This document shows positions 1 to 37,458 of a stretch of DNA of 37,458 nucleotides, piece after piece; position 1 is the first letter of the stretch, and every line of letters begins with the position of its first letter. The notes beneath the pieces were generated by a model, which searched no databases, was not told the DNA's origin, and was given only the letters and a program-made list of their open reading frames with translations. The DNA comes from Parabacteroides faecalis (GTDB lineage: Bacteria > Bacteroidota > Bacteroidia > Bacteroidales > Tannerellaceae), in assembly GCF_022809355.1 (NCBI RefSeq), contig NZ_JAKZMM010000040.1, positions 1 to 37,458 of the forward strand, read 5' to 3'. Position numbers and translations under genes: made by a program.

Positions 1-57
1 AACGGACAATTTGAACTCAATACTGAATTTGCGATGACTGATTCCTTTCTTTCCCAT
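1..57 (-). CDS. IS3-family transposase OrfA, N-terminal fragment
   Basis: Reading the minus strand from the ATG at 55-57 gives MGKKGISHRKFSIEFKLSV, then the window ends. The RKFSxEFKLxV pattern is the usual opening of the helix-turn-helix OrfA proteins of IS3/IS150-type elements, which bind the IS ends. A purine-rich AAAGAGAAAG stretch just upstream can serve as ribosome binding site. Only 19 residues are visible, so the subfamily cannot be named, and a stand-alone helix-turn-helix protein is a less likely alternative. Confidence 0.65.
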   Translation of the reverse strand, partial: MGKKGISHRKFSIEFKLSV

Positions 58-103
58 TGCTTTCTCTTTTTTTGTTAAATGGGTGTAAAGTAAATCTGTA
101 GCA
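1..103 (-). mobile_element. Left end of an IS3-type insertion sequence (partial)
   Basis: A transposase OrfA start on the minus strand runs off the left edge. The probable terminus is at 102-103, where the minus strand reads TGCTACAGATTTACTTTAC. That begins with the TG typical of IS3-family ends and lies about 45 nt before the OrfA start codon, the usual spacing. A surface-protein reading frame begins right at this point, which fits an insertion. The exact boundary is inferred, because the other end and the target duplication lie outside the window. Confidence 0.6.
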
Positions 104-639
104 TGACAGATGGAACGAGCCGCCCTGCCTATGATTATGACTATTGGGTAAAAAATTCAAACGAAGATTTCCACTGGTTGGCCGGTTGGTACAACGGTTA
201 TTGGAGTTATTTTACCCGTGACGCACAAACAGCAGACTGGGAATATTCATCATGGGGAGCATCAAACCGTAAATTAACCAACAACACATGGGATGCCTGG
301 AGCTACAATGCCGACATGAGCACTTGGGAAGGAACACAACCGGGTAGTCCGTTAGTAGCCGCTACCTATGCCCCAAGAAACGCATCGAAAATTATGGCAG
401 AACCTACGACGGAAACGGCTCCCGAAGCCAAGGTTTTCTATTCGAACGGTTCTTTGCGTTTGGATAATTTGAATGGATATACGGGGTATGTGTATTCTAT
501 TTTCGGTTCGGCTGTATCCAATTTCAAAATCAATTCAGACAACGAAACAAAATCCGTAAACTTAAACTCCGGAATTTATACTTTCACCGGCGTGAAAGGG
601 AGCGAGAAAGTTTCGTTGAAATTTTCTGTAAATAACTAA
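103..639 (+). pseudogene. C-terminal remnant of a surface/secreted protein cut by the IS
   Basis: The 178-residue frame has no signal peptide and no convincing ribosome binding site. Its first residues (TDGTSRPAYDYDYWV) look like the interior of a protein. Residues about 8-85 are rich in Trp, Tyr and Asn, as in extracellular Bacteroidetes surface proteins. The last 70 residues (about 108-178) form a beta-rich tail with a YxxxG...LNSGIY pattern, reminiscent of C-terminal secretion/sorting domains of type IX substrates. The frame begins at the probable IS terminus, so the N-terminal part was probably separated by the insertion. A hairpin terminator follows. The specific function is unknown, and the sorting-domain assignment is a weak resemblance. 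Confidence 0.55.
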
Positions 640-672
640 GATCTCTTATTTTTAGAGAGAGACATTTCTAGG

Positions 673-718
673 CCCGGTTTGTTTTTACATGGAAACAGAC
701 CGGGTTCATATTTTAATC
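673..718 (+). terminator. Rho-independent terminator after the surface-protein remnant
   Basis: CCCGGTTTGTTT at 673-684 pairs with AAACAGACCGGG at 693-704 (12 bp, one G-T pair) around an 8-nt loop. A T-rich stretch follows. Confidence 0.75.
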
Positions 719-761
719 CCATTTTTATTAATGTCAATATTCCGATAGCTCACAATTTCGT

Positions 762-876
762 TACGAGGTATGCGAATTTTTATTCAACATTATCAGTTCG
801 GTACTTAAGATCCGTAAGACAGATGCCTGGCATACCACTCCGAGTGGTATAGGTATAAGTAATATGTTACCTCGTA
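762..876. repeat. Nested inverted repeats in the 640-998 gap
   Basis: An outer pair, TACGAGGTA (762-770) and TACCTCGTA (868-876), encloses a perfect inner palindrome: ATACCACTC at 832-840, one base, then GAGTGGTAT at 842-850. The 115-bp block could be a REP/MITE-like repeat or a structured RNA. No coding frame or promoter is seen in the rest of the 640-998 gap. Confidence 0.5.
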
Positions 877-998
877 CTCAATATATAAGGGCAACGTCCT
901 ACGCCTACGCTTCGGTGATCTTTTATTTTATTGCATATTAAAAAATTAATCGTGACCGGAGATAAGTCTGGTTAAAATATTTTATCTGGGATACGAAG

Positions 999-2159
999 GT
1001 GGCACTTAATTTATTCATAACCAGAAATTGCTCATCCAATCATTCTTTATTACCTTTGTTAAAGCTAAAAATATTTTCTAATAAGCCAGATAATATTTGC
1101 ATTGATCAATATATGAAACGGTTTATAACACAATCTTTGATGAATAATTTACACAAGAAAAAAGATGTATATGAACTGACACGTCTTAATAATTTATTTA
1201 CGAGAAATGAGATAAACATACCCGGTTTTGATGACTACCGAGTTTTAAAGTGTGATTTTCATACACACACGGTCTTTTCCGATGGACTTGTCTGGCCTGA
1301 TGGTCGCATCTATGAGGCTTGGCAGGACGGATTAGATGCGATAGCTATCACGGATCATATTGAACACCGGATAAATCAAGATTTGTTAAATGGAGACCTA
1401 AACCAATCTTATAAAATAGCGAAAACAGCAGCCGACGATATGGAGTTAATCGTGATTCCGGGTGTTGAGATAACTCGAGATAAGCCATTGGGGCATTTTA
1501 ATGCTCTTTTCATCCAAGACGCCAACCTAATTGAAAAAGAAGATCCATTGGATTCCCTTGCTGAAGCTAAAAAACAAGGAGCGTTCATTGTATGGAATCA
1601 TCCTGGATGGCCGGATAATAATGTCACATTATATCCGATACATGAACAACTAATCACAAAAGGGATCATCAATGGCATAGAGGTTATGAATTATAAGGAT
1701 TTTTATCCCAAGGCGATTCATTGGTGCGTCTCGTTCAAGAAGACAATTATGGCAGGTTCCGATGTCCATTGTACTATTTCCGGAATGTATAGAAACAGAT
1801 TTAGACCTATGACATTAGTTTTCGCAAGGGAGAAAAGTGAAGCAGGCATACACGAGGCTTTACTTGCACGACGGACCATAGCTTTATTCGATGGATATAT
1901 GGCCGGAGAAATACAAATTTTATCCCAATTTGTAAAATCCTGCATTAAAATAAAATACATGAAAAATTCCTGTATAGCCGTAACAAATGTATCAGATATC
2001 CCTTTTCACATTTTCAACGAGGATGATTCCTATATGCTACCGGAAAGAAAGACAATCATGATGAGGATTCCGGCAAACCACCTTTGGACCTTGGAGAACT
2101 GCTTTGTTAAAGAGGACAGTAAATTGTCCATTTCCATAAATGAATTGAGGCTTGAATAA
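999..2159 (+). CDS. PHP-domain phosphoesterase (Sb-PDE-like)
   Basis: This is a metal-dependent phosphoesterase of the PHP superfamily. The metal-binding motifs appear in order: DFHTHT (His88, His90), TDH (Asp119, His120), GVE (Glu157), NHPGW (His201) and SDVH (Asp255, His257). The overall pattern resembles the PHP proteins of Bacteroidetes annotated as Sb-PDE family phosphodiesterases. The natural substrate is unknown; a small phosphodiester or phosphotriester is inferred. A short beta domain follows the PHP fold (about 300-386). The 999 start is a GTG; ATG codons at 1113 (residue 39) or 1140 (residue 48) are equally plausible. No clear signal peptide is seen, although relatives usually have one, so the 5' end may be altered. 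The gene stands alone between an IS-disrupted locus and the transposon relic. Confidence 0.8.
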   Translation: MALNLFITRNCSSNHSLLPLLKLKIFSNKPDNICIDQYMKRFITQSLMNNLHKKKDVYELTRLNNLFTRNEINIPGFDDYRVLKCDFHTHTVFSDGLVWPDGRIYEAWQDGLDAIAITDHIEHRINQDLLNGDLNQSYKIAKTAADDMELIVIPGVEITRDKPLGHFNALFIQDANLIEKEDPLDSLAEAKKQGAFIVWNHPGWPDNNVTLYPIHEQLITKGIINGIEVMNYKDFYPKAIHWCVSFKKTIMAGSDVHCTISGMYRNRFRPMTLVFAREKSEAGIHEALLARRTIALFDGYMAGEIQILSQFVKSCIKIKYMKNSCIAVTNVSDIPFHIFNEDDSYMLPERKTIMMRIPANHLWTLENCFVKEDSKLSISINELRLE

Positions 2160-2558
2160 AAAACGATTCACCCTTTTAAATGAAGGTGAAGACTTAAAGC
2201 AGCCCTTCGGGGAAGGGCAAGTCGCATAGGTCAGTACAAAAAACAGTTAAGTATGCCTCTTTATCGTGCATGAGGTTACAAATACCATTGGAGAATGTTT
2301 TGTAGAGGCAAAGTTGTTAGTAGTGCAAACGGAAGTTCACAGCCAGAGGAAGTCTTTTTCCGTAAGATACGGAAAAGTCGATAGAGTTCTATTTTATCCG
2401 TTAAGAGACAAGTTATACAGGAGAAGTCCGTTAGCATATGGCATGATTGTTTCCTCTTTCTTGGAAAGAAAGCTACCAAGGATAATTTTTTCGTTCCATT
2501 TTCCATGTTCACATCAGGACTCCTTTTGATTGGATTTTTCGACTTTGGAGAAAAATCC

Positions 2559-2645
2559 CCGGCTTCAGCCGGCAAGTTGGTTCTTGTCGGACAAAAGACT
2601 TTTTGTCCGACAAGGACACAACTTGCTCTGTTCGCTTGAACAGAG
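2559..2645. repeat. Three consecutive stem-loops
   Basis: CCGGCT/AGCCGG lies at 2559-2572. A long imperfect hairpin follows at about 2573-2625: outer arms CAAGTTG / CAACTTG, inner 14-bp perfect arms at 2583-2596 and 2601-2614 with a 4-nt loop. CTCTGTTC/GAACAGAG lies at 2626-2645 with loop GCTT. They follow each other without a gap. Possible roles are a structured RNA, an origin or transfer site, or a terminator cluster. Confidence 0.6.
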
Positions 2646-2765
2646 AATCCTCATAAATTCGGATTGTCACGCAGTGTTTACACAAAAAGAGGTTTTTTCT
2701 GATCAAATTTTGTTTCAACATCCGCTTTTAAGAAGTATAACCACCTGCTTTTCTGTCAGTATCCG

Positions 2766-2802
2766 GACATCTGGTGACATTTGATGACATCTGATGTCAC
2801 CA
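2766..2802. repeat. Phased 10-bp direct repeats with an overlapping palindrome
   Basis: Three direct repeats of exactly 10 bp occur at 2766-2795: GACATCTGGT, GACATTTGAT, GACATCTGAT. They overlap a 9-bp inverted repeat, TGGTGACAT (2772-2780) and ATGTCACCA (2794-2802). One unit per helical turn is the layout of many partition and operator sites. The ParA gene starts about 400 bp downstream. Confidence 0.55.
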
Positions 2803-3207
2803 AAGCCGGATTTGGCAGCATCTGCCATACTTTTGCAACGGGATATAAAAACGGTGTCATGCCCGGTCACCGGAATATCCCCATGTCGGTGCTCCGACAG
2901 TTCCTGCTATCGACATTCCATCATGATGTTATGTCAATATGTCAAGAGGAAAAAAGAAGACCGTATTGCAAGTATGGGAGTTTCTCACGACAAGCTCCGG
3001 AAATGTCGGGACCCCGTGAAAATGATACGGTACCGGCAGACAGCCTTCCTGTATTCTTCCGGCACGGCTTTGGACCGGCGGGGGGCGGGAATGTTCTCGG
3101 AATGACATGACAGTTTCACGATATGGGAAACCATCGGTACAAGGCACCGGCGTGATTTAAAAAGGACGGGACAACAAAACGATTATTAACCAATCATTCG
3201 GAAGCCT

Positions 3208-3972
3208 ATGAGCAAACGATGTGTCTTTGTCGCCATGAGCAGTCAGAAAGGCGGCGTTGGCAAGTCCACCATGACGGTGCTTCTTGCCGGTTATTTTCAT
3301 TACGTAATGGGATATAACGTCGCAGTCGTGGACTGTGACTATCCCCAGTTCAGTATCAAGGCGCTGCGCAGCCGGGATACCCAAAATGTGGAAAAGAACG
3401 TGAATCTCCAGCGTATGTTGTGCGGACAGTTCGAACGTACGGGCAAGAAGGCGTATCCTGTCCTTACCAGCGTTCCGGGCAAGGAACTGGAGACGGCACT
3501 TCCCTTGACAGGTGGGTGTGACATTCTCTTTTTTGATCTTCCGGGAACGGTGAACTCGCCTGGAGTCATTAAGACGATTGTCAATATGGACTATGTGTTC
3601 ACCCCGATCATACAGGACCGTATGGTGATGCAAAGCAGCCTTTCCTTCTTATTGGCCCTGAAAGACTTCATGCAGCAGAACCCGGACATGCCTTTGAAGG
3701 AAATCCGTATGTTCTGGAACCGGATGGACGGGCGTGTTTCCAAAAGGCTGTTCCATCAGTACGGACTTCTTTTCAAGGAGCTGGGATTGAAGGTTCTCGA
3801 TACGGTCATACCGGATATGGAGCGCTATGGCAGGGAGACCTCCCCCGAGGAGCGGATCCTTTTCAGAAGTACGCTTTTCCCTCCTTCCGGGAAATTGCTG
3901 AAAGGCAGCGCTCTTGACACGCTGGCCGGAGAGATAGAAGGCATTATCCATCCTGACAGACAAAAGGCATGA
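3208..3972 (+). CDS. ParA-family ATPase (TraA-like, conjugative transposon)
   Basis: This is a cytoplasmic ATPase of the ParA/MinD superfamily, which segregates or positions DNA by ATP-driven binding. Visible motifs are the deviant Walker A KGGVGKST (residues 14-21, signature lysine K14), the A' motif VVDCD (Asp42, Asp44) and Walker B ILFFDLPG (about 106-113). At 254 aa it matches the small ParA proteins encoded as TraA at the head of the transfer region in Bacteroides conjugative transposons. A DUF3408 protein follows directly, as in those elements. No other tra gene is present here, so the pair is an orphan. Codon use is G+C-rich compared with the flanking chromosome, in line with transfer. 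Function in partition or transfer regulation is inferred. Confidence 0.85.
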   Translation: MSKRCVFVAMSSQKGGVGKSTMTVLLAGYFHYVMGYNVAVVDCDYPQFSIKALRSRDTQNVEKNVNLQRMLCGQFERTGKKAYPVLTSVPGKELETALPLTGGCDILFFDLPGTVNSPGVIKTIVNMDYVFTPIIQDRMVMQSSLSFLLALKDFMQQNPDMPLKEIRMFWNRMDGRVSKRLFHQYGLLFKELGLKVLDTVIPDMERYGRETSPEERILFRSTLFPPSGKLLKGSALDTLAGEIEGIIHPDRQKA

Positions 3973-3986
3973 GAAGAAAGGAATTT

Positions 3987-4421
3987 ATGAACGTGAATGA
4001 GGAACGCCTGAAAGAGATCATGGCGCATGAGACCGATGCCGACGGATGTCCGAAGACGCATCCGGACGGAATAGAGAAGGAGGAGGACAGGGGAAAGGAA
4101 GAGACGGAGTCTGTATCCATACCCGATGGCAGGACAGAAAAGCCGACAGTTTTCCATAAGCCCGCTGTCCGGTCAGGGACCTCCCTTGCGGAAAGGATGA
4201 AGACATACCGTGCCGACTATCTCAGCCGCAGGGAGTACGTCCACCGCAAGCAGACCTATATCAGTTATGAGACCTACCGCAGGCTGGCACGCATACTTCC
4301 CCTGCTCAGCGAGGGCATGACCGTACCGGCATTCCTTGACAATGTGCTCAACCGTCATCTGGGCGAGCATGGGGATGTGCTTGACGAGATGGTCCGTACC
4401 GGTACACGGAACTCACACTGA
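3987..4421 (+). CDS. DUF3408 / TraB-like protein with RHH-like tail
   Basis: This 144-residue protein has a charged, probably disordered first half (about 1-70). Its C-terminal part (about 84-128) reads as a short strand (RKQTYISYE) followed by two helices (YRRLARILPLL and MTVPAFLDNVLNRHL), which fits a ribbon-helix-helix DNA-binding fold. This is the pattern of DUF3408 proteins next to ParA in Bacteroides conjugative transposons. I chose the ATG at 3987 because AAAGGA lies 5 nt upstream; an in-frame ATG at 3969 overlaps the parA stop. A ParA plus a small RHH protein is the composition of type Ib plasmid partition systems, so this is a candidate centromere-binding partner (inference). Confidence 0.75.
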   Translation: MNVNEERLKEIMAHETDADGCPKTHPDGIEKEEDRGKEETESVSIPDGRTEKPTVFHKPAVRSGTSLAERMKTYRADYLSRREYVHRKQTYISYETYRRLARILPLLSEGMTVPAFLDNVLNRHLGEHGDVLDEMVRTGTRNSH

Positions 4422-4496
4422 CACGTGGAACGATGGGAATGACAGGCGAAAAGACATGGAAACCTGTTTGTTCCGCCAATGGAGTGTGACAAAAAG

Positions 4497-4539
4497 AAAT
4501 GGGCGTCCGGCCGGGCATGGACCCGCCGGACGCCCATTT
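4497..4539. terminator. Strong bidirectional terminator between convergent genes
   Basis: The perfect 15-bp arms AAATGGGCGTCCGGC (4497-4511) and GCCGGACGCCCATTT (4525-4539) carry an extra GGG/CCC inner pairing. The hairpin separates the plus-strand parA/DUF3408 pair from the minus-strand genes. Confidence 0.8.
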
Positions 4540-4563
4540 GTGTATATTTATTTTATGTACAGC

Positions 4564-4956
4564 CTATCTCAAAATCGGATTCGAGAGCAGTATCTTGTAA
4601 TAGACCGTTCCGTTCACCTCCATGGGTGTCTTCGCCATCATGAACTGTACGCTTTTCCGCTCCACCTTCGCCTGCTGCATGAGCCTGTGCACAATGAATC
4701 CGGCGGAGAATCTCGCGCACCTTTTGTCCTTCCATACGATGAACCCGTCATCATCGGTGGTACGGCAGATATACCAGTCTCCCGTATCGTCATCATGCGC
4801 AAAGCTTACCCGGCCTCCGCCAAGGACCCCCAGTTCGATTGACATGGTTTTTGACAGATAGACAGTTCCCCTACTGTCCAGATTGATGGTCCGCTTCCCC
4901 TTGTACAGAACCTCCTGCGGACGGGAATTCTCCTTGTTGTATACGATAAGTGCCAT
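4564..4956 (-). CDS. Conserved hypothetical protein of Bacteroides mobile elements
   Basis: This is a 130-residue soluble protein with no signal peptide or membrane segment. Residues about 28-66 (GTVYLSKTMSIELGV, then GGGRVSFAHDD and DWYICRTTDDDGF) look like a small beta-rich domain seen in short Bacteroidales proteins of unknown function. The opening strand pattern vaguely recalls AbrB-like folds, but I cannot assign it. It lies 40 nt downstream of the sigma-like gene on the same strand, probably as one unit, and ends at a strong terminator shared with the convergent DUF3408 gene. It is likely cargo or a regulatory gene of the transposon relic. Confidence 0.6.
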   Translation of the reverse strand: MALIVYNKENSRPQEVLYKGKRTINLDSRGTVYLSKTMSIELGVLGGGRVSFAHDDDTGDWYICRTTDDDGFIVWKDKRCARFSAGFIVHRLMQQAKVERKSVQFMMAKTPMEVNGTVYYKILLSNPILR

Positions 4957-4996
4957 AGTCCTTTTCTTTTTATGATGTTATTACAATGATTTCCGT

Positions 4997-5557
4997 TCAG
5001 GATACCGCTCCTTCGATTACCAGCATCTGGCTCCTCCATGCAAAACTCCTATGCGAGCGCACCGCTTCCACTATGGCGCATACTTTCTGTGATATGGCCA
5101 TAGCCGAGATGCCCATGCATTCCGCCAGCGCCTTGAAAGAGAAACTGGCCTCGTAGAACCGGAGCATGAACATCCGGTATTCGTCATAAGAGAATTTCTG
5201 CCGGATAAAGCGGAGTATGTCCCTTACCAGCCTCTCGCATCCGTCCAGGTCGTCCGTGGAAAGAAACTCCGCCTCCTCACCGCATCTGAGGAAAAAATCG
5301 TCTTCAGGATGGGCATACCGGTTTTCTCTTTTTATCTTTACCAGAGCCGCCTTTTTGTAGCATCCGACAAAATATGCATCATAATCCGTTATGTCCTTTC
5401 CGGGAACCAGCACCTGCTTTCTTACGAAAAGGTAGGTGTCATGGAAATTGTCCTCGTCCAGCATTCCGTACCGGCGTAACGTCCCTCTCAATCTGTCATA
5501 GGATTTTGTGAACCACTCGTTGAACAGTCTTTCCTTTTCTGCGCTCTTGTCTGCCAT
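4997..5557 (-). CDS. Sigma-70-like protein of conjugative transposons
   Basis: This 186-residue protein resembles the divergent sigma factors carried by Bacteroides conjugative transposons. Residues about 10-80 (FNEWFTKSYDRLRGTL, FHDTYLFVR) are helical and region-2-like. Residues about 120-175 (YDEYRMFMLRFYEASFSFKALAECMGIS, in part) look like a region-4 helix-turn-helix, with MGISAMAISQKV as recognition helix. The ATG at 5557 gives MADKSAEKE; a longer start at 5584 is possible. A role in recruiting RNA polymerase or regulating element genes is inferred. The match is by pattern only, so a non-sigma helix-turn-helix protein remains possible. Confidence 0.6.
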   Translation of the reverse strand: MADKSAEKERLFNEWFTKSYDRLRGTLRRYGMLDEDNFHDTYLFVRKQVLVPGKDITDYDAYFVGCYKKAALVKIKRENRYAHPEDDFFLRCGEEAEFLSTDDLDGCERLVRDILRFIRQKFSYDEYRMFMLRFYEASFSFKALAECMGISAMAISQKVCAIVEAVRSHRSFAWRSQMLVIEGAVS

Positions 5558-5647
5558 AGCCTTATAATTTTTTGAGTTATACATCGCCTACACGGGTAGG
5601 CATTCTTATTTCTTGTGCTTTTTCCAGTTTGTTTTTCGGCGGTCTCC

Positions 5648-5736
5648 GGCAAGGCTTGCCGTGAAAAAATACGCTCACGCGGGAGCGTGAGGAAGATTTT
5701 TTCACGAGCAACCAGCCCGCAGGGCCGCCTTGCGGG
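5648..5736. repeat. Cruciform / hairpin cluster upstream of the sigma-like gene
   Basis: Three palindromes follow each other: GGCAAG/CTTGCC (5648-5660), a long two-part stem and CCCGCA/TGCGGG (5716-5736). The long stem has outer 10-bp arms GTGAAAAAAT (5661-5670) and ATTTTTTCAC (5696-5705), and inner arms CTCACGC/GCGTGAG around GGGA (5674-5691). The 5558-5876 gap shows no convincing gene. The structure could be an origin of transfer, a replication site or a regulatory RNA. Confidence 0.65.
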
Positions 5737-5876
5737 ACCGGCCTGAAAAACAACTTTCTTTGCCGCAAGAAATGAGGATGACAGATTGCGTTACATTTAT
5801 TCGTAAAAGTTTTGTTATTTCCATCTCATGATGTATTTTCGTGAGTACTTGTTACATTTTAGAAAGCAAACGGAAA

Positions 5877-6335
5877 ATGGCAGAATATTCGAAATATCCG
5901 ATAAAGGTAATCAGTGGCATCGCCGAAGAAACCGGCATGGGAATGGTCTGTTTCCTGAATCCGGACACTTTGGAAACCGAAAGCGTGCCGGGAGCAGCAT
6001 ACGATTCTTATGAGTGTGGAGATTTTGACGAATATTATCAGGAAGTTTATAGAAAGGTGGAGCGTTGGGAGAACTGCGTCCGCATTGACCCACCGGAACC
6101 GAGAGAGTCCTTCGGGATCATGGAGCGTTTCATTCGGGATTGCATACCGGATGATGCCGGAATAAAAGGGCGCTTATGGGAAGCCGTATCGGGACGGAAA
6201 CCATTCAGAAATTTCAAATATGTCATTGATGGAAGCGAATACCGTCAGAAATGGTTTGATTTCAGACGGGTACAACTTGAGCGGCTTGTAGCGGACTACC
6301 TGAATAGTTTGGATATAGATGCACCTGCCGAATAA
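5877..6335 (+). CDS. UPF0158-like protein
   Basis: The 152-residue acidic soluble protein starts MAEYSKYPIKVISGIAEE at the ATG at 5877. GGAAA sits immediately upstream, and a longer frame from 5841 lacks support. The hydrophobic and acidic opening, a central helix with FDEYYQEVYRKVERW, and the tail KWFDFRRVQLERLVADYLNS resemble the UPF0158 family, whose function is not known. There is no signal peptide or membrane segment. It lies between the cruciform region and the integrase remnant. I cannot tell whether it is cargo of the element or an older chromosomal gene. Confidence 0.55.
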   Translation: MAEYSKYPIKVISGIAEETGMGMVCFLNPDTLETESVPGAAYDSYECGDFDEYYQEVYRKVERWENCVRIDPPEPRESFGIMERFIRDCIPDDAGIKGRLWEAVSGRKPFRNFKYVIDGSEYRQKWFDFRRVQLERLVADYLNSLDIDAPAE

Positions 6336-6366
6336 AAATCACTTTTGGACTTTTTCTATTTGATTA

Positions 6367-6398
6367 TTTGGTAAATAAGACTTTTTTTCGTACTTTTG
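6367..6398 (+). promoter_or_regulatory. Orphan Bacteroidetes-type promoter
   Basis: TTTG (6367-6370), 20 nt, TACTTTTG (6391-6398) is a near-ideal promoter for the Bacteroidetes primary sigma factor. No plus-strand gene follows; the next coding sequence is the antisense integrase remnant. The transcript would begin near 6405 with a GGATT/AATCC hairpin. It may be left over from a deleted gene, or drive an antisense RNA. Confidence 0.6.
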
Positions 6399-6468
6399 CA
6401 TACAAGGATTTGGATATGAGAATCCAAGCAGAACGGAGAAGTCCGGTGGTTTCTAAATCATTACCTAT

Positions 6469-7050
6469 TCAATTTATTGCCATTTTTAAAGTTCTAATAA
6501 TCAGAGAATTATTCACTAGTGCAAGAAATGTATAACAACTGAAAAGGAACATGTCGCGGCAACGACTTTTACCGATACATGAACGGGAAGGATAATTTTC
6601 AATTCTTTTGAGCTCGTCAGGCGTGAGGTGATTACGGTTCGGAACCTGAGTCTTGATCTTGTATTGCCGGAACGGATACTGTTTCAAGTTGATCAGATCT
6701 TTGTTGATGGCCGTGTTGATGTGCCGCTTCAGTTGCTTCATGTGTTTGGCAATGGTGTTTTTGTGGTATGCCAAAGATTCCATGTACGCCTCAAAATCGC
6801 AGACAAATTGATAATTGATGTCTTTGAAGCAGATACCCGGCCGGAACCTCCGAAGGAGATTAATGGTTGATTCATGGTTCTTCCGGGTGGATACTTTCAT
6901 TTCATGGCTTGTGATTTCCTGCTTGATGAAAGCGATGAAAGACTGTTCTTTTTCGTTTCCTGTGTAGTATGCCGATGTGGCATTAAACGGACTTGAGGAA
7001 CGATAGAAATTGTAACATACGTCTGTTACAGAATAACTGATATTTCCCAT
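6469..7050 (-). pseudogene. Truncated tyrosine integrase (N-terminal half)
   Basis: Residues about 35-130 form the SAM-like core-binding domain of Bacteroidetes tyrosine recombinases (FIKQEITSHEMKVSTRKNH..., HMKQLKRHINTAI). Residues about 140-178 begin the catalytic domain (LTPDELKRIENY, RDMFLFSCYTFLAL). Family members run about 400 residues and carry Arg, His-x-x-Arg and Tyr active-site residues beyond this point. Here homology stops after CYTFLA (near 6510), 16 unrelated residues follow, and the frame ends. The protein therefore cannot recombine DNA. It marks the end of a decayed integrative element, with the breakpoint at about 6450-6515. Confidence 0.85.
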
Positions 7051-7117
7051 AATATTGATATTTTAAGGAGAAGAGACATTTCTTCTCACTGGATAAAATG
7101 GGATTAGTAATAAAAAA

Positions 7118-7160
7118 GATTATTCTAACTGCGTGTAATACTGTTAGAATAATCCTTTTT
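7118..7160. terminator. Bidirectional terminator
   Basis: GATTATTCTAAC (7118-7129) pairs perfectly with GTTAGAATAATC (7143-7154). T-runs on both strands (TTTTTT after 7154; AAAAAA before 7118) allow use by the minus-strand ABC gene that ends at 7160. Confidence 0.8.
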
Positions 7161-8605
7161 TATAGATGTTTAACCAGTTGAAATGTTCGCTTAACACAGG
7201 TTGGCAATTCATGCGGATAATGTGTCACATAAATCAGTGTTTTGCCCGGACGTGAACAAAATTGTTCGATAATGGCGGCTGCTCGTTTCTTATTGCTAAC
7301 ATCCAATCCGTGTAAAGGCTCGTCCAAAATGATCAGATCCGGATCTTTCACGAAGGCACGTGCCAATAAGGCCAACCGTTGTTCGCCCGACGACAGTGTA
7401 AGGAAAGGCCGGTCTTTCAGATGATCGATACCGAATACCTGCATCCATTTCAAAGCTCCGGCATTCTGTTCGTCGTTACATTTTCGGAACAGGCCGATTG
7501 AATCAAAATATCCGGAACCGACGATATGCAGTGTCGGTACATTCTCCATATAATAAAGATGCATTTCGGGAGATACATATCCGATCCGTTTCTTGATTTC
7601 CCAGATACTTTCTCCTGATCCGCGTTTCTTGTCGAACAGGTAAAGAGTATTGGCGTATGATTGTGGATTATCGGCATAAACCAAACTCAATAGGGTGGAC
7701 TTACCGGCTCCGTTCGGACCAAACAAAGCCCATTTCTCTCCGTTCTTTACTTCCCAATCCAGATCTTTCAGGATCGTTCGCTTCCCATAACGGATACAAA
7801 CGTGTTCCATACGGAATGTCACTTCGTGGGTAGCCGGTTGTTTGTTCGGATCAACAGGCAATGCTGTCTGCACCCAGTTCTCTTCAGGGAATAAGACTTG
7901 GATAAGCGCTGTATTTGCCAGAAAAGCTTCGCGACTCATCGGTGGGTAACATTTCTTTCCGGCAATTGGCAATACGTGGGTAATCATATCCGGAATGTCT
8001 GCCGGATTGGATAACAGCAGAATGACTTGTACTCCGTGTAAATGAGATAACTGTCCGAGCATATCAACCAATAAGTCTCTGGAAGGAGCATCCAGACCGA
8101 TAAATGGATTGTCGAGGATTAATATTTCCGGACGGCTCAATAGGGTACGGACAATCAGGAATTTCCTTAGTTCCCCGCTCGACAGATAGATGAGCTTTTT
8201 GGGAAGCAAGTCTTCTATACCGAAGATGTGTAACACCTCTTTCAGGTTTTCCGTACCTTCATAGGCAGATAAAGTCTCGGCAACGGTAGGCACATCATCA
8301 GATTCTGTGGCATGCCAGCGTTGCTGGTAGTAACTGTTCCGGCAATCAGCCAGTGAATAAATGTCCTTGAACGCAATGCTTCGGATGATGTCACTGACTT
8401 TTCCTTCTTTATTATAGCAGACTTCTCCTTCCCGGAAAGCAAATTTACGTTGCAGGATATCTGCAAGTAGCGTTTTACCGGCGCCGTTCGGACCAACAAC
8501 AGCCCATTGTTCTCCTTCGCAGATGCGCCATTCCACAGGTTCGGCGAAACGGAGTTCCGGCAGCCGGGTAACGACTTGATGGATATGAACAATCTCTTTT
8601 TTCAT
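7160..8605 (-). CDS. modF: ModF-type tandem ABC ATPase
   Basis: This 481-residue protein has two ABC ATPase domains and no membrane segments, the layout and length of E. coli ModF (about 490 aa). Domain 1 has Walker A GPNGAGKT (38-45), signature LSSGE and Walker B LILDNPF. Domain 2 has GPNGAGKST, GSGESIWEIKKRIGYVS, YFDSIG, LSSGEQ and LIILDEPLHGLD, very close to ModF. In domain 1 the catalytic Glu after Walker B is Asn, so that site may bind but not hydrolyse ATP. ModF's role is poorly defined: it is linked to molybdate loci in enterobacteria, but no mod transport genes are seen here. It is 8 nt downstream of argB on the same strand and probably cotranscribed. Confidence 0.85.
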   Translation of the reverse strand: MKKEIVHIHQVVTRLPELRFAEPVEWRICEGEQWAVVGPNGAGKTLLADILQRKFAFREGEVCYNKEGKVSDIIRSIAFKDIYSLADCRNSYYQQRWHATESDDVPTVAETLSAYEGTENLKEVLHIFGIEDLLPKKLIYLSSGELRKFLIVRTLLSRPEILILDNPFIGLDAPSRDLLVDMLGQLSHLHGVQVILLLSNPADIPDMITHVLPIAGKKCYPPMSREAFLANTALIQVLFPEENWVQTALPVDPNKQPATHEVTFRMEHVCIRYGKRTILKDLDWEVKNGEKWALFGPNGAGKSTLLSLVYADNPQSYANTLYLFDKKRGSGESIWEIKKRIGYVSPEMHLYYMENVPTLHIVGSGYFDSIGLFRKCNDEQNAGALKWMQVFGIDHLKDRPFLTLSSGEQRLALLARAFVKDPDLIILDEPLHGLDVSNKKRAAAIIEQFCSRPGKTLIYVTHYPHELPTCVKRTFQLVKHL

Positions 8606-8613
8606 ACGAATGG

Positions 8614-9381
8614 TTAATGAACGCGCGTTCCTGTATGTTTATGTATTTCGGAAGCTTGTGTGATAATGACTTCCTTTACTCCGGCATCAATGGCCTGAAA
8701 AGCATTTTCCAGTTTAGGAATCATACCGCCTTGAATAATACCTTCAGCTACATATTTCAGGAAAGAAGCACGGTCGATTTCTGGAATAACGCTTTCATCG
8801 TCGTTTTCATTCAATAAGACACCTTTCTTCTCAAAGCAGAACATGAGCGTTACATCGAAGTATTTGGCCAAAGCTTTGGCAGCTTCGCCGGCGATGGTAT
8901 CTGCGTTGGTATTGAGCATGTGTCCTTGTTTGTCGTGTGTCAGAGGAGCCAGTACCGGGACAATTCCTTGCTGGATTAATGACGCCAGTACATCGGCATT
9001 CACTTCTTTTACATCGCCCACGAAACCGTAATCTACATCTTTTACCGGACGTTTATCCGAATGCATGATGTTCATATCGGCGCCAGTCAGTCCCAAGGCA
9101 TTGACTTGTAATGATTGAAGTCCGGCAACGATATTCTTGTTTACCAGTCCGCCATATACCATGGTTACAACTTTCAGCATTTCGGCATCTGTGATGCGTC
9201 GTCCGTTTACCATCTGGCTCTCAATTCCCAGTTGAGAAGCAATTTTGGTAGCCGAGCGTCCGCCACCATGTACCAACACTTTGTGGCCTTCGATGGAAGA
9301 GAAATCGCGGAGCAATTGTTGCAGCGTATCAGGCTCTTCTACGATTTTACCACCTACTTTAATCAAGGTTAATTTTTCCAT
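8614..9381 (-). CDS. argB: Acetylglutamate kinase family (N-acylglutamate kinase)
   Basis: This is the second step of arginine synthesis: ATP-dependent phosphorylation of an N-acylated glutamate in the cytoplasm. It is an amino acid kinase fold of 255 residues, the usual length. Visible motifs are LIKVGGKIVE at the N-terminus, VHGGG (about 38-42), GRRITDAEM, LGLTGADMN, LNTNADTIAGEAAKAL and the C-terminal GGMIPKLENA. In Bacteroides fragilis the pathway uses N-succinyl rather than N-acetyl intermediates, so this enzyme may act on N-succinylglutamate; the sequence alone does not decide it. A minus-strand TACCTTTG -7 box at 9411-9418 lies about 30 nt upstream. The modF-like gene follows. No other arg gene is nearby. 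Confidence 0.95.
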   Translation of the reverse strand: MEKLTLIKVGGKIVEEPDTLQQLLRDFSSIEGHKVLVHGGGRSATKIASQLGIESQMVNGRRITDAEMLKVVTMVYGGLVNKNIVAGLQSLQVNALGLTGADMNIMHSDKRPVKDVDYGFVGDVKEVNADVLASLIQQGIVPVLAPLTHDKQGHMLNTNADTIAGEAAKALAKYFDVTLMFCFEKKGVLLNENDDESVIPEIDRASFLKYVAEGIIQGGMIPKLENAFQAIDAGVKEVIITQASEIHKHTGTRVH

Positions 9382-9439
9382 TGTGAAAATAATTTGTAAG
9401 ATTTTTGGCCCAAAGGTAAGAAAAAAAGAAAGAAATCTC

Positions 9440-9447
9440 TATATTTG
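9440..9447 (+). promoter_or_regulatory. -7 box for tRNA-Gly
   Basis: TATATTTG fits the Bacteroidetes TAnnTTTG -7 element and ends 9 nt before the tRNA. No clear -33 TTG is seen at proper spacing. Confidence 0.6.
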
Positions 9448-9456
9448 CATCGTCAT

Positions 9457-9529
9457 GCGGCAGTAGCTCAGTTGGTAGAGCATCAGCTTCCCAAGCTGAG
9501 GGTCGCGGGTTCGAGTCCCGTTTGCCGCT
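9457..9529 (+). tRNA. tRNA-Gly (anticodon CCC)
   Basis: This is a 73-nt cloverleaf. Acceptor GCGGCAG pairs with TTGCCGC (9522-9528), with discriminator T at 9529. The D arm is GCTCAGTTGGTAGAGC. Anticodon stem TCAGC/GCTGA encloses loop TTCCCAA, giving anticodon CCC (codon GGG). The T arm is GCGGGTTCGAGTCCCG. CCA is not encoded. Confidence 0.95.
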
Positions 9530-9544
9530 CATATTTACTAAAGT

Positions 9545-9583
9545 AAGCGGTTATTCTTCTTCGGATAATCGCTTTTCTTTTTT
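9545..9583 (+). terminator. Terminator after tRNA-Gly
   Basis: AAGCGGTTATTC (9545-9556) pairs with GGATAATCGCTT (9563-9574, two G-T pairs) around a 6-nt loop. TTTTCTTTTTT follows. Confidence 0.8.
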
Positions 9584-9631
9584 ATTCGATAGACTTGAAG
9601 AGCAAATCCGGTTCAATAAAATACATTTCAG

Positions 9632-10333
9632 ATGAAACAGATAGGATATGGAGTGATGATGTTGTTGTCTTTCCTGTTGACCGCCTGTCAAGAAGAAGAT
9701 TCTTGGGTTGGAATCGATTGGGGAGAAGATATTAGCGGGTTGTACATATCCGATCATAACGGAGTCGAGGAAAGGTATTTTCTATGGTTATACAAAGATC
9801 ACACAGGGGTACGTAAAGTTTATGAAAAGATAGATCTGATAGATGAACAAAATTTGGAATGGAAGGCAGATAAAGGAGTCTTACTTGTAAAATACGATAA
9901 AGGAAATATCGTGCAAGGAACCTATGCCGGAGTAGAACATGAGTTGACAGTTGGTGATTTATGTTTTTGGAAAACTTGCGAAGAGGAGATTGAATCGGTT
10001 GCCGGACACACCTATATTTCGGTTGATTGGGCTCCATGGGTGAATAGGATACTTTATGACAAGTTTATGTTTTATCCGGATGGAACATGGAAGTTGGAAA
10101 TCAGATGGGATGCTTGGAATGGTGATTTAAGAGAGATGAGAGAAGGTACCTATAAGCTACAAGGTAATCAGCTGAGTTTGTATGAGAGATTTATTGATCC
10201 GGATACAGGAGAAGAAGAGTTTATTTATTCTAGGTCTGTAACCATGCAAGAGGATATGAAGTCTTTTCATTATATCAAATATGATCTTGCTTGGGGTGAG
10301 TCTTGGCGTGTGTTTTTTTACGCGAAAGAGTAA
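9632..10333 (+). CDS. Hypothetical lipoprotein
   Basis: The 233-residue protein has a lipoprotein signal peptide: MKQ, a hydrophobic stretch, then lipobox LLTAC with Cys19, followed by acidic QEED. That context in Bacteroidetes often leads to outer-membrane or surface display. The mature part is rich in Trp, Tyr and acidic residues. It seems to contain a second-half beta domain (about 125-230: FMFYPDGTWKLEIRW, GTYKLQGNQLSLYE) of the lipocalin-like type found in many small Bacteroidales lipoproteins. I recognise no specific family. It is separated from the tRNA by a terminator and from dcp by its own promoter, so it is probably monocistronic. Confidence 0.75.
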   Translation: MKQIGYGVMMLLSFLLTACQEEDSWVGIDWGEDISGLYISDHNGVEERYFLWLYKDHTGVRKVYEKIDLIDEQNLEWKADKGVLLVKYDKGNIVQGTYAGVEHELTVGDLCFWKTCEEEIESVAGHTYISVDWAPWVNRILYDKFMFYPDGTWKLEIRWDAWNGDLREMREGTYKLQGNQLSLYERFIDPDTGEEEFIYSRSVTMQEDMKSFHYIKYDLAWGESWRVFFYAKE

Positions 10334-10345
10334 TCCGCTCTTTTG

Positions 10346-10374
10346 TTTGTAATTCACAGAAAAGTGTATCTTTG
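10346..10374 (+). promoter_or_regulatory. Promoter of the M3 peptidase gene
   Basis: TTTG (10346-10349), 17 nt, TATCTTTG (10367-10374). The expected transcript start near 10380 lies before the ATG at 10403 and excludes the upstream in-frame start at 10343. Confidence 0.7.
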
Positions 10375-10402
10375 CGACTTGGAAATAATAAAGAGTGTGT
10401 GT

Positions 10403-12508
10403 ATGAAGAATGTATTGTGTAATGCCCTTTTGTTATTGGGCTTAACTTCAAATGTTATGGTACAAGCCGAGTCGAATCCATTTTTTGGAAAATACAAAAC
10501 CCCGTTTGAAACGCCTCCTTTTGATAAGATCAAGACGGAACATTATGAACCGGCGTTCAAGCGAGGTATTGCTGAGTTGAAAGCAGATATTGAGAAGATT
10601 GCCAATAACTCCGAACCTGCTACCTTCGAGAATACGATCGTCGCTTTGGATCGCAGCGGAGAATTGCTGAACCGTGTCAGTGGAGCCTTCTTCAATGTTT
10701 TGAGTGCAAATGCCAATGACGAGATGATGGAGATCTCACAACGGATCTCTCCCGATCTGACAGAAAGTTCGAATAATATTTATCTGAACGAAAAGTTGTT
10801 TGCCCGTGTAAAGGCGGTTTATGATCAGCGTCAGTCGTTGAATTTGTCTGTTGAAGATGCCCGTTTGCTGGATGAAACCTATCGTGCCTTCCAGGAAAGC
10901 GGAGCTACATTGAGTGCAGAAGATAAAGAGAAATACCGCGCTTTGACAACCGAATTGAGTTTGTTGTCTTTGCAGTTCGATCAGAATGCGTTGAAAGATC
11001 AGAACCGGTTTGAGATGTTGCTGACCGACGAGAAAGATATTGCCGGTCTGCCGGAAAGTATTCGTGAAGCGGCGGCTCATCTGGCTAAAGAGAAAGGAAA
11101 AGAAGGCTGGTTGTTTACCTTGGATGCGCCGAGCTATGTTCCCTTCATGCGTTATGCCGATTCACGTGCCTTGCGTGAAAAGATGTATCGGGCCTATATG
11201 AGCACAGGTAATAAAGGCGATGAATATGATAATAAGGAAATCATCCGGAAGTTGGTAAACGATCGCCTGGCATTGGCTCAATTGATGGGGTATCCTAATT
11301 ATGCCGCTTTTGAGTTGTCTCATAAGATGGCAAAGAATGCTGATAATGTTTATAAACTGCTGAATCAGTTGCTGGATGCTTATAAGCCGGTGGCCATCAA
11401 TGAATACAATGCCGTTCAGGGATTTGCGATGGGCATGGAACAGCAGAATATGCAAGTCATGCCTTGGGACTGGAGTTATTATTCAGAGAAACTGAAAGAC
11501 TTGCGTTTCAAGGTGAACGACGAAATGACTCGTCCTTATTTCCTGTTGGAAAATGTCAAGAAAGGTGTATTCGGACTGGCTACCCAACTGTATGGGCTGA
11601 CATTCAAGGAAAACAAGAAGATCCCGGTTTACGACAGGGAAGTTCAGGCATACGAAGTGTATGATGCAGAAGGAAACTTCAAAGCTGTGTTATATACGGA
11701 TTTCTTCCCGCGTGAAGGAAAGCAATCTGGAGCTTGGATGAATGGAATCCGTTCTCAATACCGCGATGCGAAGGGTAAGGATGTTCGTCCGCAGATTATC
11801 ATCGTCATGAACTTTACCCGTCCGACTGATACGAAACCTTCTTTGTTGACTTTTGATGAGGTAGAAACTCTGTTGCATGAGTTTGGTCATGCCTTGCATG
11901 GTATCTGTGCCGATGGAACTTACGCTAGTCTTTCTGGTACGAGTGTTTACCAGGATTTCGTTGAGTTGCCTTCTCAGATCATGGAGAACTGGTTGACCGA
12001 GAAAGAATATCTGGACCAGATTGCCGTTCATTATGAAACCGGAGAGAAGATACCACAGGAACTGGTACAGAAACTGATTGATGCTTCCAACTTCAATACC
12101 GGATATGCTTGCTGCCGTCAGGTAAGTTTCGGTTTGTTGGATATGGCTTGGCATACAATCACGAAACCGTTTGAAGGTGATGTAGTAGCCTTCGAGAAAA
12201 AAGCCTGGGCGCCGGCTGCTGTTGTTCCGGAAGTTCCCGAAGCTTGTATGAGTACCAACTTCGGTCATTTGTTTGCTGGAGGATATGCTGCTGGTTATTA
12301 TGGTTATAAATGGGCCGAAGTCTTGGATGCAGATGCCTTCTTCTTATTCAAGGAAAAGGGAATCTTTAACAAGGAAGTAGCCAAATCTTTCTATGATAAT
12401 ATTCTTTCAAAAGGAGGAACAGAAGATCCGGCTGTCTTGTATAAACGATTCAGAGGACAAGAACCGACCATCGATGCTTTGCTAATTCGTAATGGTATTA
12501 AAAAATAA
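10403..12508 (+). CDS. dcp: M3-family metallopeptidase (peptidyl-dipeptidase Dcp type)
   Basis: This is a zinc peptidase that removes dipeptides from the C-terminus of oligopeptides in the family model Dcp. The zinc motif HEFGH (His492 from the chosen start) lies in LLHEFGHALHG, with the downstream helix carrying the third ligand. The NPFF and FETPPFDKIKTEHYEPAF opening is typical of the family. At 701 residues it has the family's length. The start at 10403 gives a signal peptide (MKNVLCNALLLLGLTSNVMVQA), so the enzyme is periplasmic or exported, unlike cytoplasmic E. coli Dcp. It has its own promoter and a strong terminator. The likely role is use of peptides released in the periplasm (inference). 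Confidence 0.93.
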   Translation: MKNVLCNALLLLGLTSNVMVQAESNPFFGKYKTPFETPPFDKIKTEHYEPAFKRGIAELKADIEKIANNSEPATFENTIVALDRSGELLNRVSGAFFNVLSANANDEMMEISQRISPDLTESSNNIYLNEKLFARVKAVYDQRQSLNLSVEDARLLDETYRAFQESGATLSAEDKEKYRALTTELSLLSLQFDQNALKDQNRFEMLLTDEKDIAGLPESIREAAAHLAKEKGKEGWLFTLDAPSYVPFMRYADSRALREKMYRAYMSTGNKGDEYDNKEIIRKLVNDRLALAQLMGYPNYAAFELSHKMAKNADNVYKLLNQLLDAYKPVAINEYNAVQGFAMGMEQQNMQVMPWDWSYYSEKLKDLRFKVNDEMTRPYFLLENVKKGVFGLATQLYGLTFKENKKIPVYDREVQAYEVYDAEGNFKAVLYTDFFPREGKQSGAWMNGIRSQYRDAKGKDVRPQIIIVMNFTRPTDTKPSLLTFDEVETLLHEFGHALHGICADGTYASLSGTSVYQDFVELPSQIMENWLTEKEYLDQIAVHYETGEKIPQELVQKLIDASNFNTGYACCRQVSFGLLDMAWHTITKPFEGDVVAFEKKAWAPAAVVPEVPEACMSTNFGHLFAGGYAAGYYGYKWAEVLDADAFFLFKEKGIFNKEVAKSFYDNILSKGGTEDPAVLYKRFRGQEPTIDALLIRNGIKK

Positions 12509-12577
12509 GTGGATAAAGAAGTAGCAGTTGAGGCAAATTGATTAATTTTGTGCCTTGATTGTTACGGTATAATAAGC

Positions 12578-12614
12578 AAAAGGCGTACCGGACAACAAAC
12601 GGTACGCCTTTTTT
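12578..12614 (+). terminator. Terminator after dcp
   Basis: AAAAGGCGTACCG (12578-12590) pairs with CGGTACGCCTTTT (12600-12612) around ACAACAAAC-like loop sequence and ends in a T-run. Confidence 0.85.
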
Positions 12615-12631
12615 GATAAAAATAAAAGACA

Positions 12632-13066
12632 ATGACCAATAAAACAGACAAACAGCACGAGCTGGATAAGCGTTATTTGCGTATGGCTTCTATTTGGGCT
12701 GAAAACTCATATTGTAAAAGACGACAGGTAGGAGCATTGATCGTAAAAGACCAAATGATCATTTCCGATGGATATAACGGTACGCCTTCCGGGTTTGAGA
12801 ATGTTTGTGAGGATGAGCAGAATGTAACTCTTCCTTATGTGTTGCATGCCGAAGCCAATGCCATTACCAAAGTGGCTGCTTCCTCCAATAGCAGTAAAGG
12901 TGCTACGATTTATGTGACTTCGGCTCCTTGTATTGAGTGTTCAAAGCTGATCATTCAGTCGGGAATTGTCCGGGTTGTTTATTCCGAGAAATATCGGACG
13001 GAAGAAGGTTGTGATTTATTGAAGAAAGCAAATATACAGGTTGATTTTATAGACTTAAACGAATAA
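12632..13066 (+). CDS. dCMP deaminase family protein
   Basis: This zinc-dependent deaminase of the cytidine/deoxycytidylate family converts dCMP to dUMP for thymidylate synthesis. Zinc site: HAE (His72, catalytic Glu74) and PCIEC (Cys100, Cys103). The early motif SYCKRRQVGALIV and the GYNGTPSGFENVC segment match bacterial dCMP deaminases (ComEB type). At 144 residues it has the normal length. It is the first gene of a tight plus-strand unit; the S41 protease begins 12 nt after its stop. The association with that protease looks like ordinary Bacteroidales gene order, not a shared pathway. Confidence 0.93.
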   Translation: MTNKTDKQHELDKRYLRMASIWAENSYCKRRQVGALIVKDQMIISDGYNGTPSGFENVCEDEQNVTLPYVLHAEANAITKVAASSNSSKGATIYVTSAPCIECSKLIIQSGIVRVVYSEKYRTEEGCDLLKKANIQVDFIDLNE

Positions 13067-13078
13067 AAGACACGTCTT

Positions 13079-14719
13079 ATGGACAAAAACAAGCGAATTT
13101 CTATATGGCTGCCGGTGATTATTGCGGCCAGTATCGCGTTGGGTATATTTATTGGAAATTATTATTGGCTCTCCAATCAGGGACGGAAAAGAAATTTCCT
13201 GGCGGGAAATAAGATAGATGCCATTCTTGATATCATTGAAGAGCATTATGTGGATACGGTGAATATGGCGGATATGGTTGAAAAGGCTGTACCGAAAATA
13301 TTCAGCGAGTTGGATCCGCACTCTGTTTATATTTCGGCAGAAGACGCTTCGGCTGTTTCTGAAGATTTGGAAGGATCATTCAGCGGTATCGGGGTTTCTT
13401 TCAATATGCAGACCGATACGATTTTGGTGATCAGCGTTATTCCGGGTGGACCTTCGGAAAAAGCCGGTCTGAAACCTTTCGACCGAATTGTAACCATTAA
13501 TGATTCTGTCTTTTCCGGTACGAAAATGAGTCGTGACAAAGTGATGAAGACATTGCGTGGTGCGAAGAACAGTACGGTAAAGCTGGGTATCAAACGGGAT
13601 AACAATCCAGAGTTGTTGCATGTGGAAGTTACCCGTGGAGATGTTCCTGTCAATACGGTAGATGTTTCGTATGTGGTAAGTGATGGTATCGGATATATTA
13701 AAGTTAGTAAGTTCGGACGGACAACATACAATGAGTTTATCACAGCGATTGCTAAGTTAAAACAAGCCGATTGCCAGTCTTTTATCATCGATTTGCGTGG
13801 AAATACCGGTGGATATATGGAGGCTGCCATTAATATGGTGAACGAATTTATGCCGGAAGGTCGTCTGATTGTGTATGCAGAAGGGAAGGCTTTCCCGCGC
13901 TTTGATTCGTACGCCAACGGAACAGGTACTTGTAAAGAGAATCCTGTTGTGATCTTGACGGATGAAATCTCGGCTTCGGCCAGTGAAATTGTCTCGGGTG
14001 CTATTCAGGATAATGACCGGGGTTTGATCATCGGTCGCCGTACGTATGGAAAAGGTTTGGTACAGTCTCCAATTAAACTGAATGATGGCTCGGAAGTACG
14101 TCTGACAGTGGCTCGCTATTATACACCGTCGGGCCGTTGTATCCAAAAGCAATATAAGCTGGGTGATACGGAAGATTACGATCAGGATATTTATAACCGC
14201 TATATGCATGGAGAATTCGACTCGGCAGACAGTATCAAGTTGGACGATTCGCTGAAGTATCAAACGGTAGGTGGCCGAACAGTATATGGCGGTGGTGGTA
14301 TCATGCCGGATATTTTCATCCCGCGGGATACAAGCGGCATCACTTCTTATTTCTCAAATGTGGTCAGCAGTGGTGTGCTGTATATGTATGCTTTAGAGTA
14401 TTCGGATAAGAATAAAGAGAAATTCTCATCATTCAAGGATTATCTAGAATTATGGGCTTATCTGAAGCAACAGCCGTTGGTTAATAACTTTGCCAATTAT
14501 GCTGTTAAGCAAGGCATCAAGAAGCGTCCTAATCTGATTGCTATTTCGTATAAGTTGATTGAAACACAGTTGCAGGCCTATATCATCCGTAATTTCTTTG
14601 AAGATGATGGTTTCTATCCGGTATTCTTGAGTGATGATATAACAATCCGGAAAGCTATTGAGGTGTTGAAGTCAGGAAAGGCTTATCCAATCTCTTTGGA
14701 TACGGAAAAAAGTCTGTAA
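13079..14719 (+). CDS. S41-family carboxy-terminal processing protease
   Basis: This is a membrane-anchored periplasmic serine protease of the Ctp/Prc family, which cleaves proteins near their C-termini. An N-terminal membrane segment (about 8-30, WLPVIIAASIALGIFIG) is followed by a helical region, a PDZ domain (about 90-180, GVSFN...GLKPFDRIVTIN) and the S41 catalytic core. The catalytic pair is Ser300 in SASASE and Lys325 in YGKGLVQS, with the family's 25-residue spacing. The C-terminal 120 residues are extra and helical. At 546 residues it matches the Bacteroidetes S41 form. It lies between the dCMP deaminase and cyclo-ligase genes with gaps of 12 and 2 nt, so translation is probably coupled. 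Confidence 0.93.
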   Translation: MDKNKRISIWLPVIIAASIALGIFIGNYYWLSNQGRKRNFLAGNKIDAILDIIEEHYVDTVNMADMVEKAVPKIFSELDPHSVYISAEDASAVSEDLEGSFSGIGVSFNMQTDTILVISVIPGGPSEKAGLKPFDRIVTINDSVFSGTKMSRDKVMKTLRGAKNSTVKLGIKRDNNPELLHVEVTRGDVPVNTVDVSYVVSDGIGYIKVSKFGRTTYNEFITAIAKLKQADCQSFIIDLRGNTGGYMEAAINMVNEFMPEGRLIVYAEGKAFPRFDSYANGTGTCKENPVVILTDEISASASEIVSGAIQDNDRGLIIGRRTYGKGLVQSPIKLNDGSEVRLTVARYYTPSGRCIQKQYKLGDTEDYDQDIYNRYMHGEFDSADSIKLDDSLKYQTVGGRTVYGGGGIMPDIFIPRDTSGITSYFSNVVSSGVLYMYALEYSDKNKEKFSSFKDYLELWAYLKQQPLVNNFANYAVKQGIKKRPNLIAISYKLIETQLQAYIIRNFFEDDGFYPVFLSDDITIRKAIEVLKSGKAYPISLDTEKSL

Positions 14720-14721
14720 GG

Positions 14722-15276
14722 ATGCACGGAGAGAAACAACAGTTGCGGCATGAAATAGCCCGACAAAAGAAACTATATTCATCCGAACAGTTACAAGCTT
14801 GGTCGGATCAGCTCATGAGCCTGTTGGAACAAACCGAATTGTTCCGGCAGGCTCATGCCGTTGCTTGTTATCATGCTTTGCCGGGAGAAGTACAGACGGC
14901 AGCTTTTCTGAATCGCTGGTATCAGAAGAAACGTCTGGCACTGCCAGTTGTACAGGGTGATGATTTATTGCTCTTGCCATATACCGGTCCGGAGTCGGTA
15001 CAAACGGGTGCTTTTGGTATTATCGAGCCGATTGTAACCCCGCAGTCGGTATCTATCGAAAGGGAAATCGATCTGATCATTGTTCCGGGTGTTGCTTTCG
15101 ACCGCCAATTAAATCGGATGGGGCGGGGAAGAGGTTTCTATGATCGTCTCTTGTCCACCTTGTCTGTTCCGAAGATAGGTATCGGTTATTCTTTTCAGTT
15201 GTTGGATCGGATTCCGGTAGAGGAGTTTGATAAAAAGATGGATCTGGTGATTACCGAGCGTGAAATTATCGGATGA
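14722..15276 (+). CDS. fau: 5-formyltetrahydrofolate cyclo-ligase
   Basis: This cytoplasmic enzyme uses ATP to convert 5-formyl-THF to 5,10-methenyl-THF, returning folate to the one-carbon pool. Key signs are the early basic segment (LRHEIARQKKLYS), the central FDRQLNRMGRGRGFYDRLL with the conserved GxGxGFYDR loop (about residues 129-142), and the ending LDLVITE-like sequence. At 184 residues it is of family length. The start codon is 2 nt after the S41 stop. Its 3' end overlaps that of the convergent DUF721 gene by 11 bp, leaving no room for a terminator between them. Confidence 0.93.
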   Translation: MHGEKQQLRHEIARQKKLYSSEQLQAWSDQLMSLLEQTELFRQAHAVACYHALPGEVQTAAFLNRWYQKKRLALPVVQGDDLLLLPYTGPESVQTGAFGIIEPIVTPQSVSIEREIDLIIVPGVAFDRQLNRMGRGRGFYDRLLSTLSVPKIGIGYSFQLLDRIPVEEFDKKMDLVITEREIIG

Positions 15277-15571
15277 CCAGATCAAACAGATAGCCTGATC
15301 CCAGTTCCTTGTTGATGCTGTCTCTCAGTTTGTCTTTGCAGTAGAGAAGTTCCGTACGGAGAACTGCCGATTTCATATATACATATAATATACGATCACG
15401 AACATACATTAGACTTGTGTATTGTTGGGCCATCGGTCCTAATATTTTAGGCCATGTCCGTTCGATGCGGACTTCCATAATCTTTTCATAAATTTCCGGA
15501 TTGTCTTCAAAGAAATCACGGAGTATTTCTCCGATGGGTTGTACGTTCGTCCGTCTCATCTTATGCCTCAT
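15266..15571 (-). CDS. DUF721 (DciA-like) protein
   Basis: This basic 101-residue protein carries the DUF721 core (IGEILRDFFEDN, RIERTWPKILGPMAQQYTSLMYVRDRILYVYMKSAVLRTEL in part). The DUF721/DciA family includes proteins that help load the replicative helicase DnaB in many bacteria without DnaC. That function is plausible here but not shown by sequence alone. The gene starts inside the last codons of recF (overlap 15561-15571), an arrangement common in Bacteroidetes and actinobacteria that points to translational coupling. It ends overlapping the convergent folate gene. Confidence 0.88.
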   Translation of the reverse strand: MRHKMRRTNVQPIGEILRDFFEDNPEIYEKIMEVRIERTWPKILGPMAQQYTSLMYVRDRILYVYMKSAVLRTELLYCKDKLRDSINKELGSGYLFDLVIR

Positions 15572-16670
15572 TTAAGGGTTTGATACATCCTTGCTCCACT
15601 TCGAATAGGGCAAAATCAGAATTTATCGTCTCCAGTATCTTGTCCAGATATTTTCGGTTGGTATCTGTAATGAAAATTTGTCCGAACTGTTCTTCACCGA
15701 CCAGATGGATGATCTGTGCCACTCGTTCTGCATCTAATTTATCGAAGATGTCATCCAGCAGCAACAGCGGAGTTGAGGCTCCTTCCTGTGCCAACAACGA
15801 ATATTGAGCCAGTTTCAACGCAATCAGATAGGTTTTTTGCTGACCTTGCGAGCCCACACGCCGGATAAGCGATCCGTCCAGTAGCATCTCCAGTTCATCT
15901 TTATGGATTCCAGCTGTAGTATAACCGATCAGTACGTCTCTTTCCCGGTTCTTCCGTAACTTTTCTTCCAGAGAAGTTTCTGCCAGTTGGGAAATATACG
16001 TTAAATCGACCGATTCAGCCGAGTGGCAGATCTGTTGATGAAACTGATTGAACAAGGGAACCAGTCTTTCGATCAGTTGTTTCCTTTTTGAGAAGATCTG
16101 TTCTCCATACATGGTCAGTTGCATTTCCAGTACATCAAACAGCGACGTATCATGACTTTGCTCTTTCAGCAGAGTGTTCCGTTGCAGTAAAGCCTTGTTG
16201 TATTGAATAAGCGCATGCAGATAGTTCTTGTCTTGCTGCGAAATGATCAGATCCATAAACCGGCGTCTTTCTTCACTGCCTCCTTGGATCAGTTCGGTAT
16301 CGGCCGGTGATATCATGACCAAAGGTAATAACCCAATGTGTTCCGACAGCCGTTTGTATTCTTTTTTATTCCGCTTGAATTGTTTCTTCTGCTTGTGGCG
16401 GATGCCGCAAAACAATTCTTCTGTTCGTCCGTCATAATCATATACACCTTGCAATACGCACATATCCTGATTATTCCGGATAATCAGACTGTCGGGTGTA
16501 TTGATATGGCTTTTACAGAAAGACAGATAGTAGATGGCATCCATAAAATTGGTCTTGCCCATTCCGTTCTTTCCGAAGAAGCAATTGATCTTGGGTGAAA
16601 ATACGACTTCAGCCTGGACTATGTTTTTGTAATTCAGAATAGAAAGCTGTTTCAGTATCATTGAGTTCAT
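15561..16670 (-). CDS. recF: DNA replication and repair protein RecF
   Basis: RecF is an SMC-like ATPase that recognises gapped DNA and, with RecO and RecR, helps load RecA. Walker A GKNGMGKTN (about 33-41), the signature region GSQGQQKTYLIALKLAQ and Walker B LLLLDDIFDKLD are in the correct order. At 369 residues it is of normal length. The start at 16670 gives MNSMILKQL; the ATG at 16661 (MILKQLSILNYKN) matches the family N-terminus better. A minus-strand TACTTTTG -7 element at 16682-16689 lies upstream. It forms an operon with DUF721 and faces away from the TPR gene. Confidence 0.95.
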   Translation of the reverse strand: MNSMILKQLSILNYKNIVQAEVVFSPKINCFFGKNGMGKTNFMDAIYYLSFCKSHINTPDSLIIRNNQDMCVLQGVYDYDGRTEELFCGIRHKQKKQFKRNKKEYKRLSEHIGLLPLVMISPADTELIQGGSEERRRFMDLIISQQDKNYLHALIQYNKALLQRNTLLKEQSHDTSLFDVLEMQLTMYGEQIFSKRKQLIERLVPLFNQFHQQICHSAESVDLTYISQLAETSLEEKLRKNRERDVLIGYTTAGIHKDELEMLLDGSLIRRVGSQGQQKTYLIALKLAQYSLLAQEGASTPLLLLDDIFDKLDAERVAQIIHLVGEEQFGQIFITDTNRKYLDKILETINSDFALFEVEQGCIKPLNEA

Positions 16671-16731
16671 TTTAGTGCTTACAAAAGTAAAAAATATAGT
16701 TGTATATATCGATTATGTCGGTAAAAAAAAC

Positions 16732-16739
16732 TACTTTTG
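16732..16739 (+). promoter_or_regulatory. -7 box for the TPR protein gene
   Basis: TACTTTTG lies 65 nt upstream of the ATG at 16804. It is back to back with a minus-strand TACTTTTG (16682-16689) for recF, giving a divergent promoter region. No clear -33 element is seen. Confidence 0.55.
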
Positions 16740-16803
16740 CGCTTTGAAGTCAAAAAAGGTTTTTTGCAGGAGAAAAGATTAATAAAATAACTATAAACAA
16801 ATT

Positions 16804-17481
16804 ATGGCTACTAAAGAAAAGGAAACCGTAGAAGTAGAAGAACTTGTTTCGAGATCGGAACTATTTATTGAAAACAATTCAAAGAAGATTATCTTTGGTA
16901 TTTTGGCGATTGCCGTGATTGTTGGTGCATTTTTAGGCTATCAGCATGGTTATGTTGCGCCTCAGCAGAAGAAAGCGGCTGCAGCCATGTTTAAGGGAGA
17001 ACAATATTTTGCCCGCGATTCTTTCCAGCTGGCATTGAATGGAAATGGTGCCGATTATGAAGGTTTTGCTGCCATTGCCGATGAATATGGTTTTACAGAT
17101 GCTGGTAATCTGGCAAAAGCATACGCTGGTATTTGCTACTTTAAGTTGGGTGACAACGATAAGGCGATCGATATGTTGAAATCATTCAGCGCGAATGATC
17201 AGATGGTTTCTCCGGCAATTGTTGGATTAATTGGTGATTGCTATGTAAATGCTGGTAATGTAAAAGAAGGTATCAGCTATTTCGAAAAAGCTGCCAAATC
17301 AGCCGACAACGAAGTGATTAGTCCGATTTACCTGAAGAAAGCAGGTATTGCTTATGAATCATTGCAGCAATATGCAGATGCAGTTAAATCGTACACACAG
17401 ATTAAAGAGAAATATTTTAACTCTATGGAAGCTGCCGATATCGATAAATATATCGCTCGTGCAACTGCCTTGGCAAAATAA
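16804..17481 (+). CDS. Tetratricopeptide membrane protein (YfgM-like layout)
   Basis: The 225-residue protein has a short acidic N-terminus (KEKETVEVEELVSRSELFIE), one membrane segment (about 28-46, KIIFGILAIAVIVGAFLGY) and a periplasmic helical part. The repeats there are TPR-like: GNLAKAYAGICYFKLGDNDKAIDML, then SPAIVGLIGDCYVNAGNVKEGISYFEKAA. The layout resembles the Bacteroidetes proteins annotated as tetratricopeptide repeat / YfgM-like, which act in periplasmic chaperone networks in enterobacteria. The exact role here is unknown. It has its own promoter and a terminator hairpin before ribH. Confidence 0.8.
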   Translation: MATKEKETVEVEELVSRSELFIENNSKKIIFGILAIAVIVGAFLGYQHGYVAPQQKKAAAAMFKGEQYFARDSFQLALNGNGADYEGFAAIADEYGFTDAGNLAKAYAGICYFKLGDNDKAIDMLKSFSANDQMVSPAIVGLIGDCYVNAGNVKEGISYFEKAAKSADNEVISPIYLKKAGIAYESLQQYADAVKSYTQIKEKYFNSMEAADIDKYIARATALAK

Positions 17482-17516
17482 TATATATAGGTAATATTGT
17501 TAAACCAGATAGAGAC

Positions 17517-17572
17517 GAGGATGCCCTTGCTTGATGAAAACAGGAAAAGGCATCCTCTTCTTGTTCTTTTTT
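17517..17572 (+). terminator. Hairpin terminator directly upstream of ribH
   Basis: GAGGATGCCcTT (17517-17528) pairs with AAGGCATCCTC (17547-17557). The T-rich tract runs to 17572, right up to the possible ATG at 17574. It may also act as an attenuator for ribH. Confidence 0.65.
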
Positions 17573-17585
17573 CATGATAATAATT

Positions 17586-18080
17586 ATGGCTACAGCTTAT
17601 CAAAACTTATCAGATTATGATTTTAATAGTGTTCCGGATGCCTCGGATATGAATGTTGGAATCGTGGTGGCTGAGTGGAACAAGGTGATAACCGAGAAAT
17701 TGTTGGAAGGTGCTTGTAATACGCTCGAAAGACACGGGGTTAAGCCGGAAAACATCATCGTGAAACGTGTACCGGGTAGTTTTGAACTGACTTTTGGGGC
17801 AAAACGTCTGGCCGACGAGAAAGATGTGGATGCTGTCATTGTCTTGGGATGTGTTGTAAAAGGCGATACTCCACATTTTGATTATGTTTGTTCTGGCGTA
17901 ACACAAGGGATCACAGAATTGAACCTGATGTATGATATTCCGTTCATCTTCGGCTTGTTAACTACCGATAATATGCAACAGGCAGAAGACCGTGCCGGGG
18001 GTAAATATGGAAATAAAGGAGACGAAGCTGCAGTAACTGCAATAAAAATGATCGATTTTTCTTGCAAGTTACAAAATTAG
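17586..18080 (+). CDS. ribH: 6,7-dimethyl-8-ribityllumazine synthase
   Basis: RibH catalyses the penultimate step of riboflavin synthesis, joining the ribityl-aminopyrimidine with the four-carbon butanone phosphate. Subunits form icosahedral or pentameric shells in the cytoplasm. Visible motifs are VGIVVAEWN (substrate binding), the conserved [14 protein letters not shown], the [17 protein letters not shown] segment with the catalytic His, and [12 protein letters not shown] chose the ATG at 17586 (MATAYQNL); ATG 17574 would add MIII and lies right after the terminator T-tract. No FMN riboswitch is seen. Promoter elements of the downstream tRNA overlap its 3' end. Confidence 0.95.
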
Positions 18081-18092
18081 TTCTTACCTTTG
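18062..18092 (+). promoter_or_regulatory. Promoter of the tRNA-Tyr/tRNA-Gly unit
   Basis: TTG (18062-18064), 20 nt, TACCTTTG (18085-18092). It overlaps the ribH stop codon and lies 21 nt before tRNA-Tyr. Confidence 0.7.
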
Positions 18093-18113
18093 CATCGCAA
18101 TTGAGAGACAAAG

Positions 18114-18196
18114 GGGCAGTTACCAGAGTGGCCAAATGGGGCTGACTGTAACTCAGCTGGCTTACGCCTTCGGTGGTTCGAATCCATCACTGCCCA
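18114..18196 (+). tRNA. tRNA-Tyr (anticodon GTA)
   Basis: This is an 83-nt class II tRNA. Acceptor GGGCAGT pairs with ACTGCCC (18189-18195), with discriminator A. Anticodon stem GCTGA/TCAGC holds loop CTGTAAC, giving GTA. A long variable arm (TGGCTTACGCC region) and T arm GGTGGTTCGAATCCATC follow. CCA is not encoded. Confidence 0.95.
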
Positions 18197-18216
18197 CTTC
18201 TTCTTACTTGCTTATT

Positions 18217-18289
18217 GCGGAAGTAGCTCAGTCGATAGAGCATTAGCCTTCCAAGCTGAGGGTCGCGGGTTTGAGTCCCGTCTTCCGCT
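18217..18289 (+). tRNA. tRNA-Gly (anticodon TCC)
   Basis: This is a 73-nt cloverleaf. Acceptor GCGGAAG pairs with CTTCCGC (18282-18288), discriminator T. Anticodon stem TTAGC/GCTGA (one G-T pair) holds loop CTTCCAA, anticodon TCC. It lies 20 nt after tRNA-Tyr and is probably cotranscribed. It is close in sequence to the tRNA-Gly(CCC) at 9457. Confidence 0.95.
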
Positions 18290-18294
18290 CGATA

Positions 18295-18328
18295 AGAGGA
18301 TACATCTTTCAGATGTGTCCTCTTTTTT
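18295..18328 (+). terminator. Terminator after the tRNA pair
   Basis: AGAGGATACATCT (18295-18307) pairs with AGATGTGTCCTCT (18311-18323, one G-T pair) with a 3-nt loop and a six-T run. Confidence 0.85.
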
Positions 18329-18401
18329 GTTATGGAAAAGTCAAAACAACCGATGTCCGGATGGAGAAATAGGATCAACGTAAAAACATGAGGGATTATA
18401 A

Positions 18402-18884
18402 ATACACAACTTCCCAGCTAAGTATCTTTTTATTCGAGGTGGGTTTATTGATCGGAATGTTTATTTCATTGAAAAAGGACTGACACGGTCTTATTGCCTT
18501 GTGGATGGGAAAGAACATACCACTTGGTTTTCGAAAGAAGGAGACATTACGTTTGGTTTACTTTGTTTGTATCACAACAAAGCCGGATTTGAGTTTGTAG
18601 AAACTGTTGAGCCTACTTTGGCTTATTCAGTTCCTATCCATGTCCTGAATGAACTTTATGATACGAATATAGAGATTGCCAATTGGGGAAGAGTGATACA
18701 TCAGGAATGTCTGTTGGCATTGCAGTGTGTCCGGATTGATAATCTGACGATGACAGCCAAAGAGCGGTATGAAGCCTTATTAAAGACTTTTCCTGATATA
18801 TGCCAGCGTGTTAATTTGGGATATATTGCTTCGTTTTTGGGAATTTCCATTTCTACGCTAAGTCGGATCAGAGCTGAATTGTAA
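18402..18884 (+). pseudogene. 5'-truncated Crp/Fnr-family regulator
   Basis: The frame from 18402 reads a cyclic-nucleotide-binding beta barrel (FPAKYLFIRGGFIDRN, VYFIEKGLTRSYCLVDGKEH) and a C-terminal helix-turn-helix (NLGYIASFLGISISTLSRIRAEL), as in Bacteroidales Crp/Fnr-type regulators. A TAA stop sits just before it (18399-18401), and there is no ATG in frame. About 30-40 N-terminal residues of the usual protein are missing. The only possible start is the GTG at 18501, inside the barrel, giving 127 residues. The gene is probably inactive, though an isolated helix-turn-helix fragment might still be made. It lies 50 nt before the promoter of another damaged gene. Confidence 0.75.
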
Positions 18885-18932
18885 AACGCAGAAGCATTTT
18901 GACTTATATCAAAAAATATAAGGTTGATTACG

Positions 18933-18956
18933 CATACTTTTGTTTAAAAAAGTATG
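18933..18956 (+). promoter_or_regulatory. Promoter/palindrome overlapping the acyltransferase start
   Basis: A TACTTTTG -7 box (18935-18942) sits within the inverted repeat CATACTTTT (18933-18941) and AAAAGTATG (18948-18956). The last three bases are the ATG start. The transcript would be leaderless or nearly so. Confidence 0.5.
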
Positions 18957-20105
18957 AAAAAACAATTAACTGAAAATCCTTTATCCGTTGATGGCAAGCG
19001 AATTATATGGCTTGATCTTGTAAAGTTTGTGGCTATCTTTATGATGATAGCCGTTCATTGTACTGATAATGTTACTCCAGCCGAACGATCCGAACCTTAG
19101 TATAATCTGTGGGGTAGTTTTTATGGTTCGTTTATGCGACCGGCTATACCTTTATTTGTGATGGTTACCGGGGCTTTACTTCTTCCTGTGAAGCAAAACA
19201 TGGCTTTCTTTTATAAAAAGCGAATAACCAGGCTTGTTGTTCCTTTTCTTATTTGGTCTGTTCTGTATAATCTTTTCCCTTGGATAACGGGATTGCTGGA
19301 TCTTTCACCTACCGTAATTAATGATTTCTTCGCTTGGGCTGAACCGGATCAATCGTTTGCTGCTTCATTGGGGCATATACTGATGATTCCTTTCAACTTC
19401 TCTGCTTTTGCTGTACAAATGTGGTATGTATATCTTCTGATAGGTCTGTATTTATATATGCCAGTTTTTTCGGCTTGGGTAAAACAGGCTTCCGTGAAAG
19501 AGCAGAAGGTGTTTCTTGTCTTGTGGTTTGTTTCCTTGTTTATTCCTTATTTGAGGGAGTTTCTGACAAAAGATTTGTGGGGAACATGTTCGTGGAACGA
19601 ATTTGGACTGTTGTATTATTTCGCCGGGTTTAACGGTTACCTTCTTTTGGGACATTATATTGTCAGTAATCGGCTCAATGTCGGTTGGAGGAAACTGGTT
19701 TGTATAGGAATCCCAGCCTTTGTAGTTGGTTATTGCATTACCTTCTTTGGTTTTAAGTCTGTCACAGCCGTACCCGGACAACCTGTTGAAATGGTCGAGT
19801 TGTTTTTTACTTATTGTACTCCAAATGTCCTTCTGATGACGTTACCTATATTTCTTGCGTTACAGAAGTTGAAGATTGAATCGCCAGTTGTGAAACGTTT
19901 TGCCGTTAGTATTTCCACCTGTACTTTTGGTATCTGGATGTCGCATTATCTGTTTCTTGGGCCTTGTTATATGTTGGTTGAATCCTTTCCTATACATACC
20001 ATGTTGAAGATGATTCTCTGTACAGTATTATTGTTGTCGGTTACGTGGGGATTTGTTTATGTAGTGAGAAAGTTGGGGCGTATCGGAAAATGGATCATGG
20101 GATAA
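18954..20105 (+). pseudogene. Acyltransferase-3 family membrane protein with in-frame TAG
   Basis: The frame opens at ATG 18954 with the family N-terminus (RIIWLDLVKFVAIFMMIAVHC) and continues, in the same frame, into YNLWGSFYGSFMRPAIPLFVM. It is interrupted by one TAG at 18998-equivalent codon 49, bases 19098-19100. Without that stop it would be a 383-residue protein with about ten membrane segments, as in the O-acyltransferase (acyltransferase-3) family that decorates surface sugars or peptidoglycan. The His in AVHC is conserved in the family. Reinitiation at 19134 would give 323 residues lacking helix 1 and that His, so activity is unlikely. A single substitution (perhaps GAG or CAG to TAG) is the simplest cause. 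Confidence 0.85.
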
Positions 20106-20133
20106 TCAAAGATAAATCCTACTACATTTTAAT

Positions 20134-20219
20134 TTTTTGACAGCTGTGGTAAAGCTTTTCCATATATGTCAAAAAGCTTTTCGATAGTTGTGCTAAAGCT
20201 TTACGACAGATGTCAAAAA
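20134..20219. repeat. Two tandem palindromic units (44-bp period)
   Basis: In the 20106-20474 gap, TAAAGCTTT occurs at 20150-20158 and 20194-20202, and ATGTCAAAAA at 20166-20175 and 20210-20219, both exactly 44 bp apart. Each unit is itself an inverted repeat: TTTTTGACAG... on one side and ...ATGTCAAAAA on the other, around AAAGCTTT. A third AAAGCTTT is at 20174-20181. Apart from the rny terminator, nothing else is seen in the gap. Confidence 0.7.
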
Positions 20220-20410
20220 TATAAAAGGTGACGGTTTTTGGGGTTACTTGTTTGTAGCTGTCTCAGAAAAGATTCTTTATTCTATGTAAATTGGTTCGTG
20301 TTGAAGAATAAAAGGCTTGTAATCGCCTGTAATGAGCTTATAACGTAATTCCTGCGGGAGAATATGATGGAATGAATCAAGGTTTGTAGTGATTTGATTC
20401 GTCTGCTTCT

Positions 20411-20446
20411 AAAACAAACGAGGCTGTATCAACCGATACAACCTCG
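20411..20446 (-). terminator. Terminator of rny
   Basis: CGAGGCTGTATC (20419-20430) pairs with GATACAACCTCG (20435-20446, one mismatch), loop AACC. On the minus strand it ends in TTTGTTTT. Confidence 0.7.
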
Positions 20447-20474
20447 CGCTTATTGATAGATCAATTATTTGCTA

Positions 20475-22010
20475 TTACTTCGCATAACTTACCGCTCTGG
20501 TTTCGCGGATAACGGTAATCTTAACCTGACCCGGATAAGTCATTTCATCCTGAATCTTCTTGGCAATTTCGTTCGACAAGTTTTCTGTTTCCTTATCGTC
20601 GATCTTATCTGCTCCAACGATGACGCGTAATTCACGTCCTGCCTGGATAGCATATGTCTTGACTACGCCCGGATAAGAAAGAGCCAATTGTTCCAGATCA
20701 TTCAATCGTTTGATATAAGCTTCTACGATTTCACGGCGAGCTCCAGGACGAGCACCTGAGATAGCATCGCAGACTTGTACGATCGGAGCCAATAATGTCT
20801 GCATTTCCACTTCGTCGTGGTGTGAACCGACTGCATTGGCAATATCCGGCTTTTCTTTATACTTTTCGCAAAGCTTCATACCTAAGATTGCGTGTGGCAA
20901 TTCGGGTTCGTCATCGGGCACTTTACCTATATCGTGCAACAGACCGGCGCGTTTTGCCTTTTTCGGATTCAAGCCTAATTCGGAAGCCATGATGGCACAC
21001 AGATTGGCTGTTTCGCGTGCGTGCTGCAACAGGTTCTGTCCGTACGACGAACGATATTTCATTTTACCGATCAGACGGATCAGTTCTGGATGCAAACCGT
21101 GTACACCCAAGTCGATGGCTGTACGCTTTCCGGTTTCGATGATTTCATCTTCTACCTGTTTCTTGACTTTGTTGACTACTTCTTCGATACGTGCCGGATG
21201 GATACGTCCGTCTTGTACCAACTGGTGTAAAGCCAGACGGGCAATTTCACGGCGAACCGGATCGAAGCCAGACAAAACGATAGCTTCAGGCGTATCATCT
21301 ACAACGATTTCAATACCGGTAGCAGCTTCCAAAGCCCGGATGTTACGTCCTTCGCGACCGATGATACGGCCTTTGATCTCATCCGATTCGATATGGAAGA
21401 CAGTGATTGAGTTTTCAATGGCTGTTTCAGTAGCCACCCGTTGAATAGACTGGATCACGATTTTCTTCGCTTCCTTATTAGCTGTCATTTTGGCTTCTTC
21501 CATAATGTCGTTGATGTAAGAAGCAGCTTCCGATTTAGCCTCATCTTTCAATGATTCGATCAGGCGTTCCTTGGCTTCGTCTGCCGACAGTCCGGAAAGT
21601 GTTTCCAGGTGTTCGATCTCTTTCAGATGCAGCTTTTCCAGTTCTTGCTTTTTCTTTTCAACCAGATCCAGTTGCGAAGCCAGATTCTCCTTGACAACTT
21701 CTACTTCTGCATTCTTGCGCTGCAATTCTTCCTGGCGTTGGCTCAGGTTCATTTCGCGCTGTTTCAGTTTCGTTTCAACCGACTGGATTTTAGCGTTTCG
21801 TTGTGAAACCTGTTTCTCCAAATCCGCTTTGAGGTGGATAAACTTTTCTTTTACTTCCAGCAGTTTGTTCTTTTTAATTACTTCCGCTTCCTTTTCTGCT
21901 TCACGCAGCACCGATTCATACCTCGATTTCAAAAGGAAACGCATCGTTAGCCACACAAGTAAACCTCCGAGGAAGAAGGTTACTATTGATATGATAATAT
22001 ACATTCCCAT
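20475..22010 (-). CDS. rny: Ribonuclease Y
   Basis: RNase Y is a membrane-anchored endoribonuclease that starts mRNA decay. The order is: N-terminal membrane segment (about 3-22, [19 protein letters not shown]), a long coiled coil rich in Glu, Lys and Gln (about 30-190), a KH RNA-binding domain with [15 protein letters not shown] (about 213-228), and an HD domain with HDIGK and SHHDE metal ligands. At 511 residues it has the family's usual length. It is the last gene before a terminator; a second terminator (22047-22091) separates it from zapA, so it probably has its own promoter. Confidence 0.96.
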
Positions 22011-22046
22011 TTAAATAATAATTAAGTTCGTATAATTGTTATAAAT

Positions 22047-22091
22047 AAAAAAAGCACTACACTACATGATCTGCATCATGTAAGGCAGTGC
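22047..22091 (-). terminator. Terminator between zapA and rny
   Basis: GCACTACACTACATGAT (22054-22070) pairs with ATCATGTAAGGCAGTGC (22075-22091, three mismatches), loop CTGC. A run of A on the plus strand gives TTTTTTT on the minus strand. Confidence 0.75.
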
Positions 22092-22119
22092 GGAAAAGCA
22101 ACTTATGTATATAAAAATA

Positions 22120-22413
22120 TCACTGATCTTTCAAGTACTTGTCCAGTTCATCGTTAAGTTCCCGGATTTTGTCCTCGAAAGGGCTTGTATCATGTTTGTC
22201 TTCCCATGCCAGATTCTCAACTGACAGCTGAAGGGCAATCATTGCCAACATATCTTGTGTATCCAATTGAGTCCCATATTTACTCTGATACTGGAGAACT
22301 TTTTGATTGATTTGTTTGGCCGCAGCCCGCATTCCTTCTTCTTTATCTCTTTGTATCGTAATTGGATATCTTCTCCCTGCTATTTCTATATGTATAAGAA
22401 ATGTTTCGTTCAT
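22120..22413 (-). CDS. zapA: Cell division protein ZapA
   Basis: ZapA is a small protein that binds and bundles FtsZ filaments at midcell. The 97-residue product starts MNETFLIHIEIAGRRYPI from the ATG at 22413. It shows the ZapA N-terminal domain (IAGRRYPITIQRDKEEGMRAA in part), followed by a helical/coiled-coil tail (QDMLAMIALQLSVENL). A longer frame from 22449 lies inside the upstream gene and is unlikely. It follows a coiled-coil gene by 4 nt, so they form a unit transcribed from the promoter at 22730-22760, ending at a strong hairpin. Confidence 0.9.
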   Translation of the reverse strand: MNETFLIHIEIAGRRYPITIQRDKEEGMRAAAKQINQKVLQYQSKYGTQLDTQDMLAMIALQLSVENLAWEDKHDTSPFEDKIRELNDELDKYLKDQ

Positions 22414-22417
22414 CGCT

Positions 22418-22711
22418 CTATTCATTAAGCAGTGCGATGCACTTGTCAACTTCCCGCACTAATTTGGACAATCGCAATTTGGCATTTCTCACTTCTCCTT
22501 CCTGGACTGAGAGTACATGCGCAGTCAGCATATTGTCGCACTTGGCATTCAAATCTTTAATATCCTCAAAAGCTTTCTCCAGCTCTGTGTTTTTCATTTC
22601 AAGAGCCTTTTCCAATTCTTGAATCTTTTGTTTTTGCTGGTCACATACAGTTAGCAATTCTCTGAATCGGACTTCAAATAAAACGAGTAGCCTTTTACTG
22701 TCTTCGGTCAT
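22418..22711 (-). CDS. Coiled-coil protein upstream of zapA
   Basis: This 97-residue protein is almost wholly helical: MTEDSKRLLVLFEVRFREL, then KQKIQELEKALEMKNTELEK with heptad spacing. It has no membrane segment. It resembles the small coiled-coil proteins encoded just upstream of zapA in Bacteroidales. A role together with ZapA in Z-ring organisation is inferred from gene order only. The start at 22711 (AGGAG adjacent) is preferred because the longer start at 22732 lies within the promoter -7 box. Confidence 0.75.
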   Translation of the reverse strand: MTEDSKRLLVLFEVRFRELLTVCDQQKQKIQELEKALEMKNTELEKAFEDIKDLNAKCDNMLTAHVLSVQEGEVRNAKLRLSKLVREVDKCIALLNE

Positions 22712-22729
22712 CTCCTGCCAAATTGTACA

Positions 22730-22760
22730 CAAAAGTAAGATTTAGATTTGTAAATTACAA
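22730..22760 (-). promoter_or_regulatory. Promoter of the coiled-coil/zapA unit
   Basis: On the minus strand, TTG (22760-22758), 20 nt, TACTTTTG (22737-22730). The transcript should start around 22724. Confidence 0.7.
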
Positions 22761-22792
22761 TATTCGCATGGATTATTTTAGGCGGGAAAAGG

Positions 22793-22837
22793 GAAAAAAT
22801 AAAAGGTCGTCTGTGTTTTTATACCAGACAACCCTTT
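22793..22837 (-). terminator. Terminator of the winged-helix gene
   Basis: AAAAGGTCGTCTG (22801-22813) pairs with CAGACAACCCTTT (22825-22837, two mismatches). ATTTTTT follows on the minus strand. Confidence 0.7.
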
Positions 22838-22863
22838 ATCAATTCCTTTTTTAAGGGAATGGA

Positions 22864-23070
22864 TTAACCGATCAAAGAAACGAGAATTTCATTTTCGGTT
22901 TCTTCAAAAGCTAGTTTCCCTTCTTTGGCCAACCATCCTAAAGCAGCATACATATCTTTCTCTGCTTTGATCTTTGTTGCTTTTTTCAATGCTTTCAGAC
23001 TCATTTTGCCGCCTTCATGTAAAGCATTCCAAACTTTTCCGGCGTTTGTTCCAATTAATTCAATCATCAT
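22864..23070 (-). CDS. Small winged helix-turn-helix protein (DUF2582-like)
   Basis: This is a 68-residue protein forming a single winged helix: NAGKVWNALHEGGKMSLKALKKA (helices 1-2), a DMYAALGWLAKEGKLAFEE recognition region and a beta wing (NEILVSLIG). It matches the short winged-helix proteins common in Bacteroidales, whose targets are unknown. It has its own promoter (23094-23123) and terminator, so it is monocistronic and probably well expressed. Confidence 0.8.
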   Translation of the reverse strand: MMIELIGTNAGKVWNALHEGGKMSLKALKKATKIKAEKDMYAALGWLAKEGKLAFEETENEILVSLIG

Positions 23071-23093
23071 TTTAGATATTTTAATAACAGTGG

Positions 23094-23123
23094 CAAATAT
23101 ATGTATTTCAATTAAAATTCAAA
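23094..23123 (-). promoter_or_regulatory. Promoter of the winged-helix gene
   Basis: Minus strand: TTTG (23123-23120), 18 nt, TATATTTG (23101-23094), about 24 nt before the ATG. Confidence 0.75.
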
Positions 23124-23143
23124 ATAAAAAAACGGGTTTTTAG

Positions 23144-23836
23144 CTAAAATGTAATCGGTTCTTGCCCTTTTTTGCTAATGAATGACATTTCTATTTCTTT
23201 TGCGTCATTGTATTTCCTTAGTAGTTCGAGGGCGTATTGTCCGCTTTCTAGTAATCCGTCTTTTCCGGAATAACCATTGATGATCATGAGCAATGACGTA
23301 GTATCCAAGCTGATTTTCGTCCGTTCTTCATCACTGGTAGGCGTTCCGATACCTCCGATGGCATCCCGATATACAGGTAAACCGGCGATATTAAGTTCTC
23401 CTCGGCCAATACCATGATAGACTTCGCCTTCTTGTCCGACTCCCAGGATAAGTTTGTCTCCTTGTATCTTATCTTCATCAAATCCGCCGATGGAATATCC
23501 GCTGTGAATCGAAACCAGGTTAATCAGGTCAACCAAGGTGTCAATCTGATATAAAGGCAATTCCCGTAAAATACGTCGGCGAAGTGATTCGGCCGACGGG
23601 CGATAGCGATTCGGGTCTTTACCTAATTTCTTATATGCTTGCCGTGTAGCCTGTATAGGAAGCCATTTGTTGATTTCGTTGAGTTTGACTTGTTCCCGAA
23701 CGAGAGCTTCTTCCTGGTGTATGAGTTCCCAAAGATCTACATCGTTGGGTGTATTCTTAACCTGACAGGAAATGGCAAGTACACATAAATCCGGACAGGC
23801 GGTTTGTATTTCGTTGGATAAAGAAATTTGTTTCAT
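23144..23836 (-). CDS. B3/B4 tRNA-binding-domain protein
   Basis: The 230-residue protein corresponds to the B3/B4 domain of phenylalanyl-tRNA synthetase beta chains, as a stand-alone protein. Motifs are WLPIQATRQAYKKLGKDPNRYRPSAE in part, LRRRILRELPLYQIDTLVDLINLVSI in part, and GGIGTPTSDEERT. In PheT this domain helps recognise misacylated tRNA; in free-standing form a tRNA-editing or related role is possible but unproven. There is no signal peptide. It is 12 nt downstream of pgeF on the same strand, so it is probably the last gene of the adk-obg-pgeF run. Confidence 0.85.
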   Translation of the reverse strand: MKQISLSNEIQTACPDLCVLAISCQVKNTPNDVDLWELIHQEEALVREQVKLNEINKWLPIQATRQAYKKLGKDPNRYRPSAESLRRRILRELPLYQIDTLVDLINLVSIHSGYSIGGFDEDKIQGDKLILGVGQEGEVYHGIGRGELNIAGLPVYRDAIGGIGTPTSDEERTKISLDTTSLLMIINGYSGKDGLLESGQYALELLRKYNDAKEIEMSFISKKGQEPITF

Positions 23837-23848
23837 GTCGATAACTGT

Positions 23849-24673
23849 TTATAGGATAAAAATACCAGATAAAATACGTCCGCTGTGAATTCCTTCCCGG
23901 CGGGCCGAAAAGAATCTGTCTGCGTGTTGGTAGGTACAAATCCGGGCATTCTCAATCTGTCGGGGAAGAATACCTTCGGCTTGCAGCTGCAGTTCGTTGG
24001 CTTTCCACAGGTCTATATGCGTTTTACCGGTTTTCGGATTATTCCAGCATAAGGACAACGTTTCTTCCGCTGTCCAGGCTCCAGATTGCCGGAAGGCTTC
24101 TACTACTTCTTCACCTACTTCGAATGCTTCCTGACTGATGGAAGGTCCAATGGCTGCTTGTATTAACTCTGGATTACATCCGGTTTCTCTGCTCATTTGT
24201 CGGACCGTTTTAGCAGCTATTTGTAAAACTGTACCTCGCCAACCGGCATGAATGGCTGCAACGGTTTTGGTATCGGGAGCATACAGCAGGACGGGAACGC
24301 AGTCGGCGGTTGAAACACTGACGCATACTTGGGGCAAAGACGTGAATAAGGCATCCACACCATCCAGTTGCTGCTTTTGTTGCATTTCCGTCAACTCCAT
24401 AAAGGCTGAGTCGATATGTATAATCCGGTCCTGATGCGTTTGATGTGGAGTAATGATATTCTGTACAGGCAATTGAATACCTTCTGCCAGTATTTCCCGG
24501 TTCTTACGGATGGAATCCGGGCAGTCGTCGGTATAAAGTCCCGGATTCATCTGGGCATAAGCTCCGGTACTGACGCCTCCCTGACGGGTAGTTATAAAAT
24601 GAGAAATGTTGCAATTGCCGGCCAGTCCGGGAAATTGCAACACTTCGAGGTTATTTTTCAGTGGACGGATCAT
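23849..24673 (-). CDS. pgeF: Multicopper-type nucleoside phosphorylase/peptidoglycan editing factor (PgeF)
   Basis: This is a DUF152/YfiH-family enzyme. Family members show purine nucleoside phosphorylase/adenosine deaminase activity and, in E. coli, remove wrongly incorporated amino acids from peptidoglycan precursors. Motifs are [16 protein letters not shown] (His ligands), [48 protein letters not shown]. The start at 24673 ([12 protein letters not shown]) gives 274 residues, the family length; the longer frame upstream is an obg shadow. Its first 23 bases overlap the obg end, so translation is probably coupled. Confidence 0.93.
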
Positions 24674-25832
24674 CGTCTGCATCTTCTTCATCATATTCTT
24701 CGTCGTCCCAGTCTTCGTATTCCACATAGTCTTCGTCATCGTCCTCTTCTTCCTCATAGGTGAAATCGTCGTCGTCATCAAACTGAAGTGTGCTGACGTC
24801 GATATTCTTGTGGACAATCTTCTCCGCTTCATGGAAAGTCTCTTTGTTCAGTTCATTCCAAAGAATGTCTTTCAGCTCTGTCAGTCCGAACTGAGCAACC
24901 GATGAAATGAATACATGCGGAATGCCTTCGGGCAGTTCTTTTTCCATTTCCTTCATCAGTTCTTCATCCAGCATATCACATTTGGTGATGGCCAGTACAC
25001 GGCTCTTGTTCACCAGATCCGGATTGTATTTGACCAGTTCGTTGTGAAGAATTTCGTATTCTTTCTTGATATCGTCGCTATCGGCCGGAATCATGAACAG
25101 TAGTAATGAGTTACGTTCGATATGACGCAGGAAGCGAAGTCCGAGTCCTTTTCCTTCACTGGCTCCTTCAATGATACCCGGAATATCGGCCATAATGAAA
25201 GAACGGTTGTCACGATAGCTGATAATTCCCAGGTTCGGTTCCAGGGTGGTAAACGGATAATTGGCAATTTTAGGCTTAGCGGCCGATAAAACAGATAATA
25301 AAGTGGATTTACCCGCATTCGGGAAACCTACCAAACCGACATCAGCCAATAATTTCAATTGCAGGATGACAAAACGTTCCTGAGCCGGTTCTCCTGGTTG
25401 TGCATACCGAGGCGCCTGATTGGTTGCCGTACGGAAGTTCCAGTTACCCAGTCCGCCTTTACCACCTTTCAGCAGCATGACCTTCTGACCGTCTTCCGTT
25501 ACATCACAGATGAATTCGCCGGTTTCAGCGTCATAGACAACTGTTCCGCAGGGAACTTCAATGATCTTGTCTTGTCCGTCTTTTCCGAAACTACGTTTGG
25601 CTCCTCCGCTTTCACCGTTGGTTGCCATGATGTGGCGGTCGTACTTCAGGTGAAGCAATGTCCAGTAATTCCGGTTCCCTCGAAGATAAATATGGCCTCC
25701 TCTTCCCCCGTTACCTCCGTCGGGACCACCTTTCGGAATATATTTGGCACGGCGAAAGTGAGAAGACCCTCGTCCGCCCTTACCTGAGCGGCAATAGATC
25801 TTTACATAATCTACAAAGTTGGATTCAGCCAT
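24651..25832 (-). CDS. obg: GTPase Obg
   Basis: This is a ribosome-associated GTPase needed for late 50S assembly and stress control. Glycine-rich Obg N-domain: [38 protein letters not shown] domain: GFPNAGKST (G1), DIPGIIEGA (G3), TKCD (G4). The C-terminal tail is very acidic (about residues 345-393), as in Bacteroidetes Obg. At 393 residues it has the expected length. It lies downstream of adk, with a hairpin (25865-25902) in between that may reduce read-through. Confidence 0.96.
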
Positions 25833-25864
25833 AGTTGCTAATGCTTAAGTTTTTGAGTTTATAC

Positions 25865-25902
25865 ATGGGCAAGGGGAGAAGCAGACTTGTCCTCTTGCCC
25901 AT
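25865..25902 (-). terminator. Hairpin between adk and obg
   Basis: ATGGGCAAGGGGA (25865-25877) pairs with TCCTCTTGCCCAT (25890-25902, one G-T pair). No strong T-run follows on the minus strand, so it may be a partial terminator or mRNA-processing structure. Confidence 0.55.
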
Positions 25903-25915
25903 TGATGGATTGAAC

Positions 25916-26488
25916 TTATTTTACTGCGTTGATAGCTTCTTTGATACGGCCGAAGATTTCTTCGATAGTCCCCATACCTTTAATAGCTACATGCTTGCCT
26001 TCATTTACATAGAAGTCGGCCAACGGAGCTGTCTGTTTGTGATAAACTTCCAGACGAGATTTGATTGTTTCCAGATTGTCGTCAGAACGACCTGATACTT
26101 TACCACGTTCCAACAGACGTTTGATCAATTCGTCTTCGTCAACCTGCAAGTTCAACATGATAGATACATCTGTACCACGTTCGTTCAACATCTTCTTCAG
26201 TGCTTCAGCCTGCGGGATTGTACGAGGGAAACCATCAAAGATAACACCTTTTGAATTAGCTTTGCTATCCAGAACCTTAGCCAACATGTTTACGATCAGT
26301 TCGTCTGGTACCAATTGACCTTTTTCGATGTAATCTTTGGCAATTTTACCCAGTTCTGTTTCATTCTTCATCTCAGAGCGCAAAACATCACCTGTTGAGA
26401 TATGATCCAAAGCATATTCTTTGATGATCAGCTCACTTTGTGTTCCCTTTCCTGAACCGGGAGCACCGAAAATAACTACATTCAACAT
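25916..26488 (-). CDS. adk: Adenylate kinase
   Basis: Adk interconverts ATP + AMP and 2 ADP. P-loop GAPGSGKGT (residues 8-16), the AMP-binding STGDVLR and GFPRTIPQA, and the LID region LERGKVSGRSDDN are present. The 190-residue form has a short LID without the zinc-finger insert. The ATG at 26488 (MLNVVIFG) has AGGAAG 8 nt upstream; the longer frame to 26533 is rejected. It is downstream of hpt by about 96 nt, in a purine/GTPase gene run. Confidence 0.96.
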   Translation of the reverse strand: MLNVVIFGAPGSGKGTQSELIIKEYALDHISTGDVLRSEMKNETELGKIAKDYIEKGQLVPDELIVNMLAKVLDSKANSKGVIFDGFPRTIPQAEALKKMLNERGTDVSIMLNLQVDEDELIKRLLERGKVSGRSDDNLETIKSRLEVYHKQTAPLADFYVNEGKHVAIKGMGTIEEIFGRIKEAINAVK

Positions 26489-26584
26489 ATAACACTTCCT
26501 TTTTTTACTTGACAATCGGAATTCGAATAGCATCGTTTCCCTGAATTGCCAAAATGATACATATATATTTTTTAGTTTCTGAGT

Positions 26585-27130
26585 TTACTCATCAATCACA
26601 TAGATGTCCCGATAAGCACGGCCCAGACCATCGTAATCCAGTCCGTGTCCGACAATAAAAGCCGGTGGAATCTGAATACCTACGTAATCCGGTTTCAGGT
26701 CACAACGCAGAGATTCCGGTTTGAAGAGCATGGTTGCCAGTTTGACTTCGGCAGCACCCTGTTCTTTCAGCTTCGCGATGACGTGCTTCATCGTAAAGCC
26801 CGTATCAATAATGTCTTCCAGCAGAATCAATGTCTTTCCCTGGATATTTTCCCGGATAGGCATGATCTCTTGTAAGACACCTGTACTGTTTGTCCCTGCA
26901 TATGATGCATAGCGGGCAAACGTGATTTCATAAGATTCATTCAATTCCGACATCAGTTCGGAAGCAAACATAAAGGCTCCGTTCAGGATACAAACAAACA
27001 GAACGTCCTGATCTTCGTGCTGTTTGATGTCATGCTCGATTTGCCGAGCCACTTGGGCAACCGCTTTCGCTATGGACTCCTGCGGAATAAATAACTTGAA
27101 TTTCTTGTCTTTTAGTTGAATCTTATCCAT
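26585..27130 (-). CDS. hpt: Hypoxanthine phosphoribosyltransferase
   Basis: Hpt salvages hypoxanthine and guanine with PRPP to IMP and GMP. The PRPP-binding motif LILLEDIIDTGFTMKHV, the flexible-loop region with SYAGTNSTG, the FVCILNGAFMFASEL segment and the C-terminal VGHGLDYDGLGRAYRDI match the family. At 181 residues it has the usual length. A minus-strand TAACTTTG -7 box (27153-27160) sits 23 nt upstream. It is the first gene of the hpt-adk-obg-pgeF run. Confidence 0.96.
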   Translation of the reverse strand: MDKIQLKDKKFKLFIPQESIAKAVAQVARQIEHDIKQHEDQDVLFVCILNGAFMFASELMSELNESYEITFARYASYAGTNSTGVLQEIMPIRENIQGKTLILLEDIIDTGFTMKHVIAKLKEQGAAEVKLATMLFKPESLRCDLKPDYVGIQIPPAFIVGHGLDYDGLGRAYRDIYVIDE

Positions 27131-27242
27131 AATAACTCTGCTTTTAAGGTTGCAAAGTTACAACATTTCGGGGATAATTAAAAAAATGAAGGTGTATCAA
27201 AATACAAAGAATGAAATACAGAGGCATAAAGCCATATCTGTT

Positions 27243-27713
27243 TTACCACGCATATAGTTCGTTGTAATTTCGCGGACGGTGTGCTTGGCGATACATGCCC
27301 GGAGTCATTCCGAATTCTTTCCGGAACAGATAGCCCATGGTGGACGAATTAGGATAGCCACACCGGGTGGCAATCTCGATGGCTGTCAGCGACGTGCAGC
27401 ACAGGTATTCCTGGACTTGCTTCAAACGGTAGAGTAACATAAAGCGAGAAAGAGACATACCGGTGAGTACCCGGATTGCCCCGTCCAGGTCTCTTACTTT
27501 CTTTTGGAAATACTCCGCCACTTCTGCTGGGTAGTAATACCTTTTTTCGTTGAGAAGCCTCACGAGGGCGTCCATAATTATGGAACCGCTGGGGCGTACA
27601 GCATGGTCGATCGGTATCATTTTGCTCCAACCTTCTTCGTTCTTGACCAATTTCGCCTTGAGGACACTGATGTAAACCTCGTCGATGCTGATTTGTGGGA
27701 TTGTTATTGCCAT
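27243..27713 (-). CDS. AraC-family regulator (short form)
   Basis: The 156-residue cytoplasmic protein ends with the AraC helix-turn-helix pair (about 80-150). The signs are FQKKVRDLDGAIRVLTG, SRFMLLYRLKQVQEYLCCTSLTAIEIA in part, and CGYPNSSTMGYLFRKEFGMTP. The preceding 70 residues are too short for a sugar-sensing domain. The target is unknown. The TGATA repeat array lies just upstream of its start (27790-27958), which makes that array a candidate binding region for this or another regulator. Confidence 0.85.
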   Translation of the reverse strand: MAITIPQISIDEVYISVLKAKLVKNEEGWSKMIPIDHAVRPSGSIIMDALVRLLNEKRYYYPAEVAEYFQKKVRDLDGAIRVLTGMSLSRFMLLYRLKQVQEYLCCTSLTAIEIATRCGYPNSSTMGYLFRKEFGMTPGMYRQAHRPRNYNELYAW

Positions 27714-27789
27714 ATATCCTTTGTTTTTCTACAAAAATAGTCATTTTATGACAAAAGAGTGGCTGATTTTGTCTGTCTTAAATCAGTTA

Positions 27790-27958
27790 TGATAAAATTT
27801 CCCATCTATTTGATAGATGTAGCTTCATCCTATCAACTGTATTCCTTTTTTTGATAGGATGAGGTTCATTAAAACAAATGAAGCTAAACTTTTATCAGAA
27901 TAGGTTTCTTTCTGATAAAAGTAGGGATTTTTTTGATAGGCGTAAGCTACATCTATCA
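27790..27958. repeat. Phased array of eight TGATA/TATCA motifs
   Basis: TGATA or its complement starts at 27790, 27811, 27831(-), 27852, 27893(-), 27913, 27934 and 27954(-). The steps are 21, 20, 21, 41, 20, 21 and 20 bp, a period of about 20.5 bp with one site missing. Oriented copies share TTTGATAGATGTAGCTT. Arms 27812-27836 and 27933-27957 match in inverted orientation at 22 of 25 positions. Two further 12-bp pairs exist: 27825-27836 with 27851-27862, and 27889-27900 with 27911-27922. No gene is present between 27714 and 28060. Confidence 0.75.
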
Positions 27959-28060
27959 AATGTAGGGGGAAGATTATGTTTAAAAGAGTTTTATCCGTTA
28001 AAAGTTAGGATTGAATACCTAGTTCTAATATTATTTAGTTGATCCCTTTTTTAATTCCAT

Positions 28061-28837
28061 TTAGTCAATAAAACAATAATCCTTATGATATTTCAAATAA
28101 CTCTTATGCGCTTCTTCTATACGGCAAAGCGACAATGTGGCAGTCAATCCCAATAAATACTTGTCGTTTTTGGAAAGCAATTTTGAGTAAAGTACTTTTC
28201 CCTCAGGATTGAATGTTATATAGCCCAAATCGAATAGCTTATCATAATTGGGCAAAAGTAATAATCCGTTGAATACATCCAACCGTTCATCATTTGTTGA
28301 ATCTTTCCAAGGCTTTATGTGAGAAGCCACTAATATATCTGTTAAAGAGCACTTGCTTATAGCACATCCCCCCCAATACTTTATCAAGTCATTACGAAAG
28401 ACTCCTTGCCCCCTTCTTGACAAAATAATTGCTTCTTTTTCAGTAACAGATAAATGATGATTTTCTTTAATCATTTTAATTTCAGATAAAATACTATTTT
28501 CATACCGCTTATGATAATCAGATTTCAGAAAATCTAAAAATTTACGTAAACCGGAACGAAAATCAGAGATGGATTTTCGTGTGTTATATTTACTTCTTTC
28601 AATATAACATACTTCTTCTTTCCGTAAAATTTCTTCTACGCCTTCTTCATCTAAAGTATTATCTATATGATAAGTTGCTGAAAGAAATTTTAATCTCGAA
28701 ATATAGTCCCTACTCGTTTTGGGGGTTAAACCACCTTCAGTAATCATGTAGTGATAAAAATCCGATTGAATATTCAAAAAATGTTTTTCCTCCTTGTTCA
28801 TCAAATTATTATTTTCTTCATTATCTACTTTTTCCAT
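28061..28837 (-). CDS. HNH endonuclease with integrase-like N-terminal half
   Basis: The 258-residue protein joins two parts. Residues about 15-112 are helical and resemble the SAM-like core-binding domain of tyrosine integrases (FYHYMITEGGLTPKTSRDYI, FRSGLRKFLDFL). Residues about 140-225 form an HNH nuclease of the restriction-enzyme type: FRNDLIKYWGGCAIS, ASHIKPWKDSTNDERLD, NGLLLLPNYDKLFDLGYITF. Catalytic His and Asn/His positions look intact. The ATG at 28837 is used; the longer frame begins at TTG. No methyltransferase is adjacent. It is likely a DNA nuclease in defence or element biology (inference). The 5' flank has CACACA/TGTGTG around 28840-28853. Confidence 0.75.
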   Translation of the reverse strand: MEKVDNEENNNLMNKEEKHFLNIQSDFYHYMITEGGLTPKTSRDYISRLKFLSATYHIDNTLDEEGVEEILRKEEVCYIERSKYNTRKSISDFRSGLRKFLDFLKSDYHKRYENSILSEIKMIKENHHLSVTEKEAIILSRRGQGVFRNDLIKYWGGCAISKCSLTDILVASHIKPWKDSTNDERLDVFNGLLLLPNYDKLFDLGYITFNPEGKVLYSKLLSKNDKYLLGLTATLSLCRIEEAHKSYLKYHKDYCFID

Positions 28838-29254
28838 TGCACACAACTGTGTGTTTAAACTTGTACGTATTCTTCACTCAACCAATCCAAGTAAACTCTA
28901 TTCCTTACATGGTAGAGTAAATAATAAGTATCGTTTAAAGTTTTACGCACATTATATCTATATCTTTTTCTAGAGGCAGGTGGCTGTAGGCTTTAGGAAC
29001 TGTTATGTCTTCCTACTTGACCAAACCGACAGCTAGAGTTACTGTGAATTCTTTTAGGGTTCATATCAATTTAAGTTTAGCAATGCTTTTTTTGTTTGTA
29101 AAGATAGGAAATTTACGTTGCTTGTTAAGTGTTTTAGAAATTCTGATTATCAAAAATCATTTTTGATAATTATTGAATCAGTTTTAATAGATTAGGAGTG
29201 CAAAGGATTCCATACCTTTACAAAAGTATTTATTAGAATGGGAATATATAAGAT
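28838..29254. other. Intergenic region with a strong palindrome
   Basis: There is no gene here. ATTATCAAAAA (29146-29156), TCA, TTTTTGATAAT (29160-29170) is a perfect 11-bp inverted repeat about 85 nt before the rhamnosidase ATG, a good operator candidate. No clear TAnnTTTG box is seen for that gene; TACCTTTA at about 29213 is close. Confidence 0.55.
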
Positions 29255-32077
29255 ATGAAAAGATTATTATTATCAGCTTTGTTATTAATAGGTTCCGTTT
29301 TTTATTCCAATGGAGAAAATTTACCTACTAAATCTTCATTCTCTAAAGCTAAAGGGGATTTGTATGAGACTTTTAAGAATCCGGGAGCTCAGTACAGACC
29401 TTTTGTGAGATGGTGGTGGAATGGATTGAAGATCGATAAAGACGAGATTGCACGTGAATTGGATTTGATGAAAGAAATTGGGATCGGTGGTGTTGAAATC
29501 AATTCGATCCGATTTCCGGATGGGGCTGATAGCCTGAATTATCAAAGCAAGCCTTATTTGTCGGATGAATGGGCGGATATGATTTCCTTTACAGCCGATG
29601 CTTGCCGGGAACGGGGTATGATTTGTGATATGATCGGTGGCTCCGGATGGCCGTTTGGTGGGGAGTTTTTGCCTCGTAACCAGCAGTTGCAGATGCTTAC
29701 AATTGAAACAGTCAAGGTAGATGGCGGAAAAACGGGAACGGATTTTTCCATTCGAAAAGATGAACTTCTGGCGCGTGTGAATCCTCCGATTGCTTCCAAG
29801 AATGAACATCCGTTGAAAGAGTTGGTATATATTCGGCTGATGCCTGCCCGAGTAGACGAATTTACCGAAGGAACGTCTTTTGATTCTTTGGTAAATAAGG
29901 ATCAGATAACCGTTCAAGTGCCGGCTGGCGAACATGTCATTTATTTCTTTGTGAAGATGACCGGTTATATGAATGTGATTAATGGAGCTCCGGGAGCCAG
30001 TGGTCCGGTGTTGAACCATTTTAATAAAGATGCCGTACTGGCTTATTTATCCCGATTGTCAGATAAGGTCCATTTTAATGATCCCAGCCTGAAAGGGAAG
30101 ATCCGGGCTACCTTTGTCGATAGCTTTGAATTGGAAGGAGCCAACTGGTGTGACGGTATGTTGGAAAAGTGGGAAAAATATTTTGGCTATTCTTTATATC
30201 CTTATTTACCTTATATTATCAAGAAGATTGGACATATGGGGAATCCGTTACCCGAAAATTATGGCAGTACATTTTCTGAGAAGATAAAAAAGGATGTGGA
30301 ATATCGGGTTCGAAATGACTTCGAGCGGTTTCAGATTTATCTGTTTCAGGAGAACTTCATCAATACGTTAAATGATTGGTGCCGGAAAAATGGGGTACAA
30401 TCGCGAGTTCAGGCTTATGGCCGGGCTTTACATCCGCTGGAATCGAGCATGTATATTGATATTCCTGAATGTGAATCGTGGTTATGGCAGGATGTTGGCT
30501 TTAAATTGACAGAGAATAGAGTCATTGGTGAGGGACATGGTTTCTCATGCAATAATAAGTTTACGGCTTCAGGCTCATTGCTTGCCGGAAATGGAAAAGT
30601 CAGTTGTGAAGAGCTGACCAATACGGGGAATATCTATCAGTCAACATTGGAAGACATCAAAATAACGGGCGATATGAGTAATATCTCCGGTGTCAACCAT
30701 TCTATTCTGCATGGATTTAATTATAGTCCCCGCGAAGCCGGTTTCCCGGGTTGGGTGCAATACGGTGATTATTTCAACGAACATAATACCTTCTGGCCGT
30801 ATTATCATTACTGGATGGATTATAAGGCTCGCGTCAGTGCTATACTGCAAAACAGTATTCCGCAGTCGGATATAGCCATTCTTCCGCCTCTGGAAGATAT
30901 GTGGTCTGTTTTAGGCCAACAACGGGATCCGTTCCCGGAAAATATCTTCCCGGCTTATGCCCATGACTTGTGGCAAAATCTGCATCAGAACGGAAATGGA
31001 TGTGATTATGTAAGTGAACATATTTTACAGCAGGCGCGGATAGCGAAGGGAAAACTGTCGTTTGGTCCCAGAACCTATCAGACGCTGATTTTACTGGATG
31101 TAGAAAGTCTGGATCCCAAAACGGCTGTTGCCATTGAACAGTTTGTGAAAAAAGGAGGTAAGGTTATTTGTATCGGAAAAAGACCGCATCAAAGCATTGG
31201 TTTTGCTGATTATGAGCAAAAGTCGCTTACCGTTCAATCGGTTTTCGATAACTTGTTCGAAGCTTATCCGGATCGGATTGTCAATATTCCGGCTCCAACT
31301 TTACCGCAGACGGAATGGTTTGCCCATGTACAGAAAGAATTGGATCTGAAGCCGTATGTAAAAGTAGATAAACCGGTCAAATGGATGTTCTATAATTATT
31401 ACAAATCTGGTGATAAGGATATTTTCTTCATTACCAACTTTAACCGTCAGTGTAGCTATCAGGTCAATTTAAGCTTTACCGATGCCGTTCGGGGTAAACA
31501 GGCCTGGCTTTGGGATGCTGAAACCGGAAAAAGATATCTTCTTGATCAGGACGGATCTTCTATGGCATTACGGTTTGGTCCGGCCGAATCTAAGTTCATC
31601 GTCTTTGACAAGCTGAAAACGGGTAAACCTTACCAGGCTCTTCCTCTGGAACCAGACAGCGTCCGGTTGATCGGTAAGGTATGGAACGTACAGGCAAACC
31701 ATGTAGACGGTTCAACTCAGACCTTTGAAATAGACAGTCTGGTCGATTTCAACACACTGCCCTTTGTCTGGATGAAGCATTTTGCCGGGACATTAAGCTA
31801 TACAACGACATTTCGGGTAGATGATCCGAACGCCTTTCGCGTTATCAATACCGGAAAGGCTCGGGGCGTTGTCGAGGTCTATCTCAATGGCGAAAAGATT
31901 GGTACCCATTGGTATGGCGAAGCCGTATTCGATATCCGGCACAAACTTAAACCGGGAGAAAATCAGTTACAAATAAAACTCGTTACACCTTTAGGCAATT
32001 ATGCGACGACCATCACCCGGCGCTATGCTTCGTCGATGGAAGAGATTGGATTACAAGGTCCGGTCCGGATGTATTGA
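29255..32077 (+). CDS. GH106-type alpha-L-rhamnosidase
   Basis: This secreted glycoside hydrolase likely removes alpha-L-rhamnose from plant or microbial polysaccharides. An N-terminal signal peptide (MKRLLLSALLLIGSVFYSNG) is followed by the family opening (YRPFVRWWWNGLKIDKDEI, LDLMKEIGIGGVEINSI), the central NHSILHGFNYSPREAGFPGW and PQSDIAILPP segments, and a C-terminal beta-sandwich (about 790-930: NGEKIGTHWYGEAVFDI, LKPGENQLQIKL). At 940 residues it is shorter than many GH106 enzymes (about 1100). No SusC/SusD pair or other polysaccharide genes are nearby, so it is a stand-alone enzyme here. Assignment is from overall pattern; catalytic glutamates were not mapped. Confidence 0.85.
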   Translation: MKRLLLSALLLIGSVFYSNGENLPTKSSFSKAKGDLYETFKNPGAQYRPFVRWWWNGLKIDKDEIARELDLMKEIGIGGVEINSIRFPDGADSLNYQSKPYLSDEWADMISFTADACRERGMICDMIGGSGWPFGGEFLPRNQQLQMLTIETVKVDGGKTGTDFSIRKDELLARVNPPIASKNEHPLKELVYIRLMPARVDEFTEGTSFDSLVNKDQITVQVPAGEHVIYFFVKMTGYMNVINGAPGASGPVLNHFNKDAVLAYLSRLSDKVHFNDPSLKGKIRATFVDSFELEGANWCDGMLEKWEKYFGYSLYPYLPYIIKKIGHMGNPLPENYGSTFSEKIKKDVEYRVRNDFERFQIYLFQENFINTLNDWCRKNGVQSRVQAYGRALHPLESSMYIDIPECESWLWQDVGFKLTENRVIGEGHGFSCNNKFTASGSLLAGNGKVSCEELTNTGNIYQSTLEDIKITGDMSNISGVNHSILHGFNYSPREAGFPGWVQYGDYFNEHNTFWPYYHYWMDYKARVSAILQNSIPQSDIAILPPLEDMWSVLGQQRDPFPENIFPAYAHDLWQNLHQNGNGCDYVSEHILQQARIAKGKLSFGPRTYQTLILLDVESLDPKTAVAIEQFVKKGGKVICIGKRPHQSIGFADYEQKSLTVQSVFDNLFEAYPDRIVNIPAPTLPQTEWFAHVQKELDLKPYVKVDKPVKWMFYNYYKSGDKDIFFITNFNRQCSYQVNLSFTDAVRGKQAWLWDAETGKRYLLDQDGSSMALRFGPAESKFIVFDKLKTGKPYQALPLEPDSVRLIGKVWNVQANHVDGSTQTFEIDSLVDFNTLPFVWMKHFAGTLSYTTTFRVDDPNAFRVINTGKARGVVEVYLNGEKIGTHWYGEAVFDIRHKLKPGENQLQIKLVTPLGNYATTITRRYASSMEEIGLQGPVRMY

Positions 32078-32949
32078 GCTTGTTGGCGGGAATAATGATC
32101 CGGTTATGTTTTGTGTTATTACAATTTTCCATAAATCAGTCTGATTAGTTATTGATAAATAAAAGTCTATTCCGAAAACCCTCAGGCAAAGATAGTTGGC
32201 GGGTTTGGGGCGGCAGACGATTAAGGTCTATTAGGGTCGGTTAATCACAGATAAAGTCAGTTATTCTGTGGAGGGTGTTCTTATGGGCTTAGAGGAAAAC
32301 CAACGAGAATCAAAAAGGATATTCGAGAGAATTCATTGGGATTCTCGTGACAACCGATTGAGAGGATAACGGGATGGAATGTTGCCGTATTTTTTGATTT
32401 TTGAAAGCAACCCTTTCTATCTTTATTTCTTTATTCTTTCTTTCTAATATATAAGGTGGTTGGTTTTGTGGCATGAGTGTGGCTGGATTCTGCTTATAAG
32501 GGCTTGACGCTTAGTTTTTTATTTGGTTGAAATGTGGCTGCTTCTGTGGCTTTAAAATAATGTAAATGATTTTAGAGAATTTTAGTGTTATGTAAATTAT
32601 TGGTTTATAGTAATATATGTAACTGCCTTGGAAAAAGTTTAGGAAAAAGAGTTGGTAAACGTGGATTGAACGTTTCTCTAATTCTCTCAGAATATTCCAC
32701 AATGACAAAGTTTCTTAGTTACTTGATTGGGTATAGCAATAAATAGTATTATCTGACTTTATCTGTTGTTATTCGAACTTTCAGTATGGTGTATGAAGAA
32801 CGAACTGCTACATTTGCATGCAAGTTGTTCGGGAAACTTTTTGAAGACTGGATCTGTGAAAATAGAATGTTGGATTAAACAAAGAAAATATGAAAACAAA
32901 TCCTTACATTTGTCGGAAATAATTTAAAGACGAAGAATACTGGAAAGCT
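32078..32949. other. 870-bp region without a gene
   Basis: No convincing coding frame is seen. Contents are an inverted repeat ACGAGAATC (32303-32311) / GATTCTCGT (32340-32348), an A/T-rich stretch, and two TACATTTG -7 boxes (32809-32816 and 32905-32912). The second probably serves nnr, 38 nt downstream; the first may start a short untranslated RNA or a longer leader. No -33 elements at proper distance are visible. Confidence 0.5.
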
Positions 32950-34461
32950 ATGATAAAAATATTTGCAACAGAAAAAGTTAAAGATATTGATAAATACACG
33001 ATTCTGAATATGCCGATTGCTCCGATCGATCTGGTGGAAGAGGCAGTTACAGCGTTTGTGAATGAGTTTAGAAACCATTACTCGAAGATGCATCGGATTG
33101 TCGTTTTTGCCGGCCAGGGAAATAATGGGGCTGATGCATTGGGCATTGCCAGGCAGTTATTGGACGAATCGTATAAGGTCATTGTATATCTGTTTAACCC
33201 GACGGGTTATCTGAGTCCGGAGTGTGCAGAGAACAAACGTCGTTTATTGAATATTGATCAGGTGGAATTTACAGAGATACGGGATAATTTCATTCCGCCT
33301 TATCTGTCATCTCGGGATGTGGTGATCGACGGTCTGTTTGGTTCGGGACTGAATCGTCCGTTGAGTGGAGGCTTTGCCGGATTGGTGAAGTATATCAATA
33401 GCACACCGGCTGAAATTGTTTCGATCGATATTCCTTCAGGTTTGTTTGGTGAAGACAACCGAGAGAATGACAAGGACTGTATCATCCGCGCTAATAAGAC
33501 ATTTACTTTCAATTTCCCGAAACTCTCGTTTCTGATGCCCGAGAATGAAGTGTATGTAGGTGAATGGAAGGTATTGAATATCAATATGCATCCACAAGCT
33601 GTTGCAGATACGCCGACGAATTATTATTTGGTGACGGAAGAAGATATTGCTTGTGTATTCCAGCCTCGTAAACGATTTACGCATAAAGGAACATACGGTC
33701 ATGCCTTGTTGGTAGCCGGAAGTCGCGGTAAATTAGGAGCAGCTCAGTTGTCTGCCGGCGCTTGTCTACGCAGTGGTGTGGGGATGCTGACGGTTCATTT
33801 GCCTAAATGCGGAGAATTGATGATGCAAACGGCTCTGCCGGAAGCGATGGTTGATTTGGATGCGCATACGGATTTCTTTACGGTGGCTCCGGATATTACA
33901 CCTTATACAACATTGGGAGTAGGACCGGGTTTAGGACAGCAAATCGAAACAGCCGTGGCTTTGGACGAACTGATGTCGGCTGTCATCAAACCGGTTGTGT
34001 TGGATGCCGATGCCTTGAACCTGATCGCTTCGAATAAGGATATTCTGAATAAGATACCGACCCGCAGTATTCTGACTCCGCATCCGAAAGAATTTGACCG
34101 TTTGGCTGGAGCCAGCAATTCTGCTTACGAGCGGTTGCAGAAGGCTCGTGAGTTTGCCAAGGAACATCGATTGTGCGTTGTCTTGAAAGATGCTTACACG
34201 GCTATTTGTACTTCCGAAGGAAATGTGTATTACAGTGTCTGCGGTAATCCGGGAATGGCAACAGCTGGCAGTGGTGATGTCTTGACCGGCATTATCTTAG
34301 GTTTGCTGGCGCAAGGGTATGAACCGGAAACGGCAGCGGTAGCAGGTGTTTTCTTACATGGGACAGCTGGTGATTTGGCCGCAGCTCAATGGAGTGAACG
34401 TGGAATGATAGCCGGAGATCTGATTGATTCATTGGGAAAAGCCTTTAAGCAGGTTATTTGA
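32950..34461 (+). CDS. nnr: Bifunctional NAD(P)H-hydrate epimerase / ADP-dependent dehydratase
   Basis: Nnr repairs hydrated NADH and NADPH. The N-terminal YjeF epimerase domain (about 1-215) carries IVVFAGQGNNGADALGIAR and VVIDGLFGSGLNRPLSGG. The C-terminal carbohydrate-kinase-like dehydratase domain (about 225-503) has THKGTYGHALLVAGSRGKLGA in part, GVGPGLGQ, VLDADALNLI, LTPHPKEFDRL and the catalytic NPGMATAGSGDVLTGI. In the epimerase loop the usual NNGGDG reads NNGADA, a small deviation. At 503 residues the length is normal for the fused form. A TACATTTG -7 box precedes it. Confidence 0.95.
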   Translation: MIKIFATEKVKDIDKYTILNMPIAPIDLVEEAVTAFVNEFRNHYSKMHRIVVFAGQGNNGADALGIARQLLDESYKVIVYLFNPTGYLSPECAENKRRLLNIDQVEFTEIRDNFIPPYLSSRDVVIDGLFGSGLNRPLSGGFAGLVKYINSTPAEIVSIDIPSGLFGEDNRENDKDCIIRANKTFTFNFPKLSFLMPENEVYVGEWKVLNINMHPQAVADTPTNYYLVTEEDIACVFQPRKRFTHKGTYGHALLVAGSRGKLGAAQLSAGACLRSGVGMLTVHLPKCGELMMQTALPEAMVDLDAHTDFFTVAPDITPYTTLGVGPGLGQQIETAVALDELMSAVIKPVVLDADALNLIASNKDILNKIPTRSILTPHPKEFDRLAGASNSAYERLQKAREFAKEHRLCVVLKDAYTAICTSEGNVYYSVCGNPGMATAGSGDVLTGIILGLLAQGYEPETAAVAGVFLHGTAGDLAAAQWSERGMIAGDLIDSLGKAFKQVI

Positions 34462-34508
34462 TTGGCAAGGGTAAAAGGATATTGTAGAAACACAAACGTA
34501 TAGTCAGA

Positions 34509-35426
34509 ATGAGAAAAGTATTGTTTTTGTTGTGGATAGGTTGTTTGTTCGGTTTTATGAGCTGTACTTCACAACCTGTCGCTGAAAAAGCCCCGCAATG
34601 GAAAGCCAAGCATGTGGTTTTGATCGGTATTGATGGATGGGGTTCGTATAGTGTTGAGAAAGCGCAAATACCTAACATCCGTTTCTTAATGGACAGTGGT
34701 GCTTATACCTTGCAGAAACGTTCGGTATTGCCTTCGTCGAGTGCTGTCAACTGGGCTTCGATGTATATGGGAGCCGGTCCGGAATTACACGGATATTGTG
34801 AATGGGGTTCGCAAGTACCGGATCTGCCTTCGCGGGTAGTAAATAAGAACGGAATTTTCCCGACCATCTTCTCTGAGTTGAGAGCCGTTGCTCCCGAAGC
34901 AGAGATCGGAAATATTTACGAATGGGATGGAATCCGCTATCTGGTGGATACATTGTCAGTTAATTATGACCGTCATGTTGCGGAAGTGAGCAAAGATTCT
35001 ACGGCTACGGCCCGTTGTGCTGTTGAATATATTCGGGATAAGAAACCGGCATTGGTGAATATCGTGTTCGATGCCTTAGACCATGTTGGGCATGCTGCGG
35101 GTCATGATACACCGGCCTATTACGATAAGCTGGAAGAGATTGATGGCTATGTAGGAGAAATCGTACAGGCGGTTAAAGAAGCTGGTATTTGGGATGAAAG
35201 TATCATCATTGTAACTGCCGACCATGGAGGAATCGAAAAGGGACATGGTGGACGTACCATGCAGGAAATGGAAACGCCTTTTATTATTTGTGGCCAGCAT
35301 ATCAAGAAAGGCTATAAACTGGAAGACAGTATGATGCAGTTTGATATCGCATCGACTATCGCTTCTATCTTTGCTATCCAGCAACCTCAAGTATGGATTG
35401 GCCGTCCGATGGATGTTTTTGAGTAA
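34509..35426 (+). CDS. Alkaline phosphatase-family lipoprotein (phosphodiesterase/nucleotide pyrophosphatase type)
   Basis: The 305-residue protein has a lipoprotein signal peptide with lipobox FMSC (Cys19), so it is anchored in the envelope. It belongs to the type I phosphodiesterase/nucleotide pyrophosphatase branch of the alkaline phosphatase superfamily. VLIGIDGWG holds the first metal Asp, SSSAVNWASMYMG the nucleophile Ser/Thr region, FDALDHVGHAAGHD two metal ligands, and TADHGGIEKGHGG the last Asp-His pair. The substrate is unknown; it probably splits phosphodiesters or phosphate esters in the periplasm. It lies 47 nt after nnr, possibly cotranscribed, with a strong terminator behind it. 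Confidence 0.88.
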   Translation: MRKVLFLLWIGCLFGFMSCTSQPVAEKAPQWKAKHVVLIGIDGWGSYSVEKAQIPNIRFLMDSGAYTLQKRSVLPSSSAVNWASMYMGAGPELHGYCEWGSQVPDLPSRVVNKNGIFPTIFSELRAVAPEAEIGNIYEWDGIRYLVDTLSVNYDRHVAEVSKDSTATARCAVEYIRDKKPALVNIVFDALDHVGHAAGHDTPAYYDKLEEIDGYVGEIVQAVKEAGIWDESIIIVTADHGGIEKGHGGRTMQEMETPFIICGQHIKKGYKLEDSMMQFDIASTIASIFAIQQPQVWIGRPMDVFE

Positions 35427-35451
35427 ATGAATCAGCATGAAGGATAAAGGG

Positions 35452-35485
35452 AAAGGTGAGTCAGTGAGTTGGCTCACCTTTTTTT
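35452..35485 (+). terminator. Terminator after the phosphatase gene
   Basis: AAAGGTGAGTCA (35452-35463) pairs with TGGCTCACCTTT (35470-35481, one G-T pair). A T-run continues to 35485. Confidence 0.85.
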
Positions 35486-35527
35486 GTAGAACTTACCTTC
35501 GTAATAATTCCTATTCGGATGTATAAT

Positions 35528-35559
35528 TTTGGACGAGAAATAAAAAATCAGTATGTTTG
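35528..35559 (+). promoter_or_regulatory. Promoter of the AAA-ATPase gene
   Basis: TTTG (35528-35531), 20 nt, TATGTTTG (35552-35559), 47 nt before the ATG. Confidence 0.7.
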
Positions 35560-35606
35560 TAAAGGCCATGTACAAGATGGACTGCAATAGATAAAATGGG
35601 AATATT

Positions 35607-37157
35607 ATGAATAGAATCTATCCGGTAGGCATACAGAATTTTGAAGAAATACGCAAGGGTAATTATTGCTATGTAGATAAGACGGCATTGATTCATCGGC
35701 TTGTGTATAGTGGCAAATATTATTTTCTGAGCCGTCCGCGACGATTCGGAAAGAGTCTTCTTATCTCTACCTTAGAGGCTTATTTCCAAGGTAAGAAAGA
35801 ACTTTTCAACGGTTTGGCCATGGAAACATTGGAGAAGGATTGGACCGTATATCCCGTTTTACATCTTGATTTAAACAACGAGAAGTATGACAGTCCGGAT
35901 AAACTCGATGGAATTCTTCATAATGTTTTGTGCAGATGGGAAGAAATCTATGGGAAAAGAGACAGTGAAACCAGTTTGTCATTGCGTTTTCAGGGAATCA
36001 TACAGCGTGCGTCAGAAAAGACGGGACATCATGTTGTCATTCTGATTGATGAATATGACAAACCGATGCTTCAAGCCTTAGGCGATGAAACCTTGCTGAA
36101 CGATTATCGGAACACGTTGAAAGCTTTTTATGGAACATTGAAAAGTTGTGACCAATATATCAAGTTTGCTTTGCTTACCGGAGTGACAAAATTCAGCAAG
36201 GTGAGTGTATTCAGCGACTTGAATAATCTGATGGATATATCTATTGATGACCGTTTTACTAATCTTTGTGGAATAACAGAAGAAGAACTTTACCTGAATT
36301 TCCAAGAAGATATTATAGCGTTGGGGGAAAATAACGGAATGACATCGGAAGAAGCGAAATCAACGTTGAAGAAACTTTACGACGGTTATCATTTTGCAGG
36401 GAATAGCGATGATATTTACAATCCGTTCAGTTTATTGAATACGTTTGCCAAAATGAGATTCGGTAGCTATTGGTTCGAAACCGGTACGCCGACTTTTCTG
36501 GTAGAATTGTTGAAACGTAGTAAATATAATTTGCATCGTCTGACTGAAGAATTGGCCAGTGCCGACTGTTTAGGAGGAATAGATTCGATGAATACGAATC
36601 CGGTTCCTATTTTATATCAGAGTGGCTATCTCACGATAAAGGGATACGACAAGGAATTCGATGTGTATTCATTAGGTTTCCCGAATAAGGAAGTTGAAGA
36701 GGGTTTTACCCGTTATCTTTTACTGAATTATGCACATTTGGAAACAGGGAATCCTTCTTTTGAGATCGTAAGCTTTGTCAAGGATGTGCGTAAGGGCGAT
36801 ATCGATTCTTTCATGCGCCGGTTACAGAGTTTCTTTGCCGATACGCCTTATGAGCTGACAAGGGATTTGGAATTACATTATCAGAATGTTCTTTTCATTG
36901 TATTTAAACTTTTAGGCTTCTATACACAGGCTGAATATCATACATCCCATGGTCGGATAGACTTAGTGGTGAAGACTGACAAATATATTTATGTGATGGA
37001 ATTTAAATTGGATGGCTCTGCAGATGAAGCGATGAGGCAGATCCATGAAAAGCAGTACACAGCTCCGTTTGTTTCGGATTCCCGCAAAATATATAAGATT
37101 GGTGTGAATTTCAGTAAAGATGTCAGAGGTATTGAGAAATGGGTTGTAGAAGAATAA
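35607..37157 (+). CDS. AAA-ATPase with C-terminal PD-(D/E)XK nuclease domain
   Basis: This 516-residue protein is of the large Bacteroidales family that pairs an AAA-ATPase-like domain with a PD-(D/E)XK domain. The opening YPVGIQNFEEIRKGNYCYVDKT and Walker A region FLSRPRRFGKSL (about 39-50) are diagnostic; Walker B is VILIDEYDKP (about 147-156). The C-terminal nuclease core (about 440-490) shows YHTSHGRIDLVVKTDKYIYVMEFKLDG in part, with Asp and ExK placed as in the fold. Members occur in many copies per genome. The function is unproven; defence, toxin or mobile-element roles have been suggested. It has its own promoter, and an IS begins 135 nt downstream. Confidence 0.9.
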   Translation: MNRIYPVGIQNFEEIRKGNYCYVDKTALIHRLVYSGKYYFLSRPRRFGKSLLISTLEAYFQGKKELFNGLAMETLEKDWTVYPVLHLDLNNEKYDSPDKLDGILHNVLCRWEEIYGKRDSETSLSLRFQGIIQRASEKTGHHVVILIDEYDKPMLQALGDETLLNDYRNTLKAFYGTLKSCDQYIKFALLTGVTKFSKVSVFSDLNNLMDISIDDRFTNLCGITEEELYLNFQEDIIALGENNGMTSEEAKSTLKKLYDGYHFAGNSDDIYNPFSLLNTFAKMRFGSYWFETGTPTFLVELLKRSKYNLHRLTEELASADCLGGIDSMNTNPVPILYQSGYLTIKGYDKEFDVYSLGFPNKEVEEGFTRYLLLNYAHLETGNPSFEIVSFVKDVRKGDIDSFMRRLQSFFADTPYELTRDLELHYQNVLFIVFKLLGFYTQAEYHTSHGRIDLVVKTDKYIYVMEFKLDGSADEAMRQIHEKQYTAPFVSDSRKIYKIGVNFSKDVRGIEKWVVEE

Positions 37158-37292
37158 AAACAGGAAAATAAGTATTGGGTTTTCGGATTTATTTAGGAAC
37201 TTTGTGATTATTAGATATTAATCGATTTAGCTGAATGTTGAGTGTTTTGAATGAAAAGTTTGTATCTAATAGGATAGGATTAAATATTATTA

Positions 37293-37458
37293 CAGGGCTG
37301 ACGCATTACAAATTTCCAGACCTTTTAAAAAGTATTTATCTTTAGGTAGTCAAAGGGATAATAATAAAAATCAAAGAAGTAATGGAAATATTTTCTATAT
37401 TAGAAAAAGTATCAGATCCTCGTAGAGATCATTTGAAAAAATATAGTTTGGAAAGTAT
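37293..37458 (+). mobile_element. Start of an ISAs1-type insertion sequence
   Basis: The transposase start at 37382 belongs to the ISAs1-type family. CAGGGCTGACGCATTACAA at 37293 has the look of its terminal repeat, about 90 bp before the ATG. The right part is outside the window, so the boundary and target duplication are not confirmed. The 37158-37292 gap upstream is A/T-rich and has no gene. Confidence 0.65.
37382..37458 (+). CDS. ISAs1-family transposase, N-terminal fragment
   Basis: Only 25 codons are visible: MEIFSILEKVSDPRRD followed by HLKKYSLES. The pattern of a short leader, then DPRR and K/R-rich residues, is the usual opening of the DDE-transposase-associated N-terminal domain of ISAs1 (H-repeat) transposases. 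The frame continues beyond the window. Confidence 0.8.
   Translation, partial: MEIFSILEKVSDPRRDHLKKYSLES

Follow-up and report, generated by a model that had tools for sequence, protein, structure and literature searches.

The phased run of TGATA/TATCA motifs at 27790..27958 (no strand assigned) in the analysed stretch of Parabacteroides faecalis DNA (the window, all 37,458 nucleotides of it) is one of a class of operator-like arrays that are tied to a small AraC-type gene family. It probably acts in cis as an operator array to which the protein encoded by the adjacent AraC-type gene binds, presumably for autoregulation. The class was absent from plain sequence searches and became visible only when the regions upstream of protein relatives were read.

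A phased array directly upstream of an AraC-type gene

Site positions and shuffled sequences define the array as eight TGATA-type half-sites in 20.5-bp steps, with starts at 27790 (+), 27811 (+), 27831 (−), 27852 (+), 27893 (−), 27913 (+), 27934 (+) and 27954 (−). An earlier sequence-only reading of this DNA had listed eight copies at the same starts, a 20.5-bp period with a single missing position near 27873 and an extended consensus among the oriented copies, and each of these was recovered. Neighbouring sites lie 20–21 bp apart on a lattice with a vacancy near 27873, and the oriented sites share the pattern TTTGATAG...GTAGCTTC, i.e., TGATA and AGCT about one helical turn (about 10 bp) apart. 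The extended half-site TTTGATAGATGTAGCTT is present in two exact copies, one at 27809..27825 (+) and one inverted at 27944..27960 (−). Overall, the sites of the array are degenerate and their orientation is mixed.

Chance was evaluated within the 348-bp intergenic stretch 27714–28061, allowing lattice periods of 19.5–22 bp. All eight TGATA/TATCA occurrences fell on one lattice; the best of 3000 dinucleotide-preserving shuffles placed four, so that none came near an eight-site lattice. When any 5-mer and its complement were allowed, 0 of 1000 shuffles reached eight sites (best, five). When a 350-bp frame was moved across the window in steps of 175 bp, at least six sites were found only in two overlapping stretches, both at the array.

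The array directly precedes the start of an AraC-type gene at 27243..27713 (−), a position upstream of this gene that had been noted before. Its 156-aa product, the presumed array binder, was recognized by an HTH_18 match (residues 66–143 against profile positions 2–79 of 80) and by the family profile. The protein contains a complete double HTH, and the family profile finds 31 solved relatives, most of which start at profile positions 43–61; 12aw starts at position 10, and 1wpk covers only 51–106. Structure prediction from the single sequence gave a mean pLDDT of 41, and no match to the protein was found in the defence library. The AraC-type gene is followed by a phosphoribosyltransferase gene (same strand, gap of 112 bp) and then by adenylate kinase and Obg-type genes.

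The −7 promoter box of Bacteroidota is TAnnTTTG. We take TATTTTTG at 27732..27739 (−), located 26 bp before the ATG, to be such a box, which places the array upstream of the transcript expected from this putative promoter. Across the family, 20 of 54 loci have TAnnTTTG at 10–60 bp upstream of the ATG, and 29 of 54 have TAnnTTnG there.

We propose that the two helix-turn-helix units of the AraC-type protein read two neighbouring major grooves, and that sites placed every two turns, in either orientation, would align several protein copies on one DNA face. The aligned copies may then act cooperatively on the promoter of the AraC-type gene itself. Most family members possess an array with its own half-site sequence. 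Since a protein of this kind seems to have its array as its principal target, the two could change together quickly with the 41–42 bp rhythm kept. Binding by the adjacent protein, its cooperativity, autoregulation and the sign of that regulation, and private specificity are all proposed here from sequence.

Arrays upstream of the AraC-type gene family

A first search detected relatives of the AraC-type protein at 33–45% identity in 10 of 38 genomes of the genus, that of P. faecalis counted, with up to 12 per genome. A profile that included distant members, with at most 31 candidates scored per genome, located 63 places, distributed over 23 of the 121 genomes searched in the taxonomic family. 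In wider samples, where at most nine candidates were scored per genome, the first profile matched one genome besides that of P. faecalis among 393 of the order (G331), and the wider profile one among 395 of the phylum (G877; a partial match with internal stops). At the thresholds used, the gene family is rare outside the taxonomic family. With L085 and L092 added to the 63 places, 65 loci in 24 genomes were examined, and 64 of them were testable, L025 being left out for too little upstream DNA.

An upstream array was found in 59 of the 64 testable loci, where it beat all 100 dinucleotide shuffles; the same 59 loci score at least 14. They are spread over 22 genomes and four genera, the positives from genera other than that of the window being L073 and L181 (both in G057), L170 (G119) and L171 (G100). 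The best period was 42 bp in 26 loci, 41 bp in 22, 40 bp in six and 43 bp in five. No upstream array was detected in L029, L031, L092, L101 and L138 (5/64). The P. faecalis genome itself carries three family members (L020, L030 and L036), each with its own array. The suggestion of the sequence-only reading that the phasing reflects a protein bound on one DNA face gains support from this recurrence of the rhythm beside AraC-type relatives, and the AraC-type gene is the likely partner. Scored solely as a direct repeat of 38–45 bp, the array of the window reached 17, a low score that reflects its degenerate sites and their mixed orientation and that ranks it with the weakest of the 59.

As a control, other AraC-type genes were scored at the threshold of 14, and two of 30 testable loci (L105 and L116) were positive. 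The control set comprised 26 of the 30 loci given for 103 matches (G000, G019 and G026) and four of ten weak matches; none of these four was positive at that threshold. Under a laxer test, in which a locus had to exceed 20 simple shuffles, five of the 26 control loci from G000, G019 and G026 passed. The stretch further upstream of the family genes scored 14 or more in 0 of 64 loci and the stretch downstream in two of 57 (L092 and L136). Of the two positive controls, L105 (G026) encodes a 299-aa AraC-type regulator of ordinary size and has a phased repeat at about −242 to −149 with a step near 21 bp (CCTAAAGATACATA), and L116 shows several repeated pieces upstream.

L092 (G331) is a distant, short AraC-type gene with a strong array (score 208, units of about 42 bp) that is located downstream, not upstream, from the gene end to about +430. 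This 3′ array indicates that arrays may have a role beyond the promoter. It would suit a protein that coats its own array and thereby organizes or labels a chromosomal site, much in the manner of a centromere-binding protein, any effect on the promoter being incidental. The length of the arrays (up to about nine units) points the same way. So does the next downstream ORF: at 41 of 65 loci it has the opposite strand orientation, and often, therefore, no operon is served; it is on the same strand in 19, the window included, and was not seen in five, and the description of the family members as solo genes holds only in part. Nevertheless, we regard such a nucleoprotein anchor as unlikely, since a position upstream of the gene start (59/64) suits promoter control better and up to 12 different arrays per genome suit no single segregation site.

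One rhythm with locus-specific letters

In 50 pooled loci, direct recurrence of 7-mers (at most one mismatch) exceeded that in shuffles 5.8 and 7.1 fold at 41–42 bp and 3.6–7.7 fold at 82–84 bp. Inverted recurrence exceeded it 2.9–4.1 fold at about 17–25 bp and 1.9–4.1 fold at about 60–67 bp. In the common plan, the orientation of half-sites alternates at intervals of about two turns, and the period of 40–43 bp corresponds to about four helical turns. Both the 20.5-bp step of the window and the inverted spacing of the family (about 17–25 bp) agree with the two helical turns that separate sites in AraC-type operators. Dyad symmetry inside the consensus unit was significant by shuffling in some arrays only.

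The rhythm is shared and the letters are specific to the locus. Motifs were compared for 49 loci from a set of 54, from which L025, L029, L031, L092 and L101 were left out. The mean motif cosine was 0.004–0.010 for proteins less than 50% identical (1146 pairs), 0.031 at 50–60% identity (21 pairs) and 0.154 at 60% or more (nine pairs). Motif and protein similarity were correlated weakly (Mantel r 0.110; 6 of 2000 permutations as high), a relation that rests on syntenic pairs sharing descent. For pairs from the same genome with proteins less than 45% identical, the mean cosine was 0.007 (106 pairs). This difference of letters within one genome makes a shared regulon reader improbable. Operators read by a foreign protein are common, and the array could in principle belong to another regulator for which the adjacent AraC-type gene is merely a target; yet the arrays go with one AraC-type family and not with the other AraC-type genes, and we consider a foreign or shared reader a quite improbable explanation.

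If the AraC-type product binds the array, the distribution of matching sites fits a target that would be mainly self-directed, for the two arrays examined and at a sensitivity at which weak sites would escape. The 17-mer of the window, allowing up to three mismatches, has 29 matches in the P. faecalis genome (two exact, both in the array) vs. 22 for a control. For the degenerate 17-mer of the L042 array, G010 contains six exact matches, none of them outside the array, and four one-mismatch matches outside it vs. six for the pattern read backward.

Half-site constraint and fast change at syntenic loci

Three loci that occupy one place in three genomes (L133, L134 and L137) were aligned by distance to the ATG, ungapped, with L137 shifted by one base, and read on a 25/17-bp lattice of 7-mers that was chosen after the sites were seen. 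Identity is 79% over the 56 half-site columns and 33% over the rest. When the lattice was slid over all 42 phases, identity was best at shifts 0 and +1 (0.79 and 0.80) and did not exceed 0.66 beyond two bases. The neighbours at this place (pairs L133/L137 and L134/L137) are 80–91% identical, with pS of 0.49–0.81. The 23 half-sites of the trio show ATTCGT at 1.2–1.9 bits per base; these sites were picked by their likeness to the core, and the alignment is the better test. The half-site of an AraC-type operator is bipartite, with boxes about 10 bp apart. In the window's sites TGATA and AGCT are about that far apart; in the trio only one core is clear. None of the 54 loci compared proved to be syntenic with that of the window itself.

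The trio also bears on the other idea of the sequence-only reading, a serial hairpin RNA. Folding, which had been suggested as a check, gave the array region a stability far beyond that of its shuffles on either strand (z −8.4 and −9.1), and the region contains a 61-nt imperfect inverted repeat. Both observations would suit a structured RNA or a dispersed repeat such as a MITE; a stable fold on both strands arises because nested inverted repeats must fold. In the trio the letters of the half-sites are kept, not just their pairing, which speaks for a DNA-binding protein rather than an RNA hairpin. The array, moreover, lies upstream of the putative −7 box, and Rfam gave no match at the array, only three tRNAs being found across the window at gathering scores; the hairpin RNA is therefore less likely, and a known structured RNA was rejected. 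A dispersed element or MITE was rejected as well. No strong dispersed copy was found in the P. faecalis genome, where high similarity was to the array itself only. Searched against the genomes of 98 relatives, the array DNA found only itself and one 35-bp match in G079, and plasmid and phage records yielded no match. With a rhythm that lacks a common sequence across loci and a link to one gene family, a structured RNA or a dispersed repeat is hardly to be expected. Similarly, a contingency locus, in which slippage of tandem repeats changes copy number and switches the gene on or off, would suit the many loci with tandem, homogeneous arrays (up to 94% match) and variable copy number (up to about nine units), but the arrays of the window, L133, L134 and L137 are not homogeneous and keep half-sites in register between free spacers, which is beyond slippage alone and leaves this explanation with very little credence.

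The operator reading supposes quick joint change of protein and array, and the syntenic loci show that the protein changes fast. The AraC-type proteins of L040/L098 are 45% identical and the compared neighbours 97% and 94%; the corresponding values are 72% vs. 99% and 99% for L087/L093, 76% vs. 96% and 93% for L094/L097, and 52% vs. 99% and 73% for L023/L049. For L025/L041, whose arrays are not comparable, the protein is 75% and one neighbour 98% identical. The contrast with the neighbours is smaller for L038/L095 (71% vs. 82% and 71%) and L049/L080 (74% vs. 96% and 64%). The arrays of L040/L098, L087/L093 and L094/L097 are largely different; related half-sites persist in L023, L049 and L080 (TTTGTTC-type) and in L038 and L095 (TTTTTC.ATCAT-type). 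For L094/L097, the gene dS of 0.50 is close to the 0.55 of one neighbour, indicating that the protein itself evolves fast. In some syntenic pairs the dS of the AraC-type gene is above that of the neighbours, as for L040/L098 (1.31 vs. 0.80 and 0.54), and replacement by another, diverged allele is possible. The dN/dS of the AraC-type gene (Nei-Gojobori) was below 1 in every pair with finite dS. In ten syntenic pairs, differences did not cluster in the recognition helices (0.38 and 0.33 vs. 0.32 in residues 1–60 and 0.25–0.44 elsewhere).

A more speculative extension of the operator reading is that each paralogue reads only its own array, that repeat turnover spreads new half-site variants with the HTH domain following, and that specificity at a given place on the chromosome drifts or is pushed to diverge. 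Taken as a whole this is a tentative idea that we think is rather less likely to be right than wrong. If true, the family would be a case of bacterial molecular drive or of selfish protein-DNA pairs, with up to 12 independent replicas per genome.

Relation to known systems

The sequence-only reading matched the array to no known element type, a view that stands only in part. One report (PMC3878776) describes, for AraC-type hybrid two-component regulators of Bacteroides, two conserved sites that average 21 bp apart and are interpreted as two monomers bound to one side of the DNA, two helix turns apart. The ~21-bp step and the AraC-type DNA-binding domain are common to both systems, and the hybrid regulators have one two-site direct repeat before their target operons (PMC3878776). 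In contrast, the arrays described here have about four to nine units with alternating half-sites, stand before their own gene and differ in their letters from locus to locus. By analogy, a 21-bp step repeated upstream of the gene itself suggests a row of proteins on one face that would act cooperatively on the promoter. In our literature searches, no description of a private multi-site array for each AraC-type paralogue was found, which is the part of the earlier view that holds. The arrays are of the AraC-type operator kind, unusual in their multiplicity, their locus-specific letters and their speed of change.

Plasmid iterons and centromere-like repeats are phased repeats beside the gene of their binding protein, and the arrays resemble them in adjoining the gene of the presumed binder. 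They differ in lying on chromosomal contigs and in the AraC-type nature of that protein; no replication or partition gene was found among the ten window proteins scanned (23849–37157), and a plasmid iteron or centromere system was rejected. Like MarA, SoxS and RamA, the AraC-type protein has little beyond the double HTH domain and, by sequence, the same fold; unlike them, it has an extra N-terminal part and a multi-site array before its own gene.

In this family, one protein-DNA recognition system would exist in dozens of natural replicas with fixed geometry and varying letters, within a genus and even at one chromosomal place. Two questions would thereby become open to direct test: by what code AraC-type HTH domains specify their sites, and in what way a regulator and its operator can change jointly and yet stay in contact. 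Should binding be confirmed, the pairs would be a ready set of mutually insulated regulator-operator parts.

Other repeats and the HNH gene of the window

Elsewhere in the window, direct-repeat scores of 27 and 17 were obtained at 20134–20219 and 24691–24779, respectively, the first higher than that of the TGATA array and the second equal to it. The former is a short repeat of 44-bp period with partly inverted pieces (GACAGCTGTGGTAAAGCTTTT).

On the other side of the array lies an HNH gene (28061–28846, −) whose 3′ end faces it, in agreement with the position given for the array earlier. A partnership of the HNH gene with the array was not supported, since none of the three relatives' loci has a phased TGATA/TATCA run, and the sequence downstream of both Bacteroides caecigallinarum HNH genes contains no such array; the gene looks like a bystander. 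Its product gave a weak match to a tyrosine-recombinase-type N-terminal SAM-like domain and matches to restriction-type HNH models. Relatives 86–88% identical were found in B. caecigallinarum and none in the genus of the window, so the gene is perhaps a recent arrival. Immediately past the HNH gene the two B. caecigallinarum loci (L051 is one) have sequence in common and then diverge within about 200 bases, and at one of the two the genes that follow resemble those of an IS66-type element.
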